A stretch of 64,000 nucleotides of DNA from an uncultured Granulosicoccaceae bacterium (GCA_937957915.1 CALGNZ010000040.1:54824-118823), one strand, 5' to 3'; shown: positions 1 through 64,000, numbered from the stretch's first letter. Made by a program: numbers and translations. The notes: generated by a model not told the origin, from the sequence alone.

Positions 1-291
1 ATCGCGCTGATCGTGGTTGCTATCGTTCTGATGGGGCCGTACAACAAAGGCGAGTCGCGCACACTGATTATCTCGTGGAACTTTATTGTCGCGATCTGGT
101 ATATCGCAATATCATTCTATCGAGACCAGAGCCAGGTAAGCGATATCGCCGAAGCCGTGCCAGCCACTTGCGCTTATCTTATCGGCACCTGGGCAGGCGC
201 GAAGCTTTTTGATGGCAGCAACGAGTCAGGATATAGAAACGCAGCAATCGTCACCCTGCTCGCGCTGGCTGTCATTAGTATCGTGTTGTAG
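1..291 (+). CDS. TauE/SafE-family membrane permease, C-terminal fragment
   Basis: The reading frame is open from the first base and ends with TAG at 289-291, so only the last ~96 residues of a larger gene are present. The fragment is hydrophobic. It contains a GTWAGAKLF segment followed by a final membrane helix (LLALAVISIVL), which resembles the C-terminus of the TauE/SafE (sulfite exporter-like) anion permease family, where G-x-W/R-x-G-x-x-L is common before the last helix. Substrate cannot be told. The match rests on a short segment, so the family is likely but not certain. Confidence 0.6.
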   Translation: MALIVVAIVLMGPYNKGESRTLIISWNFIVAIWYIAISFYRDQSQVSDIAEAVPATCAYLIGTWAGAKLFDGSNESGYRNAAIVTLLALAVISIVL

Positions 292-349
292 GCAGGTTCT
301 CCCGTGGCCCTTGAGTTCAGGAGTTCAGGAGTTCGGAAAGCCGTTTAGC

Positions 350-1000
350 TTACAGATAGACCGGCTTGGTTACAGCGCGCCACGGCGGGTGTTTGGCCAT
401 AGCCTCAGCGAACAGCGGAGCCTCGAGCCAATCGCTCAGCCACCCAGCCAGCGCCGGTGTGACATTCGCCGTGAACCAGGCGCGATCGACCGAGCAGAAT
501 TGCCTGACAAATGGCATGATCGCGATATCGGCCAACTGTGCACGAGGCCCGAACAAATACCCTGAATCGGCAAGACGTGCCTCCAGTATCGAGACAAACT
601 GCATCGCGTGCTCGCGATAAAACTCAGCACCATTCTGCGGGTACCGAACATGGTATTTGTATCGATCCAGCCAGTGTTTAAATTCAGTGTCATTTTGCGC
701 AATCAACGCGAGCTGTTGTCGCGGCTGACAGTCGGCAGACAATAAACCCGCCGGATCATTACTCTGCGCTAAAGCCCACTGCATAATCTCGAGGCTTTGA
801 TCGAGCACGGTGCCATCCTCCAGACACATCACCGGTACGGTCGCCTTAGCGGAGGCTTCTGTCATCCACACCGGTTTATGGCGCAGCAATACCTCCCGCA
901 GCTCCACTTTTTGATCGCACATCAACAAACTGATGCGCGCCCTGATCGCGTAAGGGCATCGTCGAAAGCTGTAGAGCACAGGGTAATTACTTTGATACAC
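350..1000 (-). CDS. Glutathione S-transferase family protein
   Basis: 216 residues, the usual GST length. An N-terminal thioredoxin-fold domain carries a CPYA motif at residues 15-18 (SFRRCPYAIRARISL), as in Cys-type (omega/beta-like) GSTs, and the cis-proline segment TVPVM plus a DQSLEIMQW stretch that contacts glutathione. The C-terminal half is the all-helical GST domain (LADIAIMPFVRQF is the typical N-capping/hydrophobic staple region). It probably catalyses glutathione-dependent thiol transfer or dehalogenation in the cytosol; the substrate is unknown. It stands alone, convergent with the preceding permease. Confidence 0.85.
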   Translation of the reverse strand: MYQSNYPVLYSFRRCPYAIRARISLLMCDQKVELREVLLRHKPVWMTEASAKATVPVMCLEDGTVLDQSLEIMQWALAQSNDPAGLLSADCQPRQQLALIAQNDTEFKHWLDRYKYHVRYPQNGAEFYREHAMQFVSILEARLADSGYLFGPRAQLADIAIMPFVRQFCSVDRAWFTANVTPALAGWLSDWLEAPLFAEAMAKHPPWRAVTKPVYL

Positions 1001-1342
1001 AGGTCAGTTCTGGTGGTTAGGGAATAGCAATCAAGTAGAGCGGTTGTTGTAAAGTCTTTGTTTGTGCTCTCGCATCTGGCGAGTATATTGTACTATCGCT
1101 AACAGTGCGCCCGGACAATCATCATGCCTCGAATACCATAACAAAGTACGAACGCACACCCGTATCTCGCTACAGCATAAAGTACAATTCATATCCAACA
1201 CCAGTCATCTGCAGCTTTCAGGTGTGTGAAGAACTGGCAAAAGACCGAAGCCACCAACGCGGAACAGCCCGTCCCATCATACACGGCGTTCTCCCTGTTA
1301 TCTCACAGCAAGGCACGCACTGCCCATGGTACAACCCTCCGT

Positions 1343-2239
1343 ATGACCACAACGCGCAGTCAATCTGACAACCTGGCGGCAGGCATTGGCTGGATGCTCG
1401 CCACCATGTGCCTGTTCACCAGTATGGATACCGTCGCCAAGTATCTGACTCTGAGTTTCGACATAGAGCAGGTCGTGTGGGCACGCTTTACGTTTCATAT
1501 GCTATTTCTGGTTATCTGGCTGCGTCACCGCTTGTTCAATCTATTCATCACGCCAAACTGGAAACTGCAACTGGCGCGCTCCGCCTGCCTGCTCTTAACA
1601 ACCACACTGTTTTTTAACGGCTTACGCACAACCCCCATTGCAACGGCTTCAACCATTATGTTTTTATCGCCAGTGCTGGTCACCGTGCTGGCTATTCCAC
1701 TGCTGGGTGAACAAGTGGGTATTCGACGATGGCTCGGGATCACTATCGGGTTTCTGGGTGCCATGGTTATTGTCCGACCAGGTGCCAATGGTGGCGGCGT
1801 AGAGATTGGTCATCTGTATCTTATGGGCGCCGCCTTTAGTAACGCGTTCTATCAAATTGCCACTCGGCAGGTGCGTGCTACAGACGATTCCATGACTTCC
1901 CTGTTATATTCCGGCCTGGTCGGCGCGATACTGATGAGCATCATTGTGCCCACACAATGGACGCATCCCGATGCCTGGGGCTGGGGCCTTTTTATCGTCA
2001 TGGGGCTGCTCGGCGCAGTTAGTCATTTTTGCCTGATCAGGGCATTTAACTCTGCTGAAGCTTCAGCCATCGTGCCTTTCAGCTATTCGTCACTGCTTTG
2101 GGCAACGCTGTTCGGATTCCTGATCTTCGATACGCTGCCAGACCACTGGACACTGATAGGCGCGGCACTTATTGTTTCAAGCGGGTTGTATATATTTCAT
2201 CGCGAGCAACTCAGGGCCCCGTCAAACGTAAACGATTGA
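1343..2239 (+). CDS. EamA/DMT-family transporter
   Basis: An integral membrane protein of about 298 residues from the chosen ATG, with roughly ten hydrophobic helices arranged as two EamA repeats. The repeats are visible around AATLCLF-like first helices and the paired 'PLLGEQVGIRRWLGITIGFLGAMVIV' and 'GALIV' type helices. Drug/metabolite transporters of this type export amino acids or metabolites. A GTG at 1226 in the same frame would add 39 polar residues that do not fit the family's N-terminus, so the internal ATG is preferred. Neither start has a strong ribosome binding site. Substrate is unknown. Confidence 0.82.
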   Translation: MTTTRSQSDNLAAGIGWMLATMCLFTSMDTVAKYLTLSFDIEQVVWARFTFHMLFLVIWLRHRLFNLFITPNWKLQLARSACLLLTTTLFFNGLRTTPIATASTIMFLSPVLVTVLAIPLLGEQVGIRRWLGITIGFLGAMVIVRPGANGGGVEIGHLYLMGAAFSNAFYQIATRQVRATDDSMTSLLYSGLVGAILMSIIVPTQWTHPDAWGWGLFIVMGLLGAVSHFCLIRAFNSAEASAIVPFSYSSLLWATLFGFLIFDTLPDHWTLIGAALIVSSGLYIFHREQLRAPSNVND

Positions 2240-2256
2240 CACCGAACTGGCGGGGT

Positions 2257-3354
2257 CTACACCAGATTTTTTATCACTGCCTCTGCCGCCACTTCACCGG
2301 CTTGCAACGCACCGTCGATCAAACCCGGACTTTCAGTGGCAACCTCGGCACCGGCAAAGTGCAGACGTCCATCCATCAGCGGTTGTCGCAAGCTGTCTGG
2401 CCTTACTTCCGGATGTTGTGCTGCGCCAGTGCGATCAGATGCCGAGCATACCGTATCAACGAGCGCCCAGTCCTCGATCCACAATCCGATCGGGGTGGCT
2501 GCCTGCTCGCCAAAACAACGCTGTAGTTGCTCAATGACCAATGACGGTAATGCATCTCGGTGCTGCTGTCGCTGCTCGAGCGTCAGGCCCATAAAACCGA
2601 ATAAAGCCGCTGGTGACCCATCGCTGCCACAGTGATCATGGACCTCAACCAACGGCCCAACTCTGCTGGCGACCCGACCGGACAGGCCCTGTTCACGCCA
2701 AAAAGCCTCTGCATAGTGCGCTACCACCTTGACTTGAGCTGCCATCCAGGTGGGTGTATCCGCCATATGCCTTTGCAGGTCCTGAGGTAACTCCGGCTCA
2801 AAACGCAGGCTTTCAAGAGCGACACGCATTGGCACAGCCAGCACGACCTGACGAGCCTGTATCAGGCTGGTGTTGTCGCCTGCATTGGCAGACGCTTCAC
2901 CGGCACTGTGCAGATGAACCTCTATGCTGTCAGACTGGCTGACCAGCTTTTGCACTGGCATGCCACACCGGATGACGTTATCTGTCAGTCTTTCTGACAA
3001 CGCTCGTACAATAGACTGTGGTCCACCCGCTAGTCGTGCAATTCCATGCTGGCCCGGCAACGGATGTCTGCTGAGCTGGCCCGGGAAATCCAGTAGCCCT
3101 GCTCCTTCCTCATATTGTGCATAAGTTTCAACGTCCAGAGCTGTCAGCCAGCGTGCGACCACCGGCTGCCAGGGTGGCCAAACCCAACTCGGCCCCAAGT
3201 CGCCAACGTAGTTGCCATTGTGCAGCGCTGACCTCACCCGACCGCCAATGACATCCTCGGCCTCTACAACACAGACCTGCAGCCCCGCAGCCTGACTCTG
3301 CACAGCCGCCGTCAGGCCAGAGATCCCGGCTCCAACAATTAACACATCAATCAA
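2257..3354 (-). CDS. Flavin-containing amine oxidase (NAD(P)/FAD-dependent oxidoreductase)
   Basis: 365 residues. The N-terminus is a dinucleotide-binding fold (VLIVGAGISGLTAA) followed by the FAD-binding E and GGR motif (VVEAEDVIGGRVRS). The C-terminus has the second FAD contact, LHFAGAEVATESPGLIDGAL, typical of monoamine oxidase-like proteins where this region caps the flavin. It is somewhat shorter than eukaryotic MAOs but normal for bacterial members. It likely oxidises a primary or secondary amine, releasing an aldehyde, ammonia and H2O2. Its stop lies 17 bases from the convergent EamA gene stop. Confidence 0.85.
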   Translation of the reverse strand: MIDVLIVGAGISGLTAAVQSQAAGLQVCVVEAEDVIGGRVRSALHNGNYVGDLGPSWVWPPWQPVVARWLTALDVETYAQYEEGAGLLDFPGQLSRHPLPGQHGIARLAGGPQSIVRALSERLTDNVIRCGMPVQKLVSQSDSIEVHLHSAGEASANAGDNTSLIQARQVVLAVPMRVALESLRFEPELPQDLQRHMADTPTWMAAQVKVVAHYAEAFWREQGLSGRVASRVGPLVEVHDHCGSDGSPAALFGFMGLTLEQRQQHRDALPSLVIEQLQRCFGEQAATPIGLWIEDWALVDTVCSASDRTGAAQHPEVRPDSLRQPLMDGRLHFAGAEVATESPGLIDGALQAGEVAAEAVIKNLV

Positions 3355-3652
3355 ATCATTAAGCTCCTATATGGATACTACCGATCAGACTCACCAACTG
3401 TGAAGCCGTAAGCGATGCGATGCGTTACGAGCAGCACTCTGCAACAGCTGATTGTACCTTGTTGCAGCGTGTACAGTAATGTGGCCGTCAACCCTCTCTC
3501 ATTAAGACACGGGGCATGAGACTTGAAGGTTAACCACTGCAATCGTCTTTTAATCAACCTTTCTGGCCACACTATTGAGCAGTAACAGGAATCGGTACGA
3601 CAGCGCCTTTGTTGTACAGGGCCCGGCCACTTAGTCTAAACGGAACACACTT

Positions 3653-6010
3653 GTGAAAATCTTTAAACGCTTATTCCTCGGGCTGACGATACTGGCAATC
3701 TTGCTGATTGGTGGCGTTTTTTTGGCAGTCAATCTGATTGACCCCAATGACTACAAAGACAAAATACAGTCACTGGCAATGGAAAAGACTGGCCGATCGC
3801 TAGCCATAGACGGCGATATAGGCCTGAGTTATTTCCCCTGGGCGGGCTTTTCTCTCGGCTCAATATCAATGGCCAATGCAGACGGATTTGGCGACTCTCC
3901 TTTTGTGCAAATCGACAGTGCCCACATTAAGGTAAAACTGTTACCGCTGTTAAAGAAATCAGTCACCGTAGATACGATTGAACTCGCCGGCTTGAATCTC
4001 GACCTACAGCGCGCCGCCGACGGCACAACGAACTGGGATGACCTTGTCACTGCGGGCAACACGACAGCGGACTCTAACAACACAGAAAACAGCACGGACA
4101 ACAGCGCGGACAACAGCGCGGGCACAGAGCCAACCAATACCAGCGACAATGCCAGCGACAATGCACTGCCGGAACTCACCATTGGATCGATTGTGATCAA
4201 GGATGCGCAGATAAACTGGAACGACAAGCTAAATAACACCGATGCTCAGCTAAGCGCTTTCAATTTGACCAGCGATACCGTCGAACTGGCCAGGCCCTTT
4301 GCGTTAGAGACAGACTTTACCGTTAATAGTAATAGTATCGGGGTACAGGCACAGGTTACCGGCGCAGGTAAGATCACTATCGACCTGGACAATCAGCAGT
4401 ACCAGGTGCAACAACTCAAACTGGCGACCACCGCAACCGGTGAAGCGATTCCGATACAGGATTTTTCAATTGACCTGCAGGGCGATGTGGCAGCAGACAT
4501 GCTGGCGCAGACTGCGTCGATCAATTCACTGGTCGTGGACAGCACCGGAGTAATCCTTTCAGGAGACGTAAAGCTAACCGACCTTGCTGATAACCCGACT
4601 ATTGGCGCTGCTCTGAAAAGCAATACATTCAACCCGCTGGAGCTTGCAACAAAACTCAATATTGAGTTACCCGCTACACATGATCCACAAGTGTTAAAAG
4701 CTGCCTCTGTCGCTATGAATCTGTCTGGCTCGGCCAGTGCTGCAACCCTTAAAGAGTTGTCGATCAAACTCGACGACACCACTATAAGTGGCAGCGCTAC
4801 CCTGCCCGACCTTAGCCGCGCTGTGCCGCCAGTAACCTTTGAACTCACCCTCGATGCAATAGATGTGGATCGTTACCTTGCTTCTCCAAACAATGGCACC
4901 ACCGCGACTGCAACACCTTCTGAAACACCTTCTGAAACAACCGGGGTTACGAAAGACACAAGCGCCACTGGCGATACGCCGATAGACCTGCCAGTGGATC
5001 TGTTAAGACAACTTGAGCTGGACGGAATATTCAAAGTAGGCAGCTTCAAGGTATCCAACCTGACTACACAGAACATACAAATACCGGTTGTCGCCAAAAA
5101 CGGAAAAATCAGCGTAAACGATATCAAGGCCTCTCTCTACGAAGGGCAACTGGCATCGAGCGTGGCGATTGATGTTACTGGTGCGAATCCAGGCTATCAG
5201 TTCTCAACCAGCGTGGACAAGGTTCAGGCCGAGCCGTTACTACAGGACTTACTGCAAGACACTGCGCCAATTAGTGGTGAGGCTATCATCAGCTCCAGCA
5301 TGTCGACTACTGGCAACACAGTAAATCAGTTAATCGCGAATCTAAACGGTCAATATATCTCCGACTTTACAGACGGCGCTATCAACGGTATCAATATCGG
5401 CTACCAGCTTCGACGTGCAAAGTCGTTTTTCAGCAATGCCGCAGCGACCGCGGCAGAGCCGGTAAGCAGAACTGATTTCTCGGCATTACATGTAAGCGCG
5501 ACCGTTGAAAACGGCGTCATACAATCAGACGATCTGGATATACGTGCTCCTGCTTTGAGAATAACCGGCGCGGGCTCAGTCGACCTGCCACAGGAGTTCA
5601 TAGACTATACACTCACCCCAAAGGTGGTCGGCTCCGTTCAGGGCCAGGGAGGAAAGGATCTTGACGATTTAAAAGGCGTTGCCGCCAGCATTCCTGTGCG
5701 CGGTACCTTTGATGAACTGAGCAGGGATTTTAGCGGCACAATCTTCGCCGCCATGAAAAGCGACTTTTCTAACCGTGCCGAGGACGCAGCAAAGGCACTG
5801 GCGAAAAAAGAACGAGACAAATTAAAAGCCGAAGCAAAAGCGAAAACCGATGCAGCAAAACGCAAGGCTGAAGAAAAGTTGCGAGAGGAACAAACCCGTC
5901 TTGAGCAGAAGGCCCAGGAAAAGATTGACGCGCAAAAAGAAAAAGCTCAACAGGCCGCCGACGAACTCAAAAGCCAGGCCAAAGACAAGTTGAAAAACCT
6001 GTTTAAATGA
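3653..6010 (+). CDS. AsmA-family envelope protein
   Basis: 785 residues starting at GTG (ttGTGAAAATC). An N-terminal membrane anchor (residues about 7-27) is followed by the AsmA opening IDPNDYKDKIQ and the GDIGLSYFPWAGFSLG motif, typical of AsmA proteins that span the periplasm and take part in lipid transport to the outer membrane. Two low-complexity N/S/T/D-rich linkers (about 135-175 and 415-435) interrupt the beta-rich body. The AsmA C-terminal DFSALHVSATVENGVI segment is present. The last ~85 residues form a highly charged K/A/E/Q coiled coil, which is an extension. The 298 bp upstream holds nothing recognised. Confidence 0.88.
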   Translation: MKIFKRLFLGLTILAILLIGGVFLAVNLIDPNDYKDKIQSLAMEKTGRSLAIDGDIGLSYFPWAGFSLGSISMANADGFGDSPFVQIDSAHIKVKLLPLLKKSVTVDTIELAGLNLDLQRAADGTTNWDDLVTAGNTTADSNNTENSTDNSADNSAGTEPTNTSDNASDNALPELTIGSIVIKDAQINWNDKLNNTDAQLSAFNLTSDTVELARPFALETDFTVNSNSIGVQAQVTGAGKITIDLDNQQYQVQQLKLATTATGEAIPIQDFSIDLQGDVAADMLAQTASINSLVVDSTGVILSGDVKLTDLADNPTIGAALKSNTFNPLELATKLNIELPATHDPQVLKAASVAMNLSGSASAATLKELSIKLDDTTISGSATLPDLSRAVPPVTFELTLDAIDVDRYLASPNNGTTATATPSETPSETTGVTKDTSATGDTPIDLPVDLLRQLELDGIFKVGSFKVSNLTTQNIQIPVVAKNGKISVNDIKASLYEGQLASSVAIDVTGANPGYQFSTSVDKVQAEPLLQDLLQDTAPISGEAIISSSMSTTGNTVNQLIANLNGQYISDFTDGAINGINIGYQLRRAKSFFSNAAATAAEPVSRTDFSALHVSATVENGVIQSDDLDIRAPALRITGAGSVDLPQEFIDYTLTPKVVGSVQGQGGKDLDDLKGVAASIPVRGTFDELSRDFSGTIFAAMKSDFSNRAEDAAKALAKKERDKLKAEAKAKTDAAKRKAEEKLREEQTRLEQKAQEKIDAQKEKAQQAADELKSQAKDKLKNLFK

Positions 6011-6035
6011 GTAACTAAACGCCTGAATCCGGCGG

Positions 6036-6054
6036 TGGTTGTGATTCACAACCC
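6036..6054. terminator. Candidate bidirectional hairpin between convergent genes
   Basis: An inverted repeat GGTTGTG/CACAACC (6037-6043 and 6047-6053) with a three-base loop lies just after the AsmA stop and before the end of the convergent NYN gene. No T-run follows on either strand, so intrinsic termination is uncertain. Confidence 0.35.
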
Positions 6055-6178
6055 CGCTCTTGACGATTAGTGCTACTGCTGCGACTAACAGATGATTCAA
6101 AAGCCGGCAGCTTCACCAGCAAACCTGGCCTGGCTATACAGCAGTTACATCTTACGCGGGGAAACAAGCAGGTCCGCT

Positions 6179-6664
6179 TCAGGCATGCAAATTCAACAGT
6201 AACTCACCATCTATTGCTGTGAAGCTCGAAGCCGCATCAATTAATGAGCGCGCGGTCAGAGCCTCGACACCGTAAACATCGAAATCCACCCCGAATTGCG
6301 CGCGCACAGTGGTGGCCAGCAAATCAAAATCCCCGTCACCGGACAGTAGAATTATTTTGTCAACACTTGTGGCATTCTGCACGGCGTCAAGTGTAATTCC
6401 TACGTCCCAATCTCCTTTGGCAGAGCCATCAGTTCGTTGAATGTACGGCTTTAACCTTACTTCAAAGCCGATCTCGCGGAGGATATTCTGAAACTGTCTT
6501 TGCTTGCTGTCGCCTCGGTCGATCGCGTAGGCAACAGCCTTTTTAATTGTGTTCTCGCCACTTACTCTGCGCCAAAACGCTCGATAGTCAAAATGGCATT
6601 TATGCGCACTCATTGTGGTGTAGTAGACATTCTGTACATCGACCAGTATTGCGACATCAGCCAT
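6179..6664 (-). CDS. NYN (PIN-like) domain protein, LabA/DUF88 type
   Basis: About 161 residues. VAILVDVQNVYY near the N-terminus supplies the first metal-binding aspartate, and KIILLSGDGDFDLL supplies the second acidic cluster. Together with GDWDVGITLDAV this is the standard NYN/PIN-like nuclease signature. Family members are predicted metal-dependent RNases. The ATG at 6664 is chosen because AGGTG lies upstream at the right distance; a GTG four codons earlier is possible. It is transcribed away from the ECF operon. Confidence 0.85.
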   Translation of the reverse strand: MADVAILVDVQNVYYTTMSAHKCHFDYRAFWRRVSGENTIKKAVAYAIDRGDSKQRQFQNILREIGFEVRLKPYIQRTDGSAKGDWDVGITLDAVQNATSVDKIILLSGDGDFDLLATTVRAQFGVDFDVYGVEALTARSLIDAASSFTAIDGELLLNLHA

Positions 6665-6752
6665 ATTTATGTTCACCTGTGCCCGGGAAGTCGCACACTA
6701 AATAATGTAGGCAAACACTGTAACGTTTTTCATCGATCTGTGTATATCAGGT

Positions 6753-7325
6753 ATGAGTAGCGAAAATTCCAACCAGGACTTGCTTGACCATCGTGACCTG
6801 ATCAGTGACGACCCACAGGCGTTCGCAACTCTTATCAAACGATATCAACAGCCTGTATTCTCGTTTTTGGGCAGAATGGGGTTTTCCCAGGTGAGCGCAG
6901 AGGATCTTGCTCAGGACAGTTTTCTCAGAGTCTGGAAAAACAGGCACCGCTATGATTCAACCAAAGGTCGGGTTTTCACCTGGATTTTCACAATCACCCG
7001 CAACCTGGCCATTAACGAGTTACGCAAAGCCAGTAAAACCCATTCACAGCTGCCAGAACCATCCCTGGTCGCTGATACAGACCCGAATTCAGACCCACAA
7101 CTTCAGTTGGAATCCGAACAGGCACGTGCCAGATTGCAACGTGCAATCAATTCACTGGCATACACCGACAGAGTCACCATTGCGCTGACACTGGCGGATT
7201 CGCTGAGCGCCGAAGAGTGCGCCCGGCTCGAAGACTGTTCAGCCGCCAGCTTCAGAACACGCACCAGCAGAGCCAAAGCCAGGTTAATTAACGCCTACAA
7301 CGATCTGGAATCGAGCAATGAATAA
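6753..7325 (+). CDS. ECF-type RNA polymerase sigma factor
   Basis: 190 residues. Region 2 is clear: FATLIKRYQQPVFSFLGRMGFSQVSAEDLAQDSFLRVWKN, with the AEDLAQ motif and the FTWIFTITRNLAINELRK -10 recognition helix. Region 4 follows at the C-terminus (YTDRVTIALTLADSLSAEECARL, FRTRTSRAKARL). It directs RNA polymerase to a small regulon. Its stop overlaps the start of the next gene by eight bases, which suggests co-translation with a regulator. The signal that releases it is not known. Confidence 0.9.
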   Translation: MSSENSNQDLLDHRDLISDDPQAFATLIKRYQQPVFSFLGRMGFSQVSAEDLAQDSFLRVWKNRHRYDSTKGRVFTWIFTITRNLAINELRKASKTHSQLPEPSLVADTDPNSDPQLQLESEQARARLQRAINSLAYTDRVTIALTLADSLSAEECARLEDCSAASFRTRTSRAKARLINAYNDLESSNE

Positions 7326-7596
7326 AGACATGAAAAACGAGCAGAAAATCCAGTCGCTACTTGAGTCAGATCTGTTGCAGGCACCAGCAGACTTCAGCGA
7401 TCGGGTATTACGGGAAATCGAAAGGCAGACGCAGTCATCAGGCGCTGATGACTCTCGGCACGAGCCTGATGAAGATAGCGCCACACACATGATTGAATGG
7501 TGGCAATGGCTTGCAGTGGCGGGTGGAAGCCTGGTGGGCATGACCCAGGTCACTCGCTATATATTCGGATTCTGGTTATCGGCGGCCGTGGGCTAA
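7318..7596 (+). CDS. Small membrane protein, probable anti-sigma factor
   Basis: 92 residues. The first ~60 residues are polar and charged (a cytoplasmic SLLESDLLQAPADFSDRVLREIERQ segment as seen in short anti-sigma N-terminal domains). One or two C-terminal hydrophobic segments follow (WWQWLAVAGGSLVGM, YIFGFWLSAAVG). It overlaps the ECF sigma gene by eight bases. The overlap and topology suggest it holds the sigma factor at the membrane. No zinc-binding HxxxCxxC motif is present, so this is a non-ZAS type if the role is right. The role is inference from context. Confidence 0.6.
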   Translation: MNKDMKNEQKIQSLLESDLLQAPADFSDRVLREIERQTQSSGADDSRHEPDEDSATHMIEWWQWLAVAGGSLVGMTQVTRYIFGFWLSAAVG

Positions 7597-7618
7597 GCCG
7601 GCACTCACAGGAGGTATT

Positions 7619-8572
7619 ATGAAAAATACAACGTCAGTTCCCAATGACAACCAGCCACCCAGACAGCGTGTGCGCCGTTCACCATTGATTGCCGCACTGA
7701 TGTCTGCGTCGCTGCCAGGCTTCGGTCAGCTCTACAATGGCCAGCTTAACAAGGCCGCGTGGATCTTTGTTATATTCGCGTCGCTTACCATACCTGTTTC
7801 AGCCGCTATAGCGCTGTGGTTGCCCGCCCCGCTTACCGTACCGCTGCAGCTGCTGGGCGGCATTCTGGCCATTAGCGTATGGCTCTACGCAATTATCAAC
7901 GCATGGATCACAGCTCGACACCGCGACAACTACACACTGCGCCCATGGCAAACCAGCGGGCTCTACGCCGTGGTTTTTATTATCTGCAACCTGATTACGA
8001 TGCCGCTGCTGACCATAAGCGTCCGCACACACCTGGTTCAACCGTTTACCACGCCATCCAATAGTATGTCCCCAACCGTGTTGGCCGGAGACTACCTGTT
8101 TGCAAATATGTCTTACAACTGCCCCTATTGTTTAGCAAAGGTAAACCGTGGCGATATCGCGATTCTGATAAACCCGAATAAAAGAAACTTTTTCTACATA
8201 AAGCGCGTCATTGGATTGCCCGGCGACTCAATCGAGATCAGCAACAATCAGCTACTGATCAATGGCGAGTCAGCACAATACGATACTAGCGACCAGCAGC
8301 ATGAAAATTTTGACCGGGTTAAAGAACAATCAGGCAATCGGCAGTGGGAAGTCCAATGGCAAACTGACAAAACGGAAGATTTTCCAGCTACCATCGTCGA
8401 GCCCGGGCACGTGTTTGTACTCGGTGATAATCGCGATGCAAGCAATGATTCAAGACTGATAGGACAAATCCCCCTTAGTGACATAAAGGGTCTTGCGAGA
8501 CAAATCTGGTTTTCGAGGTCAAAAGAGGGAATCAGATGGGATCGAATCGGGTTAGACCTTACAACTCGATAG
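7619..8572 (+). CDS. lepB: Signal peptidase I with N-terminal multi-span extension
   Basis: 317 residues with a near-perfect ribosome binding site (aggaggtatt before ATG). The peptidase S26 core is at the C-terminal half: catalytic Ser149 in PSNSMSPT, Lys195 in YIKRVIGLPGD, and the closing box VFVLGDNRDASNDSR. The first ~135 residues hold a PGFGQLYNGQLNKA motif, found in small membrane proteins of the TM2/DUF5683 type, and about four membrane helices. This is much longer than the two-helix anchor of E. coli LepB. It sits in the ECF sigma operon, 22 bases after the putative anti-sigma gene. It cleaves signal peptides at the periplasmic face. Confidence 0.88.
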   Translation: MKNTTSVPNDNQPPRQRVRRSPLIAALMSASLPGFGQLYNGQLNKAAWIFVIFASLTIPVSAAIALWLPAPLTVPLQLLGGILAISVWLYAIINAWITARHRDNYTLRPWQTSGLYAVVFIICNLITMPLLTISVRTHLVQPFTTPSNSMSPTVLAGDYLFANMSYNCPYCLAKVNRGDIAILINPNKRNFFYIKRVIGLPGDSIEISNNQLLINGESAQYDTSDQQHENFDRVKEQSGNRQWEVQWQTDKTEDFPATIVEPGHVFVLGDNRDASNDSRLIGQIPLSDIKGLARQIWFSRSKEGIRWDRIGLDLTTR

Positions 8573-9025
8573 CACTAAACAACACACAGGCTCGGCGACT
8601 GCGATGAATCGCAGTCGCTGAGGACAGAACGTCCGTAGCCGGCCAGTAAACGCCCTTTTTTAACGCCACTTGCACGCGGGTAGAAACAATTGCCAGGTTG
8701 TTGTGTAGTTATTTCAGAGCCACTATTGAAATATTAATCGTGAGGGGCAACTCATCGCAACCTCTGCAAAACACACAGTGCCTCTTGAAATCCCACTTTC
8801 TTACCACACGCTAATCTGCAACCATAGCCGGGATAAGTCAACCAAACACATAACCCCATCGTCGTACAAAGCGCCTTATGACAACGATAGTGTTCAAATA
8901 TTGATACGCAATTTCATACCTATAACAACATCTGTGGTCACTTCAAAATTCTAACGCAGATAACGGTTTAGTTCGAACCGATGTTCTTGATATTCTATGT
9001 TATCAATTAGTATAAATTGTATGCT
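8573..9025. other. Intergenic region with a strong hairpin
   Basis: No credible gene is seen in this 453-base stretch. A perfect 11-base inverted repeat (8595-8605 and 8608-8618, GCGACTGCGAT) follows the lepB stop by about 20 bases and probably ends or stabilises that operon's transcript, although no T-run follows. The rest is A/T-richer and without recognised motifs. Confidence 0.5.
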
Positions 9026-9280
9026 ATGGACACAGAAAGACACCTGATACCGGGTATTTATCAACACTACAAAGGCCAATCGTACATGGTCTTCCTGAGT
9101 GCCAGCCACACTGAAACTGGTGAGCAAATGGTTGTTTATGCCAGCACCTCCGCAGACAAAAAATTGTGGACCAGACCAGCAACCATGTTTTCTGAAAACG
9201 TATCTATTAATGGCGAGCAACGACCAAGATTTAAATTTATACGACCATTACACCACAGTGAAAAACTACAAATTTACTAA
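9026..9280 (+). CDS. DUF1653 domain protein
   Basis: 84 residues from the ATG; a TTG three codons earlier is also in frame. It shows the DUF1653 pattern: PGIYQHYKGQSYMVFLSASHTETGEQMVVY, then LWTRPATMFSENV and RPRFKFI. DUF1653 proteins are small, beta-rich and widely distributed, with no proven function. The gene stands alone between two long intergenic stretches. Confidence 0.82.
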   Translation: MDTERHLIPGIYQHYKGQSYMVFLSASHTETGEQMVVYASTSADKKLWTRPATMFSENVSINGEQRPRFKFIRPLHHSEKLQIY

Positions 9281-9466
9281 GGCACTCTTTTTGTTCTCGT
9301 GCAAATTGTACGAGTATTAATATACAACCGGGTAATAGCGAGTTAAACATTTGGTTTCAGCACCTTGACCGAATAAGGTGTACAGCACAGAGATCCGCTG
9401 TTTTATTCGTCACTACCAATCGCATCGAATGATTCGACAGACAAGTTCCAGATTGGAGAAGTAGCA

Positions 9467-10846
9467 ATGGAGCCAACCGTACATTACGCACATCGACGTT
9501 TTTACCGCAATACCGTTGAGGCGATTGAGAAAGAGACCCAACCGCACCCAGACTTATGTTTTATTTTCGTGCAGCACGCATTCCTCCCCAGCCTGGAATT
9601 TTTCAGTGCGGTCGATAACCGGGTAGCGGCAATAATTCCGAAGGGCAGCTCTGCTAAAAGCAACCCACAGGTAGTCAAGCAGCTAAAAGAAAGGTTCGGC
9701 AGCAGAGTTCACGACACTGTTAATCGCACTACACTCGCTGACCCGGCCTTCACGCTCGAGTGGTTGCGACGAGTAACCGACGATAGGCCTTTTGCGATTC
9801 TGGAGTACGGTGGCTACTTCGCACCCACCGCCGCCATGATCTCACAGGACTCAAGCCTTGGCGCAAATCTTGTCGGCTTCGTTGAAGGCACGGAGAACGG
9901 TATTAAAGGCTCGGACGACGGTCAGACAAAAGGCTACCGCGACGTTGTCGACGGCATCGCACACCCGGTTATCTCTAAATCACGATCACGCATTAAGAAC
10001 ATCATGGACATTGAGATTGGTCCGGCCATAGTCTATGCCACTGACACCATATTCCGTCGCAACCTCGGCTGTAGCCTTAAGCACTGGAGCAACAGTATTG
10101 GTGTTATCGGCCTCGGATCAATTGGCAAAGGTGTGCTAGGTACCCTGGTCAAAGACAATCGCGTGCCAATGGTTTTTGATACAAATTTATCAGTAATGGC
10201 CGAACTGGCCACAAGGCACAACAGGGTTGTATCTCAACAAGCCATTCTGCAAAGCTCGGATGTGCTGTTTCTGAATACCGGCAGTTGTTTCCTGTCGAAC
10301 TCACCACATCTGCTCGACCGCCTCAAAGACTACGCGCTGCTGGTATTGTGCACATCAGGTGATGTTGAGGCAGGCTTGCCTCAGCTCATTCAAAATGGCG
10401 ATCTAAAACACATAGACTCCGAATCAAATTCAGAAATTGCGGTTTTCGCGACCCGCAGGGGAAAGAAAATTCGCATATTGCTCGCGTCCGATGGCATCGG
10501 ACAAGCGCCCAATATGTCAATGCAGGATGGATCATCCTCGCCGGCTAACCTGATGTCAGACATGGAGTTCTATGCCATGGGTAGTTACCTGTCCAGCAAC
10601 AATACGCAATTAAATGCCGCGTCGATCCATGAATCACCGGGCTACCTTGAGGACATCATCATACGCGAGTGGCTGAGCGAATTTCACTCAGACTGTGTTT
10701 ACTCTGACAATGCAAGCCACCGTAGCCTGCTCGAGGCAAGTGCTGCCGCAGATTCTGGCTATCCGTATCAGAGTTCCTCCGGATCAGTTTCAATACCTTG
10801 CAGTGTTACGGGAAAGAGCAATAAGTCAGAACATGAAGTTGTTTGA
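9467..10846 (+). CDS. Adenosylhomocysteinase-like NAD-binding protein of unknown function
   Basis: 459 residues with a ggagaagtagca ribosome binding site. A Rossmann nucleotide-binding loop IGVIGLGSIGKG lies at residues 211-222, preceded by GFVEGTENGIKG and followed by QSSDVLFLNTGS. This order and spacing recall the NAD domain of S-adenosylhomocysteine hydrolase (AGYGDVGKG ... TGN). The N-terminal part shows only weak likeness to the catalytic domain, and the classical AHCY motifs are not intact. It may act on a nucleoside or homocysteine-like compound, or be a regulator. No partner genes adjoin it. Function is not known. Confidence 0.55.
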   Translation: MEPTVHYAHRRFYRNTVEAIEKETQPHPDLCFIFVQHAFLPSLEFFSAVDNRVAAIIPKGSSAKSNPQVVKQLKERFGSRVHDTVNRTTLADPAFTLEWLRRVTDDRPFAILEYGGYFAPTAAMISQDSSLGANLVGFVEGTENGIKGSDDGQTKGYRDVVDGIAHPVISKSRSRIKNIMDIEIGPAIVYATDTIFRRNLGCSLKHWSNSIGVIGLGSIGKGVLGTLVKDNRVPMVFDTNLSVMAELATRHNRVVSQQAILQSSDVLFLNTGSCFLSNSPHLLDRLKDYALLVLCTSGDVEAGLPQLIQNGDLKHIDSESNSEIAVFATRRGKKIRILLASDGIGQAPNMSMQDGSSSPANLMSDMEFYAMGSYLSSNNTQLNAASIHESPGYLEDIIIREWLSEFHSDCVYSDNASHRSLLEASAAADSGYPYQSSSGSVSIPCSVTGKSNKSEHEVV

Positions 10847-10907
10847 ATCCAGCACCGCCGCAAACACCAGTCTGGCGCTCCCGAACCACGCCGGGTGCAT
10901 CGGCAGA

Positions 10908-11921
10908 TCAATAACCGTGCAGAACTTGTAAGGCCTTTGCGAATATAGCCGGATCCACATTGCCGCCGGACACAACGCAAATCGTTGTATCGTGTTGAAG
11001 ACGATCAGCGGAAAACAATGCTGCAGCTAAAGCAACCGCACCACCGGGCTCCGCAACAATTTTATAGCGCAGCATGGCAACTGCCATGGCCTTTAATGCC
11101 TGCTCATCAGTAACAGTGATACCGGAAGCACAGAGCCGCTTTAAAATAGGAAAAGTGAGCTCCCCGGGAGACGGGGTCACGATAGCGTCACAGATCGAGT
11201 CGGGTGTCTGTTCATTGTGTTCACGCTGCCCCGAGTCCAGCGAACGGCATACATCGTCGCCGGCCTCCGGCTCAACCGGCCTCACCTTAAACCCTGCTGC
11301 CATGTTTTCCAGAGCCAACGCGATTCCTGACGTTAAGCCGCCACCGCCGCAACAAACAAGAACATCAGCTTGTCGAACGCCGAGGGCATGTGCCTGCCGG
11401 GCAATCTCTAACCCGCAGGTACCCTGCCCGGCGATAACAGATGGATGATCATAAGGCCGTATAAGAGACAGATTTCTTTGTTCCGCCAGGTCATTTCCCA
11501 ACTGCTCACGACTCTCACCCCCTTGCCTGTCGTACAACACGACCTCTGCGCCATAAGCGCGGGTATTTTCCAGTTTTAGCTTTGGCGCGTCCGACGGCAT
11601 AATTATCACAGCAGGAACCTGAAGCTTGCTTGCGGAGTAAGCAACCGCCTGGGCGTGATTTCCCGATGAGTACGCAATTACCCCCAGCGACCTGGCATTA
11701 TCGTCAAGCCGGGTTAATGCAGACCATGCCCCCCGAAACTTGAAGGCACCAGTCACCTGCAGAGATTCTGCCTTTACAAGAATACGTCGGCCAGCCAGCT
11801 CATTGACAAGCTGGTTTTCGAGCAAGGGAGTTTCAACACTGTGCCCCTGCAAACGCTGTGCGGCTGCCAGGATGTCTTCATAATTAACTGCTTCAGATTG
11901 ATGGCCGACCATAAATTGCAT
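10908..11921 (-). CDS. Pyridoxal-phosphate threonine/serine dehydratase
   Basis: 337 residues, the short catabolic form without a C-terminal ACT domain. The PLP lysine is K61 in TGAFKFRGA, the substrate-binding loop is SSGNHAQAVA, and the phosphate-binding tetraglycine loop is CCGGGGLTSG. EPEAGDDVCRSL and CVVSGGNVD complete the fold-type II pattern. It would deaminate threonine (or serine) to 2-oxobutyrate (pyruvate) and ammonia. A serine racemase activity cannot be excluded from sequence. It converges with the adenosylhomocysteinase-like gene. Confidence 0.9.
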   Translation of the reverse strand: MQFMVGHQSEAVNYEDILAAAQRLQGHSVETPLLENQLVNELAGRRILVKAESLQVTGAFKFRGAWSALTRLDDNARSLGVIAYSSGNHAQAVAYSASKLQVPAVIIMPSDAPKLKLENTRAYGAEVVLYDRQGGESREQLGNDLAEQRNLSLIRPYDHPSVIAGQGTCGLEIARQAHALGVRQADVLVCCGGGGLTSGIALALENMAAGFKVRPVEPEAGDDVCRSLDSGQREHNEQTPDSICDAIVTPSPGELTFPILKRLCASGITVTDEQALKAMAVAMLRYKIVAEPGGAVALAAALFSADRLQHDTTICVVSGGNVDPAIFAKALQVLHGY

Positions 11922-12116
11922 TTTCGATTGGAAGAAACTGCACTGTAACTGCCCGACACCGCTCGGGCAATTTTATCGGCACTGGTCAAGTCCTTTTTAT
12001 AACTGATTGCAACTGCGGACGCCTGGGCTCAACTATTATCCTCGCCACTTCAATAGCGTAGTCGAAACCTTTGCTAACGACCGCGTGAAATAAGAAACCC
12101 GTTGCTATCAAAAACC

Positions 12117-12902
12117 TCAACGACCGGCGACTGAGAGAATCTGTTTTTGAACTGCTGCTACTTTTCGAACCCATGGATTGTAACGCTTGACAGAAGGCGG
12201 AAACTGCCTGACAGCATCCATTGCCTGGTCGATCGTCGCATACTCACCTACCGATACTCCGTACATCGTTTCTTTATTAGCCGTCACCTTGAAAGGATAA
12301 ATTGAAATCTTATCGTCCTCCAATTCACTGGAAAAATCCAGTAGCTTGTCGAGATTGTCAGACGCGGCCAGTTGAATGACAAAGTGCTGTCCGGGTCGAG
12401 CCAGAATCCATTCGTGATCAAAGATTGAAGCAGTCTCACCCTCGACAACGCCTTCTTTTAACTTCGCAGTAACTACCGTTCGAATTACCTTTTCGGAAAC
12501 CGGTAACCCTTGTTCGTCAGCTGATACCGGATAACCCGTCAGCGTATCAGGCTCTGCCGTATCCGAATTTGATGAAGATTGGGGGGGCGTCTGCAGATGT
12601 AGAGGATCAGCTTGTGCGATCTGCCTCGCAGGTCCGACCGGCGATTCAACCGGCGCGCCAGCCACCGAATGCAGGATCTCGACTGTGGTATCCTGATTTT
12701 CGGCTGCAAGAAAAGCGCTATCATCACGACCAGACACCTTCATTACAAGCGCAATCAGACTCAACAATACAACGCCAACAAGTGCAATTTCCCCCAAAAA
12801 CTTGAGCAATCCAATCATAAAAAACGAAACAGGATAGGTGTGTTCGTTGTGCGCCCTGAAGCGTCGGTAGCGATGAGTCAATCCACTGTCAAAAAGCGCC
12901 AT
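12117..12902 (-). CDS. Membrane-anchored SPOR-domain protein (DamX-like)
   Basis: 261 residues: a short cytoplasmic N-terminus, one membrane helix (about 27-52), a polar P/S/Q/D-rich linker and a C-terminal domain from ~170. That domain begins HFVIQLAASDNLDKLLDFSSEL and ends NPWVRKVAAVQKQI. The FVIQLAAS opening, the YGVSVGEYATIDQAMDAV middle and the NPW-R-x-x-x-VQ ending match SPOR domains such as that of DamX, which bind denuded glycan strands at the division septum. A role in cell division is therefore inferred. Confidence 0.72.
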   Translation of the reverse strand: MALFDSGLTHRYRRFRAHNEHTYPVSFFMIGLLKFLGEIALVGVVLLSLIALVMKVSGRDDSAFLAAENQDTTVEILHSVAGAPVESPVGPARQIAQADPLHLQTPPQSSSNSDTAEPDTLTGYPVSADEQGLPVSEKVIRTVVTAKLKEGVVEGETASIFDHEWILARPGQHFVIQLAASDNLDKLLDFSSELEDDKISIYPFKVTANKETMYGVSVGEYATIDQAMDAVRQFPPSVKRYNPWVRKVAAVQKQILSVAGR

Positions 12903-13492
12903 GGTGAAAACGTCTCAATGTATGCAATATCCCATCGTCCCACAATGTCGAAAATCAGTCCGATAAGCCACTGGCAGTCACCACAATTTTTACATTTAAC
13001 GGTCTGATTTTGAGACCAGTGTCGCTTGTATCGATAGTAGAAAATGCATTGGAAAGATCTTCGTTGTAGGAAACTGCCGACTGGTTAAGGCTATTTAGCG
13101 ATCTGGATGCATCGAACGGCACAGGCCAACCGATCAGGCCACCCTGTTAATCTCAACGGACAGATCGTGCGCATACGAGACAGGCACCCGGGAAACCAAC
13201 CCACCATGCCGGATCGCAATCAATACGGGATAACAAGCGTTACCCTATTGAAATAGCAAAACACCGGGTGGTTGCCCAACAGACCATTTGCATCATCAAT
13301 AAGTCGTCACAGTGTGTTCTGATCGATAATTTTCGTGAGGGCTCCACCATGAAATAACACACCGTCGATAACGAGAGATACAGAACGGGTGATGTCGCAA
13401 CTTTCGCATCTCGTTCGAGTCGAAGCCGGCACAGCCGGAACGGAAAATCAGCATCGCTGCCACCTTGCTCTTCGGTAAATCTGGATCAAACT
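12903..13492. other. Intergenic region between divergent genes
   Basis: 590 bases between the divergent SPOR gene and the second ECF sigma gene. It should contain both promoters, but no clear -10/-35 pair, repeat, riboswitch or small gene was recognised. Confidence 0.4.
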
Positions 13493-14068
13493 ATGTTTCA
13501 CCGCACTTCAAAACAGACTGACACGGAAACACTCAATGCCTGTTATCGCTACGCGCTGGCTCTGTCAGGAAATCAGCAGGACGCTGAGGATCTGGTGCAG
13601 GAGGGATGGCTTAAATTGTCCGGCCGTTTTGGCTATAAGCCAGATCGACCTCTGTTGTTCAGAACTGTCCGAAACCTGTTTATTGACCAAACCAGACGAC
13701 AACGTCGAGTTGAAGACTACCGCTCTCGATATGCTGACAACAACCCTGAATCCGAGCCCTGTCAGGGGTCAGCTACCGCCGAGTTCCGAAACATGGAACA
13801 GCCCCTTCAAAACTTGCGCAACATAGAAAGAGAGACACTTTTTCTATCTGTAGTGGAAGGTTATACGGCCAGCGAAATCGCAAAGCTAACGGGCATGACA
13901 CGCGGCAGCGTACTCAGCATGCTGCACAGAACGAGAAAAAAATTACAAGCAGCCATCGACGACGGAGACAAACGCAGCGCTGATGACAGCGACATAGACC
14001 CCGATGGGGATAAACGTTCTGCCTCGAAAGCTGTTGTGTTGCCTCTGCGACGGGAGAAACAAAAATGA
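13493..14068 (+). CDS. ECF-type RNA polymerase sigma factor
   Basis: 191 residues. Region 2 (YRYALALSGNQQDAEDLVQEGWLKLSG, then PLLFRTVRNLFIDQTRRQRR) and region 4 (ERETLFLSVVEGYTASEIAKLTGMTRGSVLSMLHRTRKKLQ, a clear helix-turn-helix) are both present. A charged D/K/R/S-rich tail of ~40 residues follows region 4. Its stop overlaps the next gene by four bases (ATGA), so the two are probably translationally coupled. It is unrelated in detail to the other ECF factor of this window at 6753. Confidence 0.9.
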   Translation: MFHRTSKQTDTETLNACYRYALALSGNQQDAEDLVQEGWLKLSGRFGYKPDRPLLFRTVRNLFIDQTRRQRRVEDYRSRYADNNPESEPCQGSATAEFRNMEQPLQNLRNIERETLFLSVVEGYTASEIAKLTGMTRGSVLSMLHRTRKKLQAAIDDGDKRSADDSDIDPDGDKRSASKAVVLPLRREKQK

Positions 14069-14652
14069 AAGACCTCGACGAACAGGTGTACCAGTATTAC
14101 TGGGACAAATCGATGAAGAATGAGTCTATCGAGGCACTCCTGGAGACAGAGCAAAAACACTCGCGAAACTGGTTGCCGATATCTGCCGCGCTGGTCGCTG
14201 GTGTTGCACTGTTTGCCGCGGTGCTCTGGCAGCAGCAACTCGTTCAGCTCGACTTGCGCGACCTGACTATCCGGGAGGCTGCGATGAATCATACATCGAA
14301 GTTTCAACTCGATGTCGAGACAAGCGAACTGGAGTTGCTCACAGCAAAAATGGAAAAGCTGGATTTTCAAATTACTCTGCCCGCACAGTTAGAGAGCAGA
14401 TTATCTCTGATCGGCGGGCGCTACTGCACCATTAACGGGCAACTCGCAGCCCATCTCAAGTTTGAAGATCGCAAACTCGGCAGTGAGTTAAGTTTGTTTA
14501 TGACACCCGCGACCACGACGTTAAGCTCGCTGCATGGCCAAAAAGCTCGAATTGCGGACCTCGCAGTCTCAGTGTCGCTTGCCAGGGAAAACGGAATGTT
14601 CTATGCGCTGGCCAGTGCAGACCACCATTTGGCACCAATAGATGAGTATTGA
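14065..14652 (+). CDS. Single-span membrane protein, probable anti-sigma factor
   Basis: 195 residues: a ~50-residue charged cytoplasmic part, one membrane helix (about 52-70, [19 protein letters not shown]) and a ~120-residue periplasmic domain. The order sigma factor then single-pass membrane protein, with an ATGA overlap, is the usual ECF/anti-sigma arrangement. The periplasmic domain ([31 protein letters not shown]) matches no family I recognise. It overlaps the following thioredoxin-fold gene by 11 bases. Anti-sigma function is inferred from context only. Confidence 0.6.
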
Positions 14653-17155
14653 ATTGAAACTGCATACAAATAGCGAGCGGTGTCCATCGCACAGCCACAC
14701 AAACAGAATCGCCAGAATTACCCTGATAATGCTTACCGCATTGAGTGCATGGGCCTTCAGCAATCTGGTTGTCGCTAATAGTTCACCCGTGACACCGGTC
14801 GCTGAGTCACCCGAGTTGCTACAGAATTTGAATAAAGCACTTGAATCGCTGGGTCCGGATTATGAACCACGCACCGAACACTTCAACAGCAATAAGCAGC
14901 CAACCTATATCAACAGACTGATTTTGGAACGATCACCCTATCTGCTGCAACACGCACACAACCCGGTCAATTGGTTTCCATGGGGAGAAGAGGCTTTTAA
15001 GCGCGCGAAAGAAACTAACAAACCAATATTCCTGTCCGTCGGCTATGCAACCTGCCACTGGTGTCACGTGATGGAAAAGCAGAGCTTTGAGAACGAAGAA
15101 GTAGCACGTTATATGAACGAATACTTTGTCACAGTAAAGGTCGACAGAGAACAAAGACCCGACGTGGATTCGACCTTTATGACCACCGTGCAGATGCTTA
15201 CCGGCTCAGGTGGCTGGCCAATGTCTGTGTTTCTGACACCGGATGCAAAACCCTTTTTCGGCGGCACCTACTACCCGCCTGAGCAGTTCGTTGATCTGCT
15301 TAAACGTGTGGATCAGGTGTGGCTGACAAATCAGAGTGATCTGGAGACAGAGGCCGAAAAGATATCGACCGCACTGGCGTCATTGAACGCCAATCAGGGC
15401 ACCGCCAGCGAGGTGGGTCAGCAGGTCATTGACGATGGAATTGCGCGCCTGCTTGAAAACTTCGACAGCTTCGAAGGGGGCTTCGGCGGCGCACCCAAGT
15501 TCCCCAGAGCACCTATGTTGTTCTTGCTGCTAAGCGAAGCTCAACGCTCAGGTGATGCGTCTGTTGTAGAGGCACTCGACTTCACTCTGCAAAGCATAGC
15601 GGCCGGAGGTATTCACGATCAGATCGGGGGTGGCTTCCACCGCTATGCGGTTGATAACTCCTGGCTGGTTCCGCACTTTGAAAAAATGCTATACAACCAG
15701 GCGCTGATGGCACGGCTCTACACACAAACCTGGCTACTGACCGGTAAACAAGAGCACGCGCGAACAGCTACCCGCACGCTCGATTACCTGCTGCGCGACA
15801 TGCGCTCTGAAGAAGGCGGTTTTTACTCTGCTACCGATGCAGATTCCGATGGCGGTGAAGGCCTGTATTTTATCTGGGACGCCGCAGAAATCGAAGAAAT
15901 ACTGGGTGAGGACGCTGAGTTTGCAACGCGTGTTTGGAATATCACCGAGGAAGGCAATTTCGAAGACAGCAATATCCTGCACCTGACCGACTCTCACCAG
16001 ACGATTGCCGAAGCGCTAAATCTGACATCAATTGAATACAGCCAGAAGCTGGACAAAGTCGGAGACATACTGCTGGAACACCGAAAGACAAGAGTGCCAC
16101 CACTGCGCGACGAAAAGATACTGACAGGCTGGAACGGCCTGGTGATAACGGCACTCGCAGAGGCTGGCTTACATCTCAACCGGCCAGACTACACAGAAGC
16201 CGCTGCAAAGGCCGCAAACTTTCTACTAACCAACAATCGTCAACATATCGAAGGTAAGGATCTTCCCCGTCTTTATCGGTCCTATTTCCTCGACTCGGCG
16301 ACAATTGACGGCAACCACACCGACTATGCTTTTTTGGCAGAAGGGCTGATAGCACTGTATGACGCGACGCAGGATAAAAAGTGGCTGACGCACGCTCAGG
16401 ATCTGGTTGAGGTGATGGATGAAGACTTCAAGGATACCGCAAACGGCGGATACTTTATGGGGCGCCTGGATACCGGTGGCGTTGCCTTGCCTACACGACC
16501 CAAGGAACTGTACGACAATTCTATTCCGTCAGGTAACTCATCTACCTTACGAGTACTGGTACAGCTCTGGCACAGAACCGGAGATTTTAAATACCAAACT
16601 GCAGCAAACGAGTTAATTGCCGCTTTCTCGCCGACGCTAACGCAGATGCCAAATGAAATGGGTTATATGGTTAAGAGCACCAGCGAGTTACTTGAAGGTG
16701 AAACCGGCGCCCTGCGCTATGCCGGATTTGGCAAAGTCAGAGCCAGCGCCTCGGTAGACACCGCCAACAAGCTAACTATTGCTATTGATATCGCACCAGG
16801 CTGGCACATCAACTCAGTCAGCCCGAAACAAAAATACCTGATTGGAACATCACTGACTGATAGCAACGGTGACCCGCTTAAGAATGTCCGCTACCCGGAC
16901 GAGAAGCTTACCAAACTTGCCTTTGAAGAATCGGTTTTGTCACTCTACGATGGCTCTATAGAAATTACCGCTGAACTGCCCCGCCGGAACCAATCGGTAT
17001 CAGAGCCGTCTAACCCTTCAGACGATGCAGTTACATCATCAACAGCGCTGTACCCGCTGCAACTGCAACTACAGACCTGTAGCGACGAGATTTGCCTGGC
17101 ACCGGAGACTCTGACCATCAGTGTGCCAACAACAGAGCCTGTCGCTGCAAAATGA
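14642..17155 (+). CDS. Secreted YyaL/SSP411-type thioredoxin-fold protein with DsbD-like C-terminal domain
   Basis: 837 residues with a signal-like hydrophobic segment at about 22-45. The DUF255 (spermatogenesis-associated protein 20 / YyaL) thioredoxin-like domain begins [20 protein letters not shown], has a CHWCH redox motif at 138-142, and continues [26 protein letters not shown] six-hairpin glycosidase-like helical domain follows. From ~690 ([29 protein letters not shown]) there is a DsbD N-terminal/DsbC-corrector-like immunoglobulin domain, not usual in YyaL. Such a fusion fits a periplasmic thiol role. It is the third gene of the ECF sigma operon. Confidence 0.82.
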
Positions 17156-17326
17156 TGATACATAACGTTATACACCACTGAGCAACCGATGGAACTTTGC
17201 AACCACGGCGCTACTAGCTGCCCGGGCACCGAATGGTTATGCCTAATCAGGCGTTCATAGCGAGTTGCAGGTCTGAGTGGCTGCAGAATTATGCACGTAT
17301 ACAGCAAACGCACAGAGACAAAGGCC

Positions 17327-17935
17327 ATGACCACAGTCACAAAATATATGTTGTCGCGAAGGCGGATGCTTGCACTTGGCGCGGCAACAATTCCGGCGCT
17401 GGCCGCTCTGCGCCCTGAAGTATCGGATGCCCAATCGCAACCTCGCTTTGGCATTGGCGGACAAGATGCCCCGGAACTGGATATCAACTACTGGATTGAT
17501 GGCGACGGCAAACCAGCAAACTTTTCAGTCAAAGCGTCTGCAGGAAAATGGGTATTTCTAAAATGCTTCCAAAACTGGTGTCCGGGCTGTCACTCCAGCG
17601 GGTTCCCTACGCTCAAAGCATTTGCAGACGAATTTCATGGGCACCCCAGCGTGGCCATTGCAGGCATCCAGACCGTATTCGAAGGGTTTAGCAACAATAC
17701 ACAGGACGACGTTCGTAAACTGCAGCTGCGATACGAATTACCCATTGTGATGGGCCATGACGCCGGCAATCCGAATGCCGACAACCTCGACCATCGCCCC
17801 GGCACCATGGTGAACTATCGTACCGGTGGCACTCCCTGGCTCATTCTGATTGATCCGACCGGCAAGGTCGTATTCAACGACTACCGGGTTAACCGCAGTA
17901 AATTAATTGAATTCATCCACGAGCAAATCGCCTGA
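17327..17935 (+). CDS. TAT-exported thioredoxin-fold protein (TlpA/peroxiredoxin-like)
   Basis: About 202 residues from the ATG at 17327, which follows an AAAGG site; an ATG at 17291 would add 12 residues. The N-terminus SRRRMLALGAATIPALAAL is a twin-arginine signal. The mature part has GKWVFLKCFQNWCPGCHSSGFPTLKAF with a CPGC redox centre, GGTPWLILIDPTGKVVFND with the cis-proline (TPW), and the AhpC/TSA-Redoxin layout. It is probably a periplasmic thiol-disulfide oxidoreductase. It lies 170 bases after the YyaL-type gene and may share its redox job. Confidence 0.82.
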   Translation: MTTVTKYMLSRRRMLALGAATIPALAALRPEVSDAQSQPRFGIGGQDAPELDINYWIDGDGKPANFSVKASAGKWVFLKCFQNWCPGCHSSGFPTLKAFADEFHGHPSVAIAGIQTVFEGFSNNTQDDVRKLQLRYELPIVMGHDAGNPNADNLDHRPGTMVNYRTGGTPWLILIDPTGKVVFNDYRVNRSKLIEFIHEQIA

Positions 17936-18393
17936 GCACGCCCTGAGCACGCCCTGAGCAGAATTAAAGACCGTGCATTGCGACCAGCAAACTTACAGGG
18001 TCTTACATCGCTGTGCCGGCGCCCGGCATTTGATCAGCTAACTGTTTTCCGGTAGACCACCACACGGGTCCTCTATTCGCGGTTCCCGGGGATCTGGATT
18101 CGTTCCCGGCTATCAAACCACAGCCGGCTCGCAACAGGGCCCAATCGAACTGTGTCCCTACTCACCTCGACTGTACATCGGCCCGTGGCAGATCGAACCG
18201 GCAGCAAGCACTCGTAGATACGCTGCAAGCCCAACAATCGTTTTCTGCTGGCAAAAAACAAGCTCAGCCTCGCAAATTTTCTCTCTTCTGTAACCCATCA
18301 CCACAGTTATGCGACTATAAACATATCTTTATATGTACATTTATTGCTAGAATTTCAATTCTACTTTCCTGAAAAGTTTACAGAATCACGGAA
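17936..18393. other. Intergenic region upstream of metH
   Basis: 458 bases without a credible gene. It begins with a small tandem repeat (17933-17960, unit CCTGAGCACG-like, about 2.5 copies) just past the stop codon. The last ~100 bases before metH are A/T-rich and contain the palindrome described at 18321-18336. No cobalamin or SAM riboswitch pattern was recognised. Confidence 0.5.
18321..18336. promoter_or_regulatory. Palindromic operator candidate upstream of metH
   Basis: A perfect inverted repeat ACATAT-CTTT-ATATGT lies 58 bases before the metH start in an A/T-rich stretch. Its size and symmetry suit a dimeric winged-helix repressor such as the ArsR-family regulators that control methionine/SAH-recycling genes in many proteobacteria. 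The regulator identity is a guess from symmetry and position. Confidence 0.4.
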
Positions 18394-21300
18394 ATGATTA
18401 ATAAATACAAAGATATAACAGCACAATTGGCCAATCGCATCCTTTTGCTGGATGGCGCGATGGGAACAATGATTCAGCAACACAAGCTGGACGAGCGCGA
18501 TTTTCGGGGCAGTAGATTTGCCGATCACGATAGTGATTTACGCGGCAATAACGACCTCCTGAGTCTGTCCCAGCCCGAATTGATCAGCCAGATTCACCGT
18601 GACTACCTGGCGGCCGGTGCAGACATTATCGAAACAAACACATTCAACGCTACGCGCATTGCAATGTCCGATTACCAACTCGAAGCGCAGGTGCCTGAAC
18701 TCAATGAAACCAGTGCCCGGCTCGCTCGCACCGCTGCTGACGAATTTAGTACCAGCGAAAAGCCACGCTATGTTGCCGGCGTGCTGGGGCCAACCAATCG
18801 CACGGCATCAATCTCGCCCGACGTCAATGACCCGGCCTTTCGCAACGTCAGTTTCGACGAGTTAGTTAAAAACTACCGGGAATCCGCCATCGCTCTGGTC
18901 AAAGGTGGCGCTGATTTACTAATGATTGAAACCATATTCGACACTTTGAATGCGAAAGCCGCGATCTTCGCTCTCAAACAGTGGTTTGATGAGACCGGCA
19001 CAGAAATTCCGATCATGATTTCCGGCACCATCACTGATGCGTCAGGACGAACCCTGAGCGGACAAACAACCGAAGCGTTCTGGAATTCCGTGCGCCACGC
19101 TAACCCGATCTCCGTCGGGCTGAACTGTGCCTTGGGTCCGTCCGAGTTACGGCAGTATGTGGCAGAACTCTCTCGTATCGCAGACGTTGCTATTTCAGCA
19201 CACCCTAACGCGGGGCTGCCGAATGCGTTTGGTGGCTATGATGAAACCCCCGAACAAATGGCGGAGCATCTGGGCGAATGGGCCGAATCCGGCTTTCTGA
19301 ATATAGTGGGCGGCTGCTGCGGAACCACGCCAGCGCATATACAGGCATTCGCAAACGCACTGGACAACAAGTTACCCCGCGACATTCCCGCAATTGATAT
19401 CAGTTGCAGACTGGCAGGGCTGGAACCCTGCACTATCAACAGCGACAGTCTGTTCGTCAATGTCGGTGAAAGAACCAACGTTACCGGTTCGGCGGTATTT
19501 AAACGTCTGATTGTCGATGGCGACTACGAAACAGCACTTGAAGTCGCCAAACAGCAGGTCGACAACGGCGCGCAAATCATCGATATCAACATGGATGAAG
19601 GCCTGCTCGACTCAAAAGCGGCCATGCAGCGTTTTGTCAATCTAATCGCTGGTGAGCCAGATATTGCACGTGTGCCATTGATGATCGACAGCTCTAAATG
19701 GGATGTAATAGAAGCCGGCTTAAAATGCGCTCAAGGCAAATGCATCGTCAATTCTATTAGCCTGAAAGAAGGCGAGGAAGAATTTATTCGGCACGCCACG
19801 CTGTGTCGCAATCATGGCGCAGCGGTTGTGATCATGGCATTTGACGAAAATGGTCAGGCCGATAATACCGAGAGCAAAGTAAGCATTTGTACAAGAGCGT
19901 ATCGATTGCTCGTCGACCAGCTCGACTTTCCGCCGGAAGATATAATCTTCGATCCAAATATATTTGCAGTCGCAACGGGCATCGAAGAACACAACACTTA
20001 CGGGCAGTCTTTTATAGACGCTACTGCAGAAATCAAAAAAACCTTGCCTCATGCGATGGTAAGTGGCGGTGTATCAAACGTATCTTTTTCATTCCGTGGC
20101 AACAACCCCGTGCGAGAGGCAATTCACTCGGTATTTTTGTATCACGCCATTCGCAACGGCATGGATATGGGTATCGTCAACGCCGGACAGCTTGCGATCT
20201 ACCAGGATATTCCAGATGAATTGCGAGAGCGTGTAGAAGACGTTGTGCTTAATCGACGCGATGACGCAACTGATCGACTGCTGGAAATTGCCGAGGACTA
20301 TCGCGGTGATGGCAGCAAGGCAGAGGTCCAGACACAGGAATGGCGTGAACTGCCGATCAACGAACGACTGGCACACTCGCTGGTAAAGGGGATTACTGAT
20401 CACATCGAGGAAGATACAGAGGCCGCCCGATTGCAATTTGATCGGCCTCTGCAAGTCATTGAAGGCCCCCTGATGGACGGCATGAACATCGTTGGCGATT
20501 TGTTTGGTGAAGGTAAAATGTTTCTACCTCAGGTCGTTAAATCTGCTCGTGTAATGAAACGGGCGGTAGCATGGTTACTGCCGTATATGGATGCCGAGAA
20601 AGAGGGACAGGAAATAAAAAGTAACGGCAAAATCGTGATGGCTACGGTTAAAGGTGATGTGCACGATATTGGAAAAAACATCGTTGGTGTTGTACTACAG
20701 TGCAACGGCTATGATGTAATCGACCTTGGTGTCATGGTACCTGCCGAAAAAATCATTGAAACAGCTAAGCGTGAAAACGCTGACATTATAGGACTGTCCG
20801 GCCTCATTACGCCCTCCCTGGAGGAAATGTCCCAGTTTGCAAAGGAAATGCAACGGCAGAATTTATCACTGCCATTGTTAATTGGTGGCGCTACCACGTC
20901 AAAGATGCACACCGCGGTCAAGATCGCGCCACACTATAAAAACCCGGTTGTGTATGTCGCGGATGCGTCCCGCAGTGTTGGTGTGGTTTCAAAACTGTTA
21001 AGCGAAGAGCATAAGAACGATTTTCACCAGAAAGTCAGTGACGACTATGCCCGTGTCAGAGTACGTTTTGAGAATCAAAATGAAGAACGACAGCTGTTGC
21101 CATTGACCAGCGCAAGAGCAAACGCACTGAAAACAGACTGGCAAAAAAATCTGCCAACCGTACCGGCAAAGCCAGGCATACACACAATAAGCGAGCTCTC
21201 TTTTAAGGAGCTTGCCCCCTATATAGACTGGACGCCGTTTTTCCACACATGGCAATTGAAGGGAAAGTACCCTCGCATACTTGAGGATAAAAAGCTGGGA

Positions 21301-22104
21301 GAGCAGGCAAGGCAGTTGTTTGCGGATGCCGAGTCAATGATACAGCGTTTTATCGATTCACCTGATATCTCGGCACACGGGGTGTTTGGCTTGTTTCCAG
21401 CCAACTCTGTGAATGGAGAAGATATAGAAATCTACTCAGACGACGAACGGTCTTCCGTTCTGGCTACACTGCCAGGCCTGCGACAACAGGCCAGACTACC
21501 AACAGGCAAACCAAACCTTGCGCTGGCTGATTTTATCGCCCCTGCCAGCTCAGGGGTTGCTGATTACATTGGCGGCTTTGCAGTTACCGCTGGCATCGGG
21601 CTCGACAAGCTGATTAAAGAATTCGACGATGCACATGATGACTACAACAGCATCATGGCAAAGGCTATCGGTGACCGATTCGCTGAAGCTTTTGCCGAAT
21701 ATCTACACCGGCAGATCAGACAGGATCACTGGGGCTACGCCGCCGACGAAAACCTGAGCCGTGAGCAAATCATTGCAGAAAAGTATCGTGGTATCCGCCC
21801 GGCCAGCGGTTACCCCGCCTGCCCCGACCACACACAAAAGCCCGTACTATGGTCATTGCTAAACGTGGAGAAGCACACCGGTATCTCGCTGACAGAAAGC
21901 CTTGCCATGTGGCCGGCATCATCAGTCAGTGGCTGGTATTACTCACACCCTGAATCCCGCTACTTCGGCGTAGGCAAAATCGGCCAGGACCAAATAAAAG
22001 ACTACTCAAAACGACGTGATATCAAGCAAACAGTGGCTGAAAAATGGCTGGCAACCAACCTGGCCTACGAACCAGAGTCGCAAACCGCAGCTACCACATC
22101 CTGA
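18394..22104 (+). CDS. metH: Cobalamin-dependent methionine synthase
   Basis: 1236 residues, full length (E. coli MetH is about the same). It transfers a methyl group from methyltetrahydrofolate to homocysteine via cob(I)alamin. Four modules are in order. The homocysteine domain has zinc ligands C245 (GLNCALG) and C308/C309 (GGCCGTTP). The folate domain ([12 protein letters not shown], residues ~355-620) follows. The B12 domain has the DxHxxG motif with H757 as the lower ligand ([16 protein letters not shown]). The SAM-binding activation domain ends [15 protein letters not shown] and [11 protein letters not shown]. All key residues are intact. Confidence 0.97.
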
Positions 22105-22675
22105 TCAGTGATACTTTAGTGCCAGCCAGTACGTAACGGGTATACGCGATGTCTAGCCACCGCGCAGAGAGCCATAGCCAAGGACACACCCGGCGGAAGC
22201 CTGCATAGCAAGAGTGAGCCATGGCGCAAACGGGCCATGGCAGTGCCGTTTTTCTCAATGGATGAGTGAACGGGGTTACTACAACGCTGCGTATGCGAGC
22301 TAGCGAGACAGAGTACCGTGGCTTTTTCGCGAGTGGAACTCTTCGCAGGCGCAGTTGCCACTGCGTGCGCTCCCGAATCAGGCCTGTAACCCTGCTCTCG
22401 CTTGCGAGATTGCAACGATGGTTGCCACAATGACTGATCGCGTGCTGCGCACTGCCCCCGTCAGGTGCGGCGGCGTCAACTACGCCTTCGATTCGCCTTT
22501 GAGCAAAGGCACAGCAGCGATTCGATTCATGTCAAAATATCCGCTTTGGCAGATCTGGAAAGAATGTCGCCTGAATTCGCATCCGGCAGTATCATCGGCA
22601 GGCACTCAGTATCATCTGCATCAGACCATCGTCCGTCCCCATCCCGCGCACCAACACTATTTCGGAAACACACAC
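22105..22675. other. Intergenic region after metH
   Basis: 571 bases with a metH terminator candidate near 22227-22252 and no convincing gene. An open frame continues upstream of the next gene to 22355, but its extra N-terminus (~107 residues) is unlike any SnoaL protein and overlaps this structured G/C-rich region, so it was not accepted. The octamer GCCATGGC occurs twice (22218-22225, 22233-22240). Confidence 0.45.
22227..22252 (+). terminator. Rho-independent terminator of metH
   Basis: The stem AAACGG/CCGTTT (22227-22232 and 22245-22250) encloses a loop with a nested GCCATGGC palindrome and is followed directly by further Ts (CCGTTTTTCTC). It lies 123 bases downstream of the metH stop. 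Confidence 0.6.
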
Positions 22676-23203
22676 ATGAAAGGAACCAGACCCGTACAAG
22701 CTGCCCTGTCGAAAGACACCGATCTATCGAAAACCGAGGAGACTCGCGCAGTCATCGAGTCAATGGTCGATGGTCTTAACGATCATCGTATCAGCGACAT
22801 TGGCGAGTTTTTCAGTGAGGCTTTCAGATGGATGGGCAATACCGGTTGCGGTACCAAGAACGGTCTGCGCGAATTTCAGGACAACTGGCAAAAACCCTTT
22901 CAAGCGGCATTTAGTGACAAGGTTTGCATTGATGAAGCAAGACTCTATATGGGGGAATGGGCAGCCGCATTCGGGCGTCAGGAAGCCATTCATAGCGGCA
23001 GCTTTATGGGAATTGAAGCCACCGGCAAAAAAGTCGAAATCCGCTATATGGATTTTTGGCAGGTTAAAGACGGGAAAATTACCGACAACTGGGTAATGGT
23101 CGATTTCCCGCATGTCATGGCTCAACTCGGTGTCGATGTTTTTAATGGCGAAGGATGGGAGGCCTACGACAGAGGGGATCGCCAGCCTCCGCGTCCGTTT
23201 TGA
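22676..23203 (+). CDS. SnoaL-like (NTF2-fold) ester cyclase family protein
   Basis: 175 residues from the ATG at 22676. The pattern VIESMVDGLNDHRISDIGEFFSEAFRWMG ... GLREFQDNWQKPFQAAF ... VEIRYMDFWQVKDGKITDNWVMVDFPHVMAQLGVDVF is that of SnoaL-like polyketide cyclase homologues. In these an NTF2 cone fold binds a small hydrophobic molecule, and the D/E-W/F-x-W-x-x-x-x-G-K-I-x-D motif near the C-terminus is typical. It is followed 97 bases later by a protein made of two related domains, and the two probably act together. Substrate unknown. Confidence 0.8.
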   Translation: MKGTRPVQAALSKDTDLSKTEETRAVIESMVDGLNDHRISDIGEFFSEAFRWMGNTGCGTKNGLREFQDNWQKPFQAAFSDKVCIDEARLYMGEWAAAFGRQEAIHSGSFMGIEATGKKVEIRYMDFWQVKDGKITDNWVMVDFPHVMAQLGVDVFNGEGWEAYDRGDRQPPRPF

Positions 23204-23300
23204 TAGCTATAGCCTCATGAGGCAACGCCACCGCAGGTACTGTAAGAATAACAGCCAACCCCGGGTTGCTGGCAACTAACCACTGATTGACGACAAAGCC

Positions 23301-24371
23301 ATGCCCATGGATTCTTCGCAACAAGCCAAATCTCTGCTTGCACCAATACGCACTGCAATGCGTGACTTTGATTCAGAGCCTGTTCGTGCCGCACTGCGCT
23401 GTGCTATTTCATCAGACGCCAGAATATGCATGCCGCATCCACTCGGAATTCTACAGGGTCCTGATGCCCTCTATGATGAAGTCTATGCACCGCTATTTTT
23501 TGCCTTTCCGGACCTGGAAAAGCGCGACTATATTGTAATCAGCGGAGTGTCAGATCACCAACAATGGGTTGGCTGTGCCGGATGTTACATGGGAACCTTC
23601 ACCAATCACTGGCTCGACATACCCTCAACCGGCCATATTGCACAAATGCGTTTCCACGAATTCTATCGCATAGAAAACAACAAGGTGGTGGAAGTCCAGG
23701 CGCTTTGGGACATTCCGGAAGTGATGATGCAGGCTGATGCCTGGCCGATGGCCCCGAGCCTGGGCAAAGAGTGGAATGTACCAGCACCCGCCACTCAGGA
23801 TGCACTGAGGACTGAGCCTTACTGCGGCCCGCAAAGCGAGCAAAGCCTGCAGCATGTATTGAATATGCTCACCGCCATGGTTCGCTATCCGTCGCAGGGC
23901 GGTCCGGAGGTCATGGAGCTTGAGAAGTACTGGCACCCGCGCTTCAACTGGTATGGCCCGGCCGGAATTGGCAGCGGGCGCGGCATCGCCGGCTTTCGAC
24001 GATGGCATCAGATTCCTTTCCTGAACGCCATGCCTGACCGCGGCCAGCATGATGATCAGGTGAACTTTCACTTTTTTGCAGATGGTAACTACGTTGCTGT
24101 CACTGGCTGGCCTAATATGATGCAGACAATCAGTGACGATGGCTGGATGGGCATTGCACCGACCAATACAACAATCAATCTGAAAAGCCTTGATTTTTGG
24201 CGGCTGGAAAACAACCTGATTCGCGAAAACTGGGTACTGGTCGATCTGCTGGATGTCTACAGACAAGTTGGAGTCGACGTTTTCAGCAGGCTCAAAGAGT
24301 TCAATAAGGCACGAACCGGGTTTGACCCCGAGACCGGGGTGTCGTTGCAGCAGTTGCCTGCACGTGAATAG
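23301..24371 (+). CDS. Protein with two tandem SnoaL-like domains
   Basis: 356 residues. Two NTF2-fold SnoaL-like halves can be seen. The first (about 10-145) ends MRFHEFYRIENNKVVEVQALWDIPEVMMQADAW. The second (about 185-330) has MELEKYWHPRFNWYGPAGIGSGRGIAGFRRWHQIPFLNAMPDR and ends LDFWRLENNLIRENWVLVDLLDVYRQVGVDVF. The second half closely resembles the single-domain neighbour upstream (NWVxVDxxxVxxQxGVDVF), so duplication and fusion are likely. Tandem SnoaL genes of this kind often sit in small-molecule catabolic loci; no substrate can be named. Confidence 0.78.
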   Translation: MPMDSSQQAKSLLAPIRTAMRDFDSEPVRAALRCAISSDARICMPHPLGILQGPDALYDEVYAPLFFAFPDLEKRDYIVISGVSDHQQWVGCAGCYMGTFTNHWLDIPSTGHIAQMRFHEFYRIENNKVVEVQALWDIPEVMMQADAWPMAPSLGKEWNVPAPATQDALRTEPYCGPQSEQSLQHVLNMLTAMVRYPSQGGPEVMELEKYWHPRFNWYGPAGIGSGRGIAGFRRWHQIPFLNAMPDRGQHDDQVNFHFFADGNYVAVTGWPNMMQTISDDGWMGIAPTNTTINLKSLDFWRLENNLIRENWVLVDLLDVYRQVGVDVFSRLKEFNKARTGFDPETGVSLQQLPARE

Positions 24372-24633
24372 ATGATCAACAGATGACGTTGTCTTGAGAA
24401 TACATTTGACGATTCAGCGTCTGGTCATTGCAACTGCGATACTGTGATGGCGTCAACGTTTAGGACTCGCTGGATAACCACGGAGTCAGAACCAGTTACC
24501 CGCAGCCCGGATCGTTCGCGGCAGCAGCCAGGCAAGCACTAACACTCAAGCCATCTGCCAACCCTGCCCCACCTTTCGACCTTGACATGCGTTTTTGCTG
24601 GCGTAACCTGTTTCGGAACCGCTTACTGTAATT

Positions 24634-25398
24634 ATGATTTGCTCTGACACACTACCCTGCAGCCTGGCCTTTCGAGCTTTTATTGTCGGCTTTTGCATGC
24701 TGCTTGTTACTCCGTCAATACAAGCGCAAACCAAAACACAATCATTTCAAATACAATACGCCGCAGAAAACGACTACATCTCCGCAGGTACGGCCAACTG
24801 GTCATTGACCAATGACGACAATCGCTGGGTGATGCAGCTATCAACTTCACCAAGCAGACTGGTTCGCATGGCAGGTGTTGGGAAAGTGGTCGAAACTACT
24901 GTGCTAAACGCAATTGACCCACCCTTTAAAGCAATTTCCTACAGCTACGCTGACAGCAAAAGAAAAAGGAAAAGCTACAGTGCAGCCCTATCAGATAGTG
25001 GCGACGAAATAGTCATTACCCGGTCTGATCAAACAATCACTATCCCTGCAAGTGAAGGCAGCGTCATTGATCGGCTATCAGCAACATTGGCAGTCTCGTC
25101 GGAGTTAACGGTGAATCCAGACTTTGAAAGTCTGAAGTTCACCGTGCTTGATCGTAACGGTGTTAGAGATATGGTTTTTAATAACCTTGGCAAGGAGACG
25201 ATTAAGCTCGGCAAAAACACTATTGACACCTACGTTGTTGAAAGCGGCCGCCCCGGAAGCTCACGAATAACCCGAACCTGGTTTGCATCAATTGGTGATA
25301 CTGAAAAAAAACACAGGCCCCTGCCAGTAAAGATTGAACAGTATAAAAACAATGACCTGGTTCTACGTCTGTCGCTGATCAAATACACGTTGAACTAG
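24634..25398 (+). CDS. Periplasmic DUF3108 family protein
   Basis: 254 residues with a signal peptide (LAFRAFIVGFCMLLVTPSIQAQ). The mature chain is beta-rich: FQIQYAAENDYISAGTANWSLTNDDNRWVMQLSTSP, then a YVVESGRPGSSRITRTWFASIGDTEKKHRPLPVKIEQY ending. This is the DUF3108 pattern of envelope proteins with no known activity (T-W-x-A ... LPVKIE near the C-terminus). It is the last protein gene before the RNA array and reads toward it. An unrelated 262-base gap precedes it. Confidence 0.75.
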   Translation: MICSDTLPCSLAFRAFIVGFCMLLVTPSIQAQTKTQSFQIQYAAENDYISAGTANWSLTNDDNRWVMQLSTSPSRLVRMAGVGKVVETTVLNAIDPPFKAISYSYADSKRKRKSYSAALSDSGDEIVITRSDQTITIPASEGSVIDRLSATLAVSSELTVNPDFESLKFTVLDRNGVRDMVFNNLGKETIKLGKNTIDTYVVESGRPGSSRITRTWFASIGDTEKKHRPLPVKIEQYKNNDLVLRLSLIKYTLN

Positions 25399-25573
25399 CC
25401 TGCTGCACCAGGCAACAGAGACATTTGAGTCGACCGGGAAATGCGTTTCAATTCTAACGCACTCCATTCCAACTCCATAAACGGCGTACCTTCCTCCGAT
25501 AGCGTTTCGCCCGCACATAGATTGAGATTTTCCCCAATCGGCCCAGCGCCAGCCAAATTGAGGTTCTGACTAC

Positions 25574-25589
25574 TGGCCTGTACATTGCA
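25574..25589 (+). promoter_or_regulatory. Sigma-54 promoter, unit 1
   Basis: TGGCCTGTACATTGCA, preceded by C. GG (-24) at 25575-25576 and GC (-12) at 25587-25588 have the obligatory ten-base spacing. It predicts a start near 25600, about 165 bases before the aptamer of the same unit. Confidence 0.8.
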
Positions 25590-25599
25590 GGTATCAGAT

Positions 25600-25955
25600 T
25601 GCAGCGATTCTACGCTCGAACAGTACCCGGTTCGAGCATAGAGCCTAAAGGTAAACCTTCAGCCCACATCGGATGTGGAGGACGAGGTCACATCGGAAGT
25701 CGTAACTGACGTGTTTGCCAGTGCTCACAACACCTTGTGTTCACTACCAGGTTACCGCTGCAGATAAAGGCAAAACCTTCGAAAGGGGGTGACGCAAAGC
25801 TTCTGGTCTACGGGATCTATTCCTACGACAGCAGAGCCGCCTTAAAAAGACGCAAGGATGTGTCTTAAGGATTATTTCAGCGATAGGGACATCGCCGTGT
25901 TTAATCCGAAAGGGCTGCTATATCTGCAAAAAAGGACGCCTGCCACCCCGCCTTA
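25600..25955 (+). ncRNA. Array RNA, unit 1: GGA-hairpin RNA with internal c-di-GMP-I aptamer
   Basis: Ends are approximate: the start is set 12 bases after the -12 element, and the end is at the GCCACCCCGCCTT tail. In order it has: an 8-bp stem-loop with an ACCCG loop (25614-25637); hairpin CCACA-tcGGA-TGTGG (25664-25678); a weaker GGA at 25695; a plain CACAA/TTGTG hairpin; the GEMM-I aptamer (25766-25842); hairpin 25847-25866 with loop AGGA on the stem AAGACGCA/TGTGTCTT; and a closing stem GGATTA/TAATCC (25869-25874/25902-25907) around hairpin GCGAT-AGGGAC-ATCGC. GGA in hairpin loops is the CsrA/RsmA binding mark. A 67-codon frame inside it starts within a hairpin and is not conserved between units, so it was not called. 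Confidence 0.75.
25766..25842 (+). promoter_or_regulatory. Cyclic-di-GMP-I (GEMM-I) riboswitch aptamer, unit 1
   Basis: It shows the conserved GEMM-I parts in order: P1 strand AGGC and GGCAAA; arm ACCTTC-GAAA-GGGGGT with the GNRA tetraloop; the invariant GACGCAAAGC; the receptor arm (TCTAC ... TACGACAGC); and closing GCCT. The ligand-contacting GGCAAA and GACGCAAAGC blocks are intact, as in c-di-GMP binders. No gene follows. Confidence 0.88.
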
Positions 25956-26418
25956 TCTTGCACCGGTTTCGATCTGCCTTGCTAAAGTATCTTTCTATTA
26001 CGCATCCAGACCGTTGACTCAATGCGTGACAAGCCAGTCAAGCAAAACCAATTGTCACTAAAGACTCAATTACCCGGTGATCAGCTTGCCTGCTAGATTG
26101 AAAGTCATCTATGCGCCTGGCTTGCCGTACCTGCGCATTAGCACACCAATATCGTATTTCCCTGCAGCGTTCACTGACTCAGAATCACAGATGGTCAAAA
26201 TTTCGGCGACGGTCACACCAGAAAATTGACAGACCCCGCTGCCGAATTCACGATTTAGATTGGGGAGCACATTGTCTATTGGGCCAGAGTAGGAATTTCC
26301 ACCCGGTTTCGCTGCAAATCTACCGCTATAAGAATGCATTCAGCCCCATCAATAAAAATAAGGCAACGTTCACACACCTAAGGTGACACATTCAGCAGAA
26401 AGCCGCCTTTTTGTGAAT
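25956..26418. other. Spacer between array units 1 and 2
   Basis: 463 bases with no convincing gene on either strand; a 76-codon minus-strand frame (26109-26339) has no recognisable domain or start signal. This is where enhancer sites for a sigma-54 activator of unit 2 would be expected, but no motif shared with the other spacers could be fixed by eye. Confidence 0.4.
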
Positions 26419-26434
26419 TGGCCCGTCGATTGCA
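26419..26434 (+). promoter_or_regulatory. Sigma-54 promoter, unit 2
   Basis: TGGCCCGTCGATTGCA, preceded by T. GG at 26420-26421 and GC at 26432-26433 have exact -24/-12 spacing. The predicted start is near 26445. Confidence 0.8.
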
Positions 26435-26444
26435 CCTGTATAAA

Positions 26445-26780
26445 TGCGATTAACAGCAAACACTATCACCTGGTGTTCGCCCGTTACAGTACAGAACACA
26501 GACGGCATTCACATTGGACGTGAACGGCGTGCTCCACCGGAAGAGCGCCGCACTCGTGGACTGTAAGCAGCAACTCGCTGGCTACTAACGGCTTAATCGT
26601 TGAAAAAGGCAAAACCTTCGAAAGGGGGTGACGCAAAGCTTCTGGTCTACGGGGTTATCCCTACGACAGCAGAGCCGCCTAAACGACGCATGGATGTGTT
26701 CGTCGGATTGTAAGGCACATGGATGTCGCCAAGTACAATCCCGGTAGGCTTCTCTACAGAGCTTTCGCCACCCTGCCTTC
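26445..26780 (+). ncRNA. Array RNA, unit 2: GGA-hairpin RNA with internal c-di-GMP-I aptamer
   Basis: Ends are approximate. In order: 5' stem-loop AACAC/GTGTT with an ACCTG loop (26459-26477); hairpin TTCAC-attGGAc-GTGAA (26508-26524); hairpin GTGCTC-caccGGAa-GAGCGC (26529-26548); aptamer 26605-26680; hairpin 26683-26703 with loop TGGA; and a perfect 8-bp closing stem GGATTGTA/TACAATCC (26705-26712/26734-26741). The closing stem surrounds hairpin 26714-26730, whose ACATGGATGT equals the CsrA/RsmA core ACANGGAUGU. It ends near GCCACCCTGCCTT. This unit is one of the two most diverged in sequence but keeps every structural part. Confidence 0.78.
26605..26680 (+). promoter_or_regulatory. Cyclic-di-GMP-I (GEMM-I) riboswitch aptamer, unit 2
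   Basis: 76 nt. It is nearly identical to the unit 1 and unit 3 aptamers: AGGCAAA, ACCTTC-GAAA-GGGGGT, GACGCAAAGC, receptor arm with GGGGTTATCCC, TACGACAGC and closing GCCT. The flanking sequence is far less conserved than the aptamer, so the aptamer is under selection. Confidence 0.9.
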
Positions 26781-27008
26781 TCTTCACACACTGCTATAAC
26801 CGTCACACTCACCACTCTGCCCGGCGGTTCGAGTTATTGCGAAGCGAAAGTACCGATTCAGGCAAACATCCAATCGACAATTGGATCGCTTCGAGCCTGC
26901 CAATTTACCCATTCCCCGATTTCGCGCCTACTGTCCAGACTCGCGAGACTGCTGACGGCCTAAAAACCACAAAACTGTTTCCGACCACCTGCATGCATTT
27001 CCTAACAT

Positions 27009-27024
27009 TGGCCTGGCATTTGCA
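27009..27024 (+). promoter_or_regulatory. Sigma-54 promoter, unit 3
   Basis: TGGCCTGGCATTTGCA, preceded by T. GG at 27010-27011 and GC at 27022-27023 are correctly spaced. The predicted start is near 27035, at the GCGGTAGACAGCACC block shared with units 4 and 5. Confidence 0.8.
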
Positions 27025-27034
27025 ACAATCCAGG

Positions 27035-27349
27035 TGCGGTAGACAGCACCATCTTCAACCGGATGGCATGCAACGTCTCTGGCAATTGTCTCCAGATTTC
27101 ACAACGGATGTGGAATGACCTGTCACATTGGAAGTGAATGAGATACGCGCCAATGCGAGATGGTTTATCGTAGAAAAAGGCAAAACCTTCGAAAGGGGGT
27201 GACGCAAAGCTTCTGGTCTACGGGGTTATCCCTACGACAGCAGAGCCGCCTGAAGCGACGCAAGGACGTGTCGCTGGATTGTCTCGGCACAGGGAATGTG
27301 GCCGTCAACAATTCCATAGGCTCGCTTGAGTTTTGCCCACCCTGCCTTT
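27035..27349 (+). ncRNA. Array RNA, unit 3: GGA-hairpin RNA with internal c-di-GMP-I aptamer
   Basis: Ends are approximate. In order: 5' stem-loop CCATC/GATGG with an AACCG loop (27049-27066); hairpin TTTCACA-acGGA-TGTGGAA (27097-27115); hairpin TCAC-attGGAa-GTGA (27123-27137); aptamer 27176-27251; hairpin 27254-27275 with an AAGGA loop on an 8-bp stem; and closing stem GGATTGT/ACAATTC (27276-27282/27308-27314). The closing stem encloses hairpin CGGCACA-GGGAA-TGTgGCCG (27285-27304). It ends near CCACCCTGCCTTT. No frame in it has a credible start. Confidence 0.78.
27176..27251 (+). promoter_or_regulatory. Cyclic-di-GMP-I (GEMM-I) riboswitch aptamer, unit 3
   Basis: 76 nt. The aptamer core is the same as in unit 2 base for base apart from flanks: AGGCAAA, GAAA tetraloop arm, GACGCAAAGC, receptor arm, closing GCCT. 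It is followed three bases later by the GGA hairpin of the unit rather than by a gene. Confidence 0.9.
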
Positions 27350-27707
27350 ACCTGTTTTCTCTTGCTCTATTGTTTTTCCTCCCTCTACTGTTTTACTCCG
27401 GAACACGTTCAGTGTTCAAATCAACACTATCGTTCTAAGCCAGATAGCCGCGACTTCAAGTATCGCCTCGCTGGTTGCCCGAAGTGAAATTGTTGACAGC
27501 AATAGTTTGATTGTGTGACCGCATTATTCGTAAACCTCGCTATCCCGTGACCTCCAAAGTTTCTTATATTGCGGGACACACATACTTTAACATCGCGTGG
27601 TCGTATCAAATCTGGTCAGGCGTAATGCTCCATTGTAAAAGTCGCTCCAGGTCAACGCGTCACAGGGATATATTTCTTTAACTTAAAAACACCAAATCTG
27701 TGAGGGC
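27350..27707. other. Spacer between array units 3 and 4
   Basis: 358 bases without a gene. It opens with a pyrimidine-rich stretch containing several T-runs (27351-27395), where unit 3 transcription could end although no strong hairpin directly precedes it. The rest would hold activator sites for unit 4. Confidence 0.4.
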
Positions 27708-27723
27708 TGGCTCACACTTTGCA
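27708..27723 (+). promoter_or_regulatory. Sigma-54 promoter, unit 4
   Basis: TGGCTCACACTTTGCA, preceded by C. GG at 27709-27710 and GC at 27721-27722. It deviates from its siblings only at position 7 (A for G). The predicted start is near 27734. Confidence 0.8.
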
Positions 27724-27733
27724 ACGATACAAG

Positions 27734-28060
27734 AGCGGTAGACAGCACCACTTGTTACCTGGGTGGATAGCACATTTGGCAACCATGGTTTTCACAATGG
27801 ATGTGAAGACAAGTCATTGGATGACCGGCCACAGGAAGTGGCAAGCTGGTTGGATTCACTGCAACGATTGCAGTCAGAAATGGTGTATCGCAGACAAAGG
27901 CAAACCCTCCGAAAGGGGGTGACGCAAAGCCACTGATCTAAGGGTATTTACCTACGACAGCAGGGCTGCCTGAATCGACACAGGGATGTGTCGAACGAAT
28001 TGTATCGGCGCATGGACAGTGGTCGCAATCAATTCTAACAGGCTTACCTCCGGCATCAGC
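27734..28060 (+). ncRNA. Array RNA, unit 4: GGA-hairpin RNA with internal c-di-GMP-I aptamer
   Basis: Ends are approximate. The clearest copy. In order: 5' stem-loop CCAC/GTGG with a TTACCTGG loop (27748-27766); three consecutive GGA hairpins, TTCACA-atGGA-TGTGAA (27791-27807), GTCA-ttGGA-TGAC (27813-27825) and GCCAC-aGGAa-GTGGC (27828-27842); aptamer 27896-27971; a perfect 8-bp hairpin TCGACACA-gGGA-TGTGTCGA (27975-27994) containing ACAGGGATGT; and closing stem GAATTG/CAATTC (27997-28002/28030-28035) around a GGA hairpin (28006-28025). The three in-line hairpins look like the repeated hairpins of CsrB/RsmZ-type RNAs. The tail lacks the CCACCC motif of units 1-3. Confidence 0.8.
27896..27971 (+). 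promoter_or_regulatory. Cyclic-di-GMP-I (GEMM-I) riboswitch aptamer, unit 4
   Basis: 76 nt. The arm differs (ACCCTCC against GGGGGT) yet still pairs around GAAA. GACGCAAAGC, CTAAGGG ... CCTACGACAGC and closing GGGCTGCCT are intact. The receptor side carries the canonical CTAAG. Confidence 0.9.
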
Positions 28061-28351
28061 GCAGCTGTGCACGAAGACCCCCACTTATACTCGGCTCACT
28101 CTTTAAACACTATTACGCACGATTCTGTGCACGATACAGCTGCGCATGACTCTGTCTGGCACCAGCCATCGTATTTCTTCACAGTTGAGCGACCAGAACG
28201 CCCTGATCGCACTGCGGTCTGTTCAAGTGAATGCCAGTTGATTGACGAACAGGTAAGATAAATGTCGTCATCGTCAGAATTTTCAGCTTCACCTGTCTGC
28301 AACAATGTTTGCAGCGAAGAAAACTTGAGTGAATTCACCATAATTTGAGAC

Positions 28352-28367
28352 TGGCTCGACATTTGCA
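28352..28367 (+). promoter_or_regulatory. Sigma-54 promoter, unit 5
   Basis: TGGCTCGACATTTGCA, preceded by C. GG at 28353-28354 and GC at 28365-28366 are correctly spaced. The predicted start is near 28378. About 45-60 bases upstream lies an inverted repeat CTGCAA-N6-TTGCAG, a possible activator or structural element. Confidence 0.8.
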
Positions 28368-28377
28368 ACTGTCTAAG

Positions 28378-28740
28378 TGCGGCGGACAGCACCACTTACT
28401 ACCTGGGTGGAACGCAACGTTCGGCAATAGACAGACTTTGCAATGGATGCGAAGTGGAAGATCAACAGGAAGATCTGCAACAAGGATTGTTACCAGTCAT
28501 TTGCCAGGCATACAGGGTCGTAAGCCATATGAACGGTCAGCCGTAGACAAAGGCAAAACTTTCGAAAGGAAGTGACGCAAAGCTTCTGGTCTAAGGGTTC
28601 ATACCTATGACAGCAGAGCTGCCTGAATCGACATAGGGATTTGTCGGATGAATTGTATAGATGAAGGGACCATCATCGTTAGCAATTCCAACAGGCTTTT
28701 TACGACCAGTATCTACACCCACCTCTGCCACGGCACCCGT
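28378..28740 (+). ncRNA. Array RNA, unit 5: GGA-hairpin RNA with internal c-di-GMP-I aptamer
   Basis: Ends are approximate. In order: 5' stem-loop CCAC/GTGG with a CTACCTGG loop (28392-28410); hairpin CTTTGCA-atGGA-TGCGAAG (28436-28454); AGATC-aacaGGAa-GATCT (28459-28476); AACA-aGGAt-TGTT (28479-28491); aptamer 28549-28624; hairpin CGACA-tagGGAtt-TGTCG (28629-28646); and closing stem GAATTG/CAATTC (28650-28655/28683-28688) around GATG-aagGGAc-CATC (28660-28674). It ends about 60 bases before the stop of the convergent FHA cyclase gene, so no plus-strand gene can be its target. Confidence 0.78.
28549..28624 (+). promoter_or_regulatory. Cyclic-di-GMP-I (GEMM-I) riboswitch aptamer, unit 5
   Basis: 76 nt. 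Its arm ACTTTC-GAAA-GGAAGT carries compensatory changes relative to ACCTTC/GGGGGT of units 1-3. GACGCAAAGC, CTAAGGG ... CCTATGACAGC and the closing GAGCTGCCT are intact. This is direct covariation evidence for the fold. Confidence 0.9.
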
Positions 28741-28800
28741 TTTGAATTCTGCCGCTGTATCAATAGCAATCCGTTTCTTCTTTAGCTCCAAACCACTTAT

Positions 28801-29736
28801 CTACGAACCGGCAAAGCGTGTAAGGAACTGAATTGCCCCACCCTCGTCTTGCTCATCTTTGGGTAAATACCCGGTAGCCAGAATTCCGGCTCCGTCAATC
28901 GTTACTGAATCACGATGAACAAACACATAGGGTTGACCGTTCTTTATGACATAGGTGCCATTGGTACTTATATCCTCAAGTACATACTTCCCCTGTTTGC
29001 ACTCTATTGTCGCATGCACCCTGGATGCGGCGGTGTGCATCGCCTGCAGTGTATTGTCGTCACTGCGTCCGATGGTACATTTCTGACCGTTCGATTGCAG
29101 CACCACCGTTTTGCCGGCGCTACAGAGCTCCAGTTCCAGGTTGACGGTTCGTCGCCCGTGTAGCTCGCGACTTGTTGCTACCTGCGTTGCCGTATCCAGG
29201 TTTTGTAGCTCCCAGGGAATTCGATAGATACTCAATGGCGTATCAACACCACGCAACGGCAATACATCCAGCAGTTGTGCAGGACCACAAGGTGTTGCCG
29301 ACAGTCGATCGACTACTTCCTGGGTTGTCATTATTTCGTGGGTATTAGCCAGGCCGGATACGCGAGCCGCAATGTTCACTGCATTACCGTAAACATCACC
29401 ACGATCAGAAATCGCAAGCCCCCAGTGAAAACCTACACGCACAGACAACGGACTGTTTCGGTGCACCTCCTGGATAGCGACTGCCGCTGCACAAGCGGTA
29501 TCGCAATCTTCAAACCTGGCAAGTACTGCATCCCCTACCGTACGCAACAGTTCCCCGCCAGCGGTTTCCACTGCATTGCGCATATTAGTCAGACTGTCGG
29601 TAATAAGCTGATGCGCCTGGCTATCACCCGCACGTTGGTAGAGACTGGTGCTACCGCCGATATCCGCAAACAGAATGGCCATCGGGGTTGCCACTTTGCC
29701 ACTACCGGTATCAGCATCCTGAGCCAACTCAACCAT
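28801..29736 (-). CDS. Class III nucleotidyl cyclase with C-terminal FHA domain
   Basis: 311 residues. The cyclase domain (about 18-190) has MAILFADIGGSTSLYQRAGD with the first metal aspartate, GGELLRTVGDAVLARF with the second, and VRVGFHWGLAISDRGDVYGNAVNIAARV, the typical dimerisation/substrate region. A forkhead-associated domain follows (about 215-300) with CTIGRSDDN, SRVHATIECKQG and DISTNGTYV, which binds phosphothreonine. It would make cAMP (or cGMP) under Ser/Thr-kinase input. It converges on the RNA array; a functional link is possible only by proximity. Confidence 0.88.
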   Translation of the reverse strand: MVELAQDADTGSGKVATPMAILFADIGGSTSLYQRAGDSQAHQLITDSLTNMRNAVETAGGELLRTVGDAVLARFEDCDTACAAAVAIQEVHRNSPLSVRVGFHWGLAISDRGDVYGNAVNIAARVSGLANTHEIMTTQEVVDRLSATPCGPAQLLDVLPLRGVDTPLSIYRIPWELQNLDTATQVATSRELHGRRTVNLELELCSAGKTVVLQSNGQKCTIGRSDDNTLQAMHTAASRVHATIECKQGKYVLEDISTNGTYVIKNGQPYVFVHRDSVTIDGAGILATGYLPKDEQDEGGAIQFLTRFAGS

Positions 29737-29864
29737 TACGCTTCTCCATTTAGGACCAGACCTCTGTAAAGCCGCTATGCTTCCGGCGTCAGAATATTAT
29801 GGTCACCCGGCTGATTCAGTTCAACGGTTATTCGAGTCGCCCGTAAGAACCCGCTAGGCTGATT

Positions 29865-29935
29865 CGCTGCAAAAAGACTTTTTGCTTCGCTTTTGGTCTT
29901 TTCAAAAATGAAGGCCCCGGCTGGGTTGCCTTGCT
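29865..29935 (-). repeat. Dispersed intergenic element, copy 1
   Basis: Read on the minus strand, this matches the plus-strand sequence at 59114-59172 over about 50 bases, including the shared blocks GACCAAAAGCGAAGCAAAAAG and GGGG(C)CTTCATTTTTG. It carries a small hairpin (GCAAAAAG against CTTTTTGC). It lies about 90 bases downstream of the DUF3127 stop in the sense direction. Confidence 0.7.
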
Positions 29936-30021
29936 CGCGAGCCCGCAGTAACGATCAATCTCAAAATCCAGCGGGTAAGCTGCGCGACAGCCAGCAGACT
30001 GCTCGCCTTGGGCGGATTATC

Positions 30022-30441
30022 CTAGAATGGTATGTCGTCGTCGAAATCGATATTCGGCTGTCCGGCACCTGCCGGGACTTCAGTCATTGGAGGCGCTGGT
30101 GCAGGTCCGCCGACTGCCGCAGTGCTTCCGGCAGCAGCACTGGCTTTTTGCGCCGCGGGTGGTGCGGATGCCCCCTCCTGTGCAGCCTCTACTCGCCAGG
30201 CGTTAAGATTGGTGAAGTACTTGTCGTTCCATTCCCTGCCACGCAGGTCGAAATGTACCATCAGCTGACTGCCTTCATCGTAGGCATCAATCAGATCACA
30301 GCGGTCCTGAGTCAACTGAAATTTGACCAACTGTGGATACTGCCCTTCGATCTCAAGCACGAATTCCCTCGCTCGAAAGGAATCAGTTTTCTGTTCGGTA
30401 TCGAATTTTCGATGCAGCTTACCTTCTACTTCAAATGACAC
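30022..30441 (-). CDS. DUF3127 protein with SSB-like acidic tail
   Basis: 139 residues. The first ~85 residues are an OB-like DUF3127 domain (FEVEGKLHRKFDTEQKTDSFRAREFVLEI, WNDKYFTNLNAWRVE). An A/P/G-rich flexible linker follows and the protein ends DFDDDIPF. That ending is the same kind of tip as bacterial SSB (DDDIPF), through which SSB recruits replication and repair proteins. Domain plus tail suggest an SSB-like single-stranded nucleic-acid protein. This is known only by analogy. Confidence 0.82.
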   Translation of the reverse strand: MSFEVEGKLHRKFDTEQKTDSFRAREFVLEIEGQYPQLVKFQLTQDRCDLIDAYDEGSQLMVHFDLRGREWNDKYFTNLNAWRVEAAQEGASAPPAAQKASAAAGSTAAVGGPAPAPPMTEVPAGAGQPNIDFDDDIPF

Positions 30442-30591
30442 GGCGGGAAGACCTTTTTTACGCTAGCGGAACCGGCGATTATACCCGAAAAAATGATGTC
30501 ATCGAAGCCGTTGATTTGATCAAAATCTGCTTCCTGGAGACCAGTGCGGCAACTATTTGTTCATCTGCGGGCTATCCGCCCGAATAGGTTT

Positions 30592-31134
30592 TCAGTCTTT
30601 TACAGAAGGTGCGGGCGGCAGGGATACCTGGGTATCATTTATATGGTTTACGACATTGGTAAAAAAAATCGTTGCCACCGCCAGGCCGATATCAACAAAC
30701 TCCTGGTCGCCGAGCCCGGCATCCCGCCCCTGCTCCACCAGCTCACTTCGCAATGGCCCGGGATTGCTGAAAAATTCATTTGCTATAGCGGTTATTGCAT
30801 CAATCCTCGTATTGCCTGTCGGCTCGGCGCGACGGACGGACCGGCGCGACCCGGTATCGAGCCCCAGCTTGCGAGCCTTCATATCGTGCACCGACAAACA
30901 GTAATCACACTGGTTTTTCTCAGACACCAATAGCTTGATCGCTTCGAGCTCCAGATCACTCAAAGAGCCAGCGCGCAGCGCCAGCTCCATTTGCAGGTAA
31001 GCTCTTAGCGCAACCTCGCTATTTGCGAATTGAAGGTAGATGTCACTGACTTTACCTCCTGCTTTGACGGGCTCAAGGCTATCAAGTGTCGCCGGCTCGA
31101 GATCGTTTTCGTTGCGGGTTGACAGTCTGTGCAT
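30592..31134 (-). CDS. AhpD-like / carboxymuconolactone decarboxylase family protein
   Basis: 180 residues from the ATG at 31134; the frame is open further upstream but would overlap the DsrC-like gene. The AhpD-like helical core has ELEAIKLLVSEKNQCDYCLSVHDMKA, with the CxxC and downstream His of the peroxidase relay, and ends GLAVATIFFTNVVNHIND. Such proteins reduce peroxides or act as thiol carriers. It begins 22 bases after the DsrC-like gene, which is probably in the same operon. Confidence 0.82.
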   Translation of the reverse strand: MHRLSTRNENDLEPATLDSLEPVKAGGKVSDIYLQFANSEVALRAYLQMELALRAGSLSDLELEAIKLLVSEKNQCDYCLSVHDMKARKLGLDTGSRRSVRRAEPTGNTRIDAITAIANEFFSNPGPLRSELVEQGRDAGLGDQEFVDIGLAVATIFFTNVVNHINDTQVSLPPAPSVKD

Positions 31135-31156
31135 GGGTGTACTCGATATAAGGAAA

Positions 31157-31492
31157 CTAAACGCAGCCGGTCGGCTTTGGCAGACCCGCATACTTGCAAG
31201 CCTGTTTTGCAGGGCCCTGAGGATACAGGGAAAACAGGTATCGACTCGTGCCTTTGTCACTGCCCAGCTTTTTGCCAATAGCTTTGGTCAGGATGCGAAC
31301 CGCCGGTGCAATCTCATAGTCGTCGTAGTACTGCCTTAGAAAGTGGATGACCTCCCAGTGATTTGCAGTTAACTCAAACCCGTCACCTGCCGCCATTGCT
31401 TCGGCCACGGCCGGCTGCCAGTCGGCCGATGCGCACAGATACCCCTCTTCGTCTGTCTCAATGGATTTACCATTTACATCAATGTGCACCAA
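31157..31492 (-). CDS. DsrC/TusE-family sulfur-transfer protein with both C-terminal cysteines
   Basis: 111 residues. WQPAVAEAMAAGDGFELTANHWEVIHFLRQYY and RYLFSLYPQGPAKQACKYAGLPKPTGCV are diagnostic of the family. The C-terminal arm has the penultimate Cys and a second Cys eleven positions earlier, as in true DsrC of sulfur oxidisers and sulfate reducers. E. coli TusE has only the last one. No dsrAB, tusBCD or rhodanese gene adjoins. It probably carries sulfur or relays thiol redox signals together with the AhpD-like neighbour. Confidence 0.88.
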   Translation of the reverse strand: MVHIDVNGKSIETDEEGYLCASADWQPAVAEAMAAGDGFELTANHWEVIHFLRQYYDDYEIAPAVRILTKAIGKKLGSDKGTSRYLFSLYPQGPAKQACKYAGLPKPTGCV

Positions 31493-31573
31493 TCTCGTAT
31501 CCTTTAGAGATTTCCGTTAATCCTGAAGCTACCGGGCTTGCAGCACAGTTAGATCCATTGGCCTGGACGCTGG

Positions 31574-32281
31574 CTACATCGCACTGCGCACTTTCTCGAT
31601 AGTTTGCCTGAGCGAACCGATTCTTCCACCATACTCAGTCAGCCCCTCACGAACTGTTGCGATGTCGTTGGCCAGATCAACACCAAACTCACCGGTTTTT
31701 GAGACCTCACCAAGCTTAAACTCCACTATTTCTCGCTTAATCACCTTCACATCAGTCGTTGTGCCGGACTGCACCGTAGTGCCTGCAGAATCTGCTGGCG
31801 CTTCACTTTCTGTGGCTTGCTCCGACGTTGCATTCACAGTTGCGCTGACAGCAGCATCTGTAGTTTCCGGCTCGCTGGCGCTATCAGTGTCAGCTTCTGC
31901 AGGCTGGCTCTCGGCAGCGTCTTGTTTTTCAGCACTGGCGACGGCGGCCTCTGCGTTACCCTCAGCGCTCGAGTCTGCGGCGTTTTGATTGCCACCCTCA
32001 CTAACCGCTGACTTGGCGCTAGCTTCGCTTTGCTCGGTCTGACTGACTAACTGGTTGGCTTCGGTCGCTGTTTCCTCGTCAGTTTCTGCTACTTTTGCGC
32101 TGTCTGCGTTGCCGCTCTCTGATTTCGCGACTTCCGCATCGCTGGCGGTTGCTTCGGTTTCTGAAACGGCTGAATCCTGGCTGCCGTTTTGATAGTTGAT
32201 CGTGCAATTTCTGACAGCTATCAGACACAGCACAGCCAGGGCGATAATAAGCCACAGGCGAATGTCTCTCAGCGAAGTCAT
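31574..32281 (-). CDS. Membrane-anchored acidic Ala/Ser/Glu-rich protein
   Basis: 235 residues. One N-terminal membrane helix (LWLIIALAVLCLIAVRNC) is followed by ~140 residues of A/S/E/T/D-rich low-complexity sequence. The C-terminal ~60-residue domain is more ordered (VKVIKREIVEFKLGEVSKTGEFGVDLANDIATVREGLTEYGGRIGSLRQTIEKVRSAM). No family was recognised. The layout suggests a protein tethered to the inner membrane with a flexible periplasmic stalk. Confidence 0.6.
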   Translation of the reverse strand: MTSLRDIRLWLIIALAVLCLIAVRNCTINYQNGSQDSAVSETEATASDAEVAKSESGNADSAKVAETDEETATEANQLVSQTEQSEASAKSAVSEGGNQNAADSSAEGNAEAAVASAEKQDAAESQPAEADTDSASEPETTDAAVSATVNATSEQATESEAPADSAGTTVQSGTTTDVKVIKREIVEFKLGEVSKTGEFGVDLANDIATVREGLTEYGGRIGSLRQTIEKVRSAM

Positions 32282-32569
32282 AGTGTTTCTCCGAGCTAAT
32301 TAATTACTATGGGGGAATGGATTTGGCAACTGCGAATGCGGGCGACAATCGGACCAGTTCATTGCCCACCACCTACCGGCGGATCATAGCGCATCCGCAC
32401 CAATGCCGCGACTCAGCATCAAACAGGATAAGTGAAAAAGCACACCGAGACTGTAAACTTCATGCTCATAGAGTCTGAGGCCGTTAAACCAAAGCGACTG
32501 AACCACTCACAACAACGTCAGCTGCGCCGAGCAATTAACAACACTACAGACCACTGCCAATGGTATTCG

Positions 32570-33148
32570 TCAGGCGGCTGCGGTGATACCACGTCTGGAA
32601 TCACTTTCACGAATGAGCCAAATGACTGGAATAGCCAGTAATACCATCCAGCTCTTACCAACAATTTGACCTGCAATAAAGTCGAGACTACCAAAAGCCA
32701 GGTACAGAAAAACCATGCTGTCAACCACCAGCCCGACCAGACTGCTGGCAACCACCGCCAGTATCAGGCGTCGCTCCTGCAATGGCGTGTATACCGCAAA
32801 GTCGACAAGTTCAGACAACAGAAACGCCAGCGCAGAAGCAACAACCAATGCAGGCGGAGCCAGCCACCAGGACAACAGTGCCCCAATCAAAATGGCAACA
32901 AGCGACCACAGCTTACCCAGCCTCCTCTGAACCAGATCTCTTAACACCAGCGCCAGCCCTGCCAACAAAACTCCACTGGGAGCCATCAGCAATCCATCGC
33001 CAGGCGTCATAAATCCCGGTCCGACCGGTATCAGGCAAGGGCCATCCAGGGGGCATACAGTACCTACATTGCCCAGCATCCAGTTGGCAGCAGGAATACA
33101 AAGCGTGAATGCAACAAGGTATAAAAAACCTTCAGTCTTGATAGTCAT
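32570..33148 (-). CDS. VUT-family (queuosine precursor transporter-like) membrane protein
   Basis: 192 residues with about six hydrophobic helices. VLRDLVQRRLGKLWSLVAILIGALLSWWLAPPALVVASALAFLLSELVDFAVYTPLQ shows the R-D-x-x-x-x-x-x-G and E-L-x-D-x-x-V-Y-x-P motifs of the YhhQ/VUT family, which import the queuosine precursor preQ0 or related compounds. No queuosine gene is next to it, so the substrate is uncertain. Confidence 0.78.
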   Translation of the reverse strand: MTIKTEGFLYLVAFTLCIPAANWMLGNVGTVCPLDGPCLIPVGPGFMTPGDGLLMAPSGVLLAGLALVLRDLVQRRLGKLWSLVAILIGALLSWWLAPPALVVASALAFLLSELVDFAVYTPLQERRLILAVVASSLVGLVVDSMVFLYLAFGSLDFIAGQIVGKSWMVLLAIPVIWLIRESDSRRGITAAA

Positions 33149-33510
33149 TTCGATTAATTAGTGTTTGTTTTTACGGTAAGTCAGGGATTCTTGAGCGCGT
33201 CATGATACCAAAGAACAACCTTCGCTCTGTCGCCAAAGCACCCGGTGTAGTGGCCCGTGTAGTGGCTGGTATGGTGCCGTGCGGCGAATTTACTAACAGT
33301 AAAGTGCACTCAAAAGAAAACAGACGGTGGAGTCTGCGCGCTGGAAGTCTGCATGGCGAGAGCGTGACATGTCGAGGGCGTTTGTACGATCATTTAGAGT
33401 GCATAGTTACTACGCTTGCCAGAAACGATCGATAAAAACGCAACGGCCGAGCGCGTTCCCAGGGTATGCAAGCAGTTCCCCGAGCACGCAAATGGCAGCA
33501 GTGGTTCTCC
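33149..33510. other. Intergenic region
   Basis: 362 bases between two minus-strand genes. It contains the 3' region after the GMC gene and the promoter region of the VUT gene. Short G/T repeats occur (GTAGTGGC at 33247-33270), but no gene, riboswitch or clear terminator is seen. Confidence 0.35.
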
Positions 33511-35181
33511 CTACCGTTGCGCAGTTTGCCATCGATCACTGCGCCAGGGCTGATGAGTTGCCGGCGCAAGCGGCGACTTGCCAAGGATGGCATCACTCGC
33601 CTTTTCAGCAGTCACTATTGTCGGGGCGTTGAGGTTACCGTTAGTGATTCTGGGAAACACAGAACAGTCGACAACACGCAGCCCCTGTACACCGATGACG
33701 CGGCAATCCGGGTCGACTACCGCGTTCACATCGGCCTCATCTCCCATCCGACAGGTGCCACAAGGGTGATAGGCACTTTCGCAGTGCTGCCGGATAAAGG
33801 CATCAAGTTCCTCATCAGTCTGATTGCCGGCCCCCGGCGCGATTTCATTACCGGCGTAGGGTTTAAAGGCATCCTGTTGCAACAACTCCCGGGTTAGATG
33901 CATACACTGCCGAAAATCACGTTTGTCTTTGTCAGTGGACATATAGTTGAACAAAATTCTGGGAGCCTCGGCCGGATCAGCAGATCGCAGCGTCACTGAC
34001 CCGCGCGAGTCAGATCTCATCGGCCCGACATGCATCTGGAACCCGTGCCCGGGCGCTGCCGACTTTCCGTCGTAACGAATCGCGACAGGCAGGAAATGGT
34101 ACTGGATATCAGGATAATCCACCCCAGCCGCAGACCGGATAAACGCTGCGGATTCAAAGTGATTACTGGCACCAAGCCCGGATTTTAGAAACAACCATCG
34201 CGCTCCGATCATCGCCTTGGAGAACAGATTTAGCTTTGAATACAGTGTAATTGGCTGCTTGCATTCGACCTGAAAGTACAGTTCCAGGTGATCCTGCAGA
34301 TTCTGCCCAACCCCGGGGCGATGCTCGATAACATCGATGCCATGAGACTTCAAATGTGTTTCATCGCCAATGCCCGACAACATCAGAAGCCTGGGGGAGT
34401 TAATTGACGAAGCACTGATTATTACTTCTTTACCAGCGCGCAGTTGCTCAGTTTTTCCGCGAGCCTGCAGCTCAACGCCAACCGCTTTTTTGCCGTCAAA
34501 CACTACTCGACGAACAAAACCGTTGCGCATTGACACGTTGCGGCGCTTCAACGCCGGGCGTAAATAGGCATTGGCGGTGGACCATCGTCGGCCACGCCAA
34601 ACGGTTTGCTCCATCGGGCCAAAGCCTTCCTGCTTTTCACCATTGTAGTCTTCGGTATATTCATAACCCGCCTGCACACCGGCATCGACGAAGGCGTGAT
34701 ACAGCGGATTCTTACGAGGTCCGCGAGTCACGTGCAATGGTCCGTCAGTGCCACGCCAGCCTCCGCCCTGACCTCCATGAGAGTGCTCCATTTTCAGAAA
34801 ATAGGGCAGCACATCCGCATAAGACCAGCCAGCAGCGCCACTGTCAGCCCAATGGTCGTAGTCCCCCGCGTTGCCACGCACGTAGACCATGCCGTTGATT
34901 GACGATGACCCGCCGATGACCTTGCCTCTCGGACACGCCAGAACCCGGCCATCAAGCCCGGGCTCCGGCTCGGTGGCAAAGCCCCAGTCATAACGTTGCA
35001 TATTCATCGGGTAAGACAGGGCAGCCGGCATCTGAATAAACGGCCCCATATCAGTACCGCCCTGCTCAAGCACCAGCACCGAGTGTTTACCATCTTCAGA
35101 CAATCGATTAGCCAGCACCGAACCCGCGGATCCGGACCCCACAACGATGTAGTCAGCGACAGCATTATCTGTTTCAGTCAA
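33511..35181 (-). CDS. betA: GMC-family choline dehydrogenase
   Basis: 556 residues. [21 protein letters not shown] is the FAD-binding N-terminus. [21 protein letters not shown] is the first GMC signature, and [23 protein letters not shown] the second. [17 protein letters not shown] and [12 protein letters not shown] with the catalytic His are characteristic of BetA-type choline dehydrogenases, which make glycine betaine aldehyde. No betB, betI or betT gene adjoins, so a related alcohol substrate is possible. The C-terminal ~20 residues are an unconserved tail. Confidence 0.82.
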
Positions 35182-35456
35182 CGGGACCTTCCATTTCGTT
35201 TAACAACCATTGAAAACCGCGCCAACCAGACCCGACCGGCAACCTCCTTATGATAGCGCTTCACGCCCGCCCATTCCCTGTTTCAGACGAGGGAAAAACG
35301 ACTGACTTCGCACCATGGACGTCGTGAGAGCTGGTTCTCAGTATGGAGCGGCGATTAACTCCCTGACAGGGTTGCCCGGATACAACGTGCTCTATGCACG
35401 TTCATTTTGTAACAAAAATGAAACAATGCGGCACTGAATGAAAAGGGATTCGACCA

Positions 35457-37943
35457 GTGACTCGTCTAACTGCACTCCTTTACCTGGCAATAGGAATTCT
35501 GCTCAGTTCATGTTCTTCTGAACCAGATGTGTTGTACCAGGACATCAATGGCCTCGTTGTCATTGAAGCCGAAACGTGGTCATCAAAAAAGGATTCCAGC
35601 ACCCGAACGTGGATCGAATCATCGTCGTGGGACATCGACACGATTGCCAAACTCGGTACTTTGCAACCCGACGCTGAATCGATTAACTCCGCAAAAAATC
35701 GCAACCCGACCGCTGTATACGACATCTACTTCGAAGCAACCGGCCCCTACTATCTTTGGGTCAGGGCCAGGTTAACTACTGCGAGCGCCAGTGCAGTACT
35801 CAATCTGAGCCTCGAACCTTCTTCAGGCAGTGACGCCATACAAATCGCAGAATTCAGTGATCAATGGCAGTGGATTGCACTGGGCATCAATCAAAATGCT
35901 CTATCAGTTACTGTTGCGAACAGCGGCAGACAGTCGCTCAGGATGACAGCGAATACCAGCGCGTTGCTCGTGGACAAGATTATCCTGACCGCTCAACCCG
36001 ATTACCTGCCCGCTGGCAATGGCCCGGCTGCTACTCTGATTGTTACCGACGCACCGCTCACCGAATCAGGTGACGATAGCGAGCACACCGCTGCTGAGGC
36101 CGCTGCAGATGGTAGCGAAGAAAACACTGATGAAGACGCAACACCTGACGAACGCAATCATTCAGTGACAGAAAACTCAGAGCACGGCATTGCTAATCCA
36201 GGTGGTGCGGTAAATGATCCGTCGACCACGGACAGCGCCGCTGTGGTGCACGATCAGACGGGTGGTGCAAACGCACAGCCACAGGTCACTATATCGGTGG
36301 GCGGCACCCCGACTACTCACACCACGATTATTCTCACCGAGCAATTGCAATTAGTGGCAGACGCGACCGACGACGGCTTACCAACTGCTGCGCTGTACAC
36401 GTACTGGACAAAGGTTACAGGACCCGATGATGTTGCATTCAGCGACCAGACTGCCCGTGACCCGATTGTTCGTTTCGATACCGTTGGCACCTATACCCTA
36501 CAGGTCAGTGCGAACGACACAGAGTTGTATAAAAACGCGATGATTACCATCGACGTTACCGCCAGCACGACAGCAGCTACTGAATCGAACACCTCTAGCG
36601 ATACTGATTCGACAAACGACCAGAACAGCACAACAACACAGCCACAGGCAGACCCGGTCGCCGACAGACAGCCGCCTGCAGTATCCATCAGTGGCGCGGC
36701 TACCGTTGCAACAGGAGTGGCGCTGGAACTCACAGCGACTACTACGGCAGTGTCCGACAGCCCGGTTTATTACTACTGGAATGCGGCGCACAGTGGCAAT
36801 GTGATAACGTTTGACGATCATCAGCAGCAAACAACCAACGTCAGTTTCGATCAACCCGGGCAATACCTTATTCAGGTTACTGTGAGTGACGACATCAGCT
36901 ATATCAACGCCACTCATGAGATCACGGTTACCAGCTCATTGAATGCAGAGGCAGTTGTCACAAACGATCAAAGTGTTGTTGACTCACAAACCGATAATCA
37001 CACCGAACAATCGCAGGCAAATCTGACAAACAGCAACGTCGGCGCTGCCCACCGGTGGCATCAGGCTTCCAGTCAGGGTGCTGCTGCAAAGCGGCACGAA
37101 ACCAGTGGCGTTGCTGTAAACGGCAAGATGTACGTCATTGGCGGGCGCGGACACCAGCCAATTGATGTTTATGACACCGCCAGTAATACATGGTCTCAAG
37201 CTGCCAGGCCACCGCTGGAAATGCATCACTTTCAAGCCGTCGCCATCGACCACATCATTTATGTCGTGGGTGCAGCAACATGCTGTTATCCGGTAGAGAT
37301 TAATATTCCCAACGTCTATCAGTTTGATACAAACAGCGGACAATGGAGCAAGGGCGCGGCAATACCCGGCAATCGTTTGCGCGGCTCAACGGCTGCCGCT
37401 GTTTACAATAAAAAAATATATATAGTTGGTGGCAATACCAAGGGCCACTCCGGTGGTGCCGTCAACTGGTTTGACGAATTTGATCCGGCTACCGGGCAGT
37501 GGAAGGCGCTTGCCAATGCGCCCGACGCCAGAGATCACGCAACCATCGCAGTCGTTGGCGATCAGCTGGTTGTAGCTGGTGGCAGACGCAGCAACTTCCC
37601 CGATACTTTCGGTAATACGGTCGGCAGAACTAATGTTTACGATCTTAAACAGCAGCGTTGGCAAACAGCAGCGAATATCCCAACGCAACGTGCAGGCACA
37701 ATGGCGGTTGGCGTTGGTAGCGAGCTCATTGTCATCGGTGGTGAATCGCTAGCCAGCAACAATGCCCACAATGCCGTAGAAGCTTTCGATATATTCACAG
37801 GCACCTGGCGCCGCTTAAACCCGTTACCGACGCCACGGCATGGTGGAGCCGCGGCCGTTATTGACAGTCAAATTCACGTTGTAGCAGGTTCAATGCAACT
37901 TGGCGGAGCGCCAGAGACCAACGCCCACGAAATATTGAAATAG
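35457..37943 (+). CDS. Large lipoprotein with carbohydrate-binding-like, PKD-like and Kelch domains
   Basis: 828 residues starting at GTG. A lipoprotein signal (LAIGILLSSC) is followed by a beta-sandwich region of the carbohydrate-binding-module type (VVIEAETWSS ... YYLWVRARL). Two PKD/Ig-like repeats come next (about 275-370 and 400-490), separated by D/S/T/N-rich linkers. From ~530 five Kelch repeats form a beta-propeller (MYVIGGRGHQPIDVYDTASNTWSQ, IYIVGGNTKGHSGG, LVVAGGRRSNFP, LIVIGGESLAS, IHVVAGS). It is probably a surface or periplasmic adhesin or glycan-binding protein. Confidence 0.8.
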   Translation: MTRLTALLYLAIGILLSSCSSEPDVLYQDINGLVVIEAETWSSKKDSSTRTWIESSSWDIDTIAKLGTLQPDAESINSAKNRNPTAVYDIYFEATGPYYLWVRARLTTASASAVLNLSLEPSSGSDAIQIAEFSDQWQWIALGINQNALSVTVANSGRQSLRMTANTSALLVDKIILTAQPDYLPAGNGPAATLIVTDAPLTESGDDSEHTAAEAAADGSEENTDEDATPDERNHSVTENSEHGIANPGGAVNDPSTTDSAAVVHDQTGGANAQPQVTISVGGTPTTHTTIILTEQLQLVADATDDGLPTAALYTYWTKVTGPDDVAFSDQTARDPIVRFDTVGTYTLQVSANDTELYKNAMITIDVTASTTAATESNTSSDTDSTNDQNSTTTQPQADPVADRQPPAVSISGAATVATGVALELTATTTAVSDSPVYYYWNAAHSGNVITFDDHQQQTTNVSFDQPGQYLIQVTVSDDISYINATHEITVTSSLNAEAVVTNDQSVVDSQTDNHTEQSQANLTNSNVGAAHRWHQASSQGAAAKRHETSGVAVNGKMYVIGGRGHQPIDVYDTASNTWSQAARPPLEMHHFQAVAIDHIIYVVGAATCCYPVEINIPNVYQFDTNSGQWSKGAAIPGNRLRGSTAAAVYNKKIYIVGGNTKGHSGGAVNWFDEFDPATGQWKALANAPDARDHATIAVVGDQLVVAGGRRSNFPDTFGNTVGRTNVYDLKQQRWQTAANIPTQRAGTMAVGVGSELIVIGGESLASNNAHNAVEAFDIFTGTWRRLNPLPTPRHGGAAAVIDSQIHVVAGSMQLGGAPETNAHEILK

Positions 37944-38088
37944 CTGTTTGAAGATTAGTTGGTAAACTAACGCTGGTTTTACAACTAAAACAGCCATTGT
38001 CATCAGATGCGCCCCGCTATGACAGCACCGACTTGCTGGCCATCGGCAATGTCTCATCTGACTGACTGCCAGCCCAGGAGCACAAGCG

Positions 38089-38682
38089 GTGTCGGACATT
38101 CAAACTATCAAGGCGAGGCGCGGTAAAGCCGTCGCCGTTAATAAAGGCCAGGCTTTAAAGATAATCAACACCCACGGACATCAGGTGGTCGACTTCTGGG
38201 CATTCGTAGCGAGCCATCTGACCGAGCACTCCGGAATGGAGCAATGCCGTGCAACCTGGCTGAAAATGTGCCCTGATGTGGGTGACCACTTATATTCAAA
38301 CCGACGGCGTCCGCTCATGACACTTGAGGCCGACACTTCCCCAGGCCGACACGACACCGTCATGGCACCCTGCGACAACGAGCGCTACGGTTTACTCGGT
38401 TGCAACGAGTATCACGACAACTGTAAAGACAATATGCACGCAGCCCTGCTCGAGCTCGGCCACACAGTGCCTTTCACACCCGGCTCGATGAATCTTTTTA
38501 TGAACATCCCGTGGCAGCCCGATGGCGCGTTGTCATTCGACGCACCGCTATCGTCGCCGGGCGATTATGTGATCTGGCGCGCGCAGATCGACTGCATCGC
38601 TGTCATGTCTTGTTGCCCGCAAGATATCCTTGATATAAATAATAAAAATACAGTCGAGGCTCACTATCAAGTGCTGGACTAG
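38089..38682 (+). CDS. DUF1989 / urea carboxylase-associated family protein
   Basis: 197 residues starting at GTG, with CAGGAG 15 bases upstream. ARRGKAVAVNKGQALKIINTHGHQVVDFWAF, YSNRRRPLMTLEADTSPGRHDTVMAPCDNERYGLLGC and the NIPWQPDGALSFDAPLSSPGDYVIWRAQIDCIAVMSCCPQD ending are the DUF1989 pattern. Relatives accompany urea carboxylase and other amide or guanidine-type catabolic genes, and have conserved Cys/His positions suggesting metal binding. No such partner is adjacent here. Confidence 0.85.
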   Translation: MSDIQTIKARRGKAVAVNKGQALKIINTHGHQVVDFWAFVASHLTEHSGMEQCRATWLKMCPDVGDHLYSNRRRPLMTLEADTSPGRHDTVMAPCDNERYGLLGCNEYHDNCKDNMHAALLELGHTVPFTPGSMNLFMNIPWQPDGALSFDAPLSSPGDYVIWRAQIDCIAVMSCCPQDILDINNKNTVEAHYQVLD

Positions 38683-38683
38683 G

Positions 38684-38746
38684 CGCTGTTTTGGGACTGC
38701 CAGGTGTTGTTTTGGGATTGCCAGTTGCTGTTTTGATACTGAGTGT
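38684..38746 (+). repeat. Imperfect 21-bp tandem repeat
   Basis: About three copies of GCTGTTTTGGGACTGCCAGGT (38684-38704, 38705-38725, then a weaker third copy to 38746) lie just after the DUF1989 stop codon. No function is evident. Confidence 0.65.
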
Positions 38747-38826
38747 TGGCCCCGATCTTGTGCACTGTTGGTAACTTTACCGGTTGTTACTTGACTGACG
38801 CCAATCGCTCGTCATACCCTACAGAC

Positions 38827-38877
38827 ATGAAATTCGCCAACTGCAATCGATTACTCCTTATCAACCCGGCGGCCTGA
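38827..38877 (+). CDS. leuL: Probable leucine leader peptide
   Basis: A 16-codon frame MKFANCNRLLLINPAA ends at TGA 38875-38877. Three consecutive leucine codons (TTA CTC CTT) and an isoleucine codon, just before a very strong hairpin that overlaps the stop codon, is the layout of attenuation leaders of branched-chain amino-acid operons. leuA follows at 39286. There is no obvious ribosome binding site and the distance to leuA (~410 bases) is longer than in enterobacterial leuL, so the call is tentative. Confidence 0.45.
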   Translation: MKFANCNRLLLINPAA

Positions 38878-38888
38878 GGCCTCCGGGT
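38865..38888 (+). promoter_or_regulatory. Attenuator-type hairpin in the leuA leader
   Basis: ACCCGG-c-GGCC-TGA-GGCC-t-CCGGGT is a ten-base-pair G/C-rich stem that contains the stop codon of the leader peptide in its loop. No T-run follows, so it is likelier a pause or alternative hairpin than the terminator itself. A second stem (AGGCTGTC/GACAGCCT, about 39207-39233) lies nearer leuA. Confidence 0.45.
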
Positions 38889-39171
38889 AAGCTCTACCTG
38901 CATCCCGCCAGCCGGGCTCTGCCGAACCAGCAAATCGACTTACAGCAACACAACCAGCCACCGGCGAAGGCACCGAGATGACAAATCTCCCCCCTGCAAC
39001 ACATTTCCAACCTATTGGCCTGAACCCCGTTAACACGGCTTTTCGACGCCTCGCGCTAAACGCAGCCGCTGATCCGTGGGGTTGTCAACGTACTCTCAAT
39101 TGCACGCAACGCCCTACACTGGCCCACGGGCAACTACCCTTCGACGCTACTGCATTTGTTGGTCTTCCTGA

Positions 39172-41031
<1,860 letters not shown>

Positions 41032-41132
41032 CTCTGCTCTGTGGCAGAGTTGCCTGTGACCCGACTGCGCGTAAACACTGTTGTTAAGCGCTCAGGTTAC
41101 GGACGTCGCGGAGGTGCAAGTATTTTTGTTAA

Positions 41133-41158
41133 CGTCGCTGGCAATAAAGCCAGCGGCG
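41133..41158. terminator. Hairpin between leuA and the convergent PrcB-like gene
   Basis: CGTCGCTGGC-AATAAA-GCCAGCGGCG forms a ten-base-pair stem with one wobble pair. It lies about 100 bases after leuA and 120 bases after the end of the minus-strand gene, so it could serve both. T-runs lie only on its left side. Confidence 0.4.
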
Positions 41159-41277
41159 ATACGGGGAGTATACGAATAGAAGGGTGACCGCAGGAATTCA
41201 ATTCCCGGCTTGTATAGCACTGAATCAGAGAGCGCGAAAGTTGTCTGCAGCGAACTATATCGCTATAAACAAACAAG

Positions 41278-41802
41278 CTATTCGCACAACTCGACGTGTT
41301 GTACTTCAATAAACTCAATTGGTTTATTCGTCTGCACCAGCACAAATTCATAAGGGTTACTTTGCGCCTGAGTTGTCAGGCACCCATCAGCTGGTGTAAC
41401 GAGCTCGAATCGCATAACCACTTTATCTTCGTATTCCTCGGCGCTTGTTGCCCCGATGGCATATCCACCACTGGCCTGAGTGCCCATTGTCGCTACCACT
41501 ATCGAGTCAGCGGCAAAATCAATCTCGGCGGGAAACTCAATCGAGTAATTCTTCAGTTCCGACGCATATGACACAGCATCAGTGAGCACCAGAAAATTTC
41601 TGTATGTCGGACGATCATCGATGTTGTAGTCGGCTTTATGCAACACCCGGAAAGATACCTCTCCGAGTGGTTCAGGCGGCGCCTCGTCTGTCTCTGGCAC
41701 CTCCGCCAGGCCACTGTCACGATCAACCATCGCGCACGATGCCAGGGCACCTTGCGACAGTACTAAAGCGAGCAGCAATCGGCGAGTATAGAATCTCTTC
41801 AT
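41278..41802 (-). CDS. Lipoprotein with PrcB-like C-terminal domain
   Basis: 174 residues. An N-terminal signal with lipobox-like ALASC precedes a mature part. That part has DFAADSIVVATMGTQASGGYAIGATSAEEYEDKVVMRFELVTPADGCLTTQAQSNPYEFVLV, the PrcB_C pattern (M-G-x-x-x-S/T-G-G-Y, then P-x-x-G-C-x-x-x-x-x-x-x-P-Y). PrcB modulates a surface protease in Treponema; here only an envelope role can be suggested. Confidence 0.75.
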   Translation of the reverse strand: MKRFYTRRLLLALVLSQGALASCAMVDRDSGLAEVPETDEAPPEPLGEVSFRVLHKADYNIDDRPTYRNFLVLTDAVSYASELKNYSIEFPAEIDFAADSIVVATMGTQASGGYAIGATSAEEYEDKVVMRFELVTPADGCLTTQAQSNPYEFVLVQTNKPIEFIEVQHVELCE

Positions 41803-41914
41803 GGCTCTATTTCAATCTGAAGTAACCACTCAGTGTAGCAGGCCACTGCAACTAATTGTGTACACAAATAACTTCTCGGCAACACCTGCAGAGCGAGCGC
41901 TGCAAAGCAGCAAC

Positions 41915-43771
41915 TCAGTGCAAACCAATACCAAGCCTGGCACTGAGAATCGCCTGCAGTTGTGACGCATTCAGAGGCTTGTGATAGACGCTGAACCCCG
42001 CCTGCTCAATGTCCCTTTGCCGCTGCTTTGAGTTGTTGGTTGTAACAATGACGACTCGATCCGCGCCGAGCTCCTTAGCCAGTGCACTGCACAATGTGAG
42101 CACCTTTGGCTCCTCACTGAGCCAGTCACCAACTATTGCTAAATCGAATGTATTGCTTTTAACGAGGGAGAAACTCTCCGCCGCCGACGCTGCAAAAACA
42201 CTTCGTCCCCCCAGGTCATTGATATGGGCTGCCAACGCATCTGTATTGCTGCGCTCGTCATCAACCAGCAATATCGTCTTTCCCTGCAAGTTTATTTTTG
42301 GCACTGCAAGCGATAATTCCTTGCTCAGAATCTCCCGAACCGACTGCCCCGCAACAACAGGGAGCGGCCGATCATTAACCTCATCTTCGATGGGCTCAAC
42401 CGGCACAATCAACGTAAATAGAGTGCCCTGTCCTACCGTTGAATCCACAAACAGTTCAATGCCAAGCGCCTCAGTAATTCTGCTCACGATCGACAAACCC
42501 AGCCCGGCACCAGGCACACCGGCTTGAGGCTGATTTTGCAGCTGCACAAATTCGCCAAAAATTTTAGGTAAATCTTCTTTGCGAATTCCGACTCCGTTAT
42601 CCTGAACTTCAACAATGACCCAATCAGGTTGACTATCAAGACGTATGTCCACGATTTTGCCACCAAACTTTACTGCGTTATCCAGTAGATTGCCCAGTAC
42701 TCGTCCAAACAGCACGGAGTCAGATACAACGATGGCAGGCATGCCGTGAAACCTGATTTCAACATGGTGTTCGGCAGCCACAGCCTCCGCGTTTTCTACC
42801 ACGATTCGACATAGCGCTGTTAAATCGAACTTGTTTCGATGTATCTCCATGTCATTGGCATCGTAGCGAGAAAGATCAACAAACCCTTCGAATTGTCGCT
42901 CGAGCAACCCCACACACGCCTCAATTTTATCTATAACACTCTCGTACACCTGATCATTGGTGGAAACGTTTTTTAGCGATTGAAGTAAATAGGTCAGCGC
43001 GTTTATCGGCTGCCCCATGTCGTGACTGACAGTCGCGATAAAGTGACTCTTGGAGCGGTTGGCTTCCAGAGCTGACTGCAGTGCGTCTTCTACCAATGTG
43101 CGATTTTCAATTAGTCTGTCGTTGTAGGCCTTGTTCTCCAGCCGTATCCTCACTGACTCTACGATAAAGGCACGGTTGCGCAGGGCAAAGGTGTACAACA
43201 AAACAAAAAGACAAGACAGCAGCAACACCATGGCGTAGTCCGTGCGATTACCCAGGCCCGCCCAAAACAGGATCGCAGGCCCCAATATGACCGCAAGAAA
43301 AACCAACAGGTGTCGTGTCTGTGTGGCAGAGTTGATGGTGGTGCCGGTTGCATAAACGCAACTGAGTACGCTAATCGCCAAAACCGTTCGCTCATCACCT
43401 GGCAGGCCGACCATCCAAAAACTCATGCCAAGCCAGAGGCACACCACCAGGCCGGTAACAACCAGACTCATCTCATTGAATAACAATTTGGCTGGAGAGG
43501 CTACATCCAGTGATCGTCGAACAGACTCGTACACGTAAGCTCTGATGATCGTCAATACGCTAAAGCACGCGTACCACATCAGCAGCGCATGAGAATCGGT
43601 CCTGTTCCACAGAGAAAAAACGTAGGCGACACCAACTACAGACACCAGACCGAAGGACACAAGATTCTGGTAGGTACGTATTTCCTGACACAACCGTCGA
43701 GTTTCACGTGCCAGATCATCACGCTCCAGGCGCGATCTCGTCTCGCCTGCCACCAACTCTGCGAATTTCAA
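41915..43771 (-). CDS. Hybrid sensor histidine kinase with degenerate receiver
   Basis: 618 residues. About six membrane helices (40-200) are followed by a coiled-coil linker, and then the dimerisation/phosphoacceptor helix KSHFIATVSHDMGQPINAL with H250. The ATPase domain has N, G1 and G2 boxes (LGNLLDNAVKF, VQDNGVGI, GAGLGLSIVSRI). The C-terminal receiver begins ILLVDDERSN and keeps the lysine (YHKPLN). The usual phospho-aspartate position reads FDLAIVGDW, where glycine stands at the normal spacing and Asp one residue later. The receiver may therefore be non-canonical. No cognate regulator gene adjoins. Confidence 0.88.
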   Translation of the reverse strand: MKFAELVAGETRSRLERDDLARETRRLCQEIRTYQNLVSFGLVSVVGVAYVFSLWNRTDSHALLMWYACFSVLTIIRAYVYESVRRSLDVASPAKLLFNEMSLVVTGLVVCLWLGMSFWMVGLPGDERTVLAISVLSCVYATGTTINSATQTRHLLVFLAVILGPAILFWAGLGNRTDYAMVLLLSCLFVLLYTFALRNRAFIVESVRIRLENKAYNDRLIENRTLVEDALQSALEANRSKSHFIATVSHDMGQPINALTYLLQSLKNVSTNDQVYESVIDKIEACVGLLERQFEGFVDLSRYDANDMEIHRNKFDLTALCRIVVENAEAVAAEHHVEIRFHGMPAIVVSDSVLFGRVLGNLLDNAVKFGGKIVDIRLDSQPDWVIVEVQDNGVGIRKEDLPKIFGEFVQLQNQPQAGVPGAGLGLSIVSRITEALGIELFVDSTVGQGTLFTLIVPVEPIEDEVNDRPLPVVAGQSVREILSKELSLAVPKINLQGKTILLVDDERSNTDALAAHINDLGGRSVFAASAAESFSLVKSNTFDLAIVGDWLSEEPKVLTLCSALAKELGADRVVIVTTNNSKQRQRDIEQAGFSVYHKPLNASQLQAILSARLGIGLH

Positions 43772-44500
43772 TGAATACCCCGGACTACTGGATTTAAAAG
43801 CGCACCGCGGTGGTGATCAAGCGTTTTCCCGGTAGATAAACGCCTGGCTACACCACCCGCCATACTGACGCGACGTATTATGCCAGAGGCGAATTGTGAA
43901 TGTTCTTTACTTCTTATATACCTTAGAGGTGTCGCAGACAGACATACCGACGCAAATCACACTGAACTTGTCTACGGCGATACAATTTCCGCTAACAAGA
44001 CTGGATTATTCATAAGGCGACAAGTAAATATATGCGAAATACTATGCATACAGTTCCAAATCACTTTTTGGGTACCTTTTACAAAATAGCAGTGTATCTT
44101 TTCGACGCCAAAAGAAAATCTGGCGTCACATCTCGGTCCATTCTCCTCGGCACCTTTTTGGTACGTCTGCGGGCCACGTTTCTCAGACGATTGACCGACC
44201 TGTTAAGCCAGATTTCCTCTGCACGCTGAATCCTCATCAATAGTCCAGGCCAGGAGTAAGCCGTCTGCTACGGCCAGAGCCTGCGATTTTGGCAGAGTAA
44301 CGTTGAGTGGCAATGATTTTCAGTCGACGGTGCATAGGTCGACGGTGCATAGACAGAGCGAGTGAGGAGAATCAGCAAACTGGCACAGAGCCGGATTTTC
44401 AAAAACGGAGACGCGCTCGATCGAGCTTCAACTATTCGTTTGTTACCAACTATCGTTACTTAACGATCGGTGCAGGGTGTTTCGGCGCGAGAGGCCAGGG
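43772..44500. other. Long intergenic region
   Basis: 729 bases upstream of the kinase. It has an inverted repeat GACGCCA/TGGCGTC (44104-44110, 44121-44127) and a perfect 15-base tandem duplication GTCGACGGTGCATAG (44324-44353). Short plus-strand frames here lack ribosome binding sites or recognisable domains. No RNA gene was recognised. Confidence 0.4.
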
Positions 44501-44740
44501 TTATAAACCAATCAGGTAGACAGACAACAACCCCAGATAGTAGTGGTACCGCTCGCCCAGTGTCGACTCACATTCTTCAGCACCGTTATCGCACACATCA
44601 GCGCGGATTGGGGTTCTTTCTTCACTGACGGCTACCGTTTTCGGTACTGCTGCACAGCCCGCCACCAGACACACAAGAGTGGCCGCAAGCAGTTGCCGAA
44701 GAGTGATGGAGATCCGACCAATGGTTGTGTGTTGTTGCAT
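44501..44740 (-). CDS. Small lipoprotein of unknown function
   Basis: 79 residues from the ATG at 44740; a GTG seven codons earlier is in frame. The N-terminus is a lipoprotein signal (LRQLLAATLVCLVAGC) with lipobox VAGC. The short mature part has two further cysteines (ADVCDNGAEECESTLGERYHYYLGLLSVYLIGL) and ends hydrophobic. No family was recognised. The lipobox supports a real gene. Confidence 0.55.
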   Translation of the reverse strand: MQQHTTIGRISITLRQLLAATLVCLVAGCAAVPKTVAVSEERTPIRADVCDNGAEECESTLGERYHYYLGLLSVYLIGL

Positions 44741-45147
44741 GTGTGTCTCATGTTTCCACACCCGTCAACGGTGTAGCCTGCGGTTCTGTTGCGTCCGGAA
44801 CGAAAAAAGACATGCCGTCTGCAAGCGCAGCGGCGTTCAATCTGTTGCCCCAGTATCGGCTACTTTCCTGAATAATTGCTTAAGCGACTTCCCGTAATGC
44901 ACATTTCTCACAGTTTGTGACATTAACCGATCATCTGAAATGTGAATGGTTTGTTGATTTTGTCAGCAGGGGAACAGACACTTGCGATAGTTAAACGAAA
45001 CATCGTACAGGTACTTCTCACCGCAATCTGAGGTTGTTGCGAAAACAATTGCCTGAGTGGTGCGAATGCAGAAAACACAGAATCACATCACGGGTGCGCA
45101 GACCAACTCCATTGCCGCTGGCGCGTAGCGATCAAAATTACAGCGGC
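44741..45147. other. Intergenic region
   Basis: 407 bases between the small lipoprotein start and the end of the DUF3726 gene. No gene, clear terminator or RNA motif is seen. Confidence 0.35.
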
Positions 45148-45840
45148 TCAGTCGTTGTCACTGAGACCGGCGCCGGCACCTGATTCTCTGGATTCCTGAG
45201 TTGCTGGCACATAGGTTTGATGAGCCAGCGCCTGCAGCAGTTTTATCGACGCCACATTACCAGTGCCCCGCATTAAACTTATATCGCTACCCCGCCCTGC
45301 TTGCTCAGTTTTATCACCAATCGAAGCTGCTCTCTGCACAGCCAACTGCAAAACCACATCCAGTTTGCCGGCAACGGTCTCGTATACTGGAAAAGGCGCT
45401 ATCACATCACCATCAACACTTACTTCGGCATTGGTCATTCTGAGTGTTAACGGCACACCCAGCGTCGCCACAAACGGCAACAAAATGAGAGGGCTGGCTA
45501 CCGAAGTCAAAGTGACTGTCGACTCTTTTTCAACTACAGCTGGCCCCAGGTCAGACAGAAACGCACCGCAAACCACAGGACAAAGCAGCGTCGAAGATCC
45601 AACCCATCTCTCAGGCCAACTGGACGATTTGATGTTCGGGGAAAGTTGCTCGTGAGTCAGGTCTGCAATCTGGTTTAGCAGCGCAGCAAACGCATCGAGT
45701 GCGGGTAAGCGTTTGGCTGTCAGCCATGCCGCCGCCTTACCCGCTTCCTGTGCCATTCCCCAGCTGAAACCTGCACCACGGTAAGCTTTCAACACCAGCG
45801 ATTCGACTTCGCCAATAGCAAACGACGGGGCAGTATTCAT
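45148..45840 (-). CDS. DUF3726 family protein
   Basis: 230 residues. The N-terminus AIGEVESLVLKAYRGAGFSWGMAQEAGKAAAWLTAKRLPALDAF matches the DUF3726 opening (E-V-E-x-x-x-x-K-A-x-R-G-A-G-x-x-W-G-x-A-E-E-A-G-K). The function is unknown. It lies 21 bases after a 586-residue gene and close to an M19 dipeptidase, all on the minus strand. A similar trio occurs, from memory, in marine alpha- and gammaproteobacteria, which suggests a shared pathway. Confidence 0.72.
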   Translation of the reverse strand: MNTAPSFAIGEVESLVLKAYRGAGFSWGMAQEAGKAAAWLTAKRLPALDAFAALLNQIADLTHEQLSPNIKSSSWPERWVGSSTLLCPVVCGAFLSDLGPAVVEKESTVTLTSVASPLILLPFVATLGVPLTLRMTNAEVSVDGDVIAPFPVYETVAGKLDVVLQLAVQRAASIGDKTEQAGRGSDISLMRGTGNVASIKLLQALAHQTYVPATQESRESGAGAGLSDND

Positions 45841-45861
45841 CTGGCAAGTTTGCCCGTAAAG

Positions 45862-47622
45862 TTAAACGGCATGCTGGTCCGGCGGGTACACCCAGCTATC
45901 TATGGAACCGGGTATAACACCCTCCGAAACAGCAAAGGGTCGATTGCGATGTTCGTCGAGGTCCGCAACTAAAGGCGCATGCTGGAATAGTGTGATGCGA
46001 AGCCAGCGGTCTGATCGCGGGTCAAATTTTACCGCACCAAAAAAAGCGAGTTTGCAGCGCAATAAATCGATTGGCAGCATACCGTCAGCTATCAGATTAT
46101 CTGCGATTTCAGCATACGGATGACTTTGTATTTGTAGGATACGACGAACCACATGACGATGTTCCGGTGCCAACAGTAAAAACTCTGCAAGCGTGACAGT
46201 AGCGTCAATCGATGTGAGTGCATTTGCCAGAGCGGCAACATCGCGGGCTATCGCCAGTGGATGCTCTCGATCAGCACCTGATTCGTCAAAGCGTCTGCCA
46301 AGCCGTGGCTCCAGCTTTTCTTCTGACGCATACCAAAAAAGCGCCTGTTGCGCATCTGCACTGTAGTCATTAGCCAGTGCAAAAGCATAGTGTTTTTCGA
46401 TAAGCGCCAGCACCTGCTCAACCGTGCAGGTACCATCAATTTTAAAGCGAGCATCCTCGTCAATGCTAAGCGTATCTGCCAACTCGTCGGTAAGCTCGGG
46501 GTAGATTTCAAGCAGTAAAGTGACCACACACTCTTGCCCTTCCTCGGTCAGTGTGCGCTCCGCCCAGTTGTAAACACGGTTCCACAGGTATGACTCCGAA
46601 CTGTCCGCTATTTCATCGATTTTCTTTGATAAACGGTGCAGATCATCACGCAGCCCCAGCACTTTCTGCTGTTGATACTCGTGCTCTGTTTTCCAGTCGG
46701 CGACACTGATCATTTGTCTGCTTAGAAAATGGCGGAACAACGCAACTTTGCTTTTCTCCGCAGCTGCAACAGATCTGACCCTGGCGAGCGCCGTTTCCCG
46801 AGCCAGAATCCAGTTGTTTAGCAAAGTCGGATGATTCACCAGGAATGGCGCCATTCCGAGTCCGGTTGAATTACCAATCCCGAGGCCTCTTGCCAACGAG
46901 GGTGCAAGGGGAACAGCTGTTTCAGGGTTGTCGCTGAAAGCCAGATGCTCAACGATATCAATACTGAATTGACGGATCATAAACACAGCAAGCAGTTCAG
47001 CTTGAAACGGTGCAGACAGCTCCGCTCGACTGGCGACAAACTTGCGATCAACTGCGCCAAATTTACCCGATCCGTAGACGGCAGTTGTACGCATCAAGTA
47101 ACCGATCGCGTCGAGTTGCGCCTGCTCTGGCTGCAGACCAGCAGCCAGCGTCTTACGGACGTAGTTAAATAACCTCACTGAGCGGTTAGCCCGTGAAAGC
47201 GACAATTCCGTTTCGGAAATTCTGCCCGCCTCCTGTAATGGTACGTTTGCTTTTAATCGCTCTATATCTGCTGACGTTGGTACTCCGTCAAACAAGGTAA
47301 ATGTTGCATCCCAGGCCTCGGCAATAACCCGATCGCTGCGCAAAGATGGATCCAGATCATGTGCAAACGCGATCAGACTGTAGCTGTGACCAGGTCCAAT
47401 CGCCGTATACACGGCATGTCCGACCCCCTGCCGATCGACTTGCCACTGCGAGCGCTTAAACCGCCATTGCTCATTGATAAGACGCCTCAGCAATACTCGC
47501 ATAAAGGAAAGCCGGGTTTGATGAAAGGAACCCAGTCGCGACAGACGCATCACCTGATGCGGTGGACGCAACGGCACAACGGCAGATTGTTCAACCGTCG
47601 CTTGCGGATTATGAGTATCCAT
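45862..47622 (-). CDS. Conserved hypothetical protein, cassette partner of M19 dipeptidase
   Basis: 586 residues, soluble, largely helical, without signal peptide or recognised motif. It is rich in Arg/Leu/Ala/Glu, with one likely coiled-coil stretch (KTEHEYQQQKVLGLRDDLHRLSKKIDEI). It lies between the M19 dipeptidase and DUF3726 genes with short gaps, so it is probably co-transcribed. No function can be assigned. Its length and uninterrupted frame with normal codon use support a true gene. Confidence 0.7.
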   Translation of the reverse strand: MDTHNPQATVEQSAVVPLRPPHQVMRLSRLGSFHQTRLSFMRVLLRRLINEQWRFKRSQWQVDRQGVGHAVYTAIGPGHSYSLIAFAHDLDPSLRSDRVIAEAWDATFTLFDGVPTSADIERLKANVPLQEAGRISETELSLSRANRSVRLFNYVRKTLAAGLQPEQAQLDAIGYLMRTTAVYGSGKFGAVDRKFVASRAELSAPFQAELLAVFMIRQFSIDIVEHLAFSDNPETAVPLAPSLARGLGIGNSTGLGMAPFLVNHPTLLNNWILARETALARVRSVAAAEKSKVALFRHFLSRQMISVADWKTEHEYQQQKVLGLRDDLHRLSKKIDEIADSSESYLWNRVYNWAERTLTEEGQECVVTLLLEIYPELTDELADTLSIDEDARFKIDGTCTVEQVLALIEKHYAFALANDYSADAQQALFWYASEEKLEPRLGRRFDESGADREHPLAIARDVAALANALTSIDATVTLAEFLLLAPEHRHVVRRILQIQSHPYAEIADNLIADGMLPIDLLRCKLAFFGAVKFDPRSDRWLRITLFQHAPLVADLDEHRNRPFAVSEGVIPGSIDSWVYPPDQHAV

Positions 47623-47689
47623 TACCTACCCCCGATGCCAATTATATTGTCTGGCTACGCCTGTGCTGCCAGACACCCGCGAACAGTTG

Positions 47690-48703
47690 TTACCGCGGCG
47701 CAAAACTGTCCGAAAAAAATCGAAACCAGTTGCCACCCATAACCTTGTCTACATCACCTTTACTGAAACCGGCTTCACTTAAACCAACTCGCAACTGGCC
47801 AAAATCCCGATTATCCACGAACCAGGAGGGTTGCGGCGGAAACCCGGCGTTATCTGCGCTGCCTTCACCGTAGTCGATTTCCTTTGTCCAGCGCCCAACC
47901 CGCATCCACTCAACCACGGAATCCGGTTGATCCTGACATAAATCAGAGCCAAAACCTATTTGATCAATCCCCATCAGGTCTGCGGTGCGAGCGATCATTT
48001 CGCAAAAACTGGCCAGCGTGCAATCACCGGCACCCGCCAGGTGGTGAGGGTACATGGAGAACCCCAGCATGCCGCCGGATTCAGCCAGCGCTTTTAACAC
48101 GGTGTCTGACTTGTTGCGCAGCGCCTTGTGCCAGAACTGCGGGTTTGCATGAGTAATGGCGATGGGTCTTGCGGAGATATCAATCGCCTCAAGCGTCGAC
48201 CGCTCTGCAGAGTGAGACATATCGACCACCATACCAACCCGATTCATCTCCTGAATGACCTGCTTTCCCATACGGGTGATACCCGGGTCATTCTGTTCAT
48301 AGCAGCCGGTTGCCAGCAGCGACTGGTTGTTGTACGACAGCTGCATAAATCGCGCACCGAGTGAGTACAGGATTTCCACCAAACCGATATCATCCTCTAT
48401 CGGCGAGGGGTTCTGAAACCCGAATATGATCGCTGTTTTCCCCGCAGCCTTCGCTTCAGTGATGTCAGTCGCGGTTCGCGCCAGGCAAATCAGATCAGGG
48501 AATTGTTCAAACCACCGATTCCACTGCTCCATATTCAATACCGTTTCGCGAAAGTTCTCGTGATACGCTATAGTCACGTGAACGGCATCGACTCCACCCT
48601 CGTTCATCTCACGAAAGATTTTTTCCGACCAGTTAGCGTACTGCAAACCATCGATCGTTAAGCTGTCATATCTGTTCAAGATTTGATTCCGTCGAAAATG
48701 CAT
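47690..48703 (-). CDS. Membrane dipeptidase (peptidase M19)
   Basis: 337 residues from the ATG at 48703. YDSLTIDGLQYANWSEKIFREMNEGGVDAVHVTIAYHENF, GLVEILYSLGARFMQLSYNNQSLLATGCYE, MNRVGMVVDMSHSAERSTLEAI, RPIAITHANP and GSDLCQDQPD are the successive metal and active-site blocks of renal-dipeptidase-like M19 enzymes. The first block lacks the usual D-G-H-x-D, as in a divergent subgroup. It would hydrolyse a dipeptide or a cyclic or N-acyl amino-acid derivative. It leads the cassette that also includes the 586-residue protein and DUF3726. Confidence 0.85.
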   Translation of the reverse strand: MHFRRNQILNRYDSLTIDGLQYANWSEKIFREMNEGGVDAVHVTIAYHENFRETVLNMEQWNRWFEQFPDLICLARTATDITEAKAAGKTAIIFGFQNPSPIEDDIGLVEILYSLGARFMQLSYNNQSLLATGCYEQNDPGITRMGKQVIQEMNRVGMVVDMSHSAERSTLEAIDISARPIAITHANPQFWHKALRNKSDTVLKALAESGGMLGFSMYPHHLAGAGDCTLASFCEMIARTADLMGIDQIGFGSDLCQDQPDSVVEWMRVGRWTKEIDYGEGSADNAGFPPQPSWFVDNRDFGQLRVGLSEAGFSKGDVDKVMGGNWFRFFSDSFAPR

Positions 48704-48949
48704 CACTATAATTGCGGGAAGATCACAGTTGCCACACACCAAACACACTACAGTCGCTGAGAGTACTTGTCCCCCGGCCCGTTGGCTGACCTGCAAGTTT
48801 TGCCCGTGACTGGCAACTGACTTCCGATTCCTGCAGTTTAGAGCTTATCCATTAGTTCAGGCCAGCACCAACCCACGAATTGTCGTAAACAGCCAGCTTT
48901 TCCGACGAACCTGTCTCTCTATAACTTTCCCGACTTCAAAAATTACGGT

Positions 48950-50353
48950 ATGACTCCAAAATCTGACGACCTCTGGTTCATTCCGCTGGGCGGTTGTGGC
49001 GAAATCGGAATGAACTTCAACCTGTACGGTCATGACGGGCAATGGCTCATTGTCGATTGCGGTCTAACCTTTTCCGACACCGTCAGTAGCGACAGCAATG
49101 CCGCCACGGCCGGTAACTCGAAGGGAACACCGGTTCGACTGCGAGACGTGCAAATGGCCGATCCGGCATTCATCGCCGAGCGCAAGGACGATATCGCAGG
49201 CATGATCATCACGCATGCCCATGAAGACCACATTGGTGCGGTGCAATACCTGTGGCCGCAGCTGCAATGCCCGATATTCACAACAGCTCTGACGGCACAT
49301 GTGCTGCGACGCAAACTGGCTGAAGCGCAATTGAATGATGTACCGATTGTAGTAGTCGACTCAGGGCAGATCGTCGATATCGGACCATTTAACGTCGAGT
49401 GGATTCATATGACACACTCGATTCCCGAGCCACACAGCCTGTTGATAAAAACACCTGCCGGTAAGGTATTTCATTCGGGTGACTGGAAACTCGACAGCTC
49501 ACCTGTGGTCGGTCAGCCTTACGATCGCGAACGATGCCAGTCACTGCACAAAGAACAGATCGATGCGATGGTCTGCGACTCAACCAATGCAACTGTCCCC
49601 GGCCACACCGCCTCTGAGTCTGATTTGTACAAAGGACTGAAGACGATGGTCAAAAATGCCACCGGCAGAGTTGTTGTTACCTGTTTCGGCAGCAACCTCG
49701 CCCGTGTCGCGACACTGGCACGTATTGCCTCCGAGACTGATCGCCACCTCGGATTGCTGGGCAGATCAATGATAGAAATGGTTAATGCGGGCCGAGCCAC
49801 AGGTTTGTTGCAAATGCCACAGCCAGAAGTTGACTCACAACATCTGGGCTACCTGCCTCGCGAGACAGTACTGCTGCTGGCAACAGGCAGTCAGGGCGAA
49901 CCCCGAACAGCATTGAACCGACTGAGCACCAACAGCTTTCGCGATATGCATCTGGAACCCGGAGACACCGTGGTTTTCAGTTCACGTGTCATTCCCGGTA
50001 ACGAAGATGTAGTTGAAGCGCTCGTCGCACGTCTGGAATCAATGGGCGTGGTGGTTGTTACTGAGCGCACTGCCCCATTGCCAATCCATGCCAGTGGCCA
50101 CCCCGCAGCGGATGAACTACGACAGATGTTTTCATGGGTTAAACCAAAGCTTGTGATACCGGTTCACGGTGAGCCTGTACATATGCAGGCTAATGCGGAT
50201 ATCGCCGACAGCAGCGGTATTCGCCATCAGCTACATGGCACAAACGGAGACCTTTTTATCATTGCACCGCAGGTGGAATTGAAAAAATCGTCAGTCAGGT
50301 TCGGCCGACTCTCACTGAAAGGTAGAAACCTTGCCCCCGTCCAGGCGCTCTGA
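48950..50353 (+). CDS. rnj: RNase J-type metallo-beta-lactamase ribonuclease
   Basis: 467 residues. DLWFIPLGGCGEIGMNFNLYGHDGQWLIVDCGL and the metal motif HAHEDH (H89, H91, D93, H94) are followed by HSIPEPHSLLIKTPAGKVFHSGDWKLD. The beta-CASP part has ATGSQGEPRTALNR, FSSRVIPGNE and the closing IPVHGEPVHM. It would cleave and 5'-trim RNA. It lacks most of the C-terminal domain of Firmicute RNase J (~555 residues). The MATE gene overlaps its end. Confidence 0.85.
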   Translation: MTPKSDDLWFIPLGGCGEIGMNFNLYGHDGQWLIVDCGLTFSDTVSSDSNAATAGNSKGTPVRLRDVQMADPAFIAERKDDIAGMIITHAHEDHIGAVQYLWPQLQCPIFTTALTAHVLRRKLAEAQLNDVPIVVVDSGQIVDIGPFNVEWIHMTHSIPEPHSLLIKTPAGKVFHSGDWKLDSSPVVGQPYDRERCQSLHKEQIDAMVCDSTNATVPGHTASESDLYKGLKTMVKNATGRVVVTCFGSNLARVATLARIASETDRHLGLLGRSMIEMVNAGRATGLLQMPQPEVDSQHLGYLPRETVLLLATGSQGEPRTALNRLSTNSFRDMHLEPGDTVVFSSRVIPGNEDVVEALVARLESMGVVVVTERTAPLPIHASGHPAADELRQMFSWVKPKLVIPVHGEPVHMQANADIADSSGIRHQLHGTNGDLFIIAPQVELKKSSVRFGRLSLKGRNLAPVQAL

Positions 50354-51707
50354 CAGCCACCAGGATCTGACTCAGGGGTCAGTCCTGCAGCATTTGATCA
50401 AGCTGTCGGTACCCGCTGCCATGGGTATGATCTTCAACACGCTATACAACCTGACTGATTTCTGGTTCGCAGGCATGCTATCTGATCAGGCGCTGGCCGG
50501 GGTCTCGATTGCCGGCAGTGTATTTTTTATGATCATTGGTATCGGTGCCGGTATGCAAACAGGTACCACCGCAATGATCGCGAACGAGGTCGGTGCAGGC
50601 CGCCACGACGGCGTGCGCAACTGGCTCAACCAGGCACTTGGCCTCGGTATCGTCGTCGCCGGTATTTGTCTGCTGGCCGGGTTTTGGCTGGCGGCTGATT
50701 TGATCCGCTTTCTTGGTGCCGAGGCAGACGTGGAACCCGCGGCACAACGTTACACCAATATTGTTCTCGCCGGAAACATCACTTTCGTTATCACCGCGGT
50801 TGCGTCAGGCGCGCTGATGGCACTGGGCGATACGATCTCCACACGCAATGCGCTGGCGATTGGCTTTGTTGCAAACTTTGCATTGAATCCGCTACTTACA
50901 TTCGGGCTTGGCCTGGGTGTAACCGGACTGGCGCTGTCTACCGTGATGATCAAGGCCTTTAGCGCTTTCTATTTACTGACAGTCCTGCGCCGCCGGCTGG
51001 GCTACACCCCGTTTCCGGCCTTCGGCTTTTCGTACTGGAAAGAACTACTCCACCAGGTATTGCCTGCGAGTTTCAACATGATGACCATCATTTTGGGTGG
51101 ATTCATCTCCGTATCATTTATTGGACGGTTTGGCAGCGACCATGTCGCCGGGTATGCCGTTGGTCTGCGCCTCGAACAAGTATTGTTGTTGCCGGCGCTC
51201 GGGCTAAATAGTGCCGTCATGGCCATCGTCGGGCAAAATCATGGTGCCGGATTACCGGAGAGAGTGCTTGAAACCTACAAGCAGGCAATCATCACCGGCA
51301 TCGCTATCTCACTGGTTTGTATCCCCGTGATGGTGTTTTTATCGCCGCACATGCTCAGTCTTTTTTCCGACAACGCTGATGTTATTAAAACCGGATCTAC
51401 GTATCTGCGCATTGATGCGGTGGCGTTCTTTGCCTACGTTGTGTTGTTTATCAGTGTCGCCAGCCTGCAGGCAATAAAGCGGCCGTTGTTTCCCATGGTG
51501 CTGGGCATTTGTCGTCAACTGATTGTCCCGGCTTCAATTAACTATTTCCTGATCGTGGTGTACGGGCTGCCGATGATTTCGCTTTTTATCACCATCGTGT
51601 CAGTCGTATTGATCAGCGCTGTTGTCTCTCACTGGTATACGATTAAACAGCTGAAGGCGACATTGCCTCCGGCCACGCCACGACAAGCGGGCGCAACACC
51701 ACCCTGA
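50331..51707 (+). CDS. MATE-family multidrug/sodium efflux transporter
   Basis: 458 residues starting at TTG preceded by AAGGTAGAAACC, overlapping the RNase J gene by 23 bases. Twelve membrane helices are evident in two halves. PAAMGMIFNTLYNLTDFWFAGMLSDQALAGVSIAGSVFFMIIGIGAGMQTGTTAMIANEVGAG is the family N-terminus, and NMMTIILGGFISVSFIGRFGSDHVAGYAVGLRLEQVLLLPALGLNSAVMAIVGQNHGAG the matching second half. It exports cationic compounds in exchange for Na+ or H+. Confidence 0.9.
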   Translation: MPPSRRSDSHQDLTQGSVLQHLIKLSVPAAMGMIFNTLYNLTDFWFAGMLSDQALAGVSIAGSVFFMIIGIGAGMQTGTTAMIANEVGAGRHDGVRNWLNQALGLGIVVAGICLLAGFWLAADLIRFLGAEADVEPAAQRYTNIVLAGNITFVITAVASGALMALGDTISTRNALAIGFVANFALNPLLTFGLGLGVTGLALSTVMIKAFSAFYLLTVLRRRLGYTPFPAFGFSYWKELLHQVLPASFNMMTIILGGFISVSFIGRFGSDHVAGYAVGLRLEQVLLLPALGLNSAVMAIVGQNHGAGLPERVLETYKQAIITGIAISLVCIPVMVFLSPHMLSLFSDNADVIKTGSTYLRIDAVAFFAYVVLFISVASLQAIKRPLFPMVLGICRQLIVPASINYFLIVVYGLPMISLFITIVSVVLISAVVSHWYTIKQLKATLPPATPRQAGATPP

Positions 51708-51764
51708 CCGCCACGCCACCCGTGATAGAATCAGGGTCTTTCACTGACAATCGGTAGCGCTAAC

Positions 51765-52505
51765 ATGCTTGAAAAATTCGTCGATGTAACGAGCAAGAAC
51801 GGTCCAATCCCCTGCTTTTTCGTTGCACCAGACGATGAGCACGAATGGCCGGCTATCGTTTTATACATGGATGCTCCGGGTATCCGCGAAGAGCTCCGCA
51901 ACATAGCTCGGCGCATTGCCAAGCACGGGTATGCCTGCATTTTGCCTGACCTGTATCACCGCTATGGCAAATTAAGATTCAAAACTCACCAGCGAGCCGA
52001 GGCGACAACAGCCGTATATCTGGCCGCCTATCACGGGCTGACAGATGACGATATCAACGACGATACCGCAGCGGTAATCGGCTACCTTGAAGCGCAGCCA
52101 CAAATTCAGCAAGGTGCTATTGGCAGTGTCGGCTTTTGCATGAGTGGCCGTTTTATCACTACCACTGCTAAAAAATTCCCTGATCGCTTTGCCTGCGCTG
52201 CATCCTTTTACGGCACACGCCTCGTCACGGAAGATGCCAACTCCCCCCACCTTCACCTGAATGGAATTACCGCAGAACTGTATTACGGCTTTGGTGCGCT
52301 GGATACCTACACGCCTGCCGATTACGTACAAACATTCAGAGAATCACTCGATGCCGCAGACCTGCGCTACGAGATGGATGTTTTTGACGGCGTTGATCAC
52401 GGCTATGCATTCGTCGAGCGGGCACCGTACGATCACGCCGCCGCAGAACTCAGCTGGGATAAAGTATTTGCGCTGTTCGAGCGTAACCTGATTATTTCAG
52501 AGTAG
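51765..52505 (+). CDS. Dienelactone hydrolase family protein
   Basis: 246 residues with an alpha/beta-hydrolase fold. The nucleophile elbow is a cysteine in GSVGFCMSGRF, as in dienelactone hydrolase. MDAPGIREELRNIARRIAKHGYACILPDLYHR is the typical oxyanion-side region. The Asp/His pair is in YGALDTYTP-like and DGVDHGYAF segments. It hydrolyses a lactone or ester in the cytosol. It converges with the next hydrolase gene, nine bases apart. Confidence 0.88.
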   Translation: MLEKFVDVTSKNGPIPCFFVAPDDEHEWPAIVLYMDAPGIREELRNIARRIAKHGYACILPDLYHRYGKLRFKTHQRAEATTAVYLAAYHGLTDDDINDDTAAVIGYLEAQPQIQQGAIGSVGFCMSGRFITTTAKKFPDRFACAASFYGTRLVTEDANSPHLHLNGITAELYYGFGALDTYTPADYVQTFRESLDAADLRYEMDVFDGVDHGYAFVERAPYDHAAAELSWDKVFALFERNLIISE

Positions 52506-52513
52506 CCGATACC

Positions 52514-53317
52514 TTATTGGTTCAGCACCGCGTCGGCGACCACACGAATAGCCATGCAGGTTTCCTCCACGGCATCTAACTGGGTAAAGTGACCACAATC
52601 GGGCACCACGCACACCGTCGACTGTGGTGCCAATCGTTGCAGTACCTGTAAATACTCAGTCGTTTCATCGGCAGAAATAGACTGCCGCTTTCTGTCGGCG
52701 TCTACCCACGTGCTCTGAATGACCGACAGAGGTACATTGATCTGTGACATCACGGTCGCAAATCGGCCGGCATCCCACATCATCATCAGTCGTATTTGTT
52801 CACGAAAACGTGCCACCGGCATTGCTGCAGCACGCTGCAGAATATCCTTTTTCAAAGCCTGATCACTGCGATCAGTAAACATCATTGAAAACAGATTATT
52901 CACGAAAGCCGGAACATCGGCATCGTTGGCAAGCGTCGCTGATATCGCTTCACCTGCCTGCCAGGGATCACCCTTGCCCTGCACGCTGCCATCCACAAAG
53001 ACCAGGCCGCCGGTTCTTTCGGGTGCTTGTACCGCTGCAGCAGCGATGACTCTGGTTCCCATACTGTGACCAACCAAAACAGCGTTGTCGATACCCAGCG
53101 CACACAGCAATTGCACTACATCGGAGCCATGGGTTTCAATGTCCAGTGGCCCCTGCAGCGATGATGACTGGCCATGCCCGCGCAGATCAACCACCAAACA
53201 TCGATAGTCCTTTTCAAAAACACTGACCTGATGACACCAGTCATTACCGTCGCAGGTCAGCCCGTGTACATACACAAGCCAATTTAAACCGCTGCCACTA
53301 ATCTGGTGATGGATCAT
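52514..53317 (-). CDS. Alpha/beta-fold hydrolase
   Basis: 267 residues. LVYVHGLTCDGNDWCHQ gives the oxyanion HG, DLRGHGQSS the second loop, VLVGHSMGTRV the serine nucleophile elbow (GHSMG), and DCGHFTQLDA the catalytic His. It has no signal peptide. The substrate cannot be told; haloperoxidase, esterase and lactonase members look alike at this level. Its start lies 12 bases inside the longest open frame of the divergent NUDIX gene, whose preferred start is further away. Confidence 0.85.
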   Translation of the reverse strand: MIHHQISGSGLNWLVYVHGLTCDGNDWCHQVSVFEKDYRCLVVDLRGHGQSSSLQGPLDIETHGSDVVQLLCALGIDNAVLVGHSMGTRVIAAAAVQAPERTGGLVFVDGSVQGKGDPWQAGEAISATLANDADVPAFVNNLFSMMFTDRSDQALKKDILQRAAAMPVARFREQIRLMMMWDAGRFATVMSQINVPLSVIQSTWVDADRKRQSISADETTEYLQVLQRLAPQSTVCVVPDCGHFTQLDAVEETCMAIRVVADAVLNQ

Positions 53318-53455
53318 TTTTTAATATCTAACCTGGTTACACAACGAATAATGATCAAAGTCTCTCGCAACGTCGACTATTTCGATCAACAGTTTCGCAT
53401 CGTTAGATGCATACAGTACACTGCTGCACAGCGGCTAACAGCTACTGGAAAAGTA

Positions 53456-53995
53456 ATGCACCGACAACTCATTCAACAACTTCTCTCAGAGTACGGTACA
53501 CGCTACCCGGCGGAAGCCGAAACAACCAGTCGGTATGCACAATTCATCTCAGACCACGAAGACTGCTTTGATCGAAGCCTGTTAAAGGGCCATGTTACAG
53601 GATCCGCCTGGCTCTTGAATCGAGCCGGCACTCATGTCCTGTTGACACATCACCGCAAGCTCGACATTTGGGTGCAACTCGGCGGACACGCGGACGGCGA
53701 CAGCAACCCGCTCGCCGTGGCCTTGCGAGAGGCACGCGAGGAGTCTGGCATCTCCCATATCAGGGCTGTCGCCGACACGCTTTTTGATCTCGATATTCAT
53801 TTGATACCGGAGCGCAAATCTGAACCCGCTCACTATCATTATGATTCGCGGTTTCTACTGCAAACCACCAAAACGGATGATTTTGTGGTCAGCGATGAGT
53901 CGCACGCGCTCGAATGGGTCGACATCACAAAGATCAATGACCGAACGGCAGAGGCATCCATGCTGCGCATGGCGGAAAAATACCTCAGTCGTTAG
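53456..53995 (+). CDS. NUDIX hydrolase
   Basis: 179 residues from the ATG at 53456 with GGAAAAG just upstream; the longer frame from 53306 would run into the divergent gene's start region. WVQLGGHADGDSNPLAVALREAREESGI carries the NUDIX helix (REAREESG), but serine stands where the first glutamate of the box is usual. The rest (YHYDSRFLLQT, ALEWVDI) is normal. It would hydrolyse a nucleoside diphosphate linked to another group. Confidence 0.85.
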   Translation: MHRQLIQQLLSEYGTRYPAEAETTSRYAQFISDHEDCFDRSLLKGHVTGSAWLLNRAGTHVLLTHHRKLDIWVQLGGHADGDSNPLAVALREAREESGISHIRAVADTLFDLDIHLIPERKSEPAHYHYDSRFLLQTTKTDDFVVSDESHALEWVDITKINDRTAEASMLRMAEKYLSR

Positions 53996-54193
53996 CGCAC
54001 CCGCTGGTTGAAACAGACTCATAACCGCAGCCTGTGCAGATCTATTTATCAACGCTGGGTTCAACTCAGGCGGCGAGTCCGCGCCTGATTCGAAGTCCGC
54101 GAGTGCAGAATTTCACCGCTGCCGATTGCAACTTGCAGTACAGTAGACGCTTTCACCGCCAGTGACGTTTCGTTGCATATTTAAGGTCTCTCT

Positions 54194-55837
54194 ATGTCTG
54201 CACAATCTGATTCATTTGCGTCTGCACCAACCAATACATCAGCGTCTGCACCAGCTAATACATCAGCCTTCACAGAAACGTGGCAGTTAGCTAAAACCGC
54301 GAAATCTTCCAACGGCGGCATGGTGGCAAGCCAGCACTACGCTGCGTCTCGTGTTGGCGCCAGGGTGCTGGCCGAAGGTGGCAATGCCGTTGATGCTGCC
54401 ATCGCAACCAGTTTGATGATTGGCACTGTAGAACCGTGGATGAGCGGACTCGGCGGAGGCGGATTTATGCTTTACCGCGAACAAAAAACCAATACGGTTC
54501 ATAGTGTCGACTTCGGCATGAAGGCGCCATCAATGCTTGATCCAGCCGACTACCCCCTCGCAGCAGGTCAGGATGACGATCTTTTTGGCTGGCCGTCGGT
54601 TCAAGACAATCGCAACGTGTTGGGTCCATCGTCGATAGCGGTGCCGAGCTACCTTGCAGGCATTAGTGCCGCCGCCGGGCGGTTCGCTACAAAGCCATTG
54701 GCGGACCTGATTACACCGGCCGTCGAGAGTGCTCATGCCGGATTCCCTGTAGACTGGTACGCAACGCTTAAAATCGCTGCCGCCGCACCGGTACTGAGCC
54801 AGTTTGCGGCCAGCGCCTCGGCCTATCTGCCGGGTGGCTTTGTTCCCGCAGGCGAATGGGGTGGGCCGCTGCCTTCTATCTCGCTTGGCAACCTGGCGTC
54901 GACCCTTGAGAGACTGCGCGACGCGGGAGCCGAAGACTTCTATCAGGGTGAAATTGCACAGAGCATTGCGAACGACTGCCGAGCGCTAGGCTCAAAATTA
55001 TCGGCTCAGGATCTCGCCAACTATCAGCCTGTGATTTCCGTTGCTGACCAGTCGGGCTATCGCAACGCCACCGTCTATACGGCCCCGGGTTTGACTGCCG
55101 GACCAACGCTGCAGGATGCACTGCAACGAATTGAACGCTCAAACTGGCAGCCGGGTACAGAGGATGATGCAGATACCTACCTGTGCTATGCCAACGCCTT
55201 GCAGGATGCCTACACTCATCGACTACTGACACTGGGTGATCTTGATGACACCGCGGCCCCCGGTTGCACAACCCACATCACTGTTGTCGACAGCCAGGGA
55301 AATATGGTGTCTTTAACACAAACGTTGCTCTCCGTTTTTGGCTCCAAGGTTATGCTGCCACAGAGCGGCATATTGATGAACAATGGCATCATGTGGTTTG
55401 ATCCGCGTGACAATAAGCCCAACTCTATGGCGCCTGGCAAACGCCCATTGTCAAACATGTGCCCTACACTTTTTAGCACTGAAGACGGAAGCCACTACGC
55501 ACTGGGTGCATCAGGTGGCAGACGCATCATGCCGGCAGTTATGCAATTGCTCTCCATGGTGGTCGATCAAAAAATGGATATAAATTCCGCCATGCATAAA
55601 GGGCGTATCGACGTCAGCGGCGCTCCCCAGGTTTGCGTAGACAGCCAGCTTGATAAACAGGTTGCAAAACGACTGACTGAGGCCAGCCACAACGTCACTG
55701 TGGTTCCCAATGGTGTGTATCCTGCGATGTACGCCTGCCCCAATATTATTGGCAGAAGCCCGGAGGGAATCAACACTGGCGCTGCATTTGTTGCATCACC
55801 CTGGTCGGAAGTCGCGTTGCAGCACAACAGCGATTAA
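54194..55837 (+). CDS. Gamma-glutamyltransferase family protein
   Basis: 547 residues. NGGMVASQHYAASRVGARVLAEGGNAVDAAIATSLMIGTVEPWMSGLGGGGFML is the family N-terminus. The autoprocessing/catalytic threonine is T360 in GCTTHITVVDSQGNMVSLTQTLLSVFGS, followed by GILMNNGIMWFDP and the PLSNMCPTL substrate loop. No signal peptide is visible; the N-terminus is an S/A/T-rich repeat (SAPTNTSASAPANTS). It cleaves gamma-glutamyl amides. It sits 18 bases before an EamA transporter gene, so an operon is likely. Confidence 0.9.
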   Translation: MSAQSDSFASAPTNTSASAPANTSAFTETWQLAKTAKSSNGGMVASQHYAASRVGARVLAEGGNAVDAAIATSLMIGTVEPWMSGLGGGGFMLYREQKTNTVHSVDFGMKAPSMLDPADYPLAAGQDDDLFGWPSVQDNRNVLGPSSIAVPSYLAGISAAAGRFATKPLADLITPAVESAHAGFPVDWYATLKIAAAAPVLSQFAASASAYLPGGFVPAGEWGGPLPSISLGNLASTLERLRDAGAEDFYQGEIAQSIANDCRALGSKLSAQDLANYQPVISVADQSGYRNATVYTAPGLTAGPTLQDALQRIERSNWQPGTEDDADTYLCYANALQDAYTHRLLTLGDLDDTAAPGCTTHITVVDSQGNMVSLTQTLLSVFGSKVMLPQSGILMNNGIMWFDPRDNKPNSMAPGKRPLSNMCPTLFSTEDGSHYALGASGGRRIMPAVMQLLSMVVDQKMDINSAMHKGRIDVSGAPQVCVDSQLDKQVAKRLTEASHNVTVVPNGVYPAMYACPNIIGRSPEGINTGAAFVASPWSEVALQHNSD

Positions 55838-55854
55838 ATCCTATTAATAACAGC

Positions 55855-56775
55855 ATGAAGCAAACCGCCCTGGGTGCATTCATGCTCACCAGTGCACTAC
55901 TGGCATTTTCAATACAAGACGCTATCGTCAAAATGTTAAGCAGCGACTACGCAGTGCTGCAGATATTGACCATACGCATTGCATTTGTACTGCTAATTGT
56001 GTTGACAATCTGTGCTGCACGCTATGGACCAGGCGCCCTGAAAACACCGCACTATAAAATATTACTGCTACGCGGGGTGCTGGCCTTTATGGCCTTTACC
56101 ACCTACTACCTCGCGATGGCTGTCATTCCGATGGCAAGTGTGGCTGCGGTTTATATGAGTGCTCCGCTATTCGTTACCGCACTTTCTGCGCTCTTTCTTG
56201 GAGAGTCTGTCGGGCTGCACCGATGGTTATCAGTGACAATCGGGTTTACTGCTGTATTGGTCATAATAAACCCCTCGGCTGCAACGTTTCGAATTGAGGC
56301 GACCCTGCCACTACTCAGTGCGTTGTTCTATTCGCTTTTGCCAATAATTACACGTCACGTTGGTCACCAGGTGAGTGCGGTAGTGATGTCCGCCTATAAC
56401 GCACTGTCCTATTTTTTAGTGTGCTTTCTGGCGCTGAGCCTGATCAGTTTATTTCCGGTCAATGCCGGGGCAGCACCATTGCTGCTGTCTATTACCAAGG
56501 CCTGGTCGGTGCCCTCTGTGCTGGCGCTATACTGGATGGCACTATCGGGCGTGATTTTTACCATCGGCGTATTGTGTATCACACAGGCTTACAGAGTTGC
56601 TCAGGTCAGTGCTATTGCACCTTTTGAGTATACCCTGCTGATTTGGACAACGCTGGTCGGCTACCTCGTTTTTAGCGAAGTGCCAACGCTCAGGACAGTA
56701 ATCGGCGCGATCGTTATTTTCGCTTGTGGCGTGTATATTCTTTACCGTGAAACGCGTAGACAAAAACCCGAGTAG
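55855..56775 (+). CDS. EamA/DMT-family transporter
   Basis: 306 residues with ten predicted helices in two EamA repeats (FSIQDAIVKMLSSDYAVLQILTIRIAFVLLIVL, LGESVGLHRWLSVTIGFTAVLVIINP, second repeat ending TVIGAIVIFACGVYILYRE). It is close in type to the transporter at 1343 but not a near copy. It lies between the gamma-glutamyltransferase and the dimethylformamidase-like gene. This suggests it moves an amide or amino-acid product of that pathway. Confidence 0.85.
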   Translation: MKQTALGAFMLTSALLAFSIQDAIVKMLSSDYAVLQILTIRIAFVLLIVLTICAARYGPGALKTPHYKILLLRGVLAFMAFTTYYLAMAVIPMASVAAVYMSAPLFVTALSALFLGESVGLHRWLSVTIGFTAVLVIINPSAATFRIEATLPLLSALFYSLLPIITRHVGHQVSAVVMSAYNALSYFLVCFLALSLISLFPVNAGAAPLLLSITKAWSVPSVLALYWMALSGVIFTIGVLCITQAYRVAQVSAIAPFEYTLLIWTTLVGYLVFSEVPTLRTVIGAIVIFACGVYILYRETRRQKPE

Positions 56776-56827
56776 CTATATCACCGCTGCAACATCCAGC
56801 GCTCTATCATCGAAAGCAGAGATCACC

Positions 56828-59053
56828 ATGACTCCTAAAGCGACTGCCGACTCCAGTACTGTAGATTCACCCGTCGCCATCCCGTTGCTGGGGTATGCGG
56901 ATACCTTGTCTGTGCGCGCCGGGGATACGGTCAACTTCAAGGTCTCAAGTCTGGCAGCAATGCCATACACTGCTCGACTGGTTCGTATTGTCTGCGCAGA
57001 TCCAAACCCGGATGGTCCAGGAATCATTGAACACGTTGTACCCAGTAGCATTGACGGCTCTTATCCCAGCCGTGAACAAGGATTTTATCCAGGCTCCTGG
57101 GCCAGATCAGACAACAATCTGCAGCTGGACAAGCTCGGTTCGCTATCTATCTCCGTAACAGTGTTTCCCACTCTGCCAGACAGCGGAATACAAACCATTA
57201 TTGCTTGCGGAGATATAAGTCTGTCGCTACAAAAAGGCAGATTAGAAGGGTCGATTGGTGAATGCGCTGTAGAGTCCGGTTCGGCACTCGATGCTCGCTG
57301 CTGGTACCACGTGAGACTTGCCTGGGACAATGCAAAGCAGGCTCTGACCCTCACACACTACCCTGTTAAGCACCCCGATAACGAGCAGGTTACTTCAAGC
57401 ACTTGTGCGCACGCCGCACTGTCAATTGACAACCCGGTTACCATTGCCGCCAGCTTGAACAACAATCTGGCAGAACACCACTTCAATGGCAAAATTGAAG
57501 CACCGACGATTCACGGCTCTGCGGATACAGCATCGACTGGACAGCAACAACCGCAGCTAATGTGCAAATGGGACTTCAGCGTCGGCATAGATTCTCTGCA
57601 AATCGTCGATCATGGCCCCTGCCAGCTGCACGGAAAAATAATAAACCTGCCCGCGCGTGCGATGACCGGATCGAACTGGGATGGCACTGAGATGTGCTGG
57701 CGCCACGCGCCCGAGCAGTATGGCGCCATTCATTTTCACGACGATGATATCGTCGACTTCGAGTGGCAAACCGATTTCAGCTTTAGCATTCCCGATGACC
57801 TGCCATCAGGAATCTACGCAGCAAAAATTGAATGTGATGGCTTCACTGACGCCATGCCATTCTTTGTGTGTCCGCCTCATGGCACGCGCACCGCAAAGCT
57901 GGCTGTATTAATTTCAACTTTTACCTACAGCGTATATGGCAACCACGCTCGCCCCGACTTCAAACCAGAATGGAAAGACCACTTTAAAGCGTGGAATGCC
58001 TATCCGTGGAACCCGGCTGAATACCCCGAGTACGGATTGTCGACTTACAACTTTCATCACGACGGCTCCGGTATCTGCCATGCCTCTCACCGACGACCAT
58101 TATTTAATCTGAAGCCCGGCTATGTGACCTTCGGTTACGGGCCTGGCTCCGGGTTACGGCACTTTCAGGCCGACACCCATCTGATAGCCTGGTTACACAG
58201 CCAGAACATCGAATACGATCTGATCACAGATGATGAGCTACACCGGCATGGCGCTGATTGCCTGCGCGGCTACAAAGCGGTAACCACCGGTAGTCATCCG
58301 GAATACCACACAACCGAAACACTTAATGCCTTGCGTGATTACTGTCAGGGGTCTGAGGGCTCCACTGGCGACAGCAAGCAACAAACCGAGGCGGGCAACC
58401 TGATCTACCTGGGCGGCAACGGCTTTTACTGGAAGGTTGCACTTCACCAGGAGCAGCCAGGTGCAATTGAAATACGACGAGCCGAAGGCGGCATCCGCGC
58501 CTGGGCAGCGGAACCAGGCGAGTACTATCAGGCGTTCGATGGACTCTATGGCGGCCTGTGGAGACGCAATGGCAGACCGCCACAGGAACTGGTCGGCATC
58601 GGTTTCTCCGCACAGGGCCAGTTCGAGGGCTCAGCCTATCGCAGGCACAAGGCAAGCTACGATACAGAGTTTGCCTGGTTGTTCGACGGTATAGACGGTG
58701 AAATACTCGGCGACTTTGGCCTGAGTGGCGGCGGTGCCGCAGGCTTTGAACTGGATCGGGCAGACCTGCGACTCGGTACACCGGCAAACACAAAGATTCT
58801 GGCCAGCTCTTTTGATCGCGGGGAGACCTTTGTGCTGGTACCGGAGGAGCAGCTTACCCACATCACCACCTGGTCCGGCGAGCCGATTGCCGACCTGTTA
58901 CGGGCAGACATGGTGTACTTTGAAACGGGAGGCGGCGGCAAGGTATTCTCGACAGGTTCCATCACCTTCTGTGGCAGCTTGCCGCACAACAATTTTGACA
59001 ACAACATCTCACGGCTAATCGCCAATGTGGTTGGAGAGTTCTGCAAAGAGTAA
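56828..59053 (+). CDS. N,N-dimethylformamidase large-subunit-like protein
   Basis: 741 residues from the ATG at 56828. The N-terminal third is beta-rich with a LamG-like sandwich (GSALDARCWYHVRLAWDNAKQALTL). The C-terminal part matches the DMFase beta-subunit family: SGIYAAKIECDGFTDAMPFFVCPP, AVLISTFTYSVYGNHARPDF, YDLITDDELHRHGADCLRGYKAVTTGSHPEYHTTETLNALRDYC, NLIYLGGNGFYWKVAL. Known DMFase is an iron amidohydrolase. No small subunit gene is adjacent. It probably hydrolyses a small amide whose product the neighbouring transporter or GGT handles. Confidence 0.82.
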   Translation: MTPKATADSSTVDSPVAIPLLGYADTLSVRAGDTVNFKVSSLAAMPYTARLVRIVCADPNPDGPGIIEHVVPSSIDGSYPSREQGFYPGSWARSDNNLQLDKLGSLSISVTVFPTLPDSGIQTIIACGDISLSLQKGRLEGSIGECAVESGSALDARCWYHVRLAWDNAKQALTLTHYPVKHPDNEQVTSSTCAHAALSIDNPVTIAASLNNNLAEHHFNGKIEAPTIHGSADTASTGQQQPQLMCKWDFSVGIDSLQIVDHGPCQLHGKIINLPARAMTGSNWDGTEMCWRHAPEQYGAIHFHDDDIVDFEWQTDFSFSIPDDLPSGIYAAKIECDGFTDAMPFFVCPPHGTRTAKLAVLISTFTYSVYGNHARPDFKPEWKDHFKAWNAYPWNPAEYPEYGLSTYNFHHDGSGICHASHRRPLFNLKPGYVTFGYGPGSGLRHFQADTHLIAWLHSQNIEYDLITDDELHRHGADCLRGYKAVTTGSHPEYHTTETLNALRDYCQGSEGSTGDSKQQTEAGNLIYLGGNGFYWKVALHQEQPGAIEIRRAEGGIRAWAAEPGEYYQAFDGLYGGLWRRNGRPPQELVGIGFSAQGQFEGSAYRRHKASYDTEFAWLFDGIDGEILGDFGLSGGGAAGFELDRADLRLGTPANTKILASSFDRGETFVLVPEEQLTHITTWSGEPIADLLRADMVYFETGGGGKVFSTGSITFCGSLPHNNFDNNISRLIANVVGEFCKE

Positions 59054-59507
59054 GGATCGCGAGCGCACGCAGCGCTGAACGCTGGGTGCACGGTTAGGTC
59101 GCAGCAAGCGGACATCCCTGCCGGGGGCTTCATTTTTGGAACGACCAAAAGCGAAGCAAAAAGTTTTTCCGCGACCGGACGCAGGGTGTCAGTGAGCGAT
59201 GCTAACTGTAGCAATGCCGTTCTTACCGCGAAGCGTTCTTACCGGGACACTCACTTTTGCATGCACCTGAAAAGCGTTACATTCCATTTTAATTCAAATA
59301 CTTACAATCTCATTTAATGAAAGCCTATCTGTTTTCCGCGGCAGGACTCAACAACCATGCAAAAACACCGCTGCGGCAGATCATTGATTACGGCCGGGTT
59401 TTCGGTATCCCCTACAACCGAAAGTGAGCAAATATGCACACTTGCAATACCGCGCCAGATATTTGCTAGAGTTAGAAATCACCCGCTTCACAACCAACAG
59501 CTTGCTT
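59054..59507. other. Intergenic region with a dispersed element
   Basis: 454 bases between the dimethylformamidase-like gene and the aminotransferase. It contains the second copy of the dispersed repeat and otherwise no gene. Although the aminotransferase frame is open from 59424, its first 28 codons lie outside the family. Confidence 0.4.
59114..59172 (+). repeat. Dispersed intergenic element, copy 2
   Basis: It matches the reverse complement of 29865-29935 over about 50 bases. It starts about 60 bases after the preceding stop codon in the sense direction, the same placement as copy 1. Its 3' part runs AAGCAAAAAGTTTTT, so it may act as a weak terminator. Confidence 0.7.
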
Positions 59508-60710
59508 ATGTCCGATTTCAATCTGCCTGAACCCTCACCAGACCCGCTACTCGACCTGATTGGTCGCTACCGTGCTGACAGTCGGGCACACAAAATCGAT
59601 CTTGGCGTTGGTGTTTACCGCAATGACAAGGGTGATACGCCGGTACTGGCGGCGGTCAAAACCGCAGAAGCAATTTTGCTGGAGCAACAGGAAAGTAAAA
59701 GTTACCTCGGCCTCACCGGCGACACAGAATTCGTGAAGTTGCTTGGTAATCTGATTTTTTCCAAACCCGGTAGCAACGAGCCTCTTTCCGCCTCAAACAA
59801 ATTTTTAAGCGGCGCACAAACGCCGGGGGGCAGCGGCGCGCTGCGAGTGGCATCGGAATTATTTTGCGCAATTCGACCCTCAGCAACACTGTGGGTAGGC
59901 GTACCAACCTGGCCTAATCATTTGCCACTGACGCAAGCTGCTGGTCTAAAAACGCAGTGCTATGACGCATTCTGTAAGGACACTCAAACAATTTTATTCG
60001 ATGCCATGGTGAAGGCACTGTCTACTGCACAATCAGGAGATGGTGTACTGATTCACGGCTGCTGCCACAATCCGACCGGGGCCGACCTGAGTGTCGAGCA
60101 AATCCAAACGCTTTGCCAGTTGATGAACGATAAGGGGCTGATGCCCGTTGTCGATCTGGCCTACCACGGGCTTGGTGAGGGCTTGCAGCAAGATCTACAG
60201 GCGACCCGCGAAATAGTGCAGCAGTGCCCACATACTCTGATTGCCGCCAGTTGCTCAAAAAATTTCGGTTTATACCGAGATCGCGTTGGTGCTGTCTTTA
60301 TAACAACCGGTGATCAAAAGCGCGCCGATAATACCCAGGCGTACTTCGGGCACATTGCCAGACGCATCTACTCAATGCCACCCGATCATGGCGCCGCAAC
60401 GGTGAGACTCATCCTGTCAGATGAAACGCTGAAGCAACAATGGCTGGCCGAGCTGGACACGATGGTATCGCGCGTCAAAGCACTACGCAATGCGATAGCA
60501 AAACAACAACCAGGACTCGACTTTGTCAGTCGGCAACGCGGTATGTTTTCGCTGTTACCACTGAATTCACAACAGGTTGACTCGCTGATAAACGACCACG
60601 CGGTTTATCTGGCAGGCGACGGCCGGATAAACATCGCAGGTTGCCAGCTCGACCAGGTTGAGCAGTTCTGCAACGCTCTGAGTGAGGTAGGCTTCAATGG
60701 CCTTCGATAG
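59508..60710 (+). CDS. Aspartate/aromatic aminotransferase (class I, AspC/TyrB type)
   Basis: 400 residues from the ATG at 59508. DPLLDLIGRYRADSRAHKIDLGVGVYRNDKGDTPVLAAVKTAE is the subgroup Ia start. SYLGLTGDTEF, GAQTPGGSGALRVASELF, LIHGCCHNPTGADLS (usual HxCCHNPTG), PVVDLAYHGLGEG and SCSKNFGLYRDRVGA with the PLP lysine are all present. It exchanges amino groups between aspartate or an aromatic amino acid and 2-oxoglutarate. It has no strong ribosome binding site. Confidence 0.93.
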   Translation: MSDFNLPEPSPDPLLDLIGRYRADSRAHKIDLGVGVYRNDKGDTPVLAAVKTAEAILLEQQESKSYLGLTGDTEFVKLLGNLIFSKPGSNEPLSASNKFLSGAQTPGGSGALRVASELFCAIRPSATLWVGVPTWPNHLPLTQAAGLKTQCYDAFCKDTQTILFDAMVKALSTAQSGDGVLIHGCCHNPTGADLSVEQIQTLCQLMNDKGLMPVVDLAYHGLGEGLQQDLQATREIVQQCPHTLIAASCSKNFGLYRDRVGAVFITTGDQKRADNTQAYFGHIARRIYSMPPDHGAATVRLILSDETLKQQWLAELDTMVSRVKALRNAIAKQQPGLDFVSRQRGMFSLLPLNSQQVDSLINDHAVYLAGDGRINIAGCQLDQVEQFCNALSEVGFNGLR

Positions 60711-61234
60711 TTGGTTTTTGCCCATGCCCGCGCTCGTGCTCGTTCTCGTGCTTGCATTTACGTTTACGCCTGTGCACTCTCATCGGATATACCCTACTTG
60801 ACCATTCGAGCGGTAAAGAAAGTATCCATGGCGCAGCCGATTCTGGAAGCCGCTGGCGTAAAACGTCATCGCGCATTCGGCTTTAGTGACACAACGGAGA
60901 TTGATCCTCAGGCCGGTCGCATGGCATGACCCTGTTGAGATGAATACCAGCGCTGAAATTCAACAGGCGATGCAGCAACACCTGTGACAAGGTACTTTCT
61001 TTCAGCAGCACAGATAACCCGCGTACGAACGAAACCATGAAATCACTGTCAAAAAAGCTGACTTCTGCTACCAACACCCATCGTAAAATACTGGCGAGCC
61101 CCGGCTGCGAGCGCAGCATAACTTTGCTGCTGGCAATGCCCATGACGTATCTTACAATCGACGGTTTTTATGTCAAATGAATAACCGGCAGTTATACACA
61201 CTACATGCGAATGGATCGGACAAAGGACAGCACA
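60711..61234. other. Intergenic region
   Basis: 524 bases. It starts with a simple-sequence stretch rich in CGTGCTCG-like units (60725-60760), which gives spurious Ala/Arg-rich frames. No convincing gene or RNA was found. The promoter of the mlaA gene should lie near the right end. Confidence 0.35.
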
Positions 61235-62041
61235 ATGAACAGTAATAGCCGTCAAGCTTTGAATGTGATTTTTCTAATGCTGCTCTGCACGCTGACAAGC
61301 GCCTGCGCCACCCGATCAGTTCAGGATCCGGTTTACGATCCGCTGGAGAAAATCAATCGAGGTATCTATGCATTCAACACCAAACTGGACGACTATGTGA
61401 TCCGACCCACAGCGGTAGGATACAAAGCAGTAACGCCGGATATCGTCGAGACAGGTGTCACCAATTTCTTCAATAATCTCGATGATATTAATGTCATCAT
61501 CAATGGCATACTGCAGGGCAAAATCAAACAAGCCGGCAGCGACATCGGCCGGTTCATCGTCAATTCAACTGTGGGCTTGCTTGGCATCTTTGACATTGGC
61601 AGCCGTATCGGCCTGGAAAAACACTATGAAACCTTCGGCCAGACTTTTGGGACATGGGGTTTTGGCGAGGGCCCATTCATTATGCTGCCACTATACGGAC
61701 CATCAAATCTGCGTGCGACAGTAGGTCGAGTAGCCGGCACTTACACCACCTATCCACGCTACGTTAATGATTCACAAACCCTGTTAGGTGCTCAGGCACT
61801 TGAAATCGTGGCATTTAGAGCATTGTTACTTGGCAGTGATGAACTGCTTTCCGAGGCCTCCCTGGACCCGTATATTTTCATTCGGGATTTTTGGTCACGA
61901 CGGCATCGTCAGCAGACAATCGATGATGACTTTGCAGCTCGATCATCCGACGTTAACGGCAACCAGGATGAACTGGACGAACTCGATGAACTGGACGAAC
62001 TTGATGAGCTGGATGAACTCGATGAACTCGACTCTCTCTAA
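61235..62041 (+). CDS. mlaA: MlaA-family outer-membrane lipoprotein
   Basis: 268 residues from the ATG following AAAGGA. A lipoprotein signal with lipobox LTSAC precedes DPLEKINRGIYAFNTKLDDYVIRPTAVGYK, INVIINGILQGKIKQAGSDIGRFIVNSTVGLLGIFDIGSRIGLEKHYETFGQTFGTWGFGEGPFIMLPLYGPSNLRATVG and DPYIFIRDFW, all diagnostic of MlaA/VacJ. MlaA removes phospholipids from the outer leaflet with the Mla system. The C-terminus carries an unusual run of about seven Asp-Glu-Leu or Glu-Leu-Asp tripeptides coded by a 9-base tandem repeat. Other mla genes are absent nearby. Confidence 0.93.
   Translation: MNSNSRQALNVIFLMLLCTLTSACATRSVQDPVYDPLEKINRGIYAFNTKLDDYVIRPTAVGYKAVTPDIVETGVTNFFNNLDDINVIINGILQGKIKQAGSDIGRFIVNSTVGLLGIFDIGSRIGLEKHYETFGQTFGTWGFGEGPFIMLPLYGPSNLRATVGRVAGTYTTYPRYVNDSQTLLGAQALEIVAFRALLLGSDELLSEASLDPYIFIRDFWSRRHRQQTIDDDFAARSSDVNGNQDELDELDELDELDELDELDELDSL
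61969..62035 (+). repeat. Coding 9-base tandem repeat in mlaA
   Basis: Seven imperfect GATGAACTG/GACGAACTC units encode the acidic DEL repeat at the end of MlaA. Codons alternate (GAT/GAC, CTG/CTC/CTT), which shows that the repeat is not freshly expanded. Confidence 0.8.
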
Positions 62042-62097
62042 GCCATGGCAAGCCCCGTGACCAGCGTCAGGATCTATTCCTGCGAGAGGACTCAAGA

Positions 62098-62754
62098 GTA
62101 AAAATATCCGCAAAAACCTGGCTGTTTTTCATTACAGCGATCACGCTTGTCGGCGTCGCAATAATTCTGTTGCTTTCTTCAGGTCAGTGGCTGGAAAATC
62201 ACGTTGATGCAGAAACAGTTGGCACATGGATCCGTGCCAATGGGCCCCTTGGAATTGTTAGCTTTGCTATCGGTGGAGCATTATTAACAGGCATCGGATT
62301 GCCAAGGCAGCTGGTCGCTCTGTGCGCAGGCTATGGCTTCAGCCTGGCTACAGGCTCTGCTGTCGCAATAATCTCCGTGAGCTGCGGGGCATTACTTACC
62401 TTTTCTTTTTCAAGATACTTTGCAAGACCATGGGTGAAACGCAAGTACCCTGAAGCAACTCGAAAAGCAGATGCGTTTATCCACGATCAGCCTTTTCTTA
62501 AAATCGTAACTATTCGCTTTGCGCCAGTTGGGACCAATATGCTGACCAATCTCGCATCCGGCACAACCGCCCTTCCTGTCTCAACATTCTTTTTTGCATC
62601 CGCCGCAGGATTCCTGCCGCAGACGCTGGTTTTTGTTTTAATCGGCAATGGCCTGGCAATCAATTCGCAACAACAGGTTGCGGCGGCTATCGTGCTCGGC
62701 ATAGTGTCTTTGCTACTGTGCTGGTTTATATACCAGCGCAGCAAAAAACAATGA
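62098..62754 (+). CDS. TVP38/TMEM64 (VTT-domain) membrane protein with non-standard start
   Basis: About 218 residues. GPLGIVSFAIGGALLTGIGLPRQLVALCAGYGF, GALLTFSFSRYFARPWV and ITIRFAPVGTNMLTNLASGTTALPVSTFFFASAAGFLPQ-type segments are the VTT (SNARE-associated) pattern. The first standard start is TTG at 62170, but this would cut the first membrane helix in half (TWLFFITAITLVGVAIILLL is coded upstream). GAGAGGA at 62084-62090 lies seven bases before GTA at 62098, so translation probably begins there or at ATA 62104. Sequence error is possible. It starts 57 bases after mlaA. Confidence 0.8.
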   Translation, partial: VKISAKTWLFFITAITLVGVAIILLLSSGQWLENHVDAETVGTWIRANGPLGIVSFAIGGALLTGIGLPRQLVALCAGYGFSLATGSAVAIISVSCGALLTFSFSRYFARPWVKRKYPEATRKADAFIHDQPFLKIVTIRFAPVGTNMLTNLASGTTALPVSTFFFASAAGFLPQTLVFVLIGNGLAINSQQQVAAAIVLGIVSLLLCWFIYQRSKKQ

Positions 62755-62830
62755 CTGGGTTGCACGTGACCCGCCGCAAAACCGAACAGCGGCCAACCGG
62801 ATCAATCAGCGTGACAGGCGGACATTGCAG

Positions 62831-63259
62831 ATGCCCTTCCGCACTATAAAGTCTGTATACAACCGCTTTAGCGCCTTAATAAGCGCCCCCGCTGGTCGTC
62901 AGCGGCATCCCTTGCAGGCTATCAGTTTGATGACAATCATAATGATGGCAGCCTCCAACTGCTCTATGGAACTCCGTCAAGCCCCGGAATGGTCTTATCG
63001 ACAGCCACCAACACCAGGAGCACCGGCCATTGTCCCAGAGGGCGGGGTTTGGTGTGACACTGCCGGAAAGGCAATATTTATGGCGACCACCGGGTTTTTC
63101 ACCAAAGGCTGCTCATCATCCAGGCTGATCCCCGGAAGCTATCATGTCATTTTAGTTGAACATATCGCTCAAAACGATGTCAGAAGCTGGGTAGTGAAAA
63201 TTGGTGACGCCAGAGACCGGTTCCTCTGGATTCCCTTGCCCGACCACAACTGGGCCTAG
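62831..63259 (+). CDS. Hypothetical exported protein
   Basis: 142 residues from ATG 62831; a TTG two codons earlier is in frame. A hydrophobic segment (LQAISLMTIIMMAAS) near residue 35 is followed by Cys and a P-rich stretch (RQPPTPGAPAIVPEGG). A short domain with two further cysteines follows (GVWCDTAGKAIFMATTGFFTKGCSSSRLIPGSYHVILVEH, WIPLPDHNWA). It is perhaps a lipoprotein, though the residue before Cys is Asn. No family was recognised. Confidence 0.5.
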   Translation: MPFRTIKSVYNRFSALISAPAGRQRHPLQAISLMTIIMMAASNCSMELRQAPEWSYRQPPTPGAPAIVPEGGVWCDTAGKAIFMATTGFFTKGCSSSRLIPGSYHVILVEHIAQNDVRSWVVKIGDARDRFLWIPLPDHNWA

Positions 63260-63311
63260 CACATCGATTCACCTGGTTGCCGAGGGTCAGTTGATGCCAT
63301 TCAAACGAATG

Positions 63312-63367
63312 CAACCTGTTGTCGAGTAATTTATGAACACTATTTGCAAAAATCCGACAACAGGTTG
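63312..63367. promoter_or_regulatory. Long inverted repeat upstream of the cytochrome lipoprotein gene
   Basis: A perfect 13-base inverted repeat, CAACCTGTTGTCG (63312-63324) and CGACAACAGGTTG (63355-63367), is separated by 30 bases. A second pair, ACTTAC/GTAAGT, follows at about 63378-63406. It lies ~140 bases before the next start codon, so a paired operator is plausible. Confidence 0.5.
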
Positions 63368-63504
63368 GTCACTGCATTACTTACATGCCATTACTGACAA
63401 GTAAGTGATCGCCTCATTGAGCAGCTATTCGGTAGTATCTTTACGTCAACAAACGCGACAAACCTTTACATAACTGATGTTAATAAGCAGAGGAAATTCA
63501 GGCA

Positions 63505-64000
63505 TGCAAAATAAAATGAAAACGATCGCAATGGCCGCTGGTATTTGCAGTATCGCCGTTCTTACCGGCTGTGCCGCGCTCAATATAGGCGGAACTGCAG
63601 ATCCACGCTGGGCGGAATTCCGCAGCTGGACTAAAGTGACCGATGGTGAAACAGGCGATCCAACCAATTTTATCGGCAACGTACACGCCGGGCCAACTGG
63701 CTACAGAGATGTCTATGTCAACGGTGAAGGCCTCGACACCATCAACGTCTCTGACGCTCGAAGCTTTCCGGTTGGCACCGTATTAGTCAAAGAGCAATTC
63801 AAAAGCAAAGGCGCATGGGAATCAGGTAAAGGCGGCGCTGTAACCGTTGCAGTGAAAGTATCAGGAGGCAGCGACGACGCACCCTCTGCCGACAACTGGA
63901 TTTGGGCAGATAGCATGAAAGCGACAGCAAAAGAGAATGCCTTTTGTTCCGGCTGCCACACCATCGCTCAGAAACACGACTACATGTTCACTGGTGGTGG
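63505..64000 (+). CDS. c-type cytochrome lipoprotein, 5' part (runs off the window)
   Basis: 165 residues are visible and the frame is open to the last base. A GAGGAAATTCAGGC site precedes the ATG. The signal has lipobox LTGC (ICSIAVLTGCAAL). The mature part (WAEFRSWTKVTDGETGDPTNFIGNVHAGPTGYRDVYVN ... AWESGKGGAVTVAVKVSGG) ends with a haem-binding CSGCH motif at about residues 150-154. The layout resembles cytochrome P460-type/haem lipoproteins. Redox partner unknown. Confidence 0.82.

Follow-up and report, generated by a model that had tools for sequence, protein, structure and literature searches.

c-di-GMP and the CsrA/Rsm system each act as a global switch that sets whether cells are motile or sessile. 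Qrr RNAs are several sigma-54-driven sRNA copies that act by base-pairing with mRNAs and carry no aptamer. The c-di-GMP-I (GEMM-I) riboswitch (RF01051, clan CL00126) is filed by Rfam as cis-regulatory, and the CsrB, CsrC and RsmX/Y/Z RNAs have several GGA-loop hairpins, no gene and a GacA/UvrY site. A known link between the two switches is the repression by CsrA of genes making c-di-GMP, and on the moaA Moco riboswitch aptamer CsrA acts on the RNA and controls translation of the adjacent gene (both from the accessible part of PMC7652899). EutX/Rli55 is described, in the accessible part of PMC5821096, as an AdoCbl-riboswitch sRNA that sequesters EutV.

Here we describe five rightward tandem units within 3.2 kb (25574-28740, + strand) in a 64,000-nt stretch of DNA, the window, from an uncultured Granulosicoccaceae bacterium (GCA_937957915.1 CALGNZ010000040.1). 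Each unit contains, in order, a -24/-12 promoter motif, a 5' part, a GEMM-I aptamer and two GGA-loop hairpins. The aptamer is that of GEMM-I (75.7-83 bits in four units, 74.6 in the fifth); the units differ in that it is embedded in an RNA of GGA hairpins that no recognisable gene follows, and in that the sequence on its 5' side pairs with the start of the RNA. With CsrB/CsrC/RsmX/Y/Z the units share several GGA-loop hairpins near the CsrA consensus, the lack of a gene and the presence of csrA in the genome, whereas they carry a sigma-54-type promoter motif instead of a GacA/UvrY site, add a ligand aptamer, have fewer sites per RNA and stand five in tandem; the Rfam Csr/Rsm families have no match in the window. 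They resemble Qrr in their multiple sigma-54-type copies, but Qrr has no aptamer.

Like EutX/Rli55, as far as the accessible part of PMC5821096 describes it, the units have the architecture of a riboswitch placed in a stand-alone RNA with regulator-binding sites, their candidate CsrA sites being assigned by resemblance. The ligand differs, EutX captures EutV whereas the units are predicted to capture a CsrA-family regulator, and the EutX promoter is constitutive (PMC5821096) whereas the units have a sigma-54-type motif, candidate sites before as well as after the aptamer, and five tandem copies. As on moaA, one RNA is predicted to answer both a ligand aptamer and CsrA, although the units have no recognisable gene. 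No description of an RNA with this plan was found in the literature searched, and to that extent an earlier note on this DNA, which knew of none, stands; EutX/Rli55 (PMC5821096) is, however, a clear precedent for regulator sequestration by an RNA with a riboswitch, and moaA (PMC7652899) one for action of CsrA on a riboswitch aptamer. On the best reading, the family would be a c-di-GMP-responsive CsrA sponge with EutX/Rli55 as its nearest working analogue.

Promoter motifs and extent of the units

A pattern search for TGGC-N7-TTGCA matched all five units, at 25574, 26419, 27009, 27708 and 28352, which are all of the + strand matches in the window; one further match lies on the - strand at 36281. 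Each of the five lies 160-190 nt upstream of an aptamer. Whole-genome searches (5.4-Mb genome, 89% complete) gave 53 matches, compared to 34 for the reversed control. Because five motifs stand in register 5' of five aptamers and only 53 (control 34) occur genome-wide, the arrangement is not due to chance, and the five rightward repeats, each with its own -24/-12 promoter motif, are borne out as first described. The motifs are as follows.

25574..25589, +, unit 1 -24/-12 motif TGGCCTGTACATTGCA, pattern match, predicted start ~25600
26419..26434, +, unit 2 -24/-12 motif TGGCCCGTCGATTGCA, pattern match, predicted start ~26445
27009..27024, +, unit 3 -24/-12 motif TGGCCTGGCATTTGCA, pattern match, predicted start ~27035
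27708..27723, +, unit 4 -24/-12 motif TGGCTCACACTTTGCA, pattern match, predicted start ~27734
28352..28367, +, unit 5 -24/-12 motif TGGCTCGACATTTGCA, pattern match, predicted start ~28378

A -24/-12 element with GG-N10-GC spacing is present in 5/5 window units, in 10/10 distinct same-genus units when these five are counted in, and in one of four sister-genus units, and the looser TGG-N8-TTGCA in all five distinct units of same-genus relatives and again one of four in sister genera, with L019 and L024, which are divided by a 141-base contig overlap, counted as one unit. A recognisable -24/-12 motif is absent from the other three sister-genus units. The genome has one copy of rpoN. No common palindrome or word was found upstream of the units as a shared activator site, and the GacA-box pattern gave two one-mismatch sites genome-wide, both on other contigs, against five for the control.

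The predicted transcripts are ~320 nt long, and the bodies listed below are inferred minimum extents running from the promoter position to the last conserved element.

25600..25915, +, unit 1 predicted sRNA body
26445..26749, +, unit 2 predicted sRNA body
27035..27321, +, unit 3 predicted sRNA body
27734..28043, +, unit 4 predicted sRNA body
28378..28697, +, unit 5 predicted sRNA body

GEMM-I aptamers

All five units scored above the Rfam gathering cut-off in covariance-model searches, in agreement with the aptamer first read in each, and the array holds 5/5 RF01051 matches genome-wide.

25760..25845, +, unit 1 GEMM-I aptamer, RF03167 at 65 bits (window scan), RF01051 at 74.6 bits (genome search)
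26598..26682, +, unit 2 GEMM-I aptamer, RF01051 at 77.3 bits
27169..27253, +, unit 3 GEMM-I aptamer, RF01051 at 75.7 bits
27889..27973, +, unit 4 GEMM-I aptamer, RF01051 at 76.4 bits
28542..28626, +, unit 5 GEMM-I aptamer, RF01051 at 83 bits

The aptamer is the best-conserved part of the window units, with 82-100% identity between units, where domain A reaches 43-58% and domain B 55-77%, and the 73-nt aptamer core of unit 3 is identical to that of unit 2. GGC, CGCAAA and a 3' GCC occur in all five aptamers, and we take these to supply the ligand-contact residues G20, A47 and C92. Contact residues of c-di-GMP-I with these names are given in the accessible part of PMC4744006. For unit 1 the best model in the window scan was the c-di-GMP-I-GGC variant (RF03167) of the same clan, CL00126. 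This closeness to the variant, together with the fact that gating by c-di-GMP is only predicted, would suit CsrA sponges whose aptamer is a relic or is tuned differently, so that c-di-GMP is irrelevant, an explanation that the identity of the aptamers, above that of domains A and B, makes very improbable.

GGA-loop hairpins and candidate CsrA sites

Two GGA-loop hairpins, HA and HB, follow the aptamer in 5/5 units as the earlier note had described; both were placed by GGA-loop probability and alignment, and HB also by covariation.

25849..25864, +, unit 1 HA GGA hairpin
25869..25907, +, unit 1 HB GGA hairpin
26684..26704, +, unit 2 HA GGA hairpin
26705..26741, +, unit 2 HB GGA hairpin
27255..27274, +, unit 3 HA GGA hairpin
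27276..27314, +, unit 3 HB GGA hairpin
27975..27994, +, unit 4 HA GGA hairpin
27997..28035, +, unit 4 HB GGA hairpin
28629..28646, +, unit 5 HA GGA hairpin
28650..28688, +, unit 5 HB GGA hairpin

The summed GGA-in-loop probability 3' of the aptamer is 1.50-1.98 in units 1-5 (shuffle means 0.08-0.15), a value matched by 0/100 shuffles in each; across the nine units tested, no shuffle of 100 matched in eight and one did in the ninth. The sums before the aptamer are 0.93, 1.07, 0.21, 1.95 and 2.79 in units 1-5, matched by 3, 0, 25, 0 and 0 of 100 shuffles, respectively. Unit 3 is thus at chance level, and the two or three pre-aptamer hairpins initially read in the units apply to units 4 and 5 only.

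The hairpins flanking the aptamer resemble the CsrA SELEX consensus RUACARGGAUGU (as given in the accessible part of PMC7652899). The genome has five csrA genes, all beginning MLILTRR and all with VHREE, and csrA was found in 47/48 genomes of the order. Multi-copy sigma-54 sRNA families such as Qrr exist, and the units might likewise be c-di-GMP-responsive sRNAs that base-pair with mRNAs through GGA seed loops; this is improbable, as each RNA repeats GGA across several structured hairpin loops with a likeness to the CsrA consensus, and within the domain-B alignments no conserved unpaired stretch is apparent. Counting against capture of CsrA is the number of GGA loops, only ~2-5 per RNA, compared to the 22 GGA sequences of E. 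coli CsrB (accessible part of PMC7652899).

Helices P0 and P_AB

Two helices are new parts, beyond the first reading. P0 joins the RNA's 5' end to the stretch just before the aptamer, and in 5/5 units its 5' strand begins 27 nt away from the first letter of TGG; the 5' stem-loop of the earlier note is better described as this long-range helix.

25601..25606, +, unit 1 P0 5' strand GCAGCG, partner 25756-25761
26446..26454, +, unit 2 P0 5' strand, partner 26592-26600
27036..27044, +, unit 3 P0 5' strand, partner 27163-27171
27735..27743, +, unit 4 P0 5' strand, partner 27883-27891
28379..28387, +, unit 5 P0 5' strand, partner 28536-28544

In P_AB, the 3' GCC of the aptamer pairs with an AGGC situated 3' of the last GGA hairpin.

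25911..25915, +, unit 1 P_AB 3' strand AGGGC, partner 25839-25843
26745..26749, +, unit 2 P_AB 3' strand UAGGC, partner 26677-26681
27317..27321, +, unit 3 P_AB 3' strand UAGGC, partner 27248-27252
28039..28043, +, unit 4 P_AB 3' strand CAGGC, partner 27968-27972
28692..28696, +, unit 5 P_AB 3' strand CAGGC, partner 28621-28625, then a U-run

When P0 strands were swapped between seven short units, 12/5040 swaps did at least as well as the native pairing, and 74/20000 did so by energy in ten units including three long ones; the swap-test strands of P0, P_AB and HB were hand-picked. Covariation of HA, HB and P_AB together on alignment A2 was 0.296, against 0.204 for shuffles (0/500 as high as native) and at most 0.081 when slid. 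P_AB is short, and taken unit by unit its match does not stand out from chance (3.5-34% of shuffles do as well in nine units, and in L011 93% do); a tool-made alignment breaks its first pair in 4/10 sequences and its last in 2/10. Base changes keep P0 and HB paired and give moderate backing to P_AB.

Frames downstream of the aptamers

GEMM-I elsewhere in the class looks ordinary: a frame lies within 350 nt downstream at 100/106 loci, and a GGA-loop sum of at least 0.8 after the aptamer occurs at 1/112 places (other orders). That majority would fit a conventional cis-acting c-di-GMP riboswitch leader, with the GGA hairpins incidental and the controlled genes short or unannotated; so would the frames of 82-131 aa whose starts lie no more than 350 nt from four of the window's five aptamers. 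Against this, of the eight + strand frames of at least 60 aa (61-131 aa) across the array, the six tested gave no Pfam match, and the 131-aa frame is the one found with database relatives. The relatives appear to be this RNA array, translated, in other contigs: the blocks matching that "protein" correspond to HA/HB of one unit together with the promoter and 5' part of the next, and its counterpart in this genome is in two pieces, one with a stop. No frame of at least 80 aa lies within 350 nt in 5/5 same-genus relatives' units with enough DNA, and the next long frame is convergent at loci L142, L143, L147, L148 and L149. At L141, L144 and L146 the distance downstream to the start of a same-strand frame is ~360, 440 and 920 nt, and three sister-genus units have 83-121 aa frames within 350 nt. 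We consider the cis-acting leader quite improbable. No recognisable gene that the aptamers could control lies behind the units, and the claim that no open frame follows them is right in substance.

Conservation in relatives

The plan is repeated in five further same-genus units and partly by four aptamers in two sister genera. A GGA-loop sum of at least 0.8 follows the aptamer in 14/14 units of the three genera with enough DNA (0.97-2.00); among the relatives' nine units, seven (L011, L017, L018, L019, L020, L027 and L029) have a sum of only 0.97-1.22, about one GGA loop by a strict criterion. In a held-out covariance-model search, model R1 recovered the sister-genus unit G005:C44 (52.2 bits, E 3.8e-9). 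GEMM-I is absent in 9/14 same-genus genomes, and the system is therefore dispensable.

Proposed switch

What the sequence itself shows is that each unit has a promoter motif, an aptamer and GGA hairpins, that no recognisable gene lies downstream and that the plan is conserved. Each unit probably makes a stand-alone small RNA that would titrate CsrA/RsmA-family proteins, with predicted tuning by c-di-GMP. The ligand-responsive sponge proposed in the earlier note draws support from the unit architecture, the hairpins like the CsrA consensus, csrA and rpoN, and the conservation in relatives, but folding does not support a switch in GGA number: with the aptamer fold forced, the GGA-loop sum is near-constant in 6/7 units with a valid constraint, and in unit 4 it goes from 4.11 to 3.36.

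P_AB is a candidate for a more specific switch than a change in GGA number. Sigma-54 and an activator would switch the array on, the RNA 5' end would be tucked into P0 and so protected from decay, and the GGA hairpins on both sides of the aptamer would bind CsrA dimers. Without ligand, the aptamer's 3' GCC, which we expect to include ligand-contact C92, would pair with the AGGC after HB and lock both 3' GGA hairpins in a closed junction. Bound c-di-GMP would take the GCC into the ligand-binding fold, and, because ligand binding needs the same GCC, P_AB would open and release the 3' domain. Our guess as to direction leans slightly toward release raising CsrA capture, so that high c-di-GMP would mean less free CsrA, both favouring the sessile state; alternatively, opened P_AB would expose the 3' end to decay. 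We give even chances to this model, in which the GEMM-I aptamer sets CsrA capture by competing with the helix closing the 3' GGA domain in a sigma-54-driven, multi-copy Granulosicoccaceae sRNA family.

The near-constant GGA-loop count also suits CsrA sponges whose length or lifetime, rather than site geometry, would respond to c-di-GMP through termination or decay, with the CsrA sites coming and going together with the RNA. EutX, which is shortened by AdoCbl, is a precedent (accessible part of PMC5821096), and in the five units C outnumbers G over the 100 nt after AGGC (C/G 1.8-2.6; window 95th percentile 1.8), the C-rich, G-poor composition that would fit Rho-dependent ends. However, no terminator hairpin with a U-run stands at the aptamer end, unlike EutX, and a U-run follows P_AB in unit 5 only, which makes this explanation rather unlikely. 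In a pattern scan, no intrinsic terminator fitted the units' 3' ends, the sole + strand match being a GGA hairpin within unit 1.

Implications

If the c-di-GMP-responsive sponge is confirmed, GEMM-I would be able to work without a downstream gene, the output of the riboswitch being a protein sponge and not a gene, and the family would be a further natural riboswitch with regulator capture as its output, like EutX/Rli55. By sensing c-di-GMP and holding CsrA, such an RNA would unite both global switches in one molecule, without a signalling protein between them.

Layout of the units and their promoter motif

Five rightward units, U1 to U5, share one order of elements.

25574 to about 28700, + strand: five tandem units, each made up in order of TGGC-N7-TTGCA, domain A, GEMM-I aptamer and domain B

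The sigma-54 −24/−12 motif TGGC-N7-TTGCA stands at the same place in all five units, with a predicted start 26 nt past the T of TGG; genome-wide it occurs 53 times, versus 34 for a reversed control. Domain A is a structured RNA of about 130-165 nt, and domain B (about 70 nt) comprises two GGA hairpins, HA and HB, followed by a terminal (A/G)GGC. The five window aptamers are the only RF01051 matches in the 5.38-Mb, 89%-complete genome, which carries one rpoN and five csrA genes, all starting MLILTRR and all carrying VHREE. Its methionine synthase has its best relatives, at 75-78% identity, in MAGs of uncultured Granulosicoccaceae bacteria, which makes membership of this gammaproteobacterial family probable. 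The number of csrA genes is not specific to sponge carriers, since 47 of the 48 genomes of the order have csrA (1-6 matches each). No shared activator motif was found upstream of the units, and pattern matches to the canonical GacA box are fewer in the genome than those of the control. Tandem Repeats Finder did not report the units because its longest period is 500 and little sequence is shared outside the aptamer.

GGA hairpins

Summed probabilities of GGA lying in a hairpin loop were compared with those of 100 dinucleotide shuffles in nine units, the five of the window and four from relatives. Behind the aptamer the sums were 1.05-1.98, with shuffle means of 0.06-0.18, and were reached by none of the 100 shuffles in eight units and by one in the ninth (relatives' unit L017). 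In six of the ten units compared, nine by pattern and L011 by eye, HA reads ACRCA(N)GGAUGUGU, a sequence close to both RUACARGGAUGU, the CsrA SELEX consensus, and CAGGA(U/A/C)G, the element of CsrB (PMC7652899).

Ahead of the aptamer the sums ranged from 0.21 to 2.79 in U1-U5 and the relatives' units L011, L016, L017 and L029. For the GGA hairpins placed there in the earlier note, the sum was reached by 3, 0, 0 and 0 of 100 shuffles in U1, U2, U4 and U5 and by 25 of 100 in U3, where it is at chance level. In L011, L016, L017 and L029 the corresponding counts were 0, 6, 1 and 1, the pre-aptamer loops of L016 being marginal.

Predicted helices

Three helices were compared across units. In the helix termed P0, the predicted RNA's 5′-terminal bases are complementary to those immediately 5′ of the aptamer. 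In every window unit the 5′ strand of P0 begins 27 nt from the T of TGG. Of the cells chosen by hand, 58 of 63 are paired over seven short units, a result equalled by 12 of 5040 between-unit strand swaps; the long units L016, L024 and L029, left out of this test, are included in an energy version on ten units (74 of 20000). A candidate helix P1, between the 5′ flank and the 5′ arm of HA, fails in several units by inspection, and P0 accounts for that flank. The lower stem of HB is paired in 61 of 63 cells over nine units (L017, with an extra base in the stem, was omitted from the swap test), and at four pair positions both bases have changed; a tool-made alignment of ten units gives five such positions.

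The third helix, P_AB, joins GCC(U)(N) at the 3′ end of the aptamer to (N)(A/G)GGC following HB; in units of the L016/L019/L029 type it consists of ACCUG and of CAGGU/CGGGU located 3′ of an extra hairpin. P_AB is paired in 49 of 50 hand-chosen cells, with 35 of 100000 swaps as good, and in 88% of cells on the tool-made alignment, which assigns a different partner to the three L016-type sequences. The match of each single unit is weak, being equalled by 3.5-34% of shuffles in nine units and by 93% in L011. On the tool-made alignment, covariation over HA, HB and P_AB together is 0.296 versus 0.204 in shuffles (none of 500 reach it), and slid pairings give at most 0.081. By comparison of the sequences, P0 and HB are supported as predicted helices and P_AB is probable.

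Possible modes of ligand control

It had been proposed that c-di-GMP alters the number of exposed GGA sites. Forcing the aptamer fold in U1-U5, L011 and L017, at a modeled cost of 6.1-7.7 kcal/mol, gave this no support, as the GGA-loop sum was about unchanged in six of the seven units (U1-U3, U5, L011 and L017); in U4 it dropped from 4.11 to 3.36, with most of the loss at HB. Because the forced fold hardly alters the sum, the model does not in general predict that ligand makes or unmakes the GGA hairpins.

For a c-di-GMP–tuned CsrA sponge, gating would instead act on how the 3′ domain is arranged or how long it survives. The aptamer's 3′ GCC presumably includes C92. Since G20, A47 and C92 contact the ligand in the c-di-GMP-I aptamer (PMC4744006), binding would take the GCC out of P_AB and domain B would open. 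As to direction, we lean slightly toward release raising CsrA capture.

The main rival explanation, that c-di-GMP sets the length or lifetime of the sponge RNA, is modeled on EutX/Rli55, the nearest precedent for the array RNAs, in which an RNA otherwise sequestering EutV is shortened by AdoCbl (PMC5821096). Past the AGGC, the sequence is rich in C and poor in G (C/G 1.8-2.6 versus a window median of 1.1), a composition compatible with Rho-dependent ends, and no intrinsic terminator pattern fits at the 3′ ends of the units. Among the open-access papers searched, a set outside which most subscription literature falls, no RNA joining a c-di-GMP riboswitch to a CsrA sponge was found described.

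Coding potential and surroundings

The statement in the earlier note that no open frame follows the units holds in substance: Pfam gave no match for the six tested of eight plus-strand frames across the array, but frames of 82-131 aa lie within 350 nt after four of the five window units, as they do after three of four sister-genus aptamers. A frame of at least 80 aa within 350 nt is absent in all five same-genus relatives' units with enough DNA. The next long frame is convergent in the relatives' loci L142, L143, L147, L148 and L149; a distant mRNA is possible at L141, L144 and L146, because same-strand frames lie about 360, 440 and 920 nt downstream, respectively. In the window, a minus-strand gene (28801-29736) with an adenylate/guanylate cyclase catalytic domain and an FHA domain converges on the array from downstream. 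Eight proteins of the window neighborhood (DUF3108, FHA-cyclase, metH and others) had no match in 13 relatives' GEMM-I loci, so the units occupy no fixed genomic location.

Distribution among relatives

Of the order's 48 genomes, 13 have RF01051 matches, as do five of 14 in the genus, own genome counted. Six same-genus matches fall in G006, G007, G008 and G014, and two of them, L019 and L024, are one unit across two contig ends with an exact 141-base overlap, leaving five distinct units. All five have TGG-N8-TTGCA 174-312 nt upstream. In G014 (L144, L145) the split unit is followed by another 0.9 kb away, giving at least two tandem units.

In the sister genera (G002, G004, G005) a GGA hairpin follows all four aptamers, with sums of 0.97-1.85, and the −24/−12 motif is present in one of the four only. 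R1, a covariance model of domain B built from ten units, recovered the held-out motif-bearing sister-genus unit at 52.2 bits, and two more weakly (26.8 and 23.8 bits). No aptamer-less copies were seen; under stricter filters the 11 places of R1 in the 48 genomes, ten of them training sequences, all adjoin a GEMM-I aptamer, a search biased by the aptamer sequence that makes up the initial ~16 positions of the model.

In genera g5 and g6 the GGA-loop sum is 0.00 after every one of ten aptamers, with only 29 nt (L013) and 152 nt (L021) of DNA behind two of them. Five of these aptamers have a frame within 350 nt, and a further three are followed by the next aptamer in their tandem. The g5 tandems comprise two or three aptamers about 180-420 nt apart (L150, 7055-7327; L151, 3634-4080, its middle copy degenerate at 39 bits; L152, 10818-11327; L153). 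They lack GGA loops, have an open frame behind in L150 and L151, and look like tandem cis riboswitches.

Across a class-wide sample GEMM-I was found in 67 of 369 genomes. Outside the order, a frame of at least 80 aa starts within 350 nt in 100 of 106 places with enough DNA. Among 112 such places, a set excluding the two weakest (G058:C124 and G408:C18), the GGA-loop sum is at least 0.8 in one and at least 1.5 in none, and a loose −24/−12 motif occurs in seven; L113, L118 and L128, at 0.76-0.81 with a loose aptamer pattern and a different downstream window, are below 0.8 in this final survey. Measured in this way, the units with enough DNA in the window genus and two sister genera, 14 in number, all lie at 0.97-2.00. 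Given 14 of 14 versus one of 112 places at 0.8 or above, the unit plan belongs, as far as the sample shows, to part of one family and not to GEMM-I at large. Genomes G213, G320 and G264 of other orders hold 11, 6 and 6 GEMM-I copies on several contigs; in 22 of these 23 a frame of at least 80 aa starts within 350 nt. At L175 and L198, a GEMM-I aptamer with an open frame behind it is preceded at 62 and 42 nt by a −24/−12 element, a classical cis arrangement that combines sigma-54 with a c-di-GMP riboswitch.

Divergence and probable further tandem arrays

Between window units, identity is 82-100% in the aptamer core, 55-77% in domain B, 43-58% in domain A and 36-52% in the promoter region. The U2 and U3 cores (26607-26679 and 27178-27250) are identical over 73 nt and their domains A only 44% identical, which would reflect either gene conversion or very strong constraint. 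Aptamer, GGA hairpins and helices were thus retained as the units diverged, which argues that aptamer and sponge part are both under selection.

The frame at 26723-27118 has two database relatives, P0001 (143 aa) and P0002 (165 aa); protein searches with other array frames found none. Read against the window letters, the start of both fits the translated HA/HB of one unit and the end fits the translated promoter region, 5′ part and GGA hairpin of the next, and P0002 apparently also translates a GEMM-I aptamer. Searching P0001 back against the genome gave two separate pieces (26690-26797 and 26996-27112), with a stop inside the first. P0001 and P0002 are likely mis-called RNA arrays, and if so, the tandem plan would be present in up to 14 further contigs, possibly redundant, among those listed (13 for P0001 and one for P0002).
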